In this document: piece by piece, positions 1 through 64,000 of the stretch
How the letters are laid out: each line of letters begins with the position of its first letter
How positions within the stretch are numbered: position 1 is the stretch's first letter
Source: Methanothermobacter sp.
Lineage (GTDB): Archaea; Methanobacteriota; Methanobacteria; Methanobacteriales; Methanothermobacteraceae
Assembly: GCF_030055435.1 (NCBI RefSeq)
Contig: NZ_JASFYG010000004.1
Location: 62,001-126,000 of the forward strand
DNA length: 64,000 nucleotides
Direction of reading: 5' to 3'
Notes under the pieces: model-generated
Seen by the model: only the letters and a program-made list of their open reading frames with translations
Database searches by the model: none
What the model was told of the DNA's origin: nothing
Translations under genes and position numbers: made by a program

Positions 1-212
1 CACGGTATGGATTCAGGTTTCAGCACACCCCTCGATTACACTCATGAACCAGAAAGACCAGACGATGACATGAAAGGAACCATCTCATTTAAACAAGACA
101 TCACTGTAATATTCTGTTTCAGGGGACTCATAATCACCGGACAAGTATATAAGCAAAGTCTTCATACTATACTTAAAACCTAGGTAACTATTACTGTTAT
201 GGGGTGTAAAAT
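1..212. other. left edge, upstream region of mptA
   Basis: No gene is recognised here. The plus strand is open from base 1 to a TAG at 181-183 and, in another frame, to a TGA at 70-72, so the 3' end of a plus-strand gene could enter the window, but neither tail resembles a known protein. All minus frames carry stops in the first 60 bases. The downstream half holds the promoter of mptA. Confidence 0.4.
145..153 (+). promoter_or_regulatory. TATA box candidate for mptA
   Basis: The stretch GTATATAAG lies about 60 bases upstream of the mptA start. An archaeal TATA box here would place transcription start around 170-178, giving a leader of some 35-40 bases. It rests on motif match only. Confidence 0.5.
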
Positions 213-1169
213 TTGGGTTTGGTTTGTTTTCCAGATACACAGGACAAGATTCCAAGCATCCCCGTTCACCTTACAAGGGTGGGTGTTACAGGTGTTAAGA
301 AGCTTCTGAAGATAGAAAGGGATGGTAGAAGGCCCATAATACTTCTTCCAACATTCGATGCATTTGTGGACCTCCCGAGCAGGCAGAGGGGGATCCACAT
401 GTCAAGGAACCCCGAGGCCATAAGTGACGTCCTCGAGGAGGTTGTTGAAAACAGTGCCCTTGAACTGGAATCCCTCTGCGCAGAGATAGTCAATGAACTC
501 CTCAAAAAGCACAGGTACGCCCGCAGAGCCGAGGTGAGCATGAAGAGCGACTTCATGTTCATGAAGAAATCCCCTGTCACCGCTAAGAAGAGCCAGGAGA
601 TGACAAAGATCATGGCAGACGCCATCGGCTACAGGGACGATGACGGTATAGTAATACGCAAGATGATAGGGGCAGAGGTGGTGGGGATGACCGTGTGCCC
701 CTGTGCACAGGAATCGGTTAAGGAAACATCCCGTCAGAAGCTCCTGGAATTCCTTGACCCTGAAACAGTTGAAAAGGTTCTTGACTGTGTATCATTCGCC
801 TCCCACAATCAGAGAGGACGTGGGATGATAATGATAGAGGTTCCCGAGGACCAGACTATAAGGGCCGAGAACCTCATAAACATCATAGAGAGCTCCATGA
901 GTTCACCTGTCTATGAACTCCTCAAGAGGCCCGATGAAAATGCCGTTGTTGTGAGTGCCCATGAGAACCCCATGTTCGTTGAGGACTGCGTCCGTAACAT
1001 GGTGCACAGGATAGTCAGCGAGTACCCACACCTCCCCGACGACACAATAGTCACCGTAAGGCAGATAAACGAGGAGAGCATACACAGACACAACGCCTTC
1101 GCTGAAAAGGTTGCGACAATGGGGGAACTTAGATACGAGATAGAGGAACTTAACGGATCAGAGGAGTGA
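213..1169 (+). CDS. mptA: GTP cyclohydrolase MptA (archaeal, Fe(II)-dependent)
   Basis: Opens the guanine ring of GTP to give 7,8-dihydroneopterin 2',3'-cyclic phosphate, the first step of tetrahydromethanopterin synthesis. The 318-residue length and the FolE2/MptA-type motifs fit: RQRGIHMSR near residue 58, the TVCPCAQ cysteine pair near 160-166, and ASHNQRGRG with a metal-ligand-type histidine near 198. The start is a TTG at 213; no ATG in this frame gives the family N-terminus. The gene's TGA overlaps the ribosome binding region of the next gene, so the two are probably co-transcribed. The assignment is strong; the start codon is less certain. Confidence 0.93.
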   Translation: MGLVCFPDTQDKIPSIPVHLTRVGVTGVKKLLKIERDGRRPIILLPTFDAFVDLPSRQRGIHMSRNPEAISDVLEEVVENSALELESLCAEIVNELLKKHRYARRAEVSMKSDFMFMKKSPVTAKKSQEMTKIMADAIGYRDDDGIVIRKMIGAEVVGMTVCPCAQESVKETSRQKLLEFLDPETVEKVLDCVSFASHNQRGRGMIMIEVPEDQTIRAENLINIIESSMSSPVYELLKRPDENAVVVSAHENPMFVEDCVRNMVHRIVSEYPHLPDDTIVTVRQINEESIHRHNAFAEKVATMGELRYEIEELNGSEE

Positions 1170-1177
1170 TAACCTTG

Positions 1178-1615
1178 ATGAAACTGCACAGGATAGCCGG
1201 GGAGATCATGGGTTACTTTGAAGCCTTTGAGGGCTCAAGACCAGCCCTTGACTCAAAGGAGATACTAATCGTTAGGGGAATGTCAAGAAAGAGGATGGAC
1301 ACTGAGGAGATGGGCAGGGAACTTGATGGCCTTATAGAGAAACTGGGTGCAGAGGAACTGGAGCTAATATCCGAGGAGGGCACGGCCCTCATTGGTGTGA
1401 TGGATGAGCAGATAAGGTCCTGCGTTGAGGTCGGGACAGAAACCGATATCGGGGGTATCCACAGACTAAAGGAGGCCCTTGAGGATATGAACTTCAGCGT
1501 GGATTATAGGCTCTGCATGACAGAGGACATCGGCCTCTTTGTTGTTCTCTACAGGGACCGGAGTGGGGTGGGACCCTGCTTTGTTGAGGTTGTTGTCTCT
1601 GACATTTCAGATTGA
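1178..1615 (+). CDS. conserved methanogen protein of unknown function (DUF2120-like)
   Basis: A soluble protein of about 145 residues without signal peptide or membrane segment. I take it as the DUF2120 type from its size and its place between coenzyme genes, but I know no biochemical function for it. It is acidic, predicted mixed alpha/beta, and has Cys residues scattered rather than in a metal motif. The ATG at 1178 is preceded by GGAGTGAT at a normal spacing; a GTG at 1166 in the same frame is also possible. Sitting between mptA and cofG it may take part in coenzyme synthesis, but this is only context. Confidence 0.6.
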   Translation: MKLHRIAGEIMGYFEAFEGSRPALDSKEILIVRGMSRKRMDTEEMGRELDGLIEKLGAEELELISEEGTALIGVMDEQIRSCVEVGTETDIGGIHRLKEALEDMNFSVDYRLCMTEDIGLFVVLYRDRSGVGPCFVEVVVSDISD

Positions 1616-1636
1616 ACTTATTTTAGCGGTGCTTCC

Positions 1637-2710
1637 ATGGTTCTTGGAAAGGAAGAAATCCTGAAACTTCTCCTTGTTGATGGCCCTGAACTACTGGACC
1701 TCATGAAGCGTGTCTGCGAGCCAGGCGAGGTGACTTACTCAAGGAATGTCTTTATACCCCTCACAAGGGCCTGCCGCAACCGCTGCGGCTACTGCACCTT
1801 CAGGTCAGACTCCCCCGACCCACCCATTATTCCCCCGGGGGACGTCCTAAGGGAGGTCAGAAGGGCCAGGGATATGGGGTGCACAGAGGCCCTCTTCACC
1901 TTCGGTGAGAATGCACATGAGGTCCCCGAGGTGATGGAGAAACTCGAAGAACTCGGATTCAGTGATATGGTTGACTATGCCCATCACCTCTGCAGCGCCA
2001 CACTGGATCATGGTCTTCTGCCACACACAAATATGGGTGTGCTTGGCTACAGGGATCTCAGGAGGCTCAGGGAGGTGAACGCCTCCATGGGCCTCATGCT
2101 TGAGTCTGCAAGTCCCCGGCTGATGGAAGAAGAGGCGCACCGTGAAAGCCCCGGTAAGGATCCTGCCTTAAGGATAAAGATGATAGAAGACGCTGGGCGC
2201 CTTAAAATACCGTTCACCACAGGGATACTCGTGGGTATAGGTGAGACAGTGGAGGAGCGGGCTGAATCACTCCTTGAACTCAGACGTATACAGGACAGGT
2301 ACGGTCACCTGCAGGAGATAATAATCCAGAACTTCCGGGCAAAACCCGGGATACCCATGGAGAACCACCCAGAGCCCTCACTCATTGAAATGGTGAGGAT
2401 GGTTGCGGTGGCCAAGCTCCTCTTTCCCGATGTGAGCATACAGGTGCCCCCAAACCTTAACAGGGAAACAGGTGAGGTCTTCCTACTTGCAGGTGCAGAT
2501 GACTGGGGTGGTGTTTCACCGCTGAGCAGGGACTACGTGAACCCGGAGGCCCCCTGGCCAGAGATAGATGAACTTCGAAGGCTCACAGAGTCTGCTGGCT
2601 TCACGTTAAAGGAGAGGTTACCGGTTTACAGGAAGTTCATCAACCATGATTTCTTAAGTCCAAAGGTCATTGGGACAATAGAAAGGCTTTACCCTGAATT
2701 CCTTGTATGA
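1637..2710 (+). CDS. cofG: 7,8-didemethyl-8-hydroxy-5-deazariboflavin synthase subunit CofG
   Basis: Radical SAM subunit of FO synthase. Together with CofH it builds the deazaflavin chromophore of coenzyme F420 from tyrosine and 5-amino-6-ribitylamino-uracil. The radical SAM cysteines are visible as CRNRCGYC (Cys46, Cys50, Cys53), followed by a TIM-barrel-like body; 357 residues is normal for archaeal CofG, which in other lineages is fused to CofH. The start ATG follows AGCGGTGCTTCC. It is the last gene of the mptA run; cofH is not in the window. Confidence 0.93.
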   Translation: MVLGKEEILKLLLVDGPELLDLMKRVCEPGEVTYSRNVFIPLTRACRNRCGYCTFRSDSPDPPIIPPGDVLREVRRARDMGCTEALFTFGENAHEVPEVMEKLEELGFSDMVDYAHHLCSATLDHGLLPHTNMGVLGYRDLRRLREVNASMGLMLESASPRLMEEEAHRESPGKDPALRIKMIEDAGRLKIPFTTGILVGIGETVEERAESLLELRRIQDRYGHLQEIIIQNFRAKPGIPMENHPEPSLIEMVRMVAVAKLLFPDVSIQVPPNLNRETGEVFLLAGADDWGGVSPLSRDYVNPEAPWPEIDELRRLTESAGFTLKERLPVYRKFINHDFLSPKVIGTIERLYPEFLV

Positions 2711-2846
2711 AATCCTTCTTTGAGAATATGGTTCCTAAGACTGGTTTCTCAAACTGTTTTTAGATTATGATTCTTCAACCACCGGGGTCTTTCATGCTTA
2801 ATCTCAGGGTCTGATTTCTTCAAATGTTAGATTGTGTTTCTTCAAC
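2711..2846. other. intergenic, convergent cofG / DUF429 gene
   Basis: About 135 bases with imperfect short repeats of the form GATTCTTCAACC / GATTTCTTCAAA / GTTTCTTCAACC. T-rich runs here could end transcription in both directions. No gene seen. Confidence 0.4.
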
Positions 2847-3389
2847 CTACGGAAGTATTATGGTTCCCTCGGAGGGATCCCCCAATTCAGTGAAGTTTCC
2901 CGCTGTATATAGGAGGGCGACCAGTGCAGCTGTGAGGGCGTCCCTCTGGTGTATGCTCATGGTGGAGGTATCACAGAGTTCCAGTTGCAGCCCTGCATTT
3001 TTCATCATCCTCTCCGCTGTCCTTGGGTGTGTCTCAATAACCTCCACACCATGGGATTCAAGTGCCTCCCTTATCCTGATACCCCTCATGGTGAGCTCCC
3101 TCATCCCCCTCCAGGTCAATGGTAGAACACTGCCATACCTTCTGATCTCAAGGTCTGCCCTTCTGAAGTGGCCATGCCTGCTGCAGCTGCAGTCACTCCT
3201 GAGGCAGCAGCGCCCTCTGGGAAGTGAGAGTGGCGCGTCAACCGCCACTGCATCTGCAGATTTCACTGAATGGATTATATCATCAGATGAAAAGACACTG
3301 AACACATTCACCTTTCCACCATCTATTATGGCCACGCCTGTCTCTTTTTCATGAGATGCGGCCAGATCAACGCCTGCAACAGACACCAC
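2847..3389 (-). CDS. DUF429 family protein, predicted RNase H-fold nuclease
   Basis: A 180-residue protein that begins with the strand-Asp pattern GVDLA typical of RNase H-like folds and has a second acidic strand (AVAVDAPLSLP near residue 50) and a C-terminal HQRDALTAAL helix, as in DUF429 proteins. These are predicted nucleases with unknown substrate. A cysteine cluster (CCLRSDCSCSRHGH, near 60-73) may bind metal. Two adjacent GTG codons (3389 and 3386) follow GAGGAGATA; either could start it. It lies 7 bases after the Taw2-like gene on the same strand, so the two are probably co-transcribed. Confidence 0.75.
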   Translation of the reverse strand: MVSVAGVDLAASHEKETGVAIIDGGKVNVFSVFSSDDIIHSVKSADAVAVDAPLSLPRGRCCLRSDCSCSRHGHFRRADLEIRRYGSVLPLTWRGMRELTMRGIRIREALESHGVEVIETHPRTAERMMKNAGLQLELCDTSTMSIHQRDALTAALVALLYTAGNFTELGDPSEGTIILP

Positions 3390-3396
3390 TATCTCC

Positions 3397-4122
3397 TCAG
3401 TGAACCCTTACATCCAGGACAACATGCCAGACACCCGGCGAGTACTTCTTTATAATATGCCTGTCAAGAACAGACACCCTCCTCGGGTGTGCCGCCCTTT
3501 CAATCCTCTTGAGGGGCCTTGAGAACATTATACTCTCAGGGACAGTTTCATGGTAGTGTATAACGCCCCCCTCATTGACGCATTCCAGCGCAGCTTCAAG
3601 GAAGTGGTGGGTGGTTCCAACATAACCCATTATAACCCTGTCAGCGTCCAGTTCAGGGGCGATGGAACGGCAGTCCCCAAGGTGTGGTTCCACGACCCCC
3701 TCAACCCTGTTGAGTTTTATATTGGATTTGAGGAATTCAAATGAGTCAGGGTTTATCTCTATGGAGTGGACCCTCCCTGGGTTTGAATGGACCGCCACCG
3801 GTATCGAAAAGTAGCCTATACCCGCAAACATGTCAACAACGGTTTCACCGTCCTCAACAACTCCGGGTATTCTGGCCCTCTCATTTATGTTGCCCCTTGA
3901 CCACATTACCCTGGAAAGGTCTATCCTGAAAAGGCAGCCGTTTTCCCTGTGGATTGTCTCGGTGCATTCACCTGCAAGGACCCTGACCCTGGGCTTCCTC
4001 AGGGGTCCATGTATCTCCTCAACAAGGAGAACACCCCTCACACCAGGCATTTCAAGGAATCTCTGAGGGTCCTCAACATCCCTGTTTAGAACTACGATGT
4101 CCCCTATCCTCACCCATTTCAT
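3397..4122 (-). CDS. taw2: Taw2/Trm5-family class I SAM enzyme (wybutosine-type tRNA modification)
   Basis: Rossmann methyltransferase-fold enzyme of the Trm5/TYW2 family. Seen: the SAM loop DMFAGIGYFSIP, the acidic IEINPDSFEFL strand end, and the HYHETVPE motif. The length of about 240 residues fits archaeal Taw2, which transfers the aminocarboxypropyl group of SAM to 4-demethylwyosine at position 37 of tRNA-Phe; Trm5 m1G37 methyltransferases are usually longer. I chose the ATG at 4122 (MKWVRIGDIVV) because it matches the family N-terminus; an upstream ATG at 4179 adds 19 residues. Family certain, exact reaction inferred. Confidence 0.8.
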   Translation of the reverse strand: MKWVRIGDIVVLNRDVEDPQRFLEMPGVRGVLLVEEIHGPLRKPRVRVLAGECTETIHRENGCLFRIDLSRVMWSRGNINERARIPGVVEDGETVVDMFAGIGYFSIPVAVHSNPGRVHSIEINPDSFEFLKSNIKLNRVEGVVEPHLGDCRSIAPELDADRVIMGYVGTTHHFLEAALECVNEGGVIHYHETVPESIMFSRPLKRIERAAHPRRVSVLDRHIIKKYSPGVWHVVLDVRVH

Positions 4123-4238
4123 GTTTTCACTGCTATGGAGGGCTTTCTGAAAAATAAATCCATAAATGTTCTTCTTCATCAAAGTATTTAATGGCTTCTG
4201 TTGAAGGCAAAAAAGATAACTAGCATGAAATCCAACCC

Positions 4239-4250
4239 TTTATATATAAA
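4239..4250 (+). promoter_or_regulatory. purP promoter (TATA box)
   Basis: TTTATATATAAA preceded by a purine-rich element. With the usual spacing of about 25 bases transcription would start at or just before the purP ATG at 4267, giving a leaderless or very short-leader mRNA. Confidence 0.6.
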
Positions 4251-4266
4251 TTTGAGGGGTTTTTTT

Positions 4267-5358
4267 ATGAGTAAGGTAAACCGTGATGAGATACTCAGCA
4301 TCCTTGATGGATACAGCAGGGAAGACATAACAGTTGCAACCCTTGGCAGCCACACATCACTTCACATACTCAACGGTGCAAAACAGGAGGGCTTCAGAAC
4401 CGCTGTGGTATGTGAAAAGGGCCGGGAGGTACCATATCAGCGGTTCAGGGTTGCAGATGAATTCATAATTGTTGATAAGTTCAGTGACATTGTAAATGAT
4501 GATGTTCAGGATAAATTAAGGTCCATGAACAGCATAATAGTTCCCCACGGATCATTTGTGGCCTACGCAGGCCTTGACCATATCGAAAACGACTTCTATG
4601 TCCCCATGTTCGGTAACAGGGACATACTGAGATGGGAATCCGAGCGCGACCTTGAAAGGAAACTCATGAAGGAGGCTGGTATAAGGATACCCCTCAAGTA
4701 CACTGACCCTGAAGAGATAGACAGGCCAGTGATGGTCAAGTTCCCAGGGGCCAGGGGTGGCCGGGGATACTTTGTGGCGTCCAGTACAGAGGAATTCAAC
4801 GATAAAATCGATTCAATGATTGAGAGGGGCTGGATAACCGAGGATGATGTTGCTGATGCCCACATTGAGGAGTATGTATCAGGTACGAACTTCTGTATCC
4901 ACTACTTCTACTCAATCATGAACGATGAAGTGGAACTCATGGGTATGGACAGCCGCTTCGAGTCAAACATCGACGGCCTTGTGAGGATCCCTGCAAGGGA
5001 CCAGCTTGAGATAAACCTGGACCCATCATACGTTATAACAGGTAACCACCCCGTTGCAATGAGGGAATCACTGCTTCCGCAGGCATTTGAGATGGGCGAC
5101 CGTATGGTTGAAGCTGCCAGTAAGATCGTGCCCCCCGGTATGAACGGCCCATTCTGCCTTCAGACCATGTGCACAGATAACCTGGAAATCGTTACCTTCG
5201 AGATGAGTGCCCGTACAGATGGGGGAACAAATACCTTCATGCATGGATCCACCTACAGTTACCTCCTCCATGGGGAGGGGATGAGCATGGGGCGACGTGT
5301 TGCAAGGGAGATAAAGGTGGCCTCAGAGACAGACCGCCTGCCTGAAATCATAACATAG
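4267..5358 (+). CDS. purP: 5-formaminoimidazole-4-carboxamide ribonucleotide synthetase PurP
   Basis: ATP-grasp enzyme that uses formate and ATP to formylate AICAR to FAICAR in archaeal purine synthesis, replacing the folate-dependent PurH step. Seen: the N-terminal PurP preATP-grasp region starting [11 protein letters not shown], the ATP-grasp core with [14 protein letters not shown] near residue 160, and [12 protein letters not shown] near the end. The 363-residue length is typical. The reading frame extends up to a TTG at 4201, but the TATA box lies inside that extension, so the ATG at 4267 is the real start. A 7-bp inverted repeat (5374-5394) follows the stop codon. Confidence 0.94.
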
Positions 5359-5373
5359 CCCCCCAACTTTCAG

Positions 5374-5394
5374 TCAGGATCCATAAAATCCTGA
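5374..5394. terminator. hairpin after purP
   Basis: Arms TCAGGAT and ATCCTGA flank a 7-base loop, 16 bases after the purP stop codon. A-rich rather than T-rich sequence follows on the plus strand, so its role as a terminator is uncertain. Confidence 0.3.
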
Positions 5395-5456
5395 AATGAT
5401 AACCCCTTAACCTTATTTATTATAAAAAAATCGCAAAGTTTAATAAGGACCTCCAA

Positions 5457-5464
5457 TTTATATA
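5457..5464 (+). promoter_or_regulatory. psmB promoter (TATA box)
   Basis: TTTATATA is flanked by AA and AAGG, about 100 bases upstream of psmB. The predicted start near 5482-5488 leaves a leader of roughly 75-80 bases that contains the T-rich stretch GGTTTTTTATTATTTTTA just before the ribosome binding site. Confidence 0.55.
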
Positions 5465-5563
5465 AGGTACAGAACTTTTATGTCCCGATGGACAGCCACT
5501 TACATCATAAAACACAATTAAAAACTGGAGCTGGTTTTTTATTATTTTTACTGAGGTGTATTT

Positions 5564-6196
5564 ATGAAAGATGAAAAAACGCTGAAAGGCACCACAACTG
5601 TCGGCATAACATGTAAAGATGGAGTTGTTTTTGCCACAGAGAGAAGGGCCAGCATGGGCAACCTCATAGCCCACAAGGCCACAGACAAGATCTTTAAAAT
5701 AGATGAACACATAGCAGCCACAATAGCGGGCTCAGTTGCAGATGCGCAGAGCCTCATGAAGTACCTCAAGGCAGAGGCCGCCCTTTACCGAATGAGGAAC
5801 TCAGAAAGGATAAGCATAGAAGCTGCAGCTGCACTTGCAGCCAACATACTTCACTCATCACGTTTCTACCCATTCATTGTCCAGACACTCCTCGGTGGTG
5901 TCGATGAAACAGGTGCAAAGATATACTCCCTTGACCCATCAGGGGGGATGATACCTGACAAGTTTGTATCAACAGGTTCAGGTTCACCTGTGGCCTATGG
6001 TGTGCTTGAGGACAGGTACACCGATGAACTCTATGTTGATGAGGCGGTTGACATCGCCATAAGGGCCATAAAGTCCGCCATGGAGAGGGACACGTATTCA
6101 GGCAACGGCATCCTTGTGGCGACTGTCACAGAGGATGAAGGCTTCAGGATGCTCAGTCCAGAGGAAATCCAGAAAAGGCTTGAAGACCTTAACTGA
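5564..6196 (+). CDS. psmB: 20S proteasome beta subunit PsmB
   Basis: Catalytic subunit of the archaeal 20S proteasome in the cytosol. A nine-residue propeptide ends at Gly9, followed by TTTVGI, so autocleavage would expose Thr10 as the N-terminal nucleophile. The Ntn-hydrolase core shows FATERRASMG, a lysine at AHKATDK, and the GSGSPVAYG signature near residue 140-148. At 210 residues it has normal length. RBS GAGGTG precedes the ATG. It is followed on the same strand by fttA with 73 bases between. Confidence 0.96.
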   Translation: MKDEKTLKGTTTVGITCKDGVVFATERRASMGNLIAHKATDKIFKIDEHIAATIAGSVADAQSLMKYLKAEAALYRMRNSERISIEAAAALAANILHSSRFYPFIVQTLLGGVDETGAKIYSLDPSGGMIPDKFVSTGSGSPVAYGVLEDRYTDELYVDEAVDIAIRAIKSAMERDTYSGNGILVATVTEDEGFRMLSPEEIQKRLEDLN

Positions 6197-6216
6197 TTTT
6201 TTTCCTGTTTTTTAAT
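6193..6216 (+). terminator. T-rich terminator candidate after psmB
   Basis: Two T-runs (GATTTTTTTCCTGTTTTTTAA) begin at the psmB stop codon. Archaeal RNA polymerase terminates at such U-tracts, which are also where FttA is known to cut; the next gene encodes FttA. Confidence 0.45.
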
Positions 6217-6219
6217 CTG

Positions 6220-6240
6220 CAGTAAACGTTCCGTTTACTG
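6220..6240. promoter_or_regulatory. perfect inverted repeat upstream of fttA
   Basis: The arms CAGTAAACG (6220-6228) and CGTTTACTG (6232-6240) pair perfectly around a 3-base loop, 30 bases before the fttA start. It could be an operator or an RNA hairpin in the fttA leader. Confidence 0.45.
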
Positions 6241-6269
6241 TTGATCCCCTGTTTTTTAGAAGTGATCTT

Positions 6270-8180
<1,911 letters not shown>

Positions 8181-8226
8181 GGCTAACTATTTAGATGACC
8201 TTAAACTATTCTTTAGTGGTGATTGA

Positions 8227-9243
8227 ATGGTAACCTATTCAGAATCCGGCGTGGATATAGACCTGGAGGAGCTGACCGTATCACGCTTAACCTCCCGGCT
8301 TAAGGACACACTCAGATACTGCGACATTATAAGCGGGGCCGGCCACTTCGCGGCCCTGGTGAGGATGGGTGATGTGGCCATAGCCATGAGCACCGACGGT
8401 GTCGGTAGCAAGATACTGGTCGCTGAGATGATGAACCGGTATGACACCGTGGGGATTGACTGCATCGCAATGGTGGTAAATGATATACTCTGTGTGGGCG
8501 CAAGGCCGGCGGCACTCGTTGACTACCTCGCCGTTGAAGAACCAAACCCTGATGTTGCTGATGAGATAGGTAAGGGCCTTGCAAGGGGTGCTGAAATCGC
8601 ACAGGTGGCCATAATAGGTGGTGAGACAGCCTCACTCCCAGATATAATCAGGAACCTTGACCTTGCAGCCACAGGGATCGGTTTTGTGGATGTGGACCGC
8701 ATAATAACCGGTGCGAATGTTGGGGAGGGTGACGCTGTTATAGGCCTTGAAAGCAGCGGTATACACAGTAACGGCCTGAGCCTTGCCCGTAAGGTGTTCT
8801 TTGATGAGCTGAAACTCTCAGTGGACGATGAAATGCCAGGCTCCACTAAAACCGTGGGCGAGGAACTCCTTGAACCCACAAGGATCTACGTGGATCCCGT
8901 GATGAGGCTCCTTGAGTCAGGTGTGAGTGTCCATGGCCTTGCCCACATAACAGGAGGGGGTTTCGGAAACCTCAAAAGGCTCAACAGGGACGTTGGATAC
9001 CATCTTGATTCCCTGCCAGAACCACAGGAGATATTCAGGACCATCCACGAAGCAGGGGTTGATATAACAGAGATGTACAGGGTTTTCAATATGGGTGTTG
9101 GCTTCTGTGCTGTTGTCAGCCGGGATGACCTGGATGAGGCCCTTGATGTCCTTGGTGACGGCGCCCACCATATCGGTAACGTAACACCCAGGAAATCGGA
9201 GGTTGCCCTTAAAACTTACACCGATGAATCAATAAAACTTTAG
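8227..9243 (+). CDS. purM: phosphoribosylformylglycinamidine cyclo-ligase PurM (AIR synthetase)
   Basis: Closes the imidazole ring of aminoimidazole ribonucleotide, the fifth step of purine synthesis, with ATP. Seen: MSTDGVGSK near residue 57, the GGETASLPD metal/ATP motif near 137, IHSNGLSL, and [11 protein letters not shown] near 240, all diagnostic. At 338 residues it has full length. GTGGTGATTGA precedes the ATG. Only 10 bases separate its stop codon from comC, so these genes are probably transcribed together, although the pathways differ. Confidence 0.96.
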
Positions 9244-9253
9244 GAGGACTCTT

Positions 9254-10279
9254 ATGAGGATAAGTGCTGAAGAGGAAGTTAGAATCATAAAGGAAATACT
9301 CACCGCCATGGAGGTTCCAGAGGAGGTTTCAGAGATAGTGGCTGATGTTACGCTGGACGCTGACCTGAAGGGTTTCAGTTCACATGGAATCGGCCGTTTC
9401 CCCCAGTACGTTGAGGGGCTGCGCTGTGGGACGATAAAGCCCCACGGTGATATAACCATTGAAAGGGAAACCCCCTCAACGGCCCTGATAAACGGTAACC
9501 ACACGTTCGGACACTTTGTTGCCTGCAGGGCAATGGAACTTGCAATTGAAAAGGCCAGGGATACCGGCGTCGGGCTTGTGGGTGTCCATGACTCAAACCA
9601 CTTCGGTGTTGCCGGATACTACTCGGACATGGCGGTCATGAACGACATGATAGGGGTTGTGATAGCAAATACAGAGCCTGCAGTGGCACCCATAGGTGGC
9701 AAAACACCCATACTGGGAACAAACCCAGTGGCCATAGGGATCCCATCAAACAGGCACTATGTCTCGGTTGACATGGCAACCTCAGCATCCGCAAGGGGCA
9801 AACTCCTGGAGGCCGCCAGGAAGGGTGAGAGGATACCTGAAAACATAGCCCTGGACGCCGATGGAAACCCCACAACCGACCCTGAACTTGCCCTTAAGGG
9901 GTCCATACTCCCCTTTGGTGGGCATAAGGGTTATGCGCTTTCATTCATGATAGAGATCCTGGCAGGTCCCCTTGTGGGGGCGGCCTTTGGGGCTGCGGTG
10001 AGGGGAACAGCGAACCCCCGGGAGATGTGCACCAAGGGTGACCTCATGATGGCCATAGACCCCTCAAAGATGGTCGACCTCGAGGAATTCAAATCCAGTG
10101 TGGATGAATTCATCGAGGAGGTTAAATCATCCGGTGACGTCCTCATACCAGGTGACATTGAGGCCATGAACATAAAGAGGCGTCGTGAAGAGGGAATAGA
10201 TGTGGATGAAAAGCTCCTTGAAAGGCTGAACGAAATATCAGATGAACTCGGCCTGGACCTCAAGATTAAGGGGTTATGA
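9254..10279 (+). CDS. comC: (L)-sulfolactate / L-malate dehydrogenase ComC
   Basis: NAD(P)-dependent 2-hydroxycarboxylate dehydrogenase of the LDH2/MDH2 family, not the Rossmann MDH. In methanogens it interconverts L-sulfolactate and sulfopyruvate on the way to coenzyme M and may also act on malate. Seen: the family segments [28 protein letters not shown] with the active-site-type histidines, and [16 protein letters not shown]. At 341 residues it has normal length. Its TGA overlaps the comD start ATG (ATGA), indicating translational coupling and supporting the ComC assignment over a plain malate dehydrogenase. Confidence 0.92.
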
Positions 10280-10773
10280 AGTTGGATAGCAGCAGGGCTG
10301 TTTATGAGGGTATGAAGGAGGCGGGGATAGACTTCGCGGTCAGCGTCCCCTGTGTGAACCTAAGGTTCGTCCTTGAAATGGTGGACTCTGACCCGGAAAT
10401 CAGGCACGTGCCGGTTACACGTGAGGAGGAGGGCTTCGGTGTTGCAGCCGGCGCCTACATGGCCGGGAAGACCACAGCCATGCTGATGCAGAACTCAGGT
10501 CTCGGTAACTCCGTGAATGTCCTCGCATCACTCTACAGCCTCTACCATATCCCCATAACAATGATTGTAAGCCACAGGGGAACCAGAGGTGAGTTCATGG
10601 AGGCCCAGGTCCCCATGGGAAGGGCCACGACCGAGATACTGGATGTCCTCAAAATACCCTACAGTACCCCTGAAACACCCCCCCAGGCAAGGGAATCCAT
10701 AGTGGAACTCACAGCGCTCTCACTCAAAAAGAGGCACCCTGTGGCTGTGCTCCTTGAGGTTGCCTACTGGTGA
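10276..10773 (+). CDS. comD: sulfopyruvate decarboxylase subunit alpha
   Basis: Smaller pyrimidine-domain half of the thiamine diphosphate enzyme that decarboxylates sulfopyruvate to sulfoacetaldehyde for coenzyme M synthesis. The [17 protein letters not shown] segment contains the glutamate that activates thiamine diphosphate, and [11 protein letters not shown] is a family motif. At 165 residues it matches the split form known from methanogens. Its start overlaps the comC stop codon, and comE follows 4 bases after its own stop. Confidence 0.94.
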
Positions 10774-10777
10774 TAAC

Positions 10778-11320
10778 ATGCTCACAAGAATTGAAGCCAT
10801 AGAAAGGATCGTGGAGGTCCTTGATGATGAACTCGTGGTATGTAACCTGGGTTTCCCATCAAGGGAGCTCTACAGTATCAAAGATTCGTCAAGGCATTTT
10901 TACATGCTTGGATCCATGGGGATGGCGTCCTCCATTGGACTTGGACTTGCCCTCTCACAGAAGAGAAGGATAGTTGTACTTGATGGTGATGGATCCATCC
11001 TCATGAACCTGGGGGGACTGGTAACAGCCGCTGCCCAGGCACCCAAAAACCTCTTCATAGTCCTCCTGGACAACAGGTGCTACGGAAGCACCGGTTCCCA
11101 GTGCACCTACTCAGATCACATAGACCTTGGGGATGTTGCCGGGTCAATGGGATTCAATGTTATCCGGCTCCAGGAGGAACCTGACTTTAAAAGGGTCCTT
11201 GAGGAGGACGGGCCAGTTTTTGCCCATGTACCTGTAAAACCTGGTAACGCGGATGTACCTGTCATAGATTTAAGCCCTGAGGAGATAATAGAGAGGTTCA
11301 TGGATGAGGTGAGGTCCTAG
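10778..11320 (+). CDS. comE: sulfopyruvate decarboxylase subunit beta
   Basis: The diphosphate-binding half of the ComDE enzyme. The Mg-thiamine diphosphate motif is visible as GDGS followed by LDNRCYG (residues about 71-105). The ATG at 10778 with GGTGAT ahead is preferred over an in-frame TTG at 10754 that would overlap comD. The last codons lie in a 16-bp palindrome shared with the 3' end of the convergent polB1 gene; both genes end Arg-Ser-stop with TAG codons that overlap. Confidence 0.94.
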
Positions 11321-11326
11321 GACCTC
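11311..11326. repeat. 16-bp palindrome where comE and polB1 end
   Basis: GAGGTCCTAGGACCTC is a perfect palindrome. Its central CTAG contains the TAG stop codons of both convergent genes, which overlap by 4 bases. Confidence 0.8.
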
Positions 11327-13086
11327 CTCCCTGTGTATGTGGCATAGAAACCATCTGTGTCTGCGTAAACCGTATGGAAACCGAATTCTTCGGCTATTTT
11401 TATTGTCCTCTTTATGTAGTCCCTTCCCCATGCGGTTATGGCCTCTGCACACTCCATTGAATACCATCTGAACCTTGAGTAACCGTAGACACCGTACATG
11501 GTATTTGCAAGCCTCTTGAGGGCCTCCTGCTGTACATTGAGTATCTTTCGCTCCATGGGGTCATCTGAACGCTTCATCTCCCCCTTGATTCTGACCCTCT
11601 CAGAGAGTATTTCACCTATAACCGAGGGTACAAAGCCAGGTGGCTCCTTACGGAACCTGTAACCGTATTCCGGTGCGACGTGGCAGTCACAATCTTCCTC
11701 ATCGGTGAGTGTGTCTGGGGATATGTTCTTTGAGATTATTATGCTGGGGTATAGGCTGCGGAAGTCGAACTGGACTATGTTCTCATGGAGGCCCCTCTCA
11801 GGTTCCTTAACATACCCTCCAACGGCCCTGCGGCCCCTTCTCTTTGAAAACTCTGAGTGTGATGGTTTGTTTGGTACGAGTTCCCCGTACTGGTATGCCT
11901 TCCTTACAAGGAACCATTCGGCCTGCTGTCCGGTTGCCATGCGGGATATGTCAAAGAGGGGCTGGCCAACTATACGGGTGAGCTCCATGTTGAGGGGGAG
12001 GATCTTCTCTGCGATTCGGTAGGTTGCAACGACATCATCAAGGGAGTACTTGAAGAGTTCATCCCTCAGCTCCTCCCGGTCCCAGTACTCCCATAGCTTA
12101 TCGCCTGGAAGGTCCAGCTTCTTCTCCCCGAAGAGTTCCTGGTAGACCCTCTCAAGTGTGTAGCGGTCAAGGTTCATGTACCTCCTCATCACAGGGTAGA
12201 GGTCCACGTGCACCGTCCCCTTTATGGCTGTTGCGTTTGCAAAGCCCCTCCTCATGGTCTTTATCCTTGACCCATCCCATCCAAGGTCAAATTCCACTCC
12301 AAGGATCTCTGCCCTCCTTGATAGGTAGGGGAAGTCGAAGTTGTCGGAGTTGTATCCCACAAGGATGTCGGGTTTTTTCTCCCTGACGATTTCAGCGAAC
12401 CTCTCAAGGATTGCCGCCTCATCATCAACCATCTCAACGAAGTCCAGGTGCTCGCCCCTCGTTGATATAACCGATTCAACACCCATGTTACCGGCAATTC
12501 CAACCATCACTATCTCATCATTTTCAGGGTCAGGCATCCCATGGGGGTTTCTCACCTCAATGTCGAAGCTGAGGATGTCCAGCTGGGGGAAGCCAGAATC
12601 AGATGTTTCTATCCCATCGGTTATCTCAATGATCCTCACATCATCTGATGTGACTGATGGTGCCGAGTCCACCTCCACGCCATTAAATTCTATCCCTGAC
12701 ATTGGAACGATTGACCTGTCAATGAGGTACCTCCTGTAGAATGGGATGTCATGTTCCCTTATATCCGCAACGGATTCAAGGTTCCTTATCCTCTCCCTTA
12801 ACTTCGGAACCTCCTGGGGGTGCCTTAATTCTATCCTTATAACCTCCACCGGTTTTCCAAGGTCCCTTCGCTCTGTGACCTCAAGTTTTTCCAGTCCCAG
12901 TTCAGCGAGTTCATCCAGGCACCTCTCTGTATCGGTGGGGATCGCATAGATGTATGGCCTGAATGAACTGTCGTATGCGATGATTGGCTCATTTCCTGAC
13001 TTGTCCTTACCAAAGAGTCTGATGACGGGCATCTCATCGACCGTTAGGTAGTCGATGTCAAGGAGCACCATACTGTATCTTTCCAT
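11317..13086 (-). CDS. polB1: split family B DNA polymerase, large subunit PolB1
   Basis: N-terminal and palm part of a replicative-type family B polymerase. Proofreading exonuclease motifs are visible ([25 protein letters not shown]), as are polymerase motif A ([10 protein letters not shown]), motif B ([14 protein letters not shown]) and motif C (YADTDG). The protein ends about ten residues after motif C, so the thumb must come from a second gene, PolB2, which is not in this window. This split is established for M. thermautotrophicus. I chose the ATG at 13086 ([10 protein letters not shown], 589 residues); the frame is open 32 codons further up. Promoter not obvious. Confidence 0.95.
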
Positions 13087-13864
13087 GACTTTACTCTGTT
13101 GTGTGGGACTAATAAAATGTTCTAGGAATGAATGGGTTATCCGTTTTAACTGTCTTGCCAGACCAGTATGCCATAGTATCAAAAGATATTAAAAAATGTG
13201 AACACAGAGCAGTTGACTTGTAAAAACACCTTCAAAATCTCGACTTGAACAACTTCTAAAACAAAACGGAACAAGAAAAAAATCAGATAAAAAATATAGA
13301 TCCCTTTCATGTCAAAAAATGTAATAAGACACCATTGAGTTAGAGTTTCTGTGAACAGACAATACACCCATTACAAATCGATAAAGATGTTAAGCCCTTG
13401 CTGAAGAATTACAGTAAAGAACGTGAAAAATTACGTGATGTAAGCATTATCGCTTCCCCTTTGGCAATAAACCATACGCTCCTCGTGGTGGGGTGTAAGT
13501 ACCGCAGATACAGACTCAAACAGAGACGTTATGTGATGAAATGCCAATTTATCACTGGGAAAATCATTCCAATGCCAATTTAAAGAAACACTCAATGCAA
13601 CCTCATCTGCATTACAAAGAAAGAGATATTAGCACTTCATGCATGCTTTGCATGGATTTTTTGTAAGTTTTTAATGAAAATCATGAACATTGGATGTTAG
13701 AGATCTAAGAGAAAATGTAAGTGACGAATATATTATCTAATAAATATACTTTTAATACTAAATTTGTGTTATATAATGGGATTTATGTTTTTCGGTCCTC
13801 AAGTGGATAATAATATTTTTATATTATTTTATAATCAACTTTATTTTTGCTGGAGGTATTTTTT
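13087..13864. other. AT-rich intergenic region at the edge of the accessory island
   Basis: About 780 bases of strongly AT-rich sequence. A 61-codon open frame (13398-13583, TTG start, no ribosome binding site) resembles nothing I know and may be a remnant or chance. The last 60 bases contain a TATA-like ATATTATTTTATAATC and the ribosome binding site GGAGGT for the following surface protein gene. Confidence 0.5.
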
Positions 13865-16348
13865 ATGAGAAAGTTTCTGTTCTTTATGATGGCTGTTTGT
13901 GTTTCTATCTTATAGGTAATTCTTTCGCTCTAAGTTTATCTTATGATGAGGTTTGTGACGCCTCTAAGATGATAGGGAATTATACAACATCGCAGAACCG
14001 TATACCATCAGTGGTTGTGGTTAATGGGAAGGATATAACATCAGACAATTATTTGTATGTGGCGTCCTCTACTGTCCTGAACCTTAATCAGGGCAAACGG
14101 GCCGGTATTTCATTACCTGATTATAATCCGCCTACTAATCCGAGGGGGGCGGCAACAGGAACACTATACAAAAGCGGATATTTGCAGGCGGCCCAGAACA
14201 TCAAAAACTTCATGGAATCCAATGGCAGGTCGCCGAATTATGCCAACACAGCCATTGGACAAGTGCGCTACGAAAGCCTGATCTATGCCTATGCAAGGAT
14301 AATAAACTTCTACAACAGCACAGGCAAACTACCAGACCACATTACAATACAGCAAATAACAAAAAAGGAAGGAACCATCACAAGGCCACGGGCCGACTAC
14401 ACCTACAAAATCGAAGGTTACACCACCTATTTCATGGATAAGAGCACAGGTTCTATCCAGTCATTGCAATGGGACTTTGGAGACAACACAACAAGCACTG
14501 AAAGGAACCCAACACACACCTACAAAGCAGGAACATACACCGTAACCTTAACCGTCCGGGGTTATGGTGTCACATCCACTAGGACGATGATGTTGGAGGT
14601 TATGCTCGCGACAATTCATGTTAATTCAACAGCAGTAACGTTTTTGGGACAAACTTTAAACTTAACCTTTAAAATGCCTCTTAACAATACAGCCAAATGG
14701 ATTAGTATAGGGGCTATGGCTACAGGCCCATTCAATGAGACAGTATTCCTTGTGGAGGATGGTGTAGCATATAAACTGGCAGAGCTAACCAACCCATTCT
14801 ATCAAGTGAACAGGCAAAGTCAAAGAGAAATTGTCTGGACCGCCACCGCAGGACTGAACAGACTCATAGAAATCTGCACAAAACTCGGACTCGACGAACT
14901 CGAAACAATAAATGAATACCTCAACAACTTCAACCTAACAGAACAAGAAAAGAACTTCATCCTAACAAACCATGGAAGATGCATAGACATCCTCCAAGTC
15001 AGCATAGAATATCCTGGCGAAGAAAGTGTCACAATAGCCAACATAACATTCCCAGGGAACCGATCAACAAGGACGCTCCTACTACTCTACACAAACGGCT
15101 ACTACATACACCCGCCAGGAGAAACCGGGCCCAACATAATAATAAATGACACCCTAACCTGGAAGCCAGCAACTATGACGCCATTATAACCTACACCATA
15201 GCCACCAAAAAAATAACAAACCAGACACTACAATACTGGCTAAACAAAGAATACCCTCCAGGACCATTAAAAGCAGCCTACGGACTATTCCTCGCAGGCC
15301 TCGAAACAATATACCTCCACGACACAATCGCAGACCAAGCCGCAAAATACAACATAACATGGACAAGAACCAGGCCAGCGATGGTCTCAGCAGGAGACCA
15401 CAGCCCAGCGACATGGATAAGCCTGGAATGCAACCACAACATGGGAGTGAAAGCCAACGGAACAACACAAAACCTGAAAGCATTCAACTACGCAAGGACA
15501 TCCACAATAAACCCAATAGAATACTATGTTATGGAAGCCTTATTCCCAGGATCAGACCCCACAACCGCCCCAATAACAGGAATAGGCCAGAAATTACTCA
15601 ATGGAGAGCCACTAGACATCCTCGAAACCGAAAATTATACGCTAATCACTGACAACCAAGGAAGATACATCATAATAGGCCATAAAACAGGAATAGTCAG
15701 AGACATAATCTACAATCTTATGGGAGCATACTGCTACTACCACCAACAAACAGAACTAGCCAAAAAACTTGGGAATGAAATTTTGAATTGGAGTGGTTGG
15801 TGGAATTTATTGGTGTTGCTGGTGTTTCAACAGCCGAGGCTGCTGTGCTTGAACTGGGTGTGCTTTCAGCCCCAGAAACCCTTGGTTTGAGTTTGGCTGT
15901 TACCCTGGCCGCATATATTATCATGGAGCATCCTGAATGGCTACCATACATCAAAGACGCCACAATAATGACACTACTACTAACACCAAGTGGCATACCT
16001 CTTGCTATGGCGTATGCATGGTTGAGTAAGGATGCTACATACTTTGAATTACTTTTAAAGAAGATAACGGATCCTAATGAAGTCTTGGATAATGTGATAA
16101 AAGAGCTTCAGAATAGTTTAGATCCAAATAGTTTAATAGGACCCGATGGGAAAAGAGGAGATATTCTCGGGTTTTTCCGTGATAGATATGTGAGGTTCTA
16201 TAACTCTCTTAAGAGGGGAGATATTGTGGGTGTTGTGAAATATGGTATTGAGCTTATTGCTGGAGGAATAACGGTTGGTTCGTGGGCGGTGAGTGGCTTT
16301 AAGGAATTTGTGAAGTCTGTTCTTGAAAAAGAAACTGGAGGAGATTAA
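13865..16348 (+). pseudogene. frameshifted cell-surface protein with pseudomurein-binding repeats and PKD domain
   Basis: Three reading-frame shifts, each equal to loss of one base, break a surface protein of about 825 residues: in the signal peptide near 13890-13905 (MRKFLFFMMAV runs into a stop, the rest continues in the next frame), near 15161 (one G missing in TGGAAGCC), and near 15787 (one T missing in AATTG). Domain order: signal peptide; two pseudomurein-binding repeats (about 13935-14110 and 14175-14350, the second YLQAAQNIKNFMESNGR); a PKD domain with WDFGDNTTSTERNPTHTY (about 14400-14600); an uncharacterised middle with several Asn-X-Ser/Thr sites; and a hydrophobic C-terminal domain (15788-16348) likely to sit in the membrane. 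Sequencing error is not excluded, but no other gene in the window is broken this way. GGAGGT precedes the ATG. Confidence 0.75.
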
Positions 16349-16349
16349 A

Positions 16350-16971
16350 TTGGATTTAAATGCAGTCATATTATTTATATTTCTATTAAGTGTAGTCTTC
16401 ATTTTCATAGAATATTCTCTAGGAAAAATCGCGTTGGGATTAATTGAAAAAGAAGAGTATGAAAAAGCCATAAATGTCTATAGGCTCCTCATATCAAAAA
16501 CTGAGAAAGATTTATTCAACATAGGATTCTGTTTCACCCAAAACAAAGAATACCAAAAAGCTTTAAAATATTATGACAAGGCATTAAAAATAAATCCGGA
16601 ATATGCAGAAGCATGGAACAACAAAGGAATAATACTAAAAGAACTTAAAAAATACAAAAAGGCGCTAAAATGCTACAACAAAGCCCTAGAAATAAACTCT
16701 GAACTTATAGAAGCATGGAACAACAAAGGAACAATCCTCCAGGAGCTGGGCAAATATGAAGAAGCACTAGAATGCTACAACAAAGCCCTAGAAATAAACC
16801 CAAAAAGCATTGAAACATTAACTTACAAGGGAATAACATTATCCAAAATCGGCAAATACAAAAAAGCCCTAAAATGCTTCGACAAAGCACTCAAAATAGA
16901 CCCAAAAAACAAACTATTACACAAAACCAAAGCAGCACTTCACAAAAAACTTAAAAACCAAGAAAAAGCCT
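16350..16971 (+). pseudogene. membrane-anchored TPR protein, 3' end fused to foreign sequence
   Basis: N-terminal hydrophobic segment (VILFIFLLSVVFIFIEYSLG) followed by about five tetratricopeptide repeats of 34 residues with the pattern AWNNKGIILKELKKYKKALKCYNKALEIN. The TTG at 16350 is preceded by GGAGGAG. After codon NQEKAW (about 16970) the frame enters sequence that belongs, in another frame, to the C-terminal domain of a second surface-protein copy, and stops at 17090 after about 40 unrelated residues. The break looks like a deletion junction. The product may still be made, with an aberrant tail. Confidence 0.65.
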
Positions 16972-17439
16972 GGTTACAACCTCGAAAATGTCGCAATGAT
17001 GACCATACTACTAACACCAGGTGGTCTGCCAACATTCATCACCTACACATTACTAACAGGAGACACAGAACCAATACAAAACTATCTTGAAATACTATCA
17101 AGACAGTCAGACGGATGGACCCGTAGAATGGTAAATGAGTATAGAGAAGCCGTAGATACTCTAAGGGCGGTTAGCAGTGGTAGTGTTGGTGGCGATCCCG
17201 ACGATATAGAAAGGGCTATAAATAATTTAGGTAAATTCATGAGGGATGAATGGGAGCTGTTCAAGGAGGCTTTAAAGGATGGGGATGTTGTGGGCGCCAT
17301 AAAACATGGAGGCACTATAATAGGCACCGGGATGGGCGTTGTGGCCCTGTTAACATATGAGAATCGCGAGGCGATAGAGGCATGCATACTAGAATTCAAA
17401 AACTACCTGGAAAAGAAGTTGAGAGAGGCTGGAGCATGA
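16972..17439 (+). pseudogene. remnant: C-terminal domain of a second surface-protein copy
   Basis: Starting at GYNLENVAMMTILLTPGGLP, this frame matches the C-terminal domain of the upstream surface pseudogene (compare IMTLLLTPSGIPLAMAYAWLS), including the later GDVVGAIKHGG versus GDIVGVVKYGI segment. Everything upstream (signal peptide, pseudomurein-binding repeats, PKD) is gone. An ATG at 16996 could start a 147-residue protein, but it has no clear ribosome binding site. Its stop overlaps the start of the next TPR gene (ATGA), so the original arrangement was surface protein then coupled TPR gene. Confidence 0.65.
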
Positions 17440-18647
17440 ATCCCTTTAAGAAGATAATGGATTGGATGGCCAGGGGAAAAGCTGGATGGCGCCTCAGCGG
17501 GGGCCGATCAAGCCTAAAACAGGGAAAATACAAAGAAGCTCTTAAAGAATTCAGGAAAGCCCTCAAGGCGAGTCCAAACGACCCGGAAATCTTGCACTAT
17601 AATGCAATGACACTACTAAAACTCAAAAGACCAGAGAAAGCCTTAGAATGTTATGAAAAAATCCTCAAAAACAATCCAAAACTAGCAGAAGCATGGAACA
17701 ACAAAGGAGTAGTCCTTAAAGAACTTAAGAGATATGATGAGGCATTGGAATGCTATGAAAGGGCACTACAAATAGATCCAGAAGACGATGGAACATGGAA
17801 CAACAAAGGAGCGCTCCTTGACACAATAGGTAAACCTGAAAAAGCAATAGAATGCTATGAAAAAGCCTTAGAAATAAACCAAAAAAATGCAAAAGCATGG
17901 TATAATAAAGGTAACGGATTACGCAGTCTTGGAAAATATGAGGAGGCATTGGAATGCTATGAAAAAGCATTACAGATAAACGCAGAATTCGTAGAGGCAT
18001 GGTACAACAAAGCACTAATTTTTGAAGAACTTAAGAGATATGATGAGGCATTGGAATGCTATGAAAGGGCACTACAAATAGATCCAGAAGACGATGGAAC
18101 ATGGAACAACAAAGGAGCGCTCCTTGACACAATAGGTAAACCTGAAAAAGCAATAGAATGCTATGAAAAAGCCTTAGAAATAAACCAAAAAAATGCAAAA
18201 GCATGGAACAACAAAGGAGTAGTCCTTGAAGAACTTAAGAGATATGATGAGGCATTGGAATGCTATGAAAAAGCCTTAGAAATAAACCTAGAAAACGACG
18301 AAACATGGGCTAACAAGGGATTACTCCTCAGAAAACTTGGAAAATATGAGGAGGCGCTGGAATGTTTTGAAAAAGCCCTTGAAATAAACCCAGAATTCGC
18401 CGATACATGGGAATGGAAAGGGATAATCCTGGAAGACCTCAAAAAACCAGAGGAAGCCCTGAAATGCTACAAGCAAGCCCTCAAACTAAACCCCCAAGAC
18501 AAAACACTATGGTACATGCAAGGAAAAACACTACAAAAACTTGGAAAACACCAAAAAGCCAAAAAATCCTACAAAAAAGCCCTGAAAATAGACCCACAAT
18601 ACAAAAAAGCCAAAAAAACCCTGAAAGAACTCCAAATGAAAGGCTAA
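17436..18647 (+). CDS. TPR-repeat protein
   Basis: About 403 residues, nearly all of it eleven tetratricopeptide repeats of 34 residues (pattern AWNNKGVVLEELKRYDEALECYEKALEIN), a scaffold for protein-protein contacts. It has no signal peptide; the N-terminus MNPFKKIMDWMARGKAGW is basic. The ATG at 17436 overlaps the preceding stop codon (ATGA). A 180-bp block (17721-17900) is repeated exactly at 18027-18206, three repeats apart, so the array expanded recently. Partner and function are unknown; the neighbouring surface-protein remnant suggests they worked together. Confidence 0.85.
   Translation: MNPFKKIMDWMARGKAGWRLSGGRSSLKQGKYKEALKEFRKALKASPNDPEILHYNAMTLLKLKRPEKALECYEKILKNNPKLAEAWNNKGVVLKELKRYDEALECYERALQIDPEDDGTWNNKGALLDTIGKPEKAIECYEKALEINQKNAKAWYNKGNGLRSLGKYEEALECYEKALQINAEFVEAWYNKALIFEELKRYDEALECYERALQIDPEDDGTWNNKGALLDTIGKPEKAIECYEKALEINQKNAKAWNNKGVVLEELKRYDEALECYEKALEINLENDETWANKGLLLRKLGKYEEALECFEKALEINPEFADTWEWKGIILEDLKKPEEALKCYKQALKLNPQDKTLWYMQGKTLQKLGKHQKAKKSYKKALKIDPQYKKAKKTLKELQMKG
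17721..17900 (+). repeat. exact 180-bp direct repeat, copy 1 (in TPR gene)
   Basis: Identical to 18027-18206. The 306-bp offset equals three 34-residue TPR units, so the duplication keeps frame. Confidence 0.85.
18027..18206 (+). repeat. exact 180-bp direct repeat, copy 2 (in TPR gene)
   Basis: Identical to 17721-17900; the copies diverge immediately after GCATGG. Confidence 0.85.
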
Positions 18648-19254
18648 AGTCACTCCTGGGTAATAGCACAGCAAACCTTTGAAGGCTTAAAGAACAGCGA
18701 GAGAAAAGCCTTCAAGGGGCCTTATTAGCCCAATACAACCCGCCCCACACAATCCCATGACCCTTGTTGAAATCATCAGTTATGACCTGATGGGTCAGGG
18801 CCTCATAGGAGTTAACATAGCAGCATACGCAACAACAATAGCTACATAAACTCCAAACTCAACAACATTACAGGTAGCATCAAAGAATTTATCGTGGAAC
18901 ATCAAACATATATTTCAATGGATATTGGTAATCTTTTGCTTTTGGCTTTTGGGAGGTGTGTTAGCAAGGAGGGTAGTGTAGTACTTCAGCCACTTGGGAT
19001 GTGTATTAATTATGGGTAACGCTATACTTACTGTTAGGGATCATTATCTCCCAGAGGAATATTGGAAAAATATATTGCATATCATCGTACAGGTTCATGG
19101 TTATGAGATCATTACTGGAATAAACCCCCTATTGCTCTATTGGAAAGAAACCTTGGAACATGAAAAAGAGGATAAGAACCTTATCCAGCGTAATTTTTCT
19201 GATAATTGGATCCGGCTTCTCACGGGTTCTGGTGAATTCTTTCCATCATCATAG
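18648..19254 (+). pseudogene. decayed coding sequence of unknown origin
   Basis: No intact gene. Peptide-like stretches continue in changing plus-strand frames: SHSWVIAQQTFEGLKNSERK from 18648, then ALLAQYNPPHTIP, then TLVEIISYDLMGQGLIGVN, then KLNNITGSIKEFIVEHQTY to GMCINYG, then a frame from 18994 (NAILTVRDHYLPEEYWKN to a TAG at 19252). These join into one plausible protein only if several frameshifts are repaired. It directly follows the TPR gene and probably belongs to the same decaying island. I do not recognise the family. Confidence 0.45.
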
Positions 19255-19298
19255 CTTACCTATTACGAAATAACCAGAATAAGCATGACACTTTATGT

Positions 19299-20306
19299 TC
19301 ACCGGTTCTCCTCACCAGCTGATTCTCCAAGCCTGTAGGCCTCAAGGGCTGCGTAGGCAAGCCCCAGGACCAGTGGCCCAACTATGAACCCGGCAACACC
19401 CCATACGACCGGGCCCCCAAGGAAACCCACAAGGAATATCATGGGGTGTATATCAGCATACTTACCTGAAAGCTTTGGCCGGAGGTATATGTCGATTGTG
19501 CTGAGGAATATCCCGAATATGAGGACCAGGACCCCCCTGATGATATTCCCGCTCACGAGGTCATAGATGGCGAGGGGCGTGTAGGCCGCCCATGGACCTA
19601 TAACCGGTATGAGCTGAAATATCCCCGTTATTATACCGAGGACTATGGCGTAGGGGTAGCCCAGGAGGTGAAAGCCGACCCCTGCCATGATACCTATGAG
19701 GAGTGCTGTGAGGAAGTGGCCATAGAATATGCTCATGAGAACACGTTCTGTCTCAGAGGCCATCCTCCCCATGAAGGGCCTGGCTTCAGGGGGTATGAGG
19801 CCCCTTATATATGAAAGGAGCCTTTCACCATCCCTTGCAAAGTAGAATGTTGATGAGAGGAATACGAAGAGCTGCAGGGCTATCATGGGGACTGACTGTA
19901 TCACATCAATCACATAGTTGATGGATCCGCTCAGTACGTCGGTTAGAATACCCCTCAAAGCCCCCAGGGTGACCCCTGAACTCTGGAGCTGTCCCGGAAG
20001 GTTGGGGATATCAAAGCCCCTTGCAAGGGTTATGAGTGAGGGGGTGGAGTTTATGAGGGAATCCACGGTGAAAACCACTATACCAACAAGGGGCATTATA
20101 ACAACGACCATGGCTATGATTATGGAGACCGAGAGGTAGGGTATCCTCTCATTTATCCTTAAAGCCACCGGCCTTACAATATAGGCGAATACCGCCCCCA
20201 GGAAGAGCATGGTCCAGATGGGATAGATTACAATGGCCGATAGAAGTATCAGTGCAAGTACAAGGAATGAAGTAGATGTGATGGTGCCCCTGAGCTTCTC
20301 TATCAT
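19299..20306 (-). CDS. AI-2E/PerM family membrane transporter
   Basis: A 335-residue integral membrane protein of the UPF0118 (PerM, YdiK) family, which contains exporters of small molecules such as autoinducer-2 and Na+/H+ antiporters; the substrate here is unknown. About seven to eight membrane segments; the family region YPYAIVLGIITGIFQLIPVIGPW and the C-terminal YADIHPMIFLVGFLGGP motif are clear. ATG preceded by a weak site. It starts 11 bases after the end of pyrK on the same strand. Confidence 0.85.
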   Translation of the reverse strand: MIEKLRGTITSTSFLVLALILLSAIVIYPIWTMLFLGAVFAYIVRPVALRINERIPYLSVSIIIAMVVVIMPLVGIVVFTVDSLINSTPSLITLARGFDIPNLPGQLQSSGVTLGALRGILTDVLSGSINYVIDVIQSVPMIALQLFVFLSSTFYFARDGERLLSYIRGLIPPEARPFMGRMASETERVLMSIFYGHFLTALLIGIMAGVGFHLLGYPYAIVLGIITGIFQLIPVIGPWAAYTPLAIYDLVSGNIIRGVLVLIFGIFLSTIDIYLRPKLSGKYADIHPMIFLVGFLGGPVVWGVAGFIVGPLVLGLAYAALEAYRLGESAGEENR

Positions 20307-20317
20307 GAAACCACCAG

Positions 20318-21112
20318 TTACCAGCTGATCCTCCGGCCGGCAGCGTCCCTCCTGTACCTGCCAAATTCACTGACACCCCGTAATTCATGGTCCCAGAAGA
20401 CAGGGCCCTCGGCACAGACCCTCCACCCTGTCCCATCAACGCAGCACTGGCCACAGATACCCACGGCACACTTCATGTACCTCTCAAGGGAAAACTGGGC
20501 CGGTATCCCCCTCTCATCAAGCACCGCCTTCACATGGAACATCATGGGCTCTGGACCGCACACAGCCGCCATGTCATATTTTACATCCATTTCAGAAAGG
20601 CGTTCATGTGCAAATCCCTGAAACCCGCAGGTTCCATCATCTGTACATGTATGGATATTAACACCTGCATTCTCGAGTCTCTCAGTGAAGAGAAGCTCAT
20701 CTGCTGTCCTTGCAGCCACAAGCGCATCCACATTCATGCCCCGCGCCACAGCCTCATCTGCAAGGGCTGCCAGGGGGGCCATGCCTATCCCGCCGCCCAC
20801 AAGGATCAGGTTTCTCCCCATGAGTTCAAAACCCCTCCCATAGGGCCCCCTGACTCCCAGAAGGTCTCCCTCGCCCAGTTCATGGACCGCTGATGTGAAT
20901 TCACCAACCCTCCTTATGGATATGCCAATCTCAGACCTCTTATGGTCAATGAGTGAGACTGACATGGGTTTCTCGTCGCTGAAATTCCAGACCATGACGA
21001 ACTGACCGGGCACTATTTCACTCCTGAAGTCCCAGTCAAATATGAAGGTCCTGACGGTCTCAGATTCCTCAACTATCCCCTTAATTTCAAGAACCTCTGG
21101 AACATTTCCCAT
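20318..21112 (-). CDS. pyrK: dihydroorotate dehydrogenase electron transfer subunit PyrK
   Basis: FAD and [2Fe-2S] subunit that passes electrons from the PyrD flavin to NAD+ in class 1B dihydroorotate dehydrogenase. Seen: ferredoxin-reductase FAD domain with GIGMAPLAAL (GGGIGMAPL NAD motif) and, near the C-terminus, four cysteines in the pattern CAVGICGQCCVDG plus a later WRVC for the iron-sulfur cluster. The ATG at 21112 has a near-perfect ribosome binding site, GGAGGTGAT, lying inside the end of pyrD, so the 264-residue form is preferred over longer ones. It is cotranscribed with pyrD. Confidence 0.92.
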   Translation of the reverse strand: MGNVPEVLEIKGIVEESETVRTFIFDWDFRSEIVPGQFVMVWNFSDEKPMSVSLIDHKRSEIGISIRRVGEFTSAVHELGEGDLLGVRGPYGRGFELMGRNLILVGGGIGMAPLAALADEAVARGMNVDALVAARTADELLFTERLENAGVNIHTCTDDGTCGFQGFAHERLSEMDVKYDMAAVCGPEPMMFHVKAVLDERGIPAQFSLERYMKCAVGICGQCCVDGTGWRVCAEGPVFWDHELRGVSEFGRYRRDAAGRRISW

Positions 21113-21116
21113 GAAA

Positions 21117-22025
21117 TCACCTCCCCTCGTGGGCCAGGCCAACCATCTCATCAACCGATGAGAAGCCCCTCTCAATCATGAACCCCTCAAGGCCCCTGCA
21201 TATTCTCATGAAGATCTCGGGGCCATCATACATTATGGCTGTACCCACCTGAACGGCCACTGCACCTGCAAAGAGAAATTCTACCGCGTCCCTGAAGTCC
21301 CTGACGCCACCGACACCAATTAGGGGGATCTCAACATTGCGGTAAACATCATAGACGCACCTTACAGCCACGGGCTTTATGGCGGGACCCGACATTCCCC
21401 CAAAGGCATTTGAGAGTACAGGTTTTGCTGTTTTTATATCGATCTTCATCCCGGGGCCAAGGGAGTTTATGAGGGTCAGGGCATCTGAACCTGCATCCTC
21501 GGCGCTTTTTGCTATCTCAACGATGTCTGTAACGTTTGGTGTGAGCTTGGTGGATACCGGCACGCCCACGACGTCCTTTACAGCCGAGACCACCCTGAAT
21601 GTCAGGCTTGCATCCTGTCCTATGGAAGCCCCGCAACCAGCCATGGCATGGGGACAGGAGACATTGAGTTCGATCATATCCACGTACTCCTCCACTGAAG
21701 CCGCCACCCTGGCAAATTCCTCCGGTGAAGACCCGTAGATGGATGCTATGAGGGGCACATCATCATCCACCCCCCTGAGTTCCTCTTTAAATGCATCAAC
21801 CCCTGGATTTGATAGGCCTATGGCGTTTATGATCCCGCCGGTAACCTCGACCGTGGTGGGATTTTTATAGCCCTCATTGGGTTCAAGTGAAAAGGATTTG
21901 GTTACAACGGCCCCTGCACCTGCACGGTAGACCCTGTTGAGGGATGACGCCATGCTCCCCATAACTCCCGCAGCAAGCATGGTTGGATTCCTGAGCTCAA
22001 TATTACATATCCTGGTCCTCAGCAT
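21117..22025 (-). CDS. pyrD: dihydroorotate dehydrogenase PyrD (class 1B catalytic subunit)
   Basis: FMN TIM-barrel enzyme that oxidises dihydroorotate to orotate in pyrimidine synthesis. Seen: NPTMLAAGVMGS at the start, MIELNVSCPHAMAGCGASIGQ with the class 1 active-site cysteine, STKLTPNVTDI, and GVGGVRDFRDAVEFLFAGA phosphate-binding region. The ATG at 22025 follows AGGTG; a GTG at 22034 is in frame. The TATA box lies only about 15-25 bases upstream, so the message is probably leaderless or nearly so. pyrK follows. Confidence 0.94.
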   Translation of the reverse strand: MLRTRICNIELRNPTMLAAGVMGSMASSLNRVYRAGAGAVVTKSFSLEPNEGYKNPTTVEVTGGIINAIGLSNPGVDAFKEELRGVDDDVPLIASIYGSSPEEFARVAASVEEYVDMIELNVSCPHAMAGCGASIGQDASLTFRVVSAVKDVVGVPVSTKLTPNVTDIVEIAKSAEDAGSDALTLINSLGPGMKIDIKTAKPVLSNAFGGMSGPAIKPVAVRCVYDVYRNVEIPLIGVGGVRDFRDAVEFLFAGAVAVQVGTAIMYDGPEIFMRICRGLEGFMIERGFSSVDEMVGLAHEGR

Positions 22026-22038
22026 GAAAAACACCTTC

Positions 22039-22051
22039 TAAATATATATAG
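22039..22051. promoter_or_regulatory. symmetric TATA element between pyrD and nop5
   Basis: TAAATATATATAG reads as a TATA box on both strands and is the only good one in the 49 bases between the divergent pyrD (22025) and nop5 (22075) start codons. Confidence 0.55.
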
Positions 22052-22074
22052 TCACCACCTATAGATGTACCCCT

Positions 22075-23184
22075 ATGAAGTGTTACCTCACAGGCTGCGT
22101 TGCTGGTTTTGTTGCCTTCAGTGAAGATCTGAAAGTCATAGATTATGAAACTTTCCCGGTGGATGAGTTGGCCAGCCGGCTCAACGAATCGCAGAGGGGA
22201 AGTATCACGCTCGAGGAGAGGAGAATACTTGAAAGGCTCCTTGATGAATACGATGAAGTTGTTGTTGAGGCCGAACCATCACCTGCATACTCTGAATTTG
22301 GTAAAATCAGGTTCGAAATGCCATCAGCCGCTGGAGTCCATCTGAGGGAGAACCTCGATGAGATACTGGAATCAATCACTGATACCCCCCCATCAAGGTT
22401 CATACACAGAGCCCTCATCTCAGCAACCAGGGAAAAACTGAGGGATTCCTTCAGGGAATCCGACAGGTTCCTCATACAGGCCATAAACGCCCTTGATGAA
22501 CTGGACGAGGAGATCGGGAAACTGATAGAGAGGCTGAGGGAATGGTATTCCCTTCACTTCCCGGAACTGGATGGTGTGAAGAGTCATGAGCAGTACGTTG
22601 AGCTGGTTGCCAGGTACGGTGACAGGGACAGGATACTTGAAAATTTCAGGATGGATGTGGAGGAAAGCATAGGTTCAGATATCAGCAGCGAGGACCTCCA
22701 CATCTTCATGGACCTTGCAGAGAGTATCAGGAGACTCCAGAGGCTGAGGCAGGACACCGAGAGGTACATTGACCTCAAAATGGAGAAGCTCGCCCCCAAC
22801 CTCAGGGCAATTGCAGGTGCGAATGTTGGTGCAAGGCTCATTGCACATGCAGGTGGCCTCAGGGAACTTGCCATGCTCCCCTCATCCACTGTACAGGTCC
22901 TCGGGGCTGAGAAAGCCCTCTTCAGGCACCTCAAATCAAATGCCAGGCCACCCAAGCATGGTGTGATCTTTCAGCACCCATCCATACGGTCATCACCATG
23001 GTGGATAAGGGGCAAGGTTGCAAGGCTTCTTGCCGGTAAAATAGTAATTGCAGTGAGAAAGGATGTTTTTAGTGGGGAATTCGATCCAAAGATCATTGAA
23101 AGTTTCAATGAGAGATTCAAATTCATAAAAAATAAAAACAAGAAACCTCCAGTAAAAAGGAAGAGGTTCCCGAGGAAAAGATGA
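22075..23184 (+). CDS. nop5: Nop5 (Nop56/58) core protein of C/D box sRNPs
   Basis: Scaffold of the archaeal C/D box guide RNP that 2'-O-methylates rRNA and tRNA; it bridges fibrillarin and L7Ae-bound RNA. Seen: N-terminal fibrillarin-binding domain, central coiled coil (about 130-240), and the Nop domain with APNLRAIAGANVGARLIAHAGGL and the ALFRHLKSNARPPKHGVIFQHP RNA-contact segment. The C-terminal tail is Lys/Arg-rich. ATG at 22075 has no leader ribosome binding site. Fibrillarin follows at once on the same strand. Confidence 0.95.
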   Translation: MKCYLTGCVAGFVAFSEDLKVIDYETFPVDELASRLNESQRGSITLEERRILERLLDEYDEVVVEAEPSPAYSEFGKIRFEMPSAAGVHLRENLDEILESITDTPPSRFIHRALISATREKLRDSFRESDRFLIQAINALDELDEEIGKLIERLREWYSLHFPELDGVKSHEQYVELVARYGDRDRILENFRMDVEESIGSDISSEDLHIFMDLAESIRRLQRLRQDTERYIDLKMEKLAPNLRAIAGANVGARLIAHAGGLRELAMLPSSTVQVLGAEKALFRHLKSNARPPKHGVIFQHPSIRSSPWWIRGKVARLLAGKIVIAVRKDVFSGEFDPKIIESFNERFKFIKNKNKKPPVKRKRFPRKR

Positions 23185-23205
23185 TCGGAATGGAGGTTGT
23201 GTCCA

Positions 23206-23871
23206 GTGAAACGTGTTAAGGGCCTTGATGGTGTTTTTATGATGAATGACTCGCTCCTCACAGTGAACCCCAATCCCGGTGTGAGGGTATATGGGGAGAG
23301 GCTCATAGAGTGGGGTGGCAGGGAGTACCGGGTCTGGGATCCTAGGCGATCCAAACTTGCCGCCGCCATTCACAATGGCCTCAGAGGTTTCAGCCTGAAA
23401 TCTGGTTCCCGGGTACTGTATCTTGGGGCTTCGGCCGGAACAACAGCCTCACACATCTCTGATATTGTGACGGACGGCAGGGTATACTGCGTTGAATTTT
23501 CACCTAGGATGATGAGGGAGCTCCTTGAGGTGTGCAGTGTCCGTATGAACATGTTGCCACTTCTTGAGGATGCTTCAAGGCCCAGAGATTACCTCAGGAT
23601 GGTTGAGGCGGCTGACCTTGTATACTGTGACATTGCACAGCCAGACCAGACCAGGTTGTTCACCGAGAATATGGAATATTTCCTTAGGGATGATGGCTAC
23701 GGTCTCATAATGATAAAGGCCAGGAGCATAGATGTTACAAGGAGCCCCCGTAAGATCTTCCGTGAGGAGGTCAGGAAACTCAGGGACTCAGATTTCCAGG
23801 TGATGGATCAGGTGGGTCTTAATCCCTACGAGAAGGACCATATGGCGGTCCTTGTTAAAAGAAGTGATTGA
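23206..23871 (+). CDS. flpA: fibrillarin-like rRNA/tRNA 2'-O-methyltransferase FlpA
   Basis: SAM-dependent catalytic subunit of the C/D box sRNP. Seen: [12 protein letters not shown], the SAM-binding [15 protein letters not shown] loop, [21 protein letters not shown] and [11 protein letters not shown], all fibrillarin signatures. The GTG at 23206 lies 8 bases after GGAGGT, giving 222 residues; a TTG at 23197 overlaps that site and is unlikely. It is co-transcribed with nop5, a conserved archaeal pair. Confidence 0.95.
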
Positions 23872-23964
23872 AATTCATATGATTTTTTAACAGATTTTTA
23901 GTAAAAAAGGTATATATTGGGTTAGTTACATAATTTTAATCCCAACTGAAGGCCATAATTTCAC

Positions 23965-23998
23965 CTCCGGGTTATTGTTACAATACAATAACCTGGAG
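23965..23998. terminator. strong 14-bp hairpin between flpA and coaBC
   Basis: Arms 23965-23978 (CTCCGGGTTATTGT) and 23985-23998 pair along 14 positions (one G-T) with a 6-base loop. It stands between two convergent genes. There is no T-tract immediately after it in either direction. Confidence 0.55.
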
Positions 23999-24064
23999 TG
24001 AATAACCCCATTTTTAATGATTTCTACTGAAATAAATGAGTTAAAGCATAATTTTTAAGCTTCT

Positions 24065-25222
24065 TCAAGAATTTCGTTCCTTTTCTTCAAGTTTCCCTGC
24101 AATTTCATCAACTATGAGGGATGCGAGGTCATCCTTGCTCATTACAGGAAGTTCCAGTGCCTCATCTGAGACTATGATGGCCATGTTGCTGTCTGAGCCG
24201 AACCCCTCAACTGAAACGTCATTTGCAACGACGATATCCACGCCAGCCTCCCGCATCTGCTTCTCTGCAGATCGGATAAGTTCCTCCCTAAGGACATCAT
24301 ACTCGGCCTTGAATCCAACAATAAGTGCGTCGGGGTTAAGTTCCCTTGCAATTTTTATGATCTTGGGGTTTGGTTTCAGTGTGAGTGTGAGCTCTCCATC
24401 TGAGGATATCTTCCTCTCTGTGTAGGTGGGTTTGAAGTCAGCGACGGCTGCAGCTGATACGAATACATCATGTTCCCCTATAAGTTCCCTGACTGCTGAT
24501 GCCATGGAATCCGCTGTCTCAGTCCCTATAACTGTGAACTGCTGGGGGATATCCACTGAGACGACACCCGCCAGGAGTGTGACATCTGCACCCTCAATGT
24601 ATGCCCTTCGTGCAACCGCAAGACCCATCTTACCTGAACTTCTGTTTGTAATGCCCCTCACTGGATCTATTGGTTCATATGTTCCGCCAAGGCTTACGAG
24701 GACCCTTTTACCCCTCAACCTCTGCTTTGAGGTCTGCCTCATTGCCTCCAGTACTATCGTGTTGATGTCCGGGAACTTGGCCTTCCCCTCATCCATGCGG
24801 GGCTCAACAAAGACAACACCCTCATCCCTCAGCCTTCGTATGTTTTCCTCTGCAGCGGCATACATGGCCTCATGCATTGATGGGACCATAACTATGGGGG
24901 TCCCCATCCCTGACGCCGTGAGGAGAAGGGATGATATGGGGTTGTCGGCCAGCTTAAAGGCAAGTTTACCTATGATGTTAGCTGTTGCAGGGGCCACTAG
25001 GATTAGGTCCGCGTCGGCGTACTTAACGTGCTCTATCTCCCCTGTAAGTTCAAGGATGGGTTTGCTTCCCGTGGCAAACTCCATTGAATAGGGATGTATT
25101 ATTCTGCAGGCGTCCTCACTCATGAAACAGGTGACACTGGCACCCTGCCTTCTCAGTTCCCTTGCAAGCTTAACCGCCTCAATGGCGGCAACACTTCCTG
25201 TAACGCAGAGTACAATCTCCAT
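24065..25222 (-). CDS. coaBC: bifunctional phosphopantothenoylcysteine decarboxylase/synthetase CoaBC
   Basis: Makes 4'-phosphopantetheine for coenzyme A. N-terminal FMN flavoprotein decarboxylase (about 1-180) with the VTGSVAAIEAVKLARELR start, VAPATANIIGKLAFKLADN, and PSMHEAMY; C-terminal synthetase with VSLGGTYEPIDPVRGITNRSSGKMG and FKPTYTERKISS. The ATG at 25222 gives the family N-terminus; an ATG at 25241-25243 overlapping the upstream KH gene adds seven residues. It is transcribed after the KH-domain gene with overlapping or abutting ends. Confidence 0.94.
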   Translation of the reverse strand: MEIVLCVTGSVAAIEAVKLARELRRQGASVTCFMSEDACRIIHPYSMEFATGSKPILELTGEIEHVKYADADLILVAPATANIIGKLAFKLADNPISSLLLTASGMGTPIVMVPSMHEAMYAAAEENIRRLRDEGVVFVEPRMDEGKAKFPDINTIVLEAMRQTSKQRLRGKRVLVSLGGTYEPIDPVRGITNRSSGKMGLAVARRAYIEGADVTLLAGVVSVDIPQQFTVIGTETADSMASAVRELIGEHDVFVSAAAVADFKPTYTERKISSDGELTLTLKPNPKIIKIARELNPDALIVGFKAEYDVLREELIRSAEKQMREAGVDIVVANDVSVEGFGSDSNMAIIVSDEALELPVMSKDDLASLIVDEIAGKLEEKERNS

Positions 25223-25232
25223 TCCATCCCCA

Positions 25233-25730
25233 TCATTTGTCATCTATAACAACAACCGTTTTCTCTCCAGTCAGCATTTCTATTATCTCGTTGAGGGTTT
25301 CAAGTTTCCCTGGAACCCTCCTTGCATCCTCCCGCATAACCCTGATCTTGAAGCGTTCCTCACCGTCCTTTCCAAATACTATGTTGATCCCTGAAATCCT
25401 TGCAGGTGCAAGGACATCCTCTGCAACTGATTTTAGGTCAGAGTTCTCACCGACCACCCTCACCTTCTTGCCCAGGGCCCTTGATATTGCCCTTACGATT
25501 TTACCGCCCTTACCTATTAGTTTTCCGACCTCATCAGACTCTGTTATGATTATAACTATTCCATCAAGGTCTATGGCCCTTTTAAATCCAAGTTTCCCTT
25601 CTCCAATCCTGTATAGAACCTTTGAGATCTCCAGTTCAGTCTGACTTACCTCCCCTGTTTTAAGTTTATTTTCACAGCCCTGACATAAAATTCCGCTTTT
25701 AAGACAGACATCGCATATTGGCAATACCAT
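25233..25730 (-). CDS. NusA-like KH-domain RNA-binding protein with N-terminal zinc-type cysteines
   Basis: About 165 residues. The N-terminus has two CxxC pairs (ICDVCLKSGILCQGCENKL) that could bind zinc, followed by a NusA-type KH region with VGKLIGKGGKIVRAISRALG (GxxG loop GKGG) and VLAPARISGINIVFG. Such archaeal NusA-like proteins are thought to act in transcription elongation or RNA binding, but the role is not established. The ATG at 25730 follows GGAGGAAGAAGGA; the frame reaches 18 codons further. It precedes coaBC on the same strand. Confidence 0.85.
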   Translation of the reverse strand: MVLPICDVCLKSGILCQGCENKLKTGEVSQTELEISKVLYRIGEGKLGFKRAIDLDGIVIIITESDEVGKLIGKGGKIVRAISRALGKKVRVVGENSDLKSVAEDVLAPARISGINIVFGKDGEERFKIRVMREDARRVPGKLETLNEIIEMLTGEKTVVVIDDK

Positions 25731-25948
25731 TCCTTCTTCCTCCTTTTCTTTAGTGATTACCGTGGTTATCGTAAACGAGTCCATACCTGTAAATCCCGGT
25801 TTAAAAACCCAGTACAGTCTTTAAACCTATGGAGATAAAATAAAAAGAGCCCATTTAGTTATCACTGCAGTGACCCTTATAATTTAATAATATTTTGATA
25901 AATATAAATTTATAGTTTTGGTGTATCCCTAAAGAAAGGAGGGTGTGG

Positions 25949-26473
25949 TTAAATAAATCTGAAGCTGTTCACAATGAGGTCGAAGTTCTTCCTTTCAGCA
26001 TCAAACCTCTCAGCCGGGGCTGTGCAGAGTATCACATAGACCCTTCTGTTGTTCTGTATCCAGATGGCCCTCTGCTTCTTCTGCACCCCATCTAGGACAA
26101 TGTAGACATTCTCTATTGCCTGGTAACCACCTATGGTTGTGTTTGTCTCTGAAACCCTCCTGTAACTGGAGTTGGTGAACAGTGTATCATAGTTATCCCT
26201 GTACATATCATAGAGGTTACCCTCAAGTTCCCTTGACTGGATCACAACTGAGACCTGTGCAAGTCCAGATGAATCAACCGATGAGGGGTCTCCAACTGCT
26301 GCGACCGTTTCGTTTGCCAGTGAATTGGCTGTCACCCAGTTGGATGGATACTCAAATGAAATATTGTTTCCTGAAAACCTCTTGGTCTGGTTCTCCGAGT
26401 TACTGTCCAGTGATGTGCATCCTGACAACGCAACAACCATTACTATGAAAAGGATGAGCCAGTGTTTCCTCAT
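25949..26473 (-). CDS. PsbP-like lipoprotein
   Basis: 174 residues with a lipoprotein-type signal peptide: MRKHWLILFIVMVVALSGC, cleavage before Cys19. The mature part has the FSGNNISFEYPSNW start seen in PsbP/Mog1-like domains of methanogen secreted proteins, then a mixed alpha/beta domain with several Asn-X-Ser/Thr sites. Function unknown. It follows the coiled-coil membrane protein gene after 15 bases, so both are probably one transcript acting at the cell surface. Confidence 0.75.
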   Translation of the reverse strand: MRKHWLILFIVMVVALSGCTSLDSNSENQTKRFSGNNISFEYPSNWVTANSLANETVAAVGDPSSVDSSGLAQVSVVIQSRELEGNLYDMYRDNYDTLFTNSSYRRVSETNTTIGGYQAIENVYIVLDGVQKKQRAIWIQNNRRVYVILCTAPAERFDAERKNFDLIVNSFRFI

Positions 26474-26488
26474 GCAATTTCCTCACTC

Positions 26489-27088
26489 TCATGGTGATGA
26501 TCGTGGACTTTCCCCTCCACTCCCCTGATTATCGGGGGCTGTTGGAGTGGTGGGTGTTGAAGGCTTCTCTGGGGTGGCTGGAGTGGTGGGTGTTGTATTG
26601 GTAGGGCTCCTTTTTGTGGTGGAGGTTAAAGTTACATTTTTAACTGTGTTGTTGAAGGATGGAAATGCTGTTTCGTTCACGGTGACGGTTCCTGTAACAG
26701 GGGCTTCCTCCTTCATGTTCATGAAGTACAGCCCGAATCCAGTTCCGAAGAAGAACGCCGCCACAATTATTATGGCACCTATGAGCGACAGATTCAGACC
26801 CCTCTTTTCCTTAACCTCCTCTGTCTTGACGTACCTTCTGAGGAGTTCCTCCCTCTCCTCTTCTTCCTTCCTTTTCCGTGATTCCTCCACCCAGTGGTCG
26901 AGGGATTTTTCCGGGGTTTTCTGTCCCTGAAGCCGCCTTATATTTTCAACTGCCTCAATTGTTTCAAGTTCCTTGGTGTACTGTTCCTTCAGTTCACTGT
27001 ATTCCTTCCTTGAAATATTACCCTCCTCAAGGTCCCTTTCAAGTTTCTTAAGCTGTCTCAGGAGGATTTTCTTATCCTGACTAATCAT
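26489..27088 (-). CDS. coiled-coil single-pass membrane protein with Thr/Pro-rich outer tail
   Basis: About 200 residues. An N-terminal charged coiled coil contains LEEGNISRKEYSELKEQYTKEL, similar to SHOCT modules, then a basic stretch, one membrane segment (LIGAIIIVAAFFFGTGFGLYF, about 105-125), and an extracellular tail rich in Thr, Pro and Ser with several Asn-X-Thr sites that could be glycosylated. The ATG at 27088 has GGAGATGATT ahead. A TATA element lies at about 27145-27158. Function unknown; it is the first gene of a pair with the lipoprotein. Confidence 0.75.
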   Translation of the reverse strand: MISQDKKILLRQLKKLERDLEEGNISRKEYSELKEQYTKELETIEAVENIRRLQGQKTPEKSLDHWVEESRKRKEEEEREELLRRYVKTEEVKEKRGLNLSLIGAIIIVAAFFFGTGFGLYFMNMKEEAPVTGTVTVNETAFPSFNNTVKNVTLTSTTKRSPTNTTPTTPATPEKPSTPTTPTAPDNQGSGGESPRSSP

Positions 27089-27140
27089 AATCATCTCCTG
27101 ATAAATCCGTGATAATCAACTGGATCTATATTGAACAGCA

Positions 27141-27160
27141 AGATATATATAATTTATATG
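27141..27160 (-). promoter_or_regulatory. promoter of the coiled-coil protein/lipoprotein pair
   Basis: On the minus strand CATATAAATTATATATATCT contains two overlapping TATA-like elements, about 55-70 bases upstream of the ATG at 27088. Confidence 0.5.
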
Positions 27161-27234
27161 GCTGGAATACCAACCAGAACACCCATTAACAGGTTTATAC
27201 TGAAATCTTGTGGGGCCCTGAAAAATCAAAAGAA

Positions 27235-28056
27235 CTATTCATAAACAGTTTCCTCTGGATAGGACCCCAGAATTTTAAAGAAGGGGGTTCTATCAGCTAT
27301 ACAATCAAGCACATCCATGATGACGGCATCCTTTCTGTGTCCCTCAAAATCTACGAAGAATATGTACTTGCCAAGCCCCCTCTTTGAGGGCCTAGACTCT
27401 ATCTTTGTGAGGTTCACACCATGCTCTGCAAAGAATCCCAGGACCTCATAAAGCCCCCCTGGTCTATCCTCTGCCAGTGAAAAGACTATGGAGGTCTTGT
27501 CCCTTCCTGTTGGCTCATGATCCTTTTCTGAGAGGACTATGAACCTTGTGAAGTTGGGGTCAAAGTCCTGTATGTCCTCTGCGAGCACATCAAGACCATA
27601 GATATCAGCGGCTCTCCGGGTCCCTATCGCCGCGAGTTCCCGTCTCCCCACTATCGTCCTGGCTGCTGCTGCTGTGCTTGGTGCTGAATGTGTTGTGACC
27701 CCCAGCTTCTCCAGGAAACGCCGGCACTGGGCAAGGGACTGGGGGTGTGAGTAAACCTCCCTTACCTCCCCGAGGGATACACCTCTGTTGACAAGGAGGT
27801 TGTGCCTCACCCTCAGTATTATCTCCCTCTCTATGCACAGATCATATTCCCATGCCAGAAGGTCAAGTGTTACCCCAACCGGCCCCTCAATTGAGTTCTC
27901 AATGGGTACAACCCCCCTTGAAGCCTTACCTGATGCCACCGCCCCCAGAACTTCAAGTATGGAGTCAAATGCCAGAAGTTTCTCACCAATATGGAGTGCT
28001 GCCTCCTCGGTGAATGTCCCCTCGGGTCCAAGGTAGGCTATGGATTCACCTGCCAT
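27235..28056 (-). CDS. pheA: prephenate dehydratase
   Basis: Converts prephenate to phenylpyruvate in phenylalanine synthesis. N-terminal PDT domain with YLGPEGTFTEEAA, GVVPIENSIEGPVG, HPQSLAQCRRFL and NFTRFIVLS (the Thr-Arg-Phe of the active site), then a C-terminal ACT domain (about 195-273, with the PGGLYEVLGFFAEHGVNLTKIESRP motif) for feedback inhibition by phenylalanine. 273 residues, no fused chorismate mutase. Its ATG overlaps the RNA ligase stop codon (TGATG), so the two are translationally coupled. Confidence 0.95.
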   Translation of the reverse strand: MAGESIAYLGPEGTFTEEAALHIGEKLLAFDSILEVLGAVASGKASRGVVPIENSIEGPVGVTLDLLAWEYDLCIEREIILRVRHNLLVNRGVSLGEVREVYSHPQSLAQCRRFLEKLGVTTHSAPSTAAAARTIVGRRELAAIGTRRAADIYGLDVLAEDIQDFDPNFTRFIVLSEKDHEPTGRDKTSIVFSLAEDRPGGLYEVLGFFAEHGVNLTKIESRPSKRGLGKYIFFVDFEGHRKDAVIMDVLDCIADRTPFFKILGSYPEETVYE

Positions 28057-29210
28057 CAGTAGAGGCCCCCCGCAAGGTAGTTTTTTATCCTGTCTGTTGT
28101 TGCCTGGTAGAATCGCCTCACCGTGGCCTTGCCGTCCCTGTAATCTGCGAGGGTTGCTGAGACACCGAGATGCACGAGGTGCCTTATGAACTCCTCAGCT
28201 GTCTCCCTGTCCTCCACATCGATGACAGTGTCCTCGTATGCAGCCTCCCCATCTGCTATGGCCTTTATCCTCTCAAGCATGGGGTATATTATTGCCTCTC
28301 CAAGGCGGCGGGCTCTCTCAAGGGTTTCCTCATCTGACTCATCCAGTTCATAGGCCTGGAACCCCTCCCTTATAACCCTGCTGAAGAAGAAGGGTCTACC
28401 GAAGTCAAAGGGGTAGCTGAAGGCATATGCCAGTTCCCTTGTATGTGCCTGGGATGATGTGTACTTGAGGGGTGGTAACTCCATGGAGGGGTCCTTCATG
28501 ACAACCCCCTCTCTTCCCTCCCTCCCCAGGGTTCGTATTATGTCTGCAACCTCCTCTGCAGCATCCTCGACAGGGTAAATTCCAAATAAACGTACGGGTG
28601 GAAGACCGTAGGATTCAAGAAGGCCCCTCTTCTCTTTTATTGGGAGGGGTCTGTTGGTGTTCTTCTCCCTGAGGTCAAAGACCCTGAACCCTAGTGGTCC
28701 CACTTCAGGGTAGTCCTGTGAGACATATGGGTTGTCCCTTCCAACCATCTCACCGCAAACAACAAGGTCACCATGGTCAGAGAAGAATTCATCAAGGTCC
28801 ATGAGCTCCAGTGCCTTCCGGGTTGTGAAGGGGCATATATGGCCTCCACGTGTGAGTGCAACCGTATCACCAGATGAAAGGCGTGTTATGCGGACATTGT
28901 AGCCGTTCATCTTCTCCTCGACTGCAACGCTGTCACTGAAGTGTTCCATCAGGGTGGGTGATAGCAGAAGCGTTCTCCTTATCTTTGGAAATCCCCGGAT
29001 GACTTCAACCTCATCTCCAGTGTAAATCACTGTGCCCGCCTCAAGGTCCATGAGGGACTTTTTAAAAATTAAAGCATTAACACCTCCCTCTTCAGTGACC
29101 CTGATGGCGCCCCTGTCAAGTCCATCTTTCAGCCTTGCAGAGGGAATCCCTGTTTTCTCCGTAATCTCATGGAAAGGAATGTCTGTATTCATCAGATTCA
29201 CGCTGATCAT
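28056..29210 (-). CDS. ATP-dependent RNA ligase (archaeal Rnl3 family)
   Basis: Homodimeric nucleotidyltransferase that circularises or joins single-stranded RNA by way of a lysyl-AMP intermediate. The motif I lysine is in VEEKMNGYNVRI (Lys100 in this numbering), motif III in DLVVCGEMVGRDNPY, motif IV in REGVVMKDPSM, and motif V near LKYTSSQ. The M. thermautotrophicus enzyme MthRnl is, from memory, 381 residues with catalytic Lys97, which would mean a start at the GTG at 29201; the frame also has an ATG at 29210. Its stop overlaps pheA. The cellular substrate of this family is unknown. Confidence 0.9.
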   Translation of the reverse strand: MISVNLMNTDIPFHEITEKTGIPSARLKDGLDRGAIRVTEEGGVNALIFKKSLMDLEAGTVIYTGDEVEVIRGFPKIRRTLLLSPTLMEHFSDSVAVEEKMNGYNVRITRLSSGDTVALTRGGHICPFTTRKALELMDLDEFFSDHGDLVVCGEMVGRDNPYVSQDYPEVGPLGFRVFDLREKNTNRPLPIKEKRGLLESYGLPPVRLFGIYPVEDAAEEVADIIRTLGREGREGVVMKDPSMELPPLKYTSSQAHTRELAYAFSYPFDFGRPFFFSRVIREGFQAYELDESDEETLERARRLGEAIIYPMLERIKAIADGEAAYEDTVIDVEDRETAEEFIRHLVHLGVSATLADYRDGKATVRRFYQATTDRIKNYLAGGLY

Positions 29211-29252
29211 TCAGTAATCATGTTTATTTGGGTTTAATCAAAAAATAAAGGA

Positions 29253-30071
29253 TTAGAAGACACCCTCTATTTCAACTATGAGGTCAAGGATGTCTGTCTT
29301 TGTCACTATACCCTCAAGTTCCCCGTCCACAACAGGGAAGCCACCGTAACCTGTCTCCATCATCATTGATGCGAGATCAGTTACCGGAGTATCTGCCTCA
29401 ACGGTTCTGACGTTCTGTTTCATTATATCCTCAACTAGAAGGTTTCTTATCCTTGATGATTTGTGTTTATCTGGGACCACCTTCCTGAAGTTTATAACTG
29501 CACGTGTCATGTCCTTTGCTGTGAGTATACCTGCGAGTTTTCCTCCATCCATTACCAGCAGACGTCCTATGCCTGCATCAATCATCATTCTCCTTGCATG
29601 GACAGCCCTCTCTTGGGGGGATACCGTTATCATCTCTGTGCTCATCACATCGCCTGCAGTGTACCTTTCATATGCCCTTCCCCTGCATATATCAAGGAGG
29701 TCTGATTTAGTCACGATTCCCAGTATCTCATCATCAAGGACAACAGGGAGGCTTCCTATGTTGTTCTCGAGCATGAGGCTTGCTGCGTTTCCTGCGTCCA
29801 TGTCTGGATCCGCGGTTATGAGTTCCCCTGTCATGACCGTTGAGACATGGAAGTGGGATGGGGCCATGTTTCCGTACCTTGATGATCCCAGTTTTATTGC
29901 TATGTCCTTCTCGGTGACTATCCCCACAAGTTCCCTCTCATGTTCGCTGTTTGTGTTGATGACAAGTAGCCTTGATACGTTTTTCTTGCCCATTAATCGA
30001 AGGGCGTCGCAGACGTTCTGGTCCTTATCGATGCAGACAGGGTCCTCTGACATGATATTTTTAATTATCAT
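29253..30071 (-). CDS. protein with four CBS domains (1 of 5 in array)
   Basis: About 273 residues made of four CBS motifs in two Bateman modules, with no catalytic domain. The recurring pattern is IMSEDPVCI...AGNAASLMLENNIGSLPVV...GIVTKSDLLDI. Bateman modules bind adenosine nucleotides or SAM and act as energy or ligand sensors. Such genes were once annotated as IMP dehydrogenase-related, but no IMPDH barrel is present. The ATG at 30071 follows GGTGGAG; a GTG at 30080 is in frame. Last gene of the CBS array, 42 bases before the RNA ligase. Confidence 0.9.
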   Translation of the reverse strand: MIIKNIMSEDPVCIDKDQNVCDALRLMGKKNVSRLLVINTNSEHERELVGIVTEKDIAIKLGSSRYGNMAPSHFHVSTVMTGELITADPDMDAGNAASLMLENNIGSLPVVLDDEILGIVTKSDLLDICRGRAYERYTAGDVMSTEMITVSPQERAVHARRMMIDAGIGRLLVMDGGKLAGILTAKDMTRAVINFRKVVPDKHKSSRIRNLLVEDIMKQNVRTVEADTPVTDLASMMMETGYGGFPVVDGELEGIVTKTDILDLIVEIEGVF

Positions 30072-30080
30072 ACTCTCCAC

Positions 30081-30917
30081 CTACTGTATCCCGCTTATTA
30101 TATCTGTTTTTGTTATTATTCCCACCAGTTCATCATCCTCAACAACTGGCAGTCCGCTTATGCCGTTATCAAGCATCAGTGAAGCCGCCTCTGATGCATC
30201 GGCTGAGGGTTCGACTGTTATGACGTCCTCGGTCATTATATCGCCGGCAGTTAACATTGCAATTGTCCTGGCCCTCCTCTTCTCCTCGGATGCGCGGCTT
30301 ATGAAGTAGACCCTTTCAACCGGTATGCCCCTCTCAGGGTCCTCGAATGTTGCAAATGAGAGGTTCTCAGAGGTTATTATTCCCTCAACAGCCCCGTTCC
30401 CGGTTACAACAACCCTTGATATGCCGTTCTCCTCCATGATATCTATAACATGGGCCAGTGTATGGTTGGCTGTCACCGTTTTAACGTCCCGGGTCATTAA
30501 ATCCTCAACCTTCCATCTGCCGGCGCACCTGTCCTTGAAGAATCTGAGAAGGTCCCTCTTGGTTATGATGCCTGCAAGTTCCTCTCCATCCATCACAAGG
30601 AGTGAGCCTATTTTCTTCTTGAGCATCAGGTCGGCGGCTTCCCTTGGAGTGGCGTTGATATCCACGCTGATGGGGTTTTCGTTCATGACCCTTCTTATTG
30701 ATATCTTATCTATGGGTCTCCTCTTCCATGCTGGTCCGTTGATTCTCAGCTTCCTTGTTATGTCCGTCTCTGTGACGATACCTGCTGGTTTCCCCTTGGA
30801 GTCCACTACGACTACCCTGCTTATGCCGTGCCTTAACATGAGGTTCCTGGCGTATGCAACCTGCTGTGTGTCTTCCATGACAAAGACTTCATCTGTCATT
30901 ATACTTCCAACGTTCAT
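30081..30917 (-). CDS. protein with four CBS domains (2 of 5 in array)
   Basis: 278 residues, four CBS motifs and nothing else: IMTDEVFVM, VMNENPISV, LMTRDVKTV and IMTEDVITV each open one motif, each ending in GIVT or GIIT and an acidic-Leu helix. A longer basic linker (RVYFISRASEEKRRARTIA) separates motifs three and four. It starts after TGGTCCC, 9 bases from the upstream CBS gene, and ends 9 bases before the next. Ligand unknown. Confidence 0.9.
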   Translation of the reverse strand: MNVGSIMTDEVFVMEDTQQVAYARNLMLRHGISRVVVVDSKGKPAGIVTETDITRKLRINGPAWKRRPIDKISIRRVMNENPISVDINATPREAADLMLKKKIGSLLVMDGEELAGIITKRDLLRFFKDRCAGRWKVEDLMTRDVKTVTANHTLAHVIDIMEENGISRVVVTGNGAVEGIITSENLSFATFEDPERGIPVERVYFISRASEEKRRARTIAMLTAGDIMTEDVITVEPSADASEAASLMLDNGISGLPVVEDDELVGIITKTDIISGIQ

Positions 30918-30925
30918 GGGACCAC

Positions 30926-31867
30926 CTAAGCTGTTATTGCCCTTAAAAGGTCGCTCTCTGTTATGATTCCCCTGAGGTTTCCATAGTCCACCACTGGCAG
31001 ACCACCAATTCCATGTTTCTCCATGATCTCACAGACCTCTCCAAGGGTTGTTGTTGATGTGACGGTGCAGACCTCCCTTTCCATGATTTCAGATACAGGT
31101 GTGGCGAGAACCTCCTCGGCACTGTTGGTCTTCATTGAGTTGAATGCCTGGTTCCTTCCAAGGAACTCGAGTATATCGGTGGAGGTAACAATTCCAACAA
31201 GTTTTTCCTCCTCTGGGTGGGGTGTTCTTCGCTCCTCACCAACAACGGGTATTCTCCTGAGCCTGTTTCTTACCATTATCTTGGAGGCGCCCTCTATCGG
31301 TGTTCCAGGTGTTGTTGTTATAACATCAGCTCTCATGTAATCCTCCGTGACCTCATCGATGAATACACCCGCCATGAGGAGCACGAAGTCCCTTTCGGAT
31401 ACTATACCTGCTATTCTCCCCTCATCATCCACAACCGGCAGGGCGCCGACACTGTTTTCCAGCATCATGGTAACCGCATCTGATATGGAGTCCCTGGTGG
31501 TTATGTGGATGACATCGCGTGTCATTATACTCTTAACCTGTTCGTTGACCGCTGCGAGGAAGTTATCATCGTATTTGTTATCCAGGATCTTGAATTTATC
31601 TCCCCCTCCTAAAAAGTCCAGGATGTCCATGGCCGTTACTATCCCCTGGAGCTTCCCTGTTCCGGGGTTTGTTATGGGAAGCCTCCTGAATTTGTTCTTA
31701 ACCATTATCTCCGCTGCTTCCTTGATGGTGGCTGTCTGTGGTATGGAAATTACTTCCTTCCTGGCGATTGTCATGACATCGCCTTCATGGTCGAAGTTTC
31801 TGCTCTCGAATTCAATGGGACCACGGTCCCTAGACTTTACCAGGTTTATGGTGTCTTTTTTTCTCAT
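30926..31867 (-). CDS. protein with four CBS domains (3 of 5 in array)
   Basis: 313 residues with four CBS motifs and a charged N-terminal extension of about 30 residues (RKKDTINLVKSRDRGP). Motif three contains an insertion of about ten residues (GEERRTPHPEEEK) between the central strands. GAGAGGTGTG precedes the ATG. It follows a 121-base gap with a TATA-like element and a perfect palindrome, so it probably starts a transcription unit including the two downstream CBS genes, the RNA ligase and pheA. Confidence 0.9.
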   Translation of the reverse strand: MRKKDTINLVKSRDRGPIEFESRNFDHEGDVMTIARKEVISIPQTATIKEAAEIMVKNKFRRLPITNPGTGKLQGIVTAMDILDFLGGGDKFKILDNKYDDNFLAAVNEQVKSIMTRDVIHITTRDSISDAVTMMLENSVGALPVVDDEGRIAGIVSERDFVLLMAGVFIDEVTEDYMRADVITTTPGTPIEGASKIMVRNRLRRIPVVGEERRTPHPEEEKLVGIVTSTDILEFLGRNQAFNSMKTNSAEEVLATPVSEIMEREVCTVTSTTTLGEVCEIMEKHGIGGLPVVDYGNLRGIITESDLLRAITA

Positions 31868-31888
31868 TTACACACCTCTCTGGGAGAT

Positions 31889-31909
31889 ATACTTACATGA
31901 AGTAAGTAT
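31889..31909. promoter_or_regulatory. palindromic operator candidate upstream of CBS gene 3
   Basis: Arms ATACTTAC (31889-31896) and GTAAGTAT (31902-31909) pair perfectly around ATGAA. It lies between a minus-strand TATA-like AAAAATATTA (about 31930-31939) and the start codon at 31867, where transcription would begin. Confidence 0.5.
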
Positions 31910-31988
31910 CGTTATTACCCAAACTAATATTTTTAATAAAAATTAATTTCTCGTTGATGGGACTTTCAGGTTTCATCAAGCCACCATT

Positions 31989-32807
31989 TCACTTGATATA
32001 TGCTTCCAGGACATCCTCCCTGGACACTATACCCAGGAGATCCGCCTCCTTAACCATGCTAGGGTCACTCTTCACAAATACCGGGTTTTCAACCACGGGG
32101 ATCCTTCCAATATCCTTCTCCAGCAGGAGGGAGGCGGCCTTTTCAGAAGGAGTATCCGGTGTTATGGCAACGGGGGGTGTTTTCATTATCTTCTCAACCG
32201 CCACGGATTTCACTTCACCTGATTCCCTGTGTATCCTTGCGTGGCCGTACCTCAGAAGGTCCTTCCTGGTTATGATGCCTATCATTTTACCATTCTTCAT
32301 CACAGGAAGGCCTGAAAACCCTGATTCATCCATAAGATCCCATACAGCTGAAAGCTGGTCGCTGTGTTCACATGTAACAGGGTCCGGGGACATTATCTCA
32401 CTTACAGGGCTTCTGACCGGCTCATAGCCATTTTCAAGGAAGCCTGATATGAGGTCTATGACACTTAGTATTCCCACAAGCTTCATGCTGTCGGTTGACT
32501 CAACAACAGGAGCCTGTATCTCACCGGCCTTTAAAAGTTCGGATGCTGCCCTCATAGCATCCATCTCAGGGGTCAGGATAACCTTCGGTTTCTCCATTAT
32601 ACCCCTGGCCTCAAGATTTGACTTGGTTGCTGTGATGTTAAGCACATCACCCCTTGTTATAAGACCCCTCAGTTTCTCCCCCTCAACCACAGGGACGCAT
32701 CTGAAATCCTCATCCCTTAAAATGGATCTTACTCTAGTGGCAGCAGTTTCAAGTGAGACTGAGACGGGATTTAAAGTCATTACGTCTCTTACAAACAAAT
32801 TATTCAC
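31989..32807 (-). CDS. protein with four CBS domains (4 of 5 in array)
   Basis: About 270 residues and four CBS motifs ([36 protein letters not shown]). The last motif has an insertion ([14 protein letters not shown]) before its closing strand. The frame begins with a GTG at 32807 that overlaps the stop of the upstream gene by 8 bases; a TTG at 32798, spaced better behind AGAGGGTGA, is an alternative. Overlap implies translational coupling with CBS gene 5. Confidence 0.88.
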
Positions 32808-33363
32808 CCTCTAGGTCCTCTTTACACTCCTCACATATGTATCTACCATCATACTCCTCAAGGTATTCCTCATAGTTACCGCAGACCTCGCACACCCCTG
32901 GGACAGAGCGCTCATTCTCAGGTGTGAGTGCCCTGTTCTCCTCAATCCTTGCATTCTCAACAAGGATTTCGGTGAGTTCAGGGGCGACCATCATAACGTC
33001 GGAAGATGTGAGTATCCCCACCAGTGCACCGTCCTTAACCACTGGCAGTCTCCTTATACTGTTCTTTGCCATCAGCCTTGCAGCGTCACTGAGCTCCCTT
33101 TCAGGTTCTATGCTTATGAGGTTGCGGCTCATTACCTCGCCAATTGTAACCTTGCTGGCAGGCAAGTCCTTGGAAACCACCTTCCTTATAATGTCACTCT
33201 CTGTTATGAGTCCTTCAGGTTCGGAGTTGCTCTTCACAATGATGCTTCCGACCTTCTTTTCTGTCATTATCGATGCTGCTTCTGCAACGCTGATGCCAGG
33301 GTCTGCTGTTATAACATTCGATGTCATGGCATCATGGACTGTAACCTTTGTTTCCATTTCCAT
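32800..33363 (-). CDS. CBS pair fused to a C-terminal zinc ribbon (5 of 5 in array)
   Basis: 187 residues. One Bateman module (two CBS motifs, [10 protein letters not shown] and [11 protein letters not shown]) occupies about 1-125. A short helix follows, then a CxxC...CxxC ribbon ([23 protein letters not shown], about 158-180) that should bind zinc. Fusion of a nucleotide-sensing module to a zinc ribbon suggests a regulator that touches nucleic acid or another protein. GGAGGTTTTCAG precedes the ATG. First gene of the array, 11 bases after queE. Confidence 0.9.
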
Positions 33364-33374
33364 CTGAAAACCTC

Positions 33375-34109
33375 CTACCTAAGGCCAAGGGCCCTATGCA
33401 TCTGTGGTATAACGTAAACATCCATATACTTTCCGGCTTCCTGAGACATTTCAAGCAGGCGAGGAGTGTACAGAGCCCACTGTGCAGGGGGACTGCAGGG
33501 CTGTATAACCATTGAAAGTTTTTCAGGGTCATCAACGCCTTCACGGAGCCGCATGGCAAGGGCCCCAATGTATTCAGCCCCCGTTGTGGGCATCACAACC
33601 ACCTTACAATATGTATTTACACCTTTTGATATTAATATGTTTATGACTTGAATCTCCCGATCAATGAGGTCATCTGGCCCGGATATATCGGATTCTGTAA
33701 TATTTCGGTTGAAATCCCCTGAAAAATGTTCAGATGTTTTAATATCCACTGATGCGTAATCAAAGAGGTGGGATATCTTCCGGGCGCTGGCCGGGAGAGA
33801 GCCGTTGGTTTCAAGAAGAGCACTCCAGGGGGAATCATCAAGGAATTCCCTGATAAAGTCAGGGTAAAGAAGCGGTTCACCCCCCGTGATGCTCAGTGAA
33901 TGAAAATCAGGTGTCATGAGGTTTTCAACCATTCCTAGAAGCTGATCTGCTGAGAGTTCCTCTCCACATGAGGGGTCCCTGCTCTCTGGCGTGTCGCAGT
34001 AGCTGCAGTTAAGGTTGCAGCCTGCGAAACGTATGAAAATCTGCCTCTTCCCTAAAAGGAGGCCCTCACCCTGGATGCTGCTGAAGACCTCCATGATGGG
34101 TGCCTTCAT
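33375..34109 (-). CDS. queE: 7-carboxy-7-deazaguanine synthase QueE
   Basis: Radical SAM enzyme that contracts 6-carboxy-tetrahydropterin to 7-carboxy-7-deazaguanine on the way to preQ0 and archaeosine in tRNA. Seen: [19 protein letters not shown], the radical SAM cysteines in [10 protein letters not shown], and [11 protein letters not shown]. The ATG at 34109 has a GGTGAT site within the end of queD. Length of about 244 residues is normal. It forms an operon with queD and the DUF366 gene. Confidence 0.93.
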
Positions 34110-34114
34110 GTGAA

Positions 34115-34591
34115 TCACCGGGATATAGTGGAGATGGCCCCCTGTCCTATTCCCTCATTTACGCATACCTCAACCGAGGATATGTCGTACTTTCTGCCAA
34201 GCTCCTTAAAGAGGGTGGAGGCAAAGTAACGTGAAAGTTCCTCTGCAGAGGTGGATTCAAGGTCAAGGAGGCAGCAGTCCTCCTCGGGTATACTGTACTC
34301 CTTACCACCAATCTCAAATTTGATGTTTCCGCTTGTTGATGAGAAATTTATGAGCGGACTTCTGAGGGGTATGAGGAGTTTATGGTCAAATCTGCTACAT
34401 AGTTCTCTCACCACTGCCTTAACGTCCTTGAAGTCAGCCACGAATCCGTGTTTGCCGCTCCTTTTTCCCTCAACCTTAACGTCAACTATGTATGAATGTC
34501 CATGTATGCATCCGCATGACTCGTGTTCAGGTATCATGTGTGCCGCTGAAAACCTTAAATTGGCATGTATCCCGTTGATAACTATTTTCAT
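34115..34591 (-). CDS. queD: 6-carboxy-tetrahydropterin synthase QueD
   Basis: Converts dihydroneopterin triphosphate to 6-carboxy-5,6,7,8-tetrahydropterin for archaeosine synthesis. Seen: the zinc histidine in [13 protein letters not shown], the [13 protein letters not shown] motif with two more zinc ligands, and the FDHKLLIP segment. The 158-residue length is a little longer than bacterial QueD owing to an insertion around residues 80-105. The ATG at 34591 is preferred over a GTG at 34600. It shares an operon with queE and the DUF366 gene. Confidence 0.9.
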
Positions 34592-34621
34592 GTTAACCAC
34601 ATCAGAAGTTTCTCTGCCTCT

Positions 34622-35188
34622 TCAGAAGATTCTGGTTTTGCATATGTCCTCCTCGATGGAGTCAATCTCATGTATGTATGCCATGGCAACATTCTCTGCT
34701 ATCTGCACCACGCCCTCCCTTCCAAGTTCAGGCCTCTCATCCAGGAGCCCCACGGTATCCACATCATCCGGTGTACCCTTCTCATGGATGTTCACACCCA
34801 GGTGTATCTTCATGCTGGATACCGAGGCAGTTGCTATGGAAACAGTTAACTTGGATGAACCTATGTAGAGGTCATCACCCTCCCTACTGATCTCGAATCC
34901 ATGACCCCGAAGTTCCTCCATTAACAGCATGACCAGAATCCTCTGCCTGTGATATGATAATCGCAGGCTTGATGGCTGTTCATCAAAGTGTTCAACAATG
35001 AAGTGGAGGACATTCTCAGACTTTATCTCAAGGTCAACATCCTCGTAGTCCACGATGTTCTTCACATCCATTGGGCCTATCCAGGTTATTATGCTTGAAC
35101 CCTTTATTCCCAGTTCACTGAGGGCCCATGCAGGTTCTATCTGGCTTCCATCATAAAGGATAGGGTCCTCGAGGTGCTCATATATCAT
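34622..35188 (-). CDS. DUF366 family protein
   Basis: 188 residues, soluble, matching DUF366 by its [22 protein letters not shown] start and [25 protein letters not shown] centre. DUF366 is thought to resemble the biotin/lipoate ligase fold, but no function is known to me. The ATG is preceded by GGTGATTGA. It is the first gene of a run with queD and queE, so a link to archaeosine or preQ0 metabolism is plausible by context only. Confidence 0.8.
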
Positions 35189-35308
35189 TCAATCACCATC
35201 TAAATATTTGGAGGTGGTCCTATAAGTAGGATTTGAGTCACGTGGAAAGCGTAACAGAGATCCCCATGGGGAAGTGATTCCATGTCTGAGCTTCCCATGT
35301 GCTTGAAG
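35189..35308. other. intergenic, upstream of the DUF366-queD-queE run
   Basis: Holds the ribosome binding site GGTGAT (minus, 35192-35197) and a minus-strand TATA-like ACTTATAGG near 35225-35233 that may start the operon. No gene seen. Confidence 0.4.
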
Positions 35309-35674
35309 TCAGTCAAGAACCAGTAGCTCCCTGTAACCGGTTCTATCATCCATCAACCTTCTCAGTTTACCATGATAGGGTATCACCGCAAGTTCTACGG
35401 TTGTCCTTACCCTGCAATAACCCTTGAGGTGTCCGCCAAGCACACTTCCAGAGGAATCAGCCACTGCAATGTGGATGTGGACACCATCGCCTGTGATTGT
35501 CCCCTGAAGGGATATTATTTCAAGGGGGCCCTCAACCGTAAGGATGCTCTCATCCGCTGTCCTTATCCTCACACCATGGAGGCTACCTATACCCGATACA
35601 ACGGCGCCCTCAACTTCCAGGGCCTCCATCTCAGCCATGAGATCCATGCCGGGCTCAAGTCTTAGGAGAATCAT
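35309..35674 (-). CDS. PPC/DUF296 domain protein
   Basis: 121 residues that make up one PPC domain (plants and prokaryotes conserved, DUF296), a trimeric fold that in plants sits next to AT-hooks. Seen: AVVSGIGSLHGVRIRT, the GTITGDGVHIHIAVADSSGSVLGGHLKG core with the conserved His-X-His and Gly-His, and a final RRLMDDRTGYRELLVLD. No AT-hook is present. Function in archaea unknown. There is no clear ribosome binding site; the message may be leaderless. Confidence 0.85.
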   Translation of the reverse strand: MILLRLEPGMDLMAEMEALEVEGAVVSGIGSLHGVRIRTADESILTVEGPLEIISLQGTITGDGVHIHIAVADSSGSVLGGHLKGYCRVRTTVELAVIPYHGKLRRLMDDRTGYRELLVLD

Positions 35675-35807
35675 ATTAAATGATTTGCAGATCCGCCCTC
35701 ATTTAATTATCCATGGGATCCAGATAACCAGAAAGAGATACAGCCCCTCTGATACATCCAGAAGAATATGAAAAGCTTTATAGTTACATCATGCATTTAA
35801 TTTACCT

Positions 35808-36827
35808 ATGAAAGCCCGAATCCGTGACTTCATATACACCTCTGATGACCTATTCTTTGCTGTTACATCATACGTTCATCCAGAAGACAGGATACTATCC
35901 TTTTTACGCTACATACCCGACAGTGAAGGTGAAAGGTCCCTGAATTCTGCAAGATACTCAAAGGTGAATTCTGAGCTGGCCTACAAATTCCTTGAGGAAA
36001 ACCACCCGGACTATCTCCACCACTATGATGAGCTTGGTGTACTCATGATGGGTGTGCCAAAAGAAAGGGTGGAGAAGATACTGAGGCCAGACGAGCGCCT
36101 TCTGAATATAATGGAATCCCCAACCGATCAGCTGCTTGCCAGGGTTGTGATGATTGCAGACACCTTGCATGATGCTGCAGGGATCCCCTACAGTTCCATG
36201 GGGGTTTCAGGTTCAGTTCTTCCTGGATTATATGACCCTCTGAATTCCGATATCGACTTTGTGGTTTACGGTTTGAGGAACCACCGGAGGGCCATGGAAG
36301 CCTTCGGTGAACTTAAGGGGGACCCTGAGAGTCCGCTGAATGGGCTGGATGAGGAACAGCTCATGAAGGTCTACAGAAAAAGAATAACCGATGATACACT
36401 CTCCTTCAGGGAGTTCTGCTGGTATGAGATGAGAAAGAACAACAGAGGGATAATTGATGGAACCCTATTCGATATCCTCGCTGCAAGGGACTGGAGTGAA
36501 ATCCAGGGTTCATGGGCCGATACAACCTATGAGGACTGCGGCAGGGTGACCGTCGAGTGCACGGTATCTGACGCTATCGAGGCATTTGATAACCCTGCAA
36601 GGTACCTTGTGGAGGATGTCAGTGTAATTGAGGGGCCCGAAGCTGAAATCACTGAGGTTGTGTCCTTCACACATACCTATGCGGGGCAGGCCAGGGAGGG
36701 TGAAAGGATAATCGCAAGGGGTAAGCTTGAAAGGTTCAGTGGAAGGGAAAACGGATACCGGGTTGTTGTGGGGACAACAAGGGAGGCCGAGAACGAGTTC
36801 ATAAAGCTAAAGGAACTCAGATTATAA
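35808..36827 (+). CDS. nucleotidyltransferase-like protein with C-terminal domain
   Basis: 339 residues. The middle carries a polymerase beta-type nucleotidyltransferase signature: [11 protein letters not shown] followed by [10 protein letters not shown] (about residues 130-152), the GS and the first two acidic residues of the fold. A third acidic residue could lie in [15 protein letters not shown] (about 215-230). The C-terminal 95 residues look like an OB-type beta domain. The N-terminal 100 residues are unassigned. Promoter GCTTTATAG lies about 30 bases upstream, with no ribosome binding site. The substrate (tRNA, nucleotide or antibiotic-like) is unknown. Confidence 0.75.
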
Positions 36828-36878
36828 AATAAACAGGTGAAAAACACATACTTTAAAGTAAAAAAGAAAGTGGGTTTA

Positions 36879-39008
36879 TTAAACCGTGGTGAATGCTGAT
36901 CTGAAGTCCGCTGCCATCATGTTACCTGTGCTGGTCTTAACCGCAGTCCTTGGAACAGTGATGATGTATTTTGTACGTGCACGCCAGCTGCCAACAGGTT
37001 TTATGTAGAGCCTGTTACCCAGGATCCTCTTACTGATGGAGCTCAGCTTTCCAGTGGATGTCTTAACCGTTATCTTGCTGTAGGCCGGCCCTGCAATTAT
37101 ACTGTTACTGAAGGTTATAACAATAGTCTTGGTCCTTGAAACCCTTGTAGCACCATTTTTAGGGTCAATGTAGGTCACAGCAATTGCGGATGTGAAGGAA
37201 GAACTGAAATCAGAGGTGAGGGTAACCCCATTGACAGTTTTAACTGAGTTCCTTGGCACGGTAATTATATACCTGACTCCGGGGCTCCATCCACCATCAG
37301 GGGTAATGTAGAGCCTGTTACCACTTATACTCTTGGAAATCTTCTTGGAGACACCGGTGGATGTTTTGACCGTTATGTTACCGTAGGCAGCACCGGCGAG
37401 GATATTCTCACTGAAGGTTATAACAATCTTCCTGGTTGATGAAACTGAAAGGGTGCCGTTAGCCGGGTCAACTGAGAGGACACGTAATGGTTTGAAGACT
37501 GTAACATTAACCGGTGTCATGCTATTTACAGTCACGCTGTATGTTCCATTCTGAAGAAGGATGCTGAATGTCACCGTAACCGTTGAATGTACATCAACTT
37601 CGACGGTCTTCTGATCAACTATAGCGCCATCCACGACCAGCAATACAATCTCATTCTTTGAAAAATCACCGATATTTGTGATCTCAACCGTTACAGTGAC
37701 ATTTAATGGTTCAATTCCCTTCAAAGGTGTTACAGTGAGGTTACCGTAGTTTATTGTTGCAGGTATAATGTTCCTGTTCACTGTGAGATTATTGTTGGGT
37801 ACACAGGCGTCCCTTATATTTTTGCCCTCCAGGAGCTGGGTTGTATCATTGTAGGGAACTGTTATGTTGACAACATGGATACCTGGTCCGAGGCCTACTG
37901 GCCTTGTGATGGTCTGTGTCTCGCCGTAATTGAGTGCGTTTATGTAGTGAACTGTTTCATTGCCATCACAGTTTATCTTAACCATGAACTGTCCTGTGGG
38001 GTCTATGCGTGTAAGGTTGGCCCTGCCGTTGTTCCTTATAATCACCTGAATGTTTGTGGGTGTTACCGTGGCATTAATCACTGCAAGGTCAACAATGAGG
38101 GGCCTCTGGTCTCCATGGGTTGTTGGTATATCACCAAGTCCATCCCCATTGGTGTCATTCCCTGAGTAATCTGACCAGTAGTTACCTATCTCTGTGTTGT
38201 TAAGGCGGTTACCGGCTACGAAGGAATACAAACCTTCTATGAGATAGTTTCCATAGATTTTATTATCGCTACCTGTGAGTTGAATATTGTAGCAGGTCGA
38301 ATTAAATATCCTGTTAGCTGTTATGGTGTTGTTGACACCGTAATTGTAGATTCCAAAATTATTGTCGGTCATGTTATTATCAGATATTGTGTTGAAGGTG
38401 GCCCCGTTCATGGAAATTGAATAGATGTTTTTTTCAAATCTGTTCTGGGATATGGTGTTGTATGAGGAATCCTGAAGGTATACGCCAATATAGGTGAGAG
38501 TTATAGTGTTTCCTAAGATCAGGTTACCTGAAGAATTTATGAGATCTATTGCGTCTCCTCCGCTAGTTATGGTGTTAGCCCTAATTGTGCTGTTGGAGGA
38601 ACCATTAAGTTTAATCCCCCCTGCTGTAGTGATGTAGCTAAGTGATACTGTGCAGTTGCTGGCATTCACAACTATTCCATAGTCATTACCACCGATTATA
38701 TTGAATCCACGTATACCAACACCATCTGCCGTTACGTTGATTACGGGCCTATTAGGATCAGCTGGATTTATAACAACAGCTCCTCTGTGTATTGATGTGA
38801 GAAACACGTTTTCCTTGTTTATCTGTATATTCTCGGTGTAGGTTCCATCATCCACCCTTATAGTATCGCCAGGTCTGCAATCATCCAGTGCCCCCTGGAT
38901 GGTGTCATAAACATCTCCTTTACTATTGTAAACAGCCCCCGAGGCTGTGCCGGAAAGGGCAGCCGCAAAAAAAGCAGCCAATAACAAAATAAAGACCTTT
39001 CTATACAT
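36879..39008 (-). CDS. cell-surface protein: beta-helix, CARDB and Ig-like domains
   Basis: 709 residues with a signal peptide (YRKVFILLLAAFFAAALSGTASG). Then about 260 residues of right-handed parallel beta-helix repeats of the NosD type (repeated ANTITSGGDAI, GNTITLTYIGV, DNNMTDNNFGI units), a CARDB-like domain (about 310-415), a second beta-sandwich (about 420-510), and two Ig-like SbsA/Big_5 domains (about 520-612 and 615-709) that share RKIVITFS...AGAAYGNITVKTSTG. Many Asn-X-Ser/Thr sites suggest glycosylation. No C-terminal anchor is seen; the Ig-like domains may bind wall material. GGAGGTGT precedes the ATG. Typical adhesin-like protein of Methanobacteriales. Confidence 0.88.
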   Translation of the reverse strand: MYRKVFILLLAAFFAAALSGTASGAVYNSKGDVYDTIQGALDDCRPGDTIRVDDGTYTENIQINKENVFLTSIHRGAVVINPADPNRPVINVTADGVGIRGFNIIGGNDYGIVVNASNCTVSLSYITTAGGIKLNGSSNSTIRANTITSGGDAIDLINSSGNLILGNTITLTYIGVYLQDSSYNTISQNRFEKNIYSISMNGATFNTISDNNMTDNNFGIYNYGVNNTITANRIFNSTCYNIQLTGSDNKIYGNYLIEGLYSFVAGNRLNNTEIGNYWSDYSGNDTNGDGLGDIPTTHGDQRPLIVDLAVINATVTPTNIQVIIRNNGRANLTRIDPTGQFMVKINCDGNETVHYINALNYGETQTITRPVGLGPGIHVVNITVPYNDTTQLLEGKNIRDACVPNNNLTVNRNIIPATINYGNLTVTPLKGIEPLNVTVTVEITNIGDFSKNEIVLLVVDGAIVDQKTVEVDVHSTVTVTFSILLQNGTYSVTVNSMTPVNVTVFKPLRVLSVDPANGTLSVSSTRKIVITFSENILAGAAYGNITVKTSTGVSKKISKSISGNRLYITPDGGWSPGVRYIITVPRNSVKTVNGVTLTSDFSSSFTSAIAVTYIDPKNGATRVSRTKTIVITFSNSIIAGPAYSKITVKTSTGKLSSISKRILGNRLYIKPVGSWRARTKYIITVPRTAVKTSTGNMMAADFRSAFTTV

Positions 39009-39292
39009 ACACCTCCCCCCATTTACTGAGATATATATTGAACAAAAAACAATATATAAGTTACTATTTATTTACTATTTAACCCAAAATTCCAAAATTT
39101 AGTGAAGAAGTATAACTTCAGGTCTCACCACGGTTCGGCTTTTCATCAGGAAGCGATGAAAATCAACTCAATTTCCCTGTTTCAGCGGAAAGCTGAACTA
39201 TTTTAAACTGCAAATACGATAAATCATCAGTTGATAGTGAATAACAGTAAATGGAGTTATACCATTCATTTAATATGCATGGAGGTTTTCAT
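39009..39292. other. divergent intergenic region between surface protein and hom
   Basis: 284 bases. AT-rich at the surface-protein side. The hom side holds two inverted repeats: TTTTCATC (39140-39147)/GATGAAAA (39155-39162) with a 7-base loop, and TTCAGC/GCTGAA around GGAAA near 39182-39198. They may form a structured leader for hom or be operators. No gene seen. Confidence 0.5.
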
Positions 39293-40564
39293 GTGAATGT
39301 TGGACTCATAGGATTTGGAACAATCGGGGCGGGGGTTGTGGAGATATTCAACACTAACCATGACCTCATAAGAGAAAAAACTGGAAAGGACCTGAAACTC
39401 AAAAGGGTGGTGGACCTTGACATAGAAACTGACCGTGGCGTTGAGATAGACCCTGAGATACTCTCAACAGATGCTGATGATATCCTCAATGACCCTGAGA
39501 TCGATATAGTGATAGAGCTCATAGGGGGCTATGAACCGGCCAGGAGCTTCATACTGAGGGCACTGGAAAATGGTAAGCACGTTGTAACAGCCAATAAGGC
39601 ACTCCTCGCCAGGCACTGGGATGAGATAATGGCCACTGCAAGGGAGAATGGTGTGAGGATCGCATTCGAGGCCAGTGTGGGTGGGGGCATACCCGTGCTG
39701 AGGGCCCTAAACGAATCCCTTGCAGCCAACCGGATAAAATCCATTTACGGTATAATAAACGGCACAGCCAACTACATCCTCACAAGGATGGCCTCTGAGG
39801 GCATGGAATTTGATGATGTCCTTAGGGAGGCCCAGAGGCTCGGTTATGCTGAGAGAGACCCTACATTTGATATTGAGGGCCATGACACCGCCCAGAAGCT
39901 TATAATACTGGCTCTACTTGGTTTCGGGATTTATGTGCCCGAAGAGGACCTCCATGTGGAGGGTATAAGCAGTATAAGGCGTGATGATATTGAATACGCA
40001 AATAAGGAGCTCGGCTGCAGTGTTAAACTTCTTGCAACGGCCTCTCTGGATGATGGTGAGCTGGAAATGGGTGTCATGCCCTTCCTTGTACCCCATGAAC
40101 ACCTGCTTTCATCTGTAAATGGTGTATTCAACGGCATATACATCACAGGGGACTTCACCGGCCCTGTGATGTTCTATGGTAAGGGGGCGGGGCGGAGGGC
40201 CACTGCAAGTGCAGTTGTTGCAGACTGTATGGACATCGCCCTGAACCCTGAAAGTCCACTGCAGCCAGGACCCGGTGTCAGGATGGTTGAATCCATAAGG
40301 GAGTTCAGCAAAACCAGATCAAGGTACTATATCAGGCTTGATGCTGTTGACAGGCCAGGGGTTCTCCATGAGATAGCCGGGGCCTTCAGCAGGCATGAAA
40401 TAAGCATTGAATCAGTTACACAGAAGGGTGCACTTGAGGGGGAATCTGTACCCATATACATAGTGACCCATGAGGCAACAGAGGGGGACATTCAGAGCGC
40501 CATCAGGGAGATATCTGAAATTCGGTGGGTTACAGGTGAACCTGTCCGCCTTAAAATACTCTAA
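39293..40564 (+). CDS. hom: homoserine dehydrogenase with ACT domain
   Basis: NAD(P)H-dependent reduction of aspartate semialdehyde to homoserine for threonine, methionine and isoleucine. Rossmann start [55 protein letters not shown], and [19 protein letters not shown] (catalytic region), then a C-terminal ACT domain (about 350-424, [22 protein letters not shown]) for allosteric control. The GTG at 39293, 6 bases after GGAGGT, is preferred over in-frame ATGs at 39251 and 39275, because it places the first strand at the N-terminus. Confidence 0.95.
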
Positions 40565-40699
40565 TTATTTTTAAATCTCCTCTTTTTATTTTTCAGGCTT
40601 ATATATCACGTAAACCCCATGCCATGAGTTCCTTCATCCATGGTTTCCACCACCATACTTAATACTTATTAATAAATTAATAATATGGTGGTGAATCCT

Positions 40700-41470
40700 A
40701 TGTCCGTTGCGGTTTCCATGATATCTGAATTCATGTTCTGTCCCATGAAGGTATATCTCCGTGAACTCCTGGGGATCAGTGAGCCGGGTAACAGGTTTGC
40801 AATAAGGTTAAGGGATGCCTACCTTGACTTCAGGGCAGCTGCTGAGAGCAGAGCCCGGAAGATTGACGAAGACATCGGGATGGATGAACTGGAATCCGTC
40901 CTCAGGGAGGACCTCAGGGGGATAATAAGGGGCCTTGATGAAACTGAAAGGAATAAGATAATGGACCTCATGCTCTTTGAGGTTGAATCCACTGCAAACA
41001 GGATAATCAGGGCTATGAGCACCCTTGGTCTTTCAGGGGAGATGGTGGCCCATGTGCTGTTTCCACCATTGATCAGGGATTACCCGATCAACGATCCTTC
41101 CCTTGAGATCCATGGACGTGTAACCATGGAGCTGGTTGATGGCTCCTACTACCCCCTGAAGATAAAGACCACAAAACCTCCCCTGAGGGGTGTCTGGCCA
41201 GCCGACAGCCTTGAACTCACAGCACATGCTATCCTGGTTGAGAGGGAATTTGAAACAGAAACCCTGGTTTCATTCATAGAATACATGCTTCCAGGTGAGA
41301 GAAGACCCGTGCTGGCGGATTACGGGAGAAGGGAGTACCTCTTCGATATCCTGGACGATATAAGAAGGATAAAGGATGATGGTGAGGTGCCTGAAGTTCA
41401 GGTGAATCCATCTAAATGTGCCAGCTGCGGTCTTGCAGGGACCTGCTCACGTGAGGGTCCTCTAAAATGA
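40700..41470 (+). CDS. Cas4/RecB-like protein with degenerate nuclease motifs
   Basis: 256 residues with the layout of a Cas4-type PD-(D/E)XK nuclease: an N-terminal SEFMFCPMKVYLREL with one cysteine, and three cysteines near the end (KCASCGLAGTC), the four-cysteine pattern of the Cas4 [4Fe-4S] cluster. In the core the segment IHGRVTMELVDGSYYPLKIKT aligns with the Cas4 motif GRVD...EVK, but the aspartate is replaced by Thr and the glutamate by Lys, so nuclease activity is doubtful. No CRISPR array or cas1/cas2 lies nearby. The ATG at 40700 has GGTGGTGA ahead. An unrelated iron-sulfur protein is the alternative. Confidence 0.7.
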   Translation: MSVAVSMISEFMFCPMKVYLRELLGISEPGNRFAIRLRDAYLDFRAAAESRARKIDEDIGMDELESVLREDLRGIIRGLDETERNKIMDLMLFEVESTANRIIRAMSTLGLSGEMVAHVLFPPLIRDYPINDPSLEIHGRVTMELVDGSYYPLKIKTTKPPLRGVWPADSLELTAHAILVEREFETETLVSFIEYMLPGERRPVLADYGRREYLFDILDDIRRIKDDGEVPEVQVNPSKCASCGLAGTCSREGPLK

Positions 41471-41626
41471 CGGTGTTATAGCAACTGTGCCACCAGTAAA
41501 TCCTCATGAGATCAAAAAAATCTGGTGTACAGCCACAGGCCATGTGAAAAAAGAACTCAGACATTGCTGTCGCTAAAATGATTAGAATTAAATAACCGTT
41601 AAAACATAATAACTTAAGGTGATGAT

Positions 41627-41896
41627 ATGAAGGAGGAGCTTCTTAAAAAGTGTGAAAATATAGACAGCCCGGATGTGATGAGCAGTTGCCGTGTTCTCCT
41701 GGAACTGGCTGCCAAGAAGAAGGATGAAATACCCGAAGAGGACCAGACTTACCTTGAAATGGCAGAGAACCTCAAGCCATCAGATGTATCAAAGGTCCTT
41801 GAACTGGCCCTTAAAATAAGGGAAAGTGGTGATATAAAGGACCCTGAACTCAAAAACGCTGCCAGTAAACTTATAAGGGCTATCGAGATGAGCTAA
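41627..41896 (+). CDS. small conserved helical protein
   Basis: 89 residues, charged, all predicted helix, with two cysteines (KKCENIDSPDVMSSC) near the N-terminus. I do not recognise a family. The GGTGATGAT site just before the ATG and normal codon use support it as a real gene. It stands alone between the Cas4-like gene and the convergent end of the ehb operon. Confidence 0.65.
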   Translation: MKEELLKKCENIDSPDVMSSCRVLLELAAKKKDEIPEEDQTYLEMAENLKPSDVSKVLELALKIRESGDIKDPELKNAASKLIRAIEMS

Positions 41897-41929
41897 AGCC
41901 CTAACTCTTTTTACCCTTTATTTGGGTGG

Positions 41930-42586
41930 CTAGAATTTTTCACCCCTTACTTTTTCAATGTTAAAAACCGCTGTGTCTGCAACCGCCATTACACTCATAA
42001 CCCCTGCCTGTATGGGGTCTGTCACAACAAGATCCGCAACATCTGTGACGCTCCCTGGCATGTTGAGGCTTATGACGATGATATCATGTTCACTTTTAAC
42101 CCTCTCAACGGCCCTTGTGATCTCTCCACCCATTAGTGAACCGGCAAGTACCAGGGCGGCCACCCTTGGGAGCCTCCCAACGGCGCTGACAGCCTCCGCA
42201 AGTTCAGCCTCCCCTACGAGGGGTATGGTGTCGATGCTTATGCGCTCGCCCCTTATATTGTGCCTATCGGCCTCGCTGATGGCCCCCATGGCAACCTGGG
42301 ATACCTGGGCCCCGCCACCTATTATGATTATCCTCTTACCATAGATCTCCTCGAGTGACCTGTGCACCCTGACATCAACCACTGTTTTTGAGGACCTGAT
42401 TTCATCCAAGAGGGACTCCATGTCCTCCACATCCTCAAGTTCCATGTATATGGAGCCATGGCCATCCCTTTCAACGTAGAGGTGGGCGTAGGTGATGTTT
42501 ATGTTCCTTGAGGCTATCATGCCGGTTATCTCACTGAGAACTCCTGGCCTCTCAACCGTCTTTATACTGAGAGCCGCTGAACTCAT
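41930..42586 (-). CDS. ehbQ: Ehb operon protein EhbQ with ACT domain
   Basis: 218 residues. An N-terminal ACT domain (about 1-75, [28 protein letters not shown]) binds small ligands such as amino acids in other proteins. The C-terminal part has a Rossmann-like [21 protein letters not shown] and is known as DUF5612. It is not a hydrogenase subunit by sequence; as the last gene of ehb it may regulate or sense metabolite levels. From its place I name it ehbQ. ATG with no strong ribosome binding site. Confidence 0.8.
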
Positions 42587-42602
42587 TTAAACCACGAAAA
42601 AT

Positions 42603-42854
42603 TTAATCTGAGGCCTCCAGGAGGGCCTTCTCTCTCCTCCAGAGGCTCAGATAGTTATCCTCATCCCTTACTGGTATTATTCTGAGGCCCAGTTCCCTGT
42701 GTTCCTCTATCCAGTCCTCATCAAACACAGGGACCTCTATCTTGATGTGCTCGTCGGTTGGATTCACGACTATGAGGTTCCTGTAGGGGAACTCCAGTTC
42801 CACTATGTATCCGCCAAGGCTTATCATGTGATGCGGCCTTATAACCATCTTCAT
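42603..42854 (-). CDS. ehbP: Ehb hydrogenase small protein EhbP
   Basis: About 83 residues, soluble, no membrane segment or cysteine motif. Sequence [27 protein letters not shown] is beta-rich. The ATG at 42854 has GGTGATAGA ahead and overlaps the end of ehbO. Named by its position between ehbO and ehbQ; its function within the complex is unknown. Confidence 0.75.
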
Positions 42855-42864
42855 TCTATCACCT

Positions 42865-43854
42865 TCATACAAATGCCACCACCAGTGCCAGGACCCCTAT
42901 CACCGATGCCGCTGCTGTTACCGGGTAGAACTGCTTGAAAGTGAATACCGGTGCAAATGCACTGAAGACTGCCATGATTACGGGAAATATAGCTGCAGCT
43001 GCCAGGTTGACGAGTATGCCCAAGCTGAGTATGTTTGGGGGTACCCCGATGAAAAGTACAGAGAATAAACATCCCAGTGTGAACATGAGGAATCCCCGGG
43101 TTATGTAAACGAATGCCCTGTACTTTGAAGCGTACTCCATGTATGGCCCCTCTATAACATCGGCCTTGGTTTTGAGTATGGCGAAGGGGTACTCGTTGAG
43201 GAGTATCATGTAGCCGATGAAGAATGCCACGGTACCTATAACCCCTGCAAGGGTGAAGAGTACCGGGCCATTGGCTGCCTGGTATGCCACGATGTCCCCG
43301 ATGGATATGCTTCCAGCCATAACCGCCGGCACGAATAGTGCGATGTATATGGGGAATGAACCGAATGCAATCAGCCTGAAAGCCCTCATTGCACTTAGAT
43401 CCTCAAGGAAGTACCTCTGGACATTGGGGTGTTTGGCCCCCTTTGCAAGGTCAGGGAATGGCATCCTCAGGGACATGACTGACCTTGAGAGTGAACCCAT
43501 GAAGACGTAGATCACCTCCTCTATCTTTAGGAATCCCACAACTGCGACCAGACTTGCGAGGGCCCCGAAGGTGTACATGGGGGGTATGAGGAAGAGAAGT
43601 ATGAGGAGTGCTGATATGAACCCTATAATGGGGAGTGAGTTGTAGAGGCGTGGGAGGGGTGAGCATGGCTCAATTGTCTTTTTGTAGAAGAATTTGAGTA
43701 CAGCCATGAGCCCCGGGCTTGAAACAGGGGGGCCTATGCGCTGCTGTATCCTTGCATGGACAAATTTCCTCTCAATCCCCGGCAGCCAGAGGCTTACAAT
43801 CAATCCGAGCAGGACTGTTCCAGTGACAGATATGATTGAATATGATGCGTCCAC
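42865..43854 (-). CDS. ehbO: Ehb hydrogenase membrane subunit EhbO (NuoH/EchB-like)
   Basis: About 330 residues with eight or more membrane segments. It is the NuoH/HycD-type subunit that anchors the hydrogenase module to the ion-pumping arm. Seen: [26 protein letters not shown] at the start, the charged loop characteristic of NuoH, and [10 protein letters not shown]. The GTG at 43854 follows GGTGATCAAA; a GTG at 43863 inside that site is less likely. It overlaps ehbP's region and follows ehbN directly. Confidence 0.9.
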
Positions 43855-43859
43855 TTTGA

Positions 43860-44990
43860 TCACCTTTCAGCATTGAGGTCTATTATTTCAATTGCCCTGT
43901 CTGTGCATGTGAAGCAGGGGTCGCACTGCACTATCCCGAGCTGTGCATCGGTGATGTGGTGGCCTATGCAGGCATACTGCATGGCACCAATGTTTGACAT
44001 TGAGGGTGTCCTTATTATTGAGCCCCTCACCCTTCCATCCTCTATTGCATAGGAGTGGTAGAGTCTTCCCCTTGGGGCCTCAACGTAGCTCTTCACTATC
44101 CCTGTATCCTGCATCTCCCAGTTCCTGTCAACAACCCTTCCATCCGGGAGGTCCCTGAGGGCCTGTCTTATTATCTTTATGGATTCAAATATCTCGAGGA
44201 CCCTCATGAGGAGGTTTGCCCTGACATCCCCACCATCCTGGGTTATGATATCAAATTCAAATGGCTCGTAGCATGGCATTTCAGTCCTCAGGTCGAATTC
44301 AACACCAGTTGCCCTGAGTGTTGGGCCTGTTACATGTAATCTAAGGGCATCCTTCCTGCTTATGGGGCAGACCCCTGTGATACGGGACATCACCATTGGA
44401 TCGGAGGTGAACCTCTCTGCAAAGGCCTCAACCTTCTCCTCTATGAAGTCCATTCCCTCACTTATCCTCTGGATTTTCATCTCGTCAAGGTCTGCCCTCG
44501 GTCTTATACCCCCAATGATGGGTACGCCGTACTGTACCCTGTTACCTCCTATGAGCCTCAGAAGTTCCATAACGGTCTCCCTTATGTAGAATAGTCTCAT
44601 GGAGAATGTTTCATGCCCAAGGACCTCATTTCCATGGGCCAGGTAGAGGAGGTGGCTGTGGAGTCTTTCAAGTTCCCCAACTATTATCCTTATGTATGAG
44701 GCCCTTTCGGGTATCTCCACTCCGAGGCCCTTTTCAGCCACCAGGACTGAATTCCAGAGGTGGACGCCTGAGCAGATCCCGCATACCTTCTCTGTCAGGC
44801 TGTTGGCCTTCTCCACAGGGAGACCCTCCATTATCCTTTCAATTCCCCGGTGGTTGACCCCTACGGTTATCTCGGCGTCTCTGACTATTTCGTCCTCAAC
44901 GAACAGCCTCACACGGTAGGGTTCTATGGCTGCCGAGTGCACGGTACCCATTGTTATTTCTGTCTCAATTATCTCCCTTTTCCCATCCAT
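43860..44990 (-). CDS. ehbN: Ehb [NiFe]-hydrogenase large subunit EhbN
   Basis: Carries the NiFe centre. The two Ni-binding cysteine pairs are visible: CGICSGVH (L1, about residues 63-70) and CDPCFTC (L2, near 362-368), ending ten-odd residues later, as in the Ech/Ehb group 4 hydrogenases. [13 protein letters not shown] and [27 protein letters not shown] are NuoD-like. The ATG at 44990 has GGGTG ahead. It works with EhbM to oxidise H2 and reduce ferredoxin at the cytoplasmic side. Confidence 0.95.
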
Positions 44991-45008
44991 TGTAAGCACC
45001 CTGAATTA

Positions 45009-45455
45009 TCAATCTGCCTCCAGAAGTTTTGGCAGTGCTGCGACTGCCCCTGCAAGGACATCTTCAGGTCTTACCGCGCATCCAGGGACCTTTGCATCCA
45101 CAGGTATGATCTTATCCACTGGGCCGCAGATTTCCTCTGAGGGGATGTCCCCATGTATATTCTTGTAGACCCCGCCCATCAGAGCGCATGCCCCTGCAGC
45201 TATAACAGCCTTGGGTTCTGGTATTGCATTGTATATCTCCCTAAGTGGCCCCTCGTTCTGTTTTGTGACCGGACCGGTTACTATGAGTACATCGGCCTCC
45301 CTAGGGTTCCATGTCAGGAAGATCTTGTACTGTTCGGCGTCATATTTCGGTGAGAGAACTGCGTTCACTATCTCTATGTCGCAGCCGTTGCATCCCCCGG
45401 TGTATACGAGCATTGCATGTACAGCTCTTGCCCTTGAAAATGATTTGAGACCCAT
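45009..45455 (-). CDS. ehbM: Ehb hydrogenase small subunit EhbM (NuoB-like)
   Basis: 148 residues with the proximal [4Fe-4S] cluster ligands: [12 protein letters not shown], then [12 protein letters not shown] and [15 protein letters not shown]. This is the short NuoB/EchC type small subunit. GGTGATGGATT precedes the ATG. It couples the NiFe centre of EhbN to the ferredoxin subunits encoded just upstream. Confidence 0.94.
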
Positions 45456-45465
45456 AATCCATCAC

Positions 45466-45987
45466 CTACATCTTCCTTGCAGCCTCTGCAAGGGTATCGG
45501 TCCTCTTTATAACGCTTTTATCCGCCAGGAACTGTGATATGAACTTCAGTTTGTCCTCACTTATCTTAACGGGCTTCTGAAGTACGGCTCCGGCGTCAAA
45601 TTCCACCTCCCCCACATCATTGGGGTGGATGGTCCCTGGTTCCCCGAAGAGTGCGTAGAGGGGGCAGAAGTCATGGCAGTAATAGCAGTGAACACACTTC
45701 TCACTGTTGAGGACCGGTATCTGTCTCTTTATGAGGCCCTCTATGATTTCAACAGGTTCATCCAGGTCCTTCATCTCGATGGCCCCTGTTGGGCATGCAT
45801 TTGAGCATCCAGCGCATCCTATGCATGATACCTCCGCGACCTTTGGTTCCGGTTCCACTGTGCCCTCGAGGATTCTTTTTCTCAGTTCCATGTCAGTTAC
45901 CCGGTCTGCTGCAAAGAGTATCCTCTTGAGGTTTGTGTAGGAACCCTCCAGCATTATCCTTAATATGTTCTTCACCTGAGCCACCAT
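45466..45987 (-). CDS. ehbL: Ehb ferredoxin subunit EhbL (2x[4Fe-4S])
   Basis: 173 residues with two [4Fe-4S] motifs, [18 protein letters not shown] (about 55-72) and [17 protein letters not shown] (about 97-113), in the NuoI/EchF manner, plus N- and C-terminal extensions of about 55 and 60 residues. It passes electrons from the small subunit to ferredoxin. The ATG at 45987 follows GGGATGG-type sequence; a GTG at 45975 is an alternative. Confidence 0.9.
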
Positions 45988-45990
45988 CCC

Positions 45991-47334
45991 TTAATCTGAT
46001 AAACCGAACTCCCTCTCAAAGAGAACCGCCCTTGCAGGGCATATGTTTGAACATGCACCGCAGTGTATGCATTTATCCTCATCCACGATCATTAGTCCGC
46101 TTTCATCCCTTGATATTGCATCCTCAGGACATATATCCAGGCAGAGGCCGCATCCAATGCACAGGCGCGGGTCTATGAGTGTGAAGCCACCTGTTATCCT
46201 TCTCTTCTTCATGGTAGTTTTTGGTATGGCATCTGCAGGGCAGTGGATTCCGCATTTCTCACAGAGTATGCATTTATCGGTGTCCACCTCTATGGAGCCC
46301 CTCTTAAGGGTTATGGCATCAACAGGGCATATCTCTGAGCATACACCACAGGATATGCAGTCCTCTGAAACCGAGCCGTCCCATCTCACCGTCCTGAAGT
46401 CTCGGGCCCTGCTCACATCACACGCCTTAACGCAGCGGCCACAGGATACGCAGTAGCCCCTCAGTTCCCCTTCAACCATCCTCAGGGTTCCAACGGGACA
46501 TGCGTCTATGCAGGGGGTTTCATCGCAGTCCCTGCAGAGTGATGGGTCGTATCTCAGTTTGCCGTCAACCATTTTGAGTGCTCCCCTCTCACAGGCCCCT
46601 GCACATAACCCGCAGTTGAGGCAGGATACTATGCTGCCCTCACGCTCTGTTTCTGGCCTCCTTATCTTTACCTCAAAGTCATCCACGTATATTGCTCTGC
46701 TCGGGCATTCCCTGAGGCATTTGAGGCAGAGTGTGCACTTCTCAGGGTCTATCTCAAGGTCCTCTATCGCCCCCACGGGACAGACGTCCTCGCAGACACG
46801 GCACTCTGTGCATACTCCCTCATCTGTATCAATTATTATCGCGCCTGTTGGACAGTAGTACTGGCATCTCCTGCAGAGGGTGCATTTATCAGGGTCGGTG
46901 ATCACATTTATCCGGGTGGCTTCATGGCTCTGTGGTGTTCTCCTCACCGGTGGTTTCACTGCCAGGTTTAGTGATTCCAGGAAGCGGAGCTGTCTGTCCT
47001 CTATGAGGTCAAATGCATCCACCCTGGCACCCAGCGGGCATTTATCCGCACATCGGCCACACCTTGCACATATGCCCTTAACGACACCATCCTCTATCCT
47101 TATGCTGTTTACGGGGCATGTCATCTCACAGACACCACAGGCGTTGCACTTTGCCCTGTCAACCACGTATCCCCCGTACCTGTTCCTGCGTATTGCCTTG
47201 TTTGGACAGGCCTCCATGCATGCACCGCAGGTTATGCAGCTGAAGGGCCTCCCATCAATCATCCTTATTGCTTCAGTCGGGCATGCCCTGATGCATTCTC
47301 CAAGTCCCTCACATTTTCCTGTTGATATGAACAT
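45991..47334 (-). CDS. ehbK: Ehb polyferredoxin EhbK (14 [4Fe-4S] motifs)
   Basis: 447 residues consisting almost only of ferredoxin motifs. I count fourteen CxxCxxCxxxC motifs; the first ([12 protein letters not shown]) and ninth ([14 protein letters not shown]) have altered spacing. Two linkers, near residues 100-140 and 215-235, break the array. It is an electron conduit or reservoir that probably links Ehb to cellular ferredoxin pools. It ends 4 bases before ehbL, and no signal peptide is present, so it is cytoplasmic. Confidence 0.94.
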
Positions 47335-47355
47335 GATACTAACCCCATGATATTA

Positions 47356-47583
47356 TCAGCGCCCAAGTAAGAGTTTGCCCACAACTATACCTGCTGCTGC
47401 AGTCGCAAACCCTGTGGCGATGGGGATATCCGTGTAGTACGGGAATGGACCGATGTTCCATGCCACGAGGATGAGGACCAGTAGCAGCGCGATGTAGGTG
47501 GATGCGGGAAACTCATCATCCCTTATTCTGCTTCCAAGTATGAATCCAAGTAGAAACCCGAAGATTATTGGACCTGCAAACAT
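47356..47583 (-). CDS. ehbJ: Ehb membrane subunit EhbJ
   Basis: About 75 residues, mainly three hydrophobic segments (IFGFLLGFILGS, YIALLLVLILVAWNIG, FATAAAGIVVGKLLLG). The ATG at 47583 is preceded by GGGGAATCAGG. Named by its position between ehbI and ehbK. It belongs to the membrane arm; its individual role is unknown. Confidence 0.8.
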   Translation of the reverse strand: MFAGPIIFGFLLGFILGSRIRDDEFPASTYIALLLVLILVAWNIGPFPYYTDIPIATGFATAAAGIVVGKLLLGR

Positions 47584-47596
47584 TCCTGATTCCCCA

Positions 47597-48058
47597 CTAT
47601 TCTGTGACCTCTTCACCCCTGAACTCCATGAAGGTTATTACGATTGCACTGAGCCCCACGAGGACCTTGAGACCCACAACTATGTTTAGGTAGGGTATTA
47701 TACCTGCATGCGTCGGGTCAGGGTAGTTGAAGAAGCCGCTAACACTCTGTGATATGCCATAAAGGTCAACTCCCAGGTTGTAAAGGAAGAAACCTGAGAA
47801 TAACAGGCCGCAGAGTCCCAGTGCGACGTATCCAAGTGCCCCTATGCTTTCCATTGCAGACATGAATTCATGTGAAAACTGGAAGGGGCTCTTTTCGATT
47901 CCGTATACGACTGCACAGAATATGAACCCCGCTGCAACCATCGCGCCCCCCTGAAAGCCCCCTCCAGGTGTGATGTGGCCCCCGAGCACCGTCAGGATCC
48001 CCAGGCACATTATGAATATTGCTGCAGGGAATGCGAATATCTTAAGTATTGTACTCAT
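47597..48058 (-). CDS. ehbI: Ehb membrane subunit EhbI (MnhB/MrpB-like)
   Basis: 153 residues with four membrane segments. The sequence [21 protein letters not shown] is the hallmark of MnhB/MrpB subunits of multisubunit Na+/H+ antiporters, which group 4 hydrogenases share. It would form part of the ion-translocating arm. It overlaps the upstream ehbH end by 4 bases. Confidence 0.9.
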
Positions 48059-48351
48059 CTCTCTTTCCCTCCATCATCTCTCCCCATCTGGACCTTACCC
48101 CTTCCAAATACCAGAAGGGTTACAAGCACAGCCGTGACAAGTATAAGGGCCTCTCCAAGTGTATCGTAGGCCCTCCAGTCAAACACGACAACCGTCACCA
48201 TGTTTGGGGCTATCTTTGTTCCGAGGTAATTGTAGATGATGCTTATCCCTGGGTTTATCACCTTGCTAAGGTCAATGATGGCATCGAAGAGTGTTACCCC
48301 GAAGAGGCCTAGGGCCACCGTTGCCATGAGCCCCCTGATGGATTCAGACAC
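48055..48351 (-). CDS. ehbH: Ehb membrane subunit EhbH (MrpA C-terminal/MbhE-like)
   Basis: About 99 residues with two membrane segments and the conserved [17 protein letters not shown] motif found in the C-terminal part of MrpA and in MbhE subunits. I place the start at the GTG at 48351, which overlaps the ehbG stop codon (GTGTCTGA), behind GGGGTGGTTC; longer starts would run deep into ehbG. Role: structural part of the membrane arm. Confidence 0.85.
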
Positions 48352-48679
48352 CTGAACCACCCCAGTAGAATATTGAAACCAGTATTCCAAGTGTCATGAG
48401 CGCATAGAATATCATCCTGCTGAACTCATCCCCCTGTTCCCTTCTGAGTCTCACAGAGAGCGGGAACGAGGTCAGTAGGAACACTGCCAGCAGGAGAACC
48501 ATGAACACCATGAGGATGAAATTTATCTTCCTCAGCATCACCGCAGCTATCAGGACAGCTGCAGTTACGGTTATCTCTGCTGTGAGTGCTGCTGAGGCAG
48601 AAATGTTGCTTACTCCCTTCTCGCCATCTTTCTCTGTTAATTCCCTTATCCTGTCTATTACAGTATCATAGAAGCTCAT
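48344..48679 (-). CDS. ehbG: Ehb membrane subunit EhbG
   Basis: About 111 residues: an N-terminal soluble helix ([20 protein letters not shown]) followed by three hydrophobic segments. The ATG at 48679 lies behind GAGGGGATGAG. Named by its position between ehbF and ehbH. The exact role is unknown; the sequence is not obviously related to Mrp subunits. Confidence 0.82.
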
Positions 48680-48690
48680 CTCATCCCCTC

Positions 48691-50187
48691 TCATATTATA
48701 AGACCCTGTATCAGTGATGTGAACTGGGATGTTGCAATCCAGGGCGCCAGTCCCAGTGCCGTGCATATGAGGATCAGCACCACAAGTGAGAATACCGTTG
48801 ATCTGGGGACCGATTCTGATTCCAGTTCCATTCCCTCAGGTTCGGGTCTGAGGTAAACCGAATAGAATGCCCTGAGGAAGGTCATGAATGTGACTATGCT
48901 GAGGAGTATCATCACAACACCCAGCTCAGGGAACCCTGCCTGGATGGATGCCTGTATGAGCATCAGTTTGCTCTGGAATACATTGAATGGTGGTACACCC
49001 GCCATTATGAATCCTGAAAGCATCACGAGACCTGCGAGGCCGGGTTTATATGCTATGAGGCCCCCTATCCTTTCAGGGTCGGATCTTCCAGTCATGTAAA
49101 AGATTGTTCCGAAGCCCAGGAATATGCATGCTGTTATGAGGGCCTCGTTGACAGCTTGAAAGAGACCCGCCGATATGCTGGCTGCGGTTCCAAGGCCAAG
49201 GCCTATTCCAATGTACCCGAGTTCACCCACCGCAAGGAAACCTATCATTCTCCTTAGATCCGTCTGCATGAGTGCCATGCTTATACCAAGAACCATCCCT
49301 GCCAGTGAGAAGAACACCATGGCCCACCTCACAAGAGGCATATGGTAGAACATCCTCAGTATGACCAGTGCGAGGGCTGTGAAGGTGAAGACAGAGAAGG
49401 CCTGAAGAAGTGCCGCCCCATGGGGGAGGGCCCTGCTGTAGACCGCTGATTTGATGGTGTGGAATGGTGGGAGCCCTGTTCCATAGAGCCACCCGAAGAG
49501 TATGAGTGATGATGCAAGCAGGAACAGGGGGCTGCCAGGGTTAACAAGGCCATTTCTCATTGAAAACACTATATCTGATATGTTAACGTTACCTGTCAGT
49601 GCAAGGAGTATTGCCACCCCCAGGAGGAGCATTGGGGCTGCCACTCCACCTATCATCATGTATTTGAGTGCGGTTTCATAGCTGCGCTCCACACCTGAGC
49701 AGAGTATCACACCAACCTGTGCAAGCGCCGCTATCTCAAAGAAGACATAGAGGTTGAATATGTCATCTGTGAGGACTATGGCTGTAACAGCTGCTGTCCC
49801 CATGAACATGAGGAATGCGTAGACGCCTGAAGGTTTCCTGACCTCATTGAGGGATGTTAAAACCGCCAGGAACGCCACGATTGATAGTATGAGCAGGAAT
49901 ATCCTCTGGGCACTTCCAAAGAGGTATGTTATCCCGGGGTGGAATGAGTAGAGGTACGATGACTTTACGGACTCGGGCAGCCCAGATGCAATGGCAGGAT
50001 TCTCTGATAGCGGGGCGTAGCCCCCAAAGTAATGTGCACCGTATCCTGCAAGGAGGGGTATGAGTGGAAGCACGATTGCCACTGCAACAGCCAGTGCCTT
50101 CACGGTTCTGTCCCTTCCATGAAGGAGGTTAAGTAGAAGTGCGCACAGAATCGGTAAAACCACCATGACCGGTATAAGTGGATTCAT
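48691..50187 (-). CDS. ehbF: Ehb ion-translocating subunit EhbF (MrpD/NuoN-like)
   Basis: 498 residues with about fourteen membrane segments, of the NuoL/M/N and MrpD family that moves H+ or Na+. Seen: [17 protein letters not shown] with the key glutamate of helix 5, the broken-helix region with [29 protein letters not shown] including the conserved lysine and histidine, and [18 protein letters not shown]. It uses the ion gradient to drive uphill ferredoxin reduction. RBS AGGTGAG precedes the ATG. Confidence 0.95.
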
Positions 50188-50216
50188 AATTTCTCACCTG
50201 TTAAACTACTGATTTT

Positions 50217-50579
50217 TCACTCTTCCAGCACCTTGGACGCGCTTATGGTGCCGTGTTTATGGTAAAGGATTATTATTATGCCGAGCATCACAGCAAGGGT
50301 ACTGGCCCCTATAACTATGCTTGTGAGTACAAGTGCAAATGGCAGCGGGTAGGATGCATTCTGTGCAAACCACGTCCCTGACATTCCTGGAATGTAAATG
50401 TAGACCACACCCCCAGGCCTGTAGCCCAGCGTCACAAGGAAGAGGTTAACGCCGTCGGCTATGAATGAAAGGGCTATGACCTTCTTTATGAGGTTGTCTA
50501 TGAATATCACGGCCACAGCGCCTATGACCATGAGACTTCCCGCGGTCAGTAGGGATGCCAGCTGTAGAGAGATCATCAT
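50217..50579 (-). CDS. ehbE: Ehb membrane subunit EhbE (MrpC/NuoK-like)
   Basis: 120 residues with three membrane segments, matching MrpC/Nuo[30 protein letters not shown] and [25 protein letters not shown], with the conserved PLPxALVLTxIVIG motif. The ATG overlaps the ehbD stop region (GAATGATG). Confidence 0.9.
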
Positions 50580-50812
50580 TCTTCCTCCATTCTCATTGTC
50601 CTGTAAGCAGCAAGTGCAAAGAAGACAGGTATAATTGCAGATCCAACTATCGCCTGTGTCAGTGCCACATCAGGTGCCAGTAGCAGCTGGTAAAGGGCGG
50701 CTATCGCAGCCCCGGGGACCCCTGTGAGTATGGCTGCCTTCAGGAGGTCCCTCTGGACCAGTGCAAGCACCGCTCCAAGTATTGCTATGATCATTATCAC
50801 GTATTCGATCAT
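50576..50812 (-). CDS. ehbD: Ehb membrane subunit EhbD
   Basis: 78 residues with two to three membrane segments. The [22 protein letters not shown] motif is the PDVALTEA-like signature of DUF4040 in MrpA/MbhD. ATG behind GGGGGATTAG. Part of the antiporter-like arm. Confidence 0.88.
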
Positions 50813-51085
50813 CTAATCCCCCTCACCATAATAGTGGGCGTTTGCTATTGCATGTGAGACGAAGGGTGCCAGTATAAAGTATGTTGCGGCCAGGAGTGGT
50901 TCTCCAAGGGCAAGGAGTGCCAGTATGCATGCAACATCCGCAATACCAAGGACGTGAATCCTTGCATACAGGACCCTCTCTATATCGTCCCTGAATCTGA
51001 GTATACCTATGGCTGCCAGTATCACAAGTATGGATGAAATGATCAGGATAGCGGACCTTAAAATCATGATGTACACTTCTATCAA
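50813..51085 (-). CDS. ehbC: Ehb membrane subunit EhbC (MrpG-like)
   Basis: 90 residues with three membrane segments and the [28 protein letters not shown] motif of MrpG/MnhG (usually GxxRFPDxxxRLHA). The frame starts with a TTG at 51085 overlapping the ehbB stop codon; a GTG at 51076 is an alternative. Confidence 0.88.
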
Positions 51086-51339
51086 CCCCTCAGAACCCTC
51101 GCAAATGCTATGGTACCAACTGGCCCCAGAAGAACAATGGCGTAGGCTATATCACGGCAAAAGCCAACCCCATACATCCTGTTTATGAGTATGAGTATCG
51201 TTGCGATGGCCAGGCTGAGCGCGGATATGCCAACAAGGCCCATCCCTATGCTTTTTCTTGTTGCGATCCTCACCGCTGCAATGGAGAACACTGCCAGTGA
51301 AGCCAGGAGAATATATTCTGATATCATCAGCAGATCCAT
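51082..51339 (-). CDS. ehbB: Ehb membrane subunit EhbB (MrpF-like)
   Basis: About 85 residues with three membrane segments, related to MrpF/Mnh[29 protein letters not shown] and [24 protein letters not shown]. The ATG at 51339 follows GGGGGTTTTTA; a TTG 18 bases upstream overlaps ehbA. Confidence 0.88.
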
Positions 51340-51349
51340 TAAAAACCCC

Positions 51350-51661
51350 CTATTCAAGCATCCCCCTTATGTAGGGCTCAAATGGTATTATGTCCTCCCT
51401 GCTGCGGGGATATATTGCAGCGACCTTCAGGATTCTGTTTTCAGAATCAAGGTCAATCGAAAGTGTTCCTGGTGTGAGGGTTATGCTGTTTGCAAGTATC
51501 GTCTGGGACACCGGCCTTGTGAGTTCAGTCTCTATTTCCACTATTACGGGCTCAATGTTTCCATTCAGTGTTCTTACTGCCACGTCAGCTGTTGCCTTAA
51601 GTATCTCATATATCAGGACCAGGAAGTAGGCGATACCGTACAGAATCCTTGTGATAAACAT
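51350..51661 (-). CDS. ehbA: Ehb membrane subunit EhbA (MrpE-like)
   Basis: 103 residues. An N-terminal membrane segment ([24 protein letters not shown]) is followed by a soluble domain with [28 protein letters not shown], the MnhE/MrpE signature. First gene of the 17-gene ehb operon; GGGAGC precedes the ATG. Confidence 0.92.
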
Positions 51662-51716
51662 TTTATAGCTCCCTTCTCATTTAGTACCAGTTCTAATTAA
51701 CATGATTATTTATGAT

Positions 51717-51740
51717 AATATAAAGTTTTCTATATAAATC
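51717..51740 (-). promoter_or_regulatory. ehb operon promoter
   Basis: On the minus strand GATTTATATAG (51740-51730) and ACTTTATATTATC (about 51729-51717) are TATA-like. Transcription would start near 51695-51710, about 40 bases before ehbA. No other good promoter is seen within the tightly packed operon. Confidence 0.5.
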
Positions 51741-51765
51741 GTAATAAAAATGTGATAGTCGTTGA

Positions 51766-52431
51766 TTACAGCACCAAAAGCACGTAGAGTACCACAAGGG
51801 CCCAGAAAATCAGCATAATGATCCCAAAGCCCTTTCTGAAGGTTCTCCCCGAGAAGGGCCTCATGAACCTGACCCCTGATGGTGTGAGGGAATCAAGGAC
51901 ATCATGGCTGATGAAGCCGATGAGGAGGGGTCCCATTATTGTGTAGAGATCCATTTTAGGGAAATCGGTGAGGAAAACCCCAAGAAGAGTCAGAAGTACG
52001 AATGGTAAGATCATCACCCTGTTAAGGAACATGAAACCCAGAACCGTGAGTATCACCATGATTGATGCCTTCCTATCGAGGCCCAGTGACGTGAGAAGGA
52101 AGAACATTGATAGAACAAATACCGTCAGGCAGGAAGAGATTATGAAGGCCCCCAGAATTGAATGCGTGAATCCCCTGTGCCTTGAAAGGTAGAATATGAG
52201 GGCAAGATCCATGAGGGCAATCCCCGCAAGGTAGGGAAGACCCAGGATATAAAATACAAGGAATATTACAAGTCCAAAAAGAAACACAGTTGAAACGTTC
52301 TCTGATTTAACCTCATGATCCATATCAGGAATCATGGCCCCCAGAAGCGCCAGTGCAACCGGAAAAACCGCCTGGAAAATCGGGGACGCCATTATGATTG
52401 AAAAGACGGCATGCTTCTTATATGAGGACAC
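51766..52431 (-). CDS. DUF457 (YdjM-type) membrane metal-dependent hydrolase
   Basis: About 221 residues with seven or so membrane segments. Conserved acidic and histidine motifs GAMIPDMDHE (near residue 33), HRGFTHS and GFISHDVLDSLTPSGVRFMRPF identify the YdjM/DUF457 family, predicted membrane-bound phospholipase-C-like hydrolases. The GTG at 52431 follows GGTGGGTCA and starts VSSYKKHAVFS, the usual N-terminus; the frame is open 13 codons more. Substrate unknown. It lies downstream of the DUF2119 gene. Confidence 0.85.
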   Translation of the reverse strand: MSSYKKHAVFSIIMASPIFQAVFPVALALLGAMIPDMDHEVKSENVSTVFLFGLVIFLVFYILGLPYLAGIALMDLALIFYLSRHRGFTHSILGAFIISSCLTVFVLSMFFLLTSLGLDRKASIMVILTVLGFMFLNRVMILPFVLLTLLGVFLTDFPKMDLYTIMGPLLIGFISHDVLDSLTPSGVRFMRPFSGRTFRKGFGIIMLIFWALVVLYVLLVL

Positions 52432-52474
52432 TGACCCACCCCGCTCTACTGAAGGAACACATCCCAACACCTCA

Positions 52475-53206
52475 TCATGATAGAATACCCATGTACTTGA
52501 GGAAAACCCTCATCTGAAGGAGCGACCTCCCCTCACTGCCCTCCCTGACAACTCCATTCTCAGATAAAACCTCACAGGTTACAGCTGGGATGCCTGCAAG
52601 ATTGCATTCATCCTCAAGGGCCCCCCTGTAATGGGAAGACGCCCTCTCATAGCATAGAAGTTTTGATGAAGTCCTTGAAGTTATGTAACGGGCTATCTCC
52701 AGGCTCTCGTGTTCAGGTTCCTCTGAACAGAAAACACCCTCAACACCTGGTTTGCTTCCAGGTGCCGTGGAGTGGAAATCTGCGAGGGCATCCAACCCCA
52801 GCTCACATGCCCTCCTGAATATGGAATTTGTTACAGACCCCTCAATGCTGGCTGAGCGGTTCAGATCATGTCCCATGAACCACCTGCTGTTCTTCATCGT
52901 TGCCCATGGGGCGGCAAATGGTATCAAATGAACGGTCCCACTTATATCCATGGATAAGAGCTGTTCTGAAAGCCTTAAAGCCGCTACCTGTGGGGGTATC
53001 TCATTGCCATGAACCCCTGCCACTATCATCACCACTGGCCTCCCGCCTCCAAGGGTGAGCATCACTGTACCCTTTCGGGAGTGCTCTGCCAGTTCAAGGG
53101 AAAGTTCTGAGCTTAAATGTGGCCGTAGAGCATCATTGAGAGTAACATCACCTCCCGAACCCTCATGTACAGTTGAAATTTTAATCGAGTCCTCCCTCAC
53201 AAACAT
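52475..53206 (-). CDS. DUF2119 / M14-like zinc carboxypeptidase-fold protein
   Basis: About 243 residues of the aspartoacylase/succinylglutamate desuccinylase type. Zinc and catalytic motifs are visible: VAGVHGNEIPPQ (His and Glu), HDLNRSAS, ADFHSTAPGSKPG (third zinc ligand His) and a glutamate in VTCEVLSENG. Substrate unknown in methanogens. The ATG at 53206 lies behind GGTGACCTTG. A membrane hydrolase gene follows after 43 bases. Confidence 0.8.
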   Translation of the reverse strand: MFVREDSIKISTVHEGSGGDVTLNDALRPHLSSELSLELAEHSRKGTVMLTLGGGRPVVMIVAGVHGNEIPPQVAALRLSEQLLSMDISGTVHLIPFAAPWATMKNSRWFMGHDLNRSASIEGSVTNSIFRRACELGLDALADFHSTAPGSKPGVEGVFCSEEPEHESLEIARYITSRTSSKLLCYERASSHYRGALEDECNLAGIPAVTCEVLSENGVVREGSEGRSLLQMRVFLKYMGILS

Positions 53207-53337
53207 CAAGGTCACCACGCACAGAACCATAAGCTTAAGTGATTATCATAGGTTCCCATATGTACAATGTAAATCCCACAGTTCGCCGAATTGGTGATAG
53301 CATGGGTCTCCAGCTATGGGGACAGACTTAATAACAC

Positions 53338-53362
53338 CTAGCCATTATATCTATAATGCTAG
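53338..53362. promoter_or_regulatory. inverted repeat over the argG promoter
   Basis: CTAGCCATTATA (53338-53349) pairs with TATAATGCTAG (53352-53362) with a single bulged C. The TATA-like ATTATATC lies inside, so a protein bound here would block transcription of argG, which starts 42 bases further on. Confidence 0.5.
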
Positions 53363-53403
53363 TAATAAAAACATGGGTATTTGATTCTTATAAGGTGATT
53401 GTT

Positions 53404-54588
53404 ATGGATAAGGTGGTTCTTGCTTTCAGTGGAGGTCTTGACACATCTGTATGTATCAAGCTCCTTGAGGAAAAATATGGTATGGAAGTCATAACGGCCT
53501 GCGTGGATGTTGGTCAGCCGCGGGAGGAGGTTGAAAGACCGGCGAGGGTTGCAGAGGAACTCGGAAACTATAAGCACTACACAGTTGATGCAAGGGAAGA
53601 GTTTGCAGAGAACTACATATTCCCCGCAATAAAGGCAAATGCGGTATACGAGGGCTACCCCCTCAGCACGGCCCTTGCAAGGCCCCTCATAGCAGAAAAG
53701 ATAGTTGAGGTGGCCGAATCCGAGGGTGCATCTGCAATAGCCCATGGATGCACAGGTAAGGGGAACGACCAGTTCCGTTTTGAGGCTGTTATAAGGTCAA
53801 GGACAGACCTTGAGGTCATCGCACCCATAAGGGACCTGAACCTCACAAGGACAGAGGAAATGGAATACGCAAGATCCTGCGGCATACCCCTGCCCTCCGA
53901 TAAACTCTACAGTATAGATGAAAACCTCTGGGGGCGTGCAATAGAGGGCGACATCCTGGAGGACCCCATGGTGGAGCCACCTGAGGACGCATTCCAGTGG
54001 ACAAGGCCCATCGATAAAACCCCTGAAGAACCAGAGGTGGTTGAGATCGAATTCAGGAGCGGGGTTCCCGTTGCAATGAATGGTGATGAGATGAAGCCCC
54101 TTGAACTCATAGGCCTTGCAAATGAAATCGCCGGTAAACACGGGATTGGAAGGGTTGACATAATGGAGGACCGTATTATAGGCATGAAGAGCCGGGAGGT
54201 CTATGAAACACCCGCAGCCTTCCTCCTCCTGGAGGCCCACCGGGCCCTTGAGCAGCTGACACTTACAAGGAGCGAGCTCCGATTTGCAGATATAATTAGC
54301 AACACCTACGCTGAACTCGTCTACAGGGGACTCTGGCATGACCCCCTCCGTGAGGACCTTGACATGGCAATAAATCACATGCAGAGGCGTGTAACCGGAA
54401 TGGTGAGGGTCAAACTACACCGGGGCAGTATGCGGGTCATAGGCAGAAAGTCACCCTACAGCCTCTACAGTGAGGAAATAGTATCATTTGAGGACAAGAC
54501 CCTCGACCAGAGGGAGATGGCCGGAATGGTCAAGAACTACGCCCTCCAGGCCGGGATATACAACAGGGTGTGCAGGAAGGAGAACTGA
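53404..54588 (+). CDS. argG: argininosuccinate synthase ArgG
   Basis: Condenses citrulline and aspartate with ATP hydrolysis in arginine synthesis. Seen: [19 protein letters not shown] (ATP PP-loop), [16 protein letters not shown], and [20 protein letters not shown]. 394 residues, full length. The ATG at 53404 is preceded by GGTGAT; the frame extends 16 codons upstream through the promoter and is not used. The stop codon overlaps the start of the next gene. Confidence 0.96.
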
Positions 54589-54857
54589 TGGAAGGGTTCT
54601 CATTCCTTGTTCTCATTGTGGTTGCCACATTCATAATTGCAGGGGGTCTTGCGTCCCTCAGAATACTTTTTGGTGTTGGGAAGAAGATACTGGCACTGGC
54701 AGGAAACATAGTGCTTGGTATCCTTCTTCTTCTTGGTGTTAATATACTGCCATTCGTAAACATCCCCATCAACCCCCTTACACTCCTCGTGGCTGGTTTT
54801 GGTGGGGTGACAGGAGTGGGGATACTCCTCATTGGAAACATCCTTGGGCTGGTATGA
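54588..54857 (+). CDS. BofA-like small membrane protein
   Basis: About 89 residues with two to three hydrophobic segments, similar to the pro-sigmaK processing inhibitor BofA family found in some archaea: ILFGVGKKILALAGNIVLGILLLLGVNI and GVTGVGILLIGNILGLV. In archaea its role is unknown since sigma K is absent. Its ATG overlaps the argG stop codon (TGATG), so it is translationally coupled to argG. Confidence 0.75.
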   Translation: MEGFSFLVLIVVATFIIAGGLASLRILFGVGKKILALAGNIVLGILLLLGVNILPFVNIPINPLTLLVAGFGGVTGVGILLIGNILGLV

Positions 54858-54957
54858 GGATTCCCCTATATTCAATTGATTATTTCTGACGCCATATTGC
54901 AAAGAGGTCCTGTAAGCCCCCCATAATCTATAATTCAACTATTACTTTTTTGATGGC

Positions 54958-56460
54958 TCAGAAACCATAGGTACGCATATCCATTGCCTCTGGAATAAAA
55001 TTATGGACATCTGATGCTAAAAATCCTGTTCCAAATTTCTCCATTGCAAGTTCCCCTGCCTTGCCATTTATGAATGCTGCAAGTGAGGCGGAATCAAATG
55101 CTGAAAGCCCCATTGCACGCAGACCTGCAGTTAAACCGGCAAGGCAATCCCCTGTACCACCAACGGTCATTCCCGGACAGCCACTCCTGTTAAGCCGGAA
55201 TCTGTCACCCTGGAATATCATGTCGACGGGACCCTTCAGAAGGACTGTTCCACTTATCCTGGCTGAAATCGAGCTGAAGGCAGCCACCTGTTCATTGAAA
55301 TCAGCGTATACATCGGATCTGAGTTTAAAGAACTCCCTGAATTCACCCATATGCGGAGTTACAGTTAGATCCCTGTATTCAGTGACCTGGGAGTAATCAA
55401 TCAGCCTGAGTGCATCGGCATCGAGTACGAGGGGTTTTCCCATCTCCTGGAGTGCTCCAATAAGTTCTCTGAAAGTTTCTGATGTTGATTGGTGTCTACC
55501 AGCCCCACAGCCCACAAGAACCGAATCAGCGTTTTCTGCAAGTTCCAGAAGCTCGCCCAGGGACCCTGGCCCTATATATTTACCCTCAAGTTTTCTGACT
55601 ATTAGATCAGGTGAAACGGATTTGATGGCGCTGGCTGCGCTGCCCGGTGCTGCAACGGTTACAACGTCTGCACCTGCCCTCAGTGCGGAGATGGCTGCGA
55701 GTGCAGGGGCCCCTGAGTAGTGATGGCTTCCGCCGATAACCAGGACTCTCCCGTTTTCCCCCTTATGACTCTCAGGGCTCCTTGAGGGTATCCTTAGGAG
55801 ATCCCCTGGACCCACAAATACTTCGGCTGCCCGTGGTATCCCTATGTCCCTCACCACGATTTCCCCTGTGATGGCAGGGTCCGCCTTTTCAAGTCCATCC
55901 TTCATCCTGTGAAAGGTCACCGTAAGGTCTGCAGATACAGCAACATCATCCACGGTACCAGTCTCTGGGCTGAGTCCGCTTGGTATATCCACAGAAACCT
56001 TAAATGCGTCTGAACGGTTTATGAGCTCAATGGCTGACCTTGATGGTTCCCTTATAACCCCCCTGACACCCGTGCCAAGTACTGCATCAACAACCACATC
56101 TGCATCCACAGGAAAAAGCTCAGATGAATCACTGACTGTCCTTACACCGAGTATGCCTGGCTCCGGCTGCATGGCCATGAGAACATCCCAGTTACGCCGT
56201 GCCTCCTCTGACCCTATCCTTTCGGGGTGTGTGAGTAGGAGAACCTCAACCTGAAAACCCATGTTAAGGAGATGCCGTGCAGCAACAAACCCATCACCAC
56301 CATTTCCTCCCGATCCGCAAAATAATACGACCCTTCCTTCATCCGCATAGTTTCCTATCTCCTCTGCAACTGCCCTTCCAGCATTCTCCATAAGGGAAAG
56401 CCTTGGAATACCAAGATACTCCGCATTAATATCAGCTGTCGCCATGTCAATCGGCTTCAT
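54958..56460 (-). CDS. nnr: bifunctional NAD(P)H-hydrate repair enzyme Nnr (epimerase/dehydratase)
   Basis: Repairs hydrated NADH and NADPH. N-terminal YjeF_N epimerase domain (about 1-215) with AGRAVAEEI and GSGGNGGDGFVAARHL; C-terminal ADP-dependent ribokinase-like dehydratase (about 225-490) with VLVIGGSHHYSGAPALAAISALRAGADVVTV, VLDADALRL, LTPHMGEF-like VTPHMGEFREF, and GGTGDCLAGLTAGLRA. 500 residues is full length. ATG behind GGTGAAACAGTC. No operon partner. Confidence 0.94.
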   Translation of the reverse strand: MKPIDMATADINAEYLGIPRLSLMENAGRAVAEEIGNYADEGRVVLFCGSGGNGGDGFVAARHLLNMGFQVEVLLLTHPERIGSEEARRNWDVLMAMQPEPGILGVRTVSDSSELFPVDADVVVDAVLGTGVRGVIREPSRSAIELINRSDAFKVSVDIPSGLSPETGTVDDVAVSADLTVTFHRMKDGLEKADPAITGEIVVRDIGIPRAAEVFVGPGDLLRIPSRSPESHKGENGRVLVIGGSHHYSGAPALAAISALRAGADVVTVAAPGSAASAIKSVSPDLIVRKLEGKYIGPGSLGELLELAENADSVLVGCGAGRHQSTSETFRELIGALQEMGKPLVLDADALRLIDYSQVTEYRDLTVTPHMGEFREFFKLRSDVYADFNEQVAAFSSISARISGTVLLKGPVDMIFQGDRFRLNRSGCPGMTVGGTGDCLAGLTAGLRAMGLSAFDSASLAAFINGKAGELAMEKFGTGFLASDVHNFIPEAMDMRTYGF

Positions 56461-56572
56461 GACTGTTTCACCATCCTTAAAAATTTGAGGGTTAATTCCA
56501 GAGCCCCTCTCCAGATGCTCTGAATTTATATTATTGACTGACAGATATTAACATATCAACGGGAGGTTTCCC

Positions 56573-58501
56573 ATGCCACCCCAAAGAAATCTGGTGGAGA
56601 ATATCCCATATGTTCCCCTATCAGTCATATACTATGCTCTTGCAGCTCTGGCGGCCCTCGTAATATATGGTATAGTTGGCTCAATGTACATAATGGGGCT
56701 TGACCTCTACAATGCCATCTACTTTACAGTGATCACCATCGCCACTGTGGGTTACGGGGACATAACACCTGTCACTGTATCCCAGAAGATATTCTCTGTT
56801 ACCCTTGCCCTCGGTGGTGTGGGACTCATAGCCTATGTTTTAAGCTTAACCGTTTCGGTGATCACTATGACACTGCAGGAGACCATATCAGGTGCCCGGA
56901 TACGGAGATTAATGCAGTCAATGAACAACCACTTCATTCTCTGTGGTTTTGGCCGTGTTGGATCCGCCGTTTTTAAGGAACTCCTGAAAAGGAATCTGAA
57001 GACCATAATAATTGAGAAAGACCGAGAAATAGTAGAGAAGGAACTGTGGGAAGACCCCAAAGTACTTGCAATACCTGAAAGCGCGACAGATGAGGATACA
57101 CTCAGGGCGGCCGGGATAAAGAGGGCCCGTGGGGTTATAATAACAACCGGAGATGATGTTGACAACCTCTTCATAACCCTCACCTGCAGGGAGCTGAATC
57201 CAGACATATGGATCGTGGCAAGATCCAGTAAAAAGGAAAACATAAAGAGACTCTACCGTGCAGGGGCCAACCGTGTGATCTCCCCTGAAATCAGCGGGGG
57301 TGAGGACATCTACTTTGCAGCCATGGAACCCACCATGGTGAAGATAACAGTCAAGCATGATGTTGAGGATATTGGAAAAGAGGCAGAGATAATACTCAAG
57401 TATGGCTGCACACTGGAGGATATAGAGTATCACCTCCCTGAGTTCAAGGAGCCCTTGGTGAGGAAGATCGGGGTATCTGAGAGGAAAGAACTTGAAAGGT
57501 TTTTAAATGCTCTTGAGGGGGACCCGGCCAGAAAAAGCTCCCTTACAAGAATCTATGAGTCTGTGAGCGGAATACACTCCCACTGGATATCCGGGCCAGA
57601 CCGGGAAAGTATAGATAAGGTCATAGATGAACTCAGAGAGGAGGGTATACTTCTTGGGGTTAACCTCGATGACAATGAGATAAAGGAGGTTGCAAGGAAG
57701 CATGGAAGGCTTGTTGAGGTAATAATTAAGCCTGAAATGAGCATTGTTGAAAACCATGGAGTGGATGACATAAGAAGAGAAGCAGAGATCATAATAAAGA
57801 ATGGCTGTACAATCGAGGACATAGAGTACTACCTTCCAGGTTTCTCAGAGCCCCTCAGAAGAAACGTGGGTGTTGACTCAATGGAGGACGTCGACCGTTT
57901 CATAAAGACCCTCAGAAGTGACTCCCGTAAACTGGAATCCCTTGACAGACTCTACACCCTCTCAGGTGGGGGTATACATACACACAGGATATCAGGACCA
58001 GATGCAAAGAGCCTCGAGAGGGTGGAGGAGGAGCTCAGAAAGGAGGGTTTCCTCATAGGAGTCAATCTGGACCTTGCTGAAATCAAATCCATAATACAGG
58101 AATCAGGGAGGGTTGTGGAGATGCTCCTCAAACACGACCTGGGTAACATGGATGACAAGGAGATAATTATAAGGAGGGGCGGTCGAATTCTTGACTCAAA
58201 GCATTACCTTCCAGGGGTTAGGCAGGTGGTGACAAGAAACCTCAACATAAGGAACATGGATGACCTCCAAAGGTGCCTAGAGGAACTTGAAAAGCCAGAC
58301 GCCAGAAGATCCCTGAAGGCCTTGTACAGCATATCAAGGAATATACACTCACACACCGTCGCTGCAAGTGACGTTAAGGTTATAAAGAAGATTGAGAGGG
58401 ACCTTGAAAAGAGGGGTGTGCTCCTTGGTGTTAACCTCTCTGAAGATGAGATATGGGATATAGTTGAAAGTGAAATGATGGAGAAGTTCTGCATAGAATA
58501 A
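56573..58501 (+). CDS. K+ channel with RCK domain and three copies of an unrecognised C-terminal domain
   Basis: 642 residues. Two membrane helices (about 17-38 and 70-98) flank a pore with the TVGYGD selectivity filter at 58-63. An RCK (TrkA-N) Rossmann domain follows (about 117-240, [18 protein letters not shown]). Instead of the usual TrkA-C domain, the rest (about 255-642) is three tandem repeats of about 130 residues that begin [18 protein letters not shown] and VVEMLLKHD and contain [11 protein letters not shown] / [11 protein letters not shown] / [11 protein letters not shown] and [12 protein letters not shown] / [12 protein letters not shown] / [12 protein letters not shown]. The third lacks the SGPD. 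Not the well-studied MthK. GGGAGGTTTCCC precedes the ATG. Likely gated by a cytoplasmic ligand, identity unknown. Confidence 0.88.
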
Positions 58502-58537
58502 AAATTTCCTAAAAATAGAAAAAGAAAAATGGAATAT

Positions 58538-59431
58538 TCAGAAGAGATCGTGGAGTTTTATCTGGTATGCCCCCAGGTTGCCACCGTAGTTCCCTGCACT
58601 TATCTTAATTATGCCTGGAACGGTACATGCAGCCTTTATACCTTCCTTCATCGCCTCCCTTACAGCATCTTCGTTGACACCGTCTATAACTATCTCATAT
58701 ACCCCGTTAACGTTTTCAGGTATCTCGCTGCCCTCAACCTCATCTTTGAGGGTGACGCACATCTTCTCATTGGTTGAGGCGTTGAGGAACTTGTACTTGT
58801 TTGACCCGACCTTTGAACCTGAAGCCACAACACCACCAGGGAATGGTGTTATGGTGCCTTCAACTGCAGCTATCGCATCCACTGCTGCCTGGGCCGCCAG
58901 AAGGGCTGATGCCTGACTGTCACCCAGAATGAAGAAGTTTCCACCTGCAACCCCATCCTTTATTCCGAATTCACTTTCAATGAGGAAGTCCCCAGACATT
59001 ATCGGGATTGAGTGGATTTTCCTTCCATCAATTTCAAGTTCCTTCTCGTAGCCATCACCGAAGAACTTGAGTTTGAATCCCACATTGAGTTTTTCGTCCT
59101 CGTCATCAAGAGCATCGAATACTGCGGTTGTTGGTGCTGTAAGTATACCCATCCCTATTCTTTCAAGGAGTTCATGGTCCAGGTTTTTCTTTGATGGGTT
59201 GCAGATCATTATTATGTATCCAGGTCTTCCATCAGGGGTCTCCTCTGGTGGAACGTAGCAGTCTATACCTGCCTCTGCAGGGCACCCTATAACAGACGTA
59301 CCGTAACCTGTTGCCTCGGTTGCAGCTATCTTTGCAAGTTTTTTTGTTGCTGCGGTTACAAGAACCCTTGAAACCTTTATGCCGAAGGCCTCCGCAAATG
59401 TATCCTCTATTTCAACACCATTTATCTCCAT
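58538..59431 (-). CDS. ftr: formylmethanofuran-tetrahydromethanopterin formyltransferase
   Basis: Transfers the formyl group from formylmethanofuran to tetrahydromethanopterin, step two of CO2 reduction to methane. 297 residues in the FtR two-domain fold; [35 protein letters not shown] and [18 protein letters not shown] are conserved. The acidic composition is typical of the thermophile enzyme. The ATG at 59431 lies behind GGTGATAATT. The upstream region carries a 52-bp tandem repeat. Confidence 0.95.
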
Positions 59432-59440
59432 AATTATCAC

Positions 59441-59772
59441 CTAGTTGATTTAGTGGAAGAACTGCTAATATATTTTTCTAATTTTGTTTAAGTATTAAGG
59501 CCCTTCCAGAATCAGTTATCCTCCCAGCCCTCCAAGGGCACTTTAAATGAATCTACGGGATATTTTACAGAATTAAAAGTACTAAAACACCACCTTAAAT
59601 GAATCTACGGGATATTTTACAGAATTAAAAGTACTAAAACACCACCTTAAATGAATCTACGGGATATTTTACAGAATTAAAAGTGGCTTTGATGAGAAGG
59701 CTTACCAATCAGCAACCTAATCAACTAAAGAAATTGCAGAATTATCCTATGGAGGTTTAATTAGGATGTGCT
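59441..59772. other. intergenic region upstream of ftr
   Basis: 332 bases. On the ftr side a minus-strand TATA-like AAATATATTA (about 59466-59475) is the probable ftr promoter. The middle (59543-59684) is a tandem repeat. No gene is seen beyond the mini-frame noted in the repeat. Confidence 0.55.
59543..59684. repeat. tandem 52-bp repeat, 2.7 copies
   Basis: A unit of 52 bp starts at 59543, 59595 and 59647; the third copy ends after 38 bases. Copies are identical over the shared length. Each plus-strand unit contains ATGAATCTACGGG leading to a 9-codon open frame ending in TAA. The segment between the 38-bp cores (ACTAAAACACCACC) is identical, so this is not a CRISPR array. Confidence 0.9.
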
Positions 59773-60849
59773 TCATTCACCGTCAGCTGGCTTCAGTACC
59801 TTTATCCTGAAACATGTTCCAGGTGAGAGCCTGTAATCCACCTTTGCCTCTATCTGATTCAGCAAACTCCTTACAAGTTGCAGACCCAGTGAATCTGCAT
59901 TCTCAAAGTCCACGTCCTCAGGGAAGCCACGGCCATTGTCCCTGACCTCAAGAATGTAGTGGTCATCCTTATTCCTGAAAACAGCCCGTATCTTTCCATC
60001 CTGTCCCTCGGCGAAGGCATGTCTGAAGCTGTTGGATAATAACTCCGAGAGTATCATTCCAAGGGGCACTGCCAGCTCAAGGTCCATTTCAGCATCCTCA
60101 AAGTACATCTCAAGTCTCACATTTCCCGGTTCAGGCGAATATGTGCTTAAAATACCTGAAACAATACTCCGGGCATAGCCTGCAAAGTTTATTGACTCAA
60201 AGGATCCATCATGAATAAACTTCTCATAGGCCTTCCTTATTGACCTCAGACGATTCTGAGTATCTCTGAGAAGCTCATAATCATCTCCGTCTTTTATATA
60301 AGGGAACTGCAGATTAACTATGCTTGTGATAAGCTGAAGATTTTTGTCTATCTGCCTGTAGAGACCATTTATTGTCTTCTTCAATTCAGCTATCTCTTTT
60401 CGGAGTTCAGTCACCTCATGAAGCTTTTCTGAAGCATCCCTCGCAGTTACAAGAACAAAAACCTGGCCTGATAGTTCCAGGGGCCTGAAGCTCAGTTCAA
60501 GTGGCACATTCCTGCCATCTGCGTCCATGAACTCCATGATAGTAGTGCATGGGCGGGGTTCCTCAGCCAGCCGGTCGAGTATTATCCTCAGCCTGGATTT
60601 CTGAATGATGGGGATCGCCCTCAGCGTTGGAAGGTACCTTCCCCTAAGATTATCAGGATCATATCCCAGTTTATCAGCAAATGAATTGCTCAGATCGAGT
60701 ATGAAACCATTTATGTCCTGTAATATCCATGGTTCAGAAGATTCCAGAAGGAGATTGAGGTAATCCGGTGATGAGCGTATCTCCTCCACGAGGTTCTCAT
60801 ACATTTTTTCGTCATGTAACTTATCGGTTAAGAAAACTCTCTCAAGCAT
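59773..60849 (-). CDS. PAS-domain sensor histidine kinase-like protein lacking the phosphoacceptor His
   Basis: 358 residues, soluble. A PAS domain (about 35-135, WILQDINGFILDLSNSFADKLGYD) is followed by a coiled coil and a HisKA_2-type dimerisation region, then a HATPase_c domain with N box LSELLSNSFRHAF, DNGRGFP and SLGLQLVRSLL. In HisKA_2 kinases the motif is EIHHRVKNNLQ; here the aligned segment GLYRQIDKNLQ has Tyr-Arg in place of His-His. The ATP site looks intact, but autophosphorylation at the usual site seems impossible. GGGGATAATTC precedes the ATG. No response regulator gene is in the window. Confidence 0.82.
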   Translation of the reverse strand: MLERVFLTDKLHDEKMYENLVEEIRSSPDYLNLLLESSEPWILQDINGFILDLSNSFADKLGYDPDNLRGRYLPTLRAIPIIQKSRLRIILDRLAEEPRPCTTIMEFMDADGRNVPLELSFRPLELSGQVFVLVTARDASEKLHEVTELRKEIAELKKTINGLYRQIDKNLQLITSIVNLQFPYIKDGDDYELLRDTQNRLRSIRKAYEKFIHDGSFESINFAGYARSIVSGILSTYSPEPGNVRLEMYFEDAEMDLELAVPLGMILSELLSNSFRHAFAEGQDGKIRAVFRNKDDHYILEVRDNGRGFPEDVDFENADSLGLQLVRSLLNQIEAKVDYRLSPGTCFRIKVLKPADGE

Positions 60850-61003
60850 GAATTATCCCCCTAACCTACTACAGCTGTCCATATATGAATCTGATCTATG
60901 ACCCATAAATCTTTTTCCAGTGTTGTGTCAGATTTCACAATAGCCATAAAGCTTTCTCCATTAGTTTCCCACATATTTATCAAGGAATGTTATGTCGATC
61001 TTC

Positions 61004-62020
61004 CTAAAGCTTATCCATCAGTTTCTCAGATACGGAAGCCCCAAAGTATGGCAGGGATGCCACACCCATCGCTGAGATCATCCAGAAGGATATGAGTCTC
61101 TCAACCACAGTTACAGCTGCGCTGACGGATGGTGATACCCCTGCTGCCGAATAGAATACTATCATAACCCCATCAACGGCTCCAAGGCCCCCTGGAAGGA
61201 GTGGTATCATCCCAATGAGTGTTGCCACTATGAAAACTTCCGCTATCACAATGAGTGATATGCTTGTGCCAAATGCCTCAAATATAAGGTACACCCTTAT
61301 GATCTCAAGGATCCAGAGGAGGAACGAAAGTGGTATACCATACAGCAGTACCTTTTTATCAGCCAGCATTATCCGCATTGTGCCCTGAAATTCCCTGAGA
61401 GCATTCCTTAACCTTTTTTCAAGTTTTTCATAGTTCTTTCTGTAGAATCTTCCTACAATGCCAAGCAGCCAGTCAAGTACCCTCTCACCTGACTCCCTAT
61501 CAATGGATATGTAGAGAGCCACAAAGAAAGCGGCTGTTATTATTATAACCGAAACTATAAGTGCGGCAACTATCCATGGTGATAGTTCAAAGTAGAGTAC
61601 TATTGAGACTATGGTTAGTATAGCCAGGAAGATAAATGGAAATGTGTCAAGACCCCTATCTGCTATGACAGTTGCAAAAGCAGCCTCCATTGAAGCCCTG
61701 GAGTATTTTCCCAGTATGTAGGCCCTTACAGGTTCGCCTCCACCCCTTGCACTTGGAGTGAGGTTATTTATGGCCATCCCCACTAGTAGCATCGGGAAGA
61801 GGTGTCTTTTTTTTATGTTTATTGAAACAGCCCCCGTGGTAATGGCCCACCTCACGGTGAAAAGACCAAGAATTATAAATTCTAGGGCAACTGCCATGAT
61901 TACATAGAGCGGGTCCGCTTTCCTGAGGGCCTCCTCAATTTCTCCAGGCCCTATGAAAGATATCATGACCACAAGGGCCAATAAACCTATTGCAATAAGA
62001 ATTGCGCCTTTGTGTTTCAT
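61004..62020 (-). CDS. flippase-like membrane protein (UPF0104, LPG synthase TM family)
   Basis: 338 residues with about eight membrane segments. Conserved region NNLTPSARGGGEPVRAYILGKYSRASMEAAFATVIADRGLDTF and LLPGGLGAVDGVMI are typical of the lysylphosphatidylglycerol synthase TM region family, without the soluble transferase domain. In archaea such proteins are thought to move polar lipids or glycan carriers; the substrate is not known. ATG behind GGTTTAA. 77 bases separate it from the phosphodiesterase gene. Confidence 0.85.
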   Translation of the reverse strand: MKHKGAILIAIGLLALVVMISFIGPGEIEEALRKADPLYVIMAVALEFIILGLFTVRWAITTGAVSINIKKRHLFPMLLVGMAINNLTPSARGGGEPVRAYILGKYSRASMEAAFATVIADRGLDTFPFIFLAILTIVSIVLYFELSPWIVAALIVSVIIITAAFFVALYISIDRESGERVLDWLLGIVGRFYRKNYEKLEKRLRNALREFQGTMRIMLADKKVLLYGIPLSFLLWILEIIRVYLIFEAFGTSISLIVIAEVFIVATLIGMIPLLPGGLGAVDGVMIVFYSAAGVSPSVSAAVTVVERLISFWMISAMGVASLPYFGASVSEKLMDKL

Positions 62021-62097
62021 TTAAACCATCAATATCCTTTCTCAGATATTAAATCACAGCCTTACAAGATTGAAACCTTTCTCTGTAAAAGATCAAA

Positions 62098-62580
62098 TCA
62101 AAGCCTTACAAATTCACATGAAAGTCTGTCTGTGTCAAAGAGCGCCAGTGTACTCTCCCCTGAAAGGTAGCCGCAGAGTTCACCTGGATTGACAGTTATG
62201 GTTTCTGCGCTCACAATGCTCTTCTCATGGGTGTGACCGGTTACCACAAGGTCGTATCTACCACATCCAGCAATACAGTCAAGGATCTGCCTGTTATGGC
62301 CATGTATAACAGCTATTTTCAGGCCATCAAATTCCAGTTCCTTAAATTCAGATAGCTCTGTGAGTTCAGAGTAAGCGGCACGCAGTCCATCCCTTTCACC
62401 ATCATTGTTTCCAAATATGGCCTCAAATCTCATCTCAAGATTTCCAAATTCCTGTGCAGTGAATGGCGATATTAAATCCCCTGCATGTATAACAAGATCC
62501 ACGGATTCCCTGTTGAATAAATTGACGGCCTTCCTTATTGAACCAAGGTTATCATGTGAATCAGCCACCAGTCCTATCAA
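62098..62580 (-). CDS. MJ0936/YfcE-type metallophosphodiesterase
   Basis: About 161 residues of the calcineurin-like phosphoesterase family with all metal motifs: ADSHDNLGS, HAGDLISPF, GNNDGER, HGHNRQ and GHTHEKS. YfcE-type enzymes hydrolyse phosphodiesters with Mn; the natural substrate is unknown. I place the start at the TTG at 62580, spaced correctly behind GGTGG; upstream in-frame TTG (62595) and GTG (62589) codons overlap this site. Confidence 0.88.
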   Translation of the reverse strand: MIGLVADSHDNLGSIRKAVNLFNRESVDLVIHAGDLISPFTAQEFGNLEMRFEAIFGNNDGERDGLRAAYSELTELSEFKELEFDGLKIAVIHGHNRQILDCIAGCGRYDLVVTGHTHEKSIVSAETITVNPGELCGYLSGESTLALFDTDRLSCEFVRL

Positions 62581-62741
62581 ACAAACCACCTGCAAAAAGA
62601 TACAGTGATCCTACATACATTTATATACTATGATGTTTAAGTTTATGTATGGGATGCGGTGAGGTCATTGATTATTTCTTACTGTTTCTGGTTGGAAGTA
62701 ATTATATGATTTTGTGCGTCCCTACTTAAGGATGTGATGAA

Positions 62742-62963
62742 TTGTTTGGAGATAACTACTACAGGAAGGAAACCTACTCCACACCAGTCAATGTTGGTGA
62801 GGAGTATGAAGTTAAAATTGAGGACCTCGGCAGAGATGGCGATGGAATAGCCCGTGTTGAAGGTTTTGTTATTTTTGTACCTGGTGCAGGTGTCGGAGAC
62901 GAAGTTAAAATAAGGATAAGTGCAACCAGGCGCAAGTTTGCTTTCGCTGAAGTTGTAGAATAA
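62742..62963 (+). CDS. small TRAM-domain protein
   Basis: 73 residues that make up one TRAM domain, a beta-barrel that binds [47 protein letters not shown]. Stand-alone archaeal TRAM proteins act as RNA chaperones, some of them cold-responsive. The start is a TTG at 62742 behind GGATGTGATG. It is a monocistronic gene, as the next one has its own promoter. Confidence 0.85.
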
Positions 62964-63107
62964 ACTGGATTGAATTTTATATAGACTGGAGTAGATTATA
63001 TCTACCCAACGAACTTTATTTTTTGCTACCCAATTGGAGTATTACCATCTCTTTATATATTATTCTAAAAATTTATATTGAAACACCCCTATTCTTTATA
63101 TGGTAAC

Positions 63108-64000
63108 ATGAGATACGTTGGAAAGAGGGACCTTTTTACCGTTGGAAAGTATCTTGGCAATATAATGCAGGGGATAGGCTTTGTTGTTGCATTACCCCTA
63201 ATTGTTGCACTGATCTACGGTGAAAGCGATTTTTTAAGTTTTATTGTGCCCTCGATTATCTCATTAAGCATTGGAACTGTGCTGAAGAGATATTCCCCTG
63301 AGGAATGCGCCATACGCCTGAAACATGGTATGATGGTTGCATGTCTTGCCTGGCTCTGGGCCGGATTCATAGGTAGCCTTATAATGATGTCAGCCCTCAA
63401 CATCGATTTTGCAAATGCCTTCTTTGAGAACATGTCCGCCTGGACAGGCAGTGGACTCACAGTTTTCTCCAATGTTGAAGCGCTCCCAAAATCAATTCTA
63501 TTCTTAAGAAGCCTTGAACAGTGGATCGGTGGGCTTGGAGTTGTTATAGTTGTTATAGGTGTCCTCATAAGGCCAGGTACAGCTGCTGCGCGTTTATACA
63601 AGTCCGAGGCAAGGGAGGAGAGGATAAAACCCAGCATAGCAAACACCGTCAGGACTATCTGGTGGATCTACCTCACCTACACGGTCCTCGGGATCGTTCT
63701 CTATGGGCTGACAGGGATGCCCCTCTTTGATGCCATCAACAACACCCTCACGAACCTCTCAACCGGGGGGATGTCCATAAAGAACCTCAACATTGGCTAC
63801 TACCGTAGCGATACAGTCTACATTGTAACCATGTTTCTCATGATACTGGGTGGAACAAGTTTCCTTGTGCACTACCAGGCCATTAAGGGGAGATTCTCAA
63901 ATGTTCTAAGGGATATACAGCTACAGGCAACTTTTGCCTTTATAGTCCTCTTCACGGTCCTTTCGGTTTACGTTGGTGGTGTGGCCCCCCTTGAATCAGT
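63108..64000 (+). CDS. trkH: TrkH/KtrB-family K+ transporter (partial, cut by right edge)
   Basis: The ATG at 63108 opens a frame that runs to the window end (about 297 codons) without stop. Several membrane segments are present, and two pore filter segments are visible: AWTGSGLTVFSN and NLSTGGMSIKNL, with the SxGLT/STGGMS pattern of TrkH. The sequence LRSLEQWIGGLGVVI is a conserved TrkH helix. It imports K+ with a TrkA-type regulatory partner, which is not in this window. A TATA-like ATTTATATTG lies about 35 bases upstream. Confidence 0.9.
   Translation, partial: MRYVGKRDLFTVGKYLGNIMQGIGFVVALPLIVALIYGESDFLSFIVPSIISLSIGTVLKRYSPEECAIRLKHGMMVACLAWLWAGFIGSLIMMSALNIDFANAFFENMSAWTGSGLTVFSNVEALPKSILFLRSLEQWIGGLGVVIVVIGVLIRPGTAAARLYKSEAREERIKPSIANTVRTIWWIYLTYTVLGIVLYGLTGMPLFDAINNTLTNLSTGGMSIKNLNIGYYRSDTVYIVTMFLMILGGTSFLVHYQAIKGRFSNVLRDIQLQATFAFIVLFTVLSVYVGGVAPLES

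Follow-up and report, generated by a model that had tools for sequence, protein, structure and literature searches.

Known RCK-gated potassium channels use the RCK fold to respond to Ca2+, Na+ or nucleotides. The 3H domain was reportedly defined as a small-molecule-binding domain by Anantharaman, Koonin and Aravind (2001). In NiaR (PDB IDs: 1j5y, 9ebr, 7cv0/7cv2), one 3H domain is joined to a DNA-binding HTH, acts as the dimerization domain and binds Zn or Ni; in B. halodurans NiaR, zinc is bound by Glu91, His150 and His152 and the niacin carboxylate is held by His83 together with the metal (PMC7713382). The Ca2+-gated channel MthK forms an octameric ring through extra RCK chains that are produced from an internal translation start (PMC3510474). 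GsuK (4gx5, 4gx0) is likewise RCK-gated and has several ligand sites per subunit, including sites for nucleotides; its ring integrates several ligands and NAD+ gates the channel (PMC3510474). A literature search returned no paper that names the 3H domain and potassium channels together and no experimental study of the channel described here.

The gene analyzed here lies in a 64,000-nucleotide stretch of Methanothermobacter DNA (the window) and encodes a protein whose parts are ordinary and whose combination is unusual, namely an RCK-gated K+ channel with a known metabolite-sensing domain. With MthK, which is its best PDB fold match and is among its best PDB sequence matches, the channel shares the two-transmembrane (2TM) pore, a TVGYGD-type filter and RCK-N, as well as an ATG near the place of the MthK internal start. 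Unlike MthK, it is devoid of RCK-C (TrkA-C), carries three 3H domains instead and has an RCK-N domain with the GxGxxG nucleotide motif. An MthK paralogue is encoded elsewhere in the same genome. GsuK is the best PDB sequence match but has two RCK domains per subunit and no 3H domain. NiaR resembles the channel 3H domains in profile, PDB sequence and predicted fold, and all four residues of its metal/niacin site (three His, one Glu) are invariant in channel copies 1 and 2. However, the channel has three 3H copies following a pore and RCK-N, each copy is succeeded by an extra strand and helix (LLGVNL..EIKE), and the copies contain archaeal-specific Arg, Tyr and Pro residues, with the invariant Tyr, His and Gly of NiaR being replaced. 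The same archaeal-type 3H domain with invariant Tyr, Pro and Arg is found in the PRK12338 kinase, which differs from the channel in being a P-loop kinase with a single 3H domain whose metal-site Glu is often absent.

Channel gene, pore and RCK-N domain

The channel gene, its control signals and its N-terminal modules were located as follows.
56525-56532, + strand: TATA-like element TTTATATT in the short intergenic region shared with the divergent nnr gene (sequence read)
56561-56566, + strand: Shine-Dalgarno sequence GGGAGG of the channel gene (sequence read; feature entry 56525-56566)
56573-58501, + strand: K+ channel gene encoding a 2TM pore, RCK-N and three 3H domains, 642 aa
56618-56866, + strand: pore module with TM1, pore helix, TVGYGD filter and TM2 (Pfam Ion_trans_2, E 1.8e-13)
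56744-56761, + strand: TVGYGD selectivity filter
56909-56911, + strand: in-frame ATG (M113) just before RCK-N, a lead from comparison with the MthK internal start
56933-57286, + strand: RCK-N (TrkA_N) with invariant GxGxxG (Pfam TrkA_N, E 1.7e-33)

The open reading frame 56573-58501 is a real gene, because it is preceded by a TATA-like box and by a Shine-Dalgarno sequence read 6 nt upstream of its ATG and because the frame is kept open in related genomes, the three-copy forms having protein identities of 67-97%. Pfam, sequence and model all find the 2TM pore with K+ filter and the RCK-N domain that characterize RCK-gated K+ channels. Ion_trans_2 was assigned by Pfam to residues 27-98 and TrkA_N to residues 121-238, confirming the preliminary description, which had read a TVGYGD pore followed by RCK-N. 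At the sequence level, MthK matches residues 24-237 with an E-value of 1e-22, and helices are predicted at residues 16-40, 45-58 and 69-116 in the full-length model. As all structure models of the channel, it is a single chain; it has a pLDDT of 86 and MthK as its best fold match, and its pTM of 0.47 makes the domain arrangement unreliable. The absence of TrkA-C, also noted previously, held up: Pfam found no TrkA_C (RCK-C) in the channel protein even at E ≤ 10, with the protein of the neighboring trkA gene serving as positive control (TrkA_C, E 4e-13), and a hidden TrkA-C was rejected on this basis.

Two in-frame ATGs, M113 and M116 (56909-56920), are located in the TM2-RCK linker and are preceded within the genus by AGG or GGAG. 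ATGs similar to M113 were found by sequence comparison in most, not all, relatives. M113 lies about where MthK starts internally and may, as a lead, represent the start of a soluble RCK-3H chain.

The filter region is broken around residues 58-71 in two of the eight genus members, the remainder of both frames being intact. One orthologue (G005, locus L014) is missing one G in GTGGG within the selectivity filter, and the other (G007, locus L013) has a 67-bp insertion, 33 bp of which are a duplication and 34 bp of which were found nowhere else in nine genomes. These lesions suggest that conduction can be dispensed with, although a sequencing error is a possible cause in G005. The class-level relative G151 (locus L105) has the filter GFGD, not GYGD.

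Three tandem 3H domains

The region following RCK-N consists of three copies with the approximate limits given here.
57332-57703, + strand: 3H copy 1, residues 254-377 (3H E 1.3e-23 alone, 83.5 bits)
57734-58105, + strand: 3H copy 2, residues 388-511 (3H E 1.8e-25 alone, 89.4 bits)
58109-58480, + strand: 3H copy 3, residues 513-636 (3H E 1e-19 alone, 71.0 bits)

The preliminary description had seen in this region three homologous repeats of an unrecognized domain. Their homology is far beyond chance, with identities of 51% between copies 1 and 2 (z = 50 over shuffles), 38% between copies 2 and 3 (z = 29) and 33% between copies 1 and 3 (z = 28). The claim that the domain belongs to no named family is wrong, because Pfam assigns each repeat to 3H (PF02829) with almost complete coverage of the profile, all three above the curated cut-off of 25 bits, and the structure search agrees. 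Among PDB sequences, the repeats retrieved NiaR from T. maritima and, with a weak match, from B. halodurans; the NiaR chains 9ebr and 1j5y match copy 2 at about 5e-12. In a Foldseek search with an AlphaFold2 model restricted to the three 3H copies (pLDDT 86), the only matches at E ≤ 0.001 were 9ebr, 1j5y and 7cv0, all of them NiaR; NikR was matched very weakly and below significance. By profile and predicted structure, the repeats are copies of the known 3H domain with a NiaR-type fold; with near full-length PF02829 matches for every copy and NiaR as the sole strong structural match, a new, unnamed domain is a practically untenable reading.

The start of copy 2 had to be corrected. It had been placed at LVEVIIKPE, about nine residues early with respect to the equivalent of MVKITVKHD in copy 1. 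An apparently missing first His in copy 2 was an alignment-register error, its place being occupied by H395.

Putative metal and ligand site

The equivalents of the NiaR site residues are H262, E270, H335 and H337 in copy 1 and H395, E403, H469 and H471 in copy 2. Neither set varies among the 15 of 15 three-copy channels, and the residues of copy 1 are likewise invariant in all 20 one-copy channels. The metal-binding residues corresponding to Glu91, His150 and His152 of NiaR are thus present in copies 1 and 2, which also keep the pocket residue F130. Copy 3 retains H521, H592 and H594 in all 15 three-copy channels, the three conserved His being found in 100% of the channel copies of all three types, with DDK, one residue shorter, at the place of the Glu, which is out of register, and Cys in place of the pocket Phe. 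Its role has probably shifted, as judged by these substitutions, in agreement with the missing SGPD motif, where AASD is found instead; the divergence of the third copy and its lack of SGPD had both been recognized before. The ligand-binding role that it had put forward as possible for the repeats is supported as well.

The surroundings of the site differ from NiaR. R297/R430/R555 is found in 100% of all archaeal copies and is Gly or Ala in 32 of 32 NiaR-type rows, 30 of which come from the class of Pontibacillus as short frames of 175-288 aa, mostly about 190 aa, the label 'NiaR-type' of the added bacterial rows being given on the basis of 3H and size. Y286/Y419 is present in 100% of copies 1 and 2, one-copy domains and kinase domains, with Val or Ile in NiaR, and P294/P427 sits in an inserted column that is absent from NiaR and common to archaeal 3H domains. 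Tyr112, His109 and Gly113, invariant in all 32 of these NiaR-type rows, are all replaced in the archaeal copies; this set of niacin-pocket or interface and neighboring residues (Y112', H109, G113) was found in no channel or kinase group. The N-terminal HTH of NiaR is also absent according to Pfam, the pore and RCK-N being found there instead.

Because the pocket Tyr, His and Gly of NiaR are replaced and the archaeal Tyr, Pro and Arg are present, the ligand is probably different from nicotinate. The metal-carboxylate chemistry is presumably kept, and outside its carboxylate the ligand would differ from niacin, probably being a more anionic acid rather than plain, free nicotinate. About half of the kinase 3H domains are missing the metal-site Glu, and it is therefore uncertain that the metal site is common to all archaeal 3H domains.

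A second 3H protein in the same genome

Searching the other proteins of the genome for the domain, a check named in the preliminary description, yielded one more 3H protein, the only other one of the genome.
G000:C6:83270-84211 (locus L003), - strand: PRK12338 kinase with C-terminal 3H domain, annotated 'hypothetical'

Its kinase part matches 2-phosphoglycerate kinase (2PGK) at 4e-58, which is below the curated cut-off, and is also similar to mevalonate-3-phosphate 5-kinase. A separate bona fide 2PGK is encoded in 13 of 13 genomes checked, and some genera have the 3H kinase without the channel. Methanobacteria contain the trianionic solute cyclic 2,3-diphosphoglycerate (cDPG), a product of the 2PGK route, and intracellular K+ of M. 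fervidus amounts to 500-900 mM (PMC12136491, PMC1224877). With a 2PGK-like 3H kinase, an anionic cDPG and high K+, a phosphoglycerate would be a reasonable candidate for a shared signal.

Distribution and history

All eight genomes of the genus carry the channel gene; at the level of the order, the count is 90 of 151 genomes, or 57 of 90 if only good genomes are considered. A different family of the class contributes one genome with a three-copy channel (G151, locus L105), the only genome added by a phylum-wide search. Most of the remaining carriers encode a Methanobrevibacter-type protein of about 380-395 aa with one 3H copy. Trees were built from 86 and from 116 3H domains. Each of the three copies forms a group of its own, supported at 98/95 for copy 2, at 100/100 for copy 3 and weakly, at 72/59, for copy 1; the one-copy domains cluster with copy 1 (96/92). 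The trees are most simply explained by an ancient triplication after which copies 2 and 3 were lost in the one-copy lineages, and the three-copy arrangement seems to have persisted from the base of the class Methanobacteria onward.

3H channels were also sought outside Methanobacteria, and none appeared in the bacterial samples covered. A profile built here found no 3H domain in 40 bacterial channels from a DNA scan, and only one of six bacterial genomes checked gave a 3H match, to a protein of NiaR size. A single-sequence scan of genome contigs gave no match.

Genomic neighborhood

Three neighboring genes were assigned in the window.
54958-56460, - strand: nnr, NAD(P)H-hydrate repair enzyme (Pfam YjeF_N 1.7e-46, Carb_kinase 1.3e-46)
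58538-59440, - strand: ftr, formylmethanofuran:H4MPT formyltransferase (Pfam FTR, FTR_C)
63078-64000, + strand: trkH, extending past the window end (Pfam TrkH 1.3e-59)

In the genome, trkH is followed by trkA. Divergent nnr, channel and convergent ftr are arranged in this order in 11 of 11 Methanobacteria loci, those of one-copy channels included, and trkH-trkA lie downstream in channel orientation in 10 of the 11. Because trkH-trkA follow, the gene order assigns the channel to a potassium locus. The adjacent nnr hints at NAD chemistry, a weak argument because ftr and trkHA are about equally constant. Within the window, the arrangement that puts nnr and ftr beside a K+ channel covers 54958-59440. 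Adjoining ftr is a PAS/HisKA_2 histidine kinase (59773-60849, - strand) that is found in some syntenic relatives only.

Proposed mechanism and alternative explanations

We consider it fairly probable that the protein is an RCK-gated K+ channel in which three 3H domains replace RCK-C as metal-dependent sensors of a small carboxylate, a small metabolite thus being the probable signal for opening or closing. The channel would be tetrameric and MthK/GsuK-like with three tandem 3H domains in place of RCK-C/TrkA-C. As in MthK and GsuK, the RCK-N domains would form a gating ring, and the ligand would be sensed by the 3H copies, which would take over from the RCK-C dimer interface. Copies 1 and 2 most likely hold a divalent metal to which the carboxylate of the metabolite is bound, and for copy 3 a structural role or another ligand is likelier. 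Ligand binding would shift the packing of the 3H domains, which are dimeric in NiaR, a movement that the RCK-N ring would pass on as a pull on the inner pore helices. The 2PGK-like 3H kinase of the same genomes may sense this ligand too. Within this picture, domain identity, site conservation, triplication history and synteny come directly from the data, and K+ conduction, metal occupancy, the ligand, gating and stoichiometry are deduced from them. Twelve 3H copies per tetramer, as counted in the preliminary description, are plausible arithmetic; by analogy, use of an MthK-like internal start might lead to eight RCK-N and 24 3H domains per ring.

Alternative explanations differ mainly in what the 3H domains would sense. 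It is possible, if doubtful, that the ligand is a phosphoglycerate of the cDPG branch and that channel and 3H kinase are under joint control, by which K+ and its organic counter-ion would rise and fall in step. The 2PGK likeness (4e-58) of the only other 3H protein, the bona fide 2PGK in 13 of 13 genomes checked the trianionic cDPG of Methanobacteria and the 500-900 mM K+ of M. fervidus (PMC12136491, PMC1224877) agree with this, and the invariant archaeal Arg and Tyr would suit a more anionic ligand. However, the kinase scores below the 2PGK cut-off, also resembles mevalonate-3-phosphate 5-kinase and is found without the channel in some genera, and the ligand itself is deduced. Somewhat less likely, nicotinic acid or another pyridine or NAD precursor would be sensed, tying K+ flux to NAD status. 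NiaR and the channel copies have domain and site residues in common, nnr is divergent at all 11 loci, RCK-N retains its nucleotide motif and GsuK is gated by NAD+ (PMC3510474), but the replacement of NiaR-invariant Y112, H109 and G113, together with an Arg and a Tyr foreign to NiaR, argues against nicotinate, and the proximity of nnr counts for little with ftr and trkHA about as constant.

Two further explanations dispense with an organic ligand. A channel gated by metal alone (e.g. Ni2+, Zn2+ or Co2+) would account for the three His and the Glu being the most conserved residues and would fit the Zn or Ni bound by NiaR (PMC7713382) and the very weak, non-significant structural match to NikR. 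We regard it as unlikely, given that the metal of NiaR is present with and without niacin, the acid being the signal, and that non-metal residues around the pocket are also conserved in the archaeal copies. Slightly less likely again is a ligand-free assembly scaffold replacing the RCK-C dimer interface: dimerization of the NiaR 3H domain (PMC7713382), the altered site of copy 3 and the loss of two of three copies in one-copy lineages would all be compatible with it; the invariance of the site over deep divergence, both in copies 1 and 2 and in every one-copy channel, speaks against it.

Significance

The channel places an unrelated metabolite-sensing domain, in three copies, where a K+ channel would have RCK-C. 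Methanobacteria maintain very high K+ that is balanced by organic anions, and the channel together with its 3H kinase partner offers a testable molecular lead on how K+ and organic anions are matched. In its most far-reaching form, which we hold to be rather improbable, the methanobacterial 3H domain would be a shared sensor of a cDPG-pathway phosphoglycerate that gates the K+ channel and regulates the 2PGK-like kinase. If this is true, a single ligand acting at up to 12, or in an MthK-like octameric ring 24, metal-dependent sites would keep cellular K+ and its organic counter-ion coordinated.
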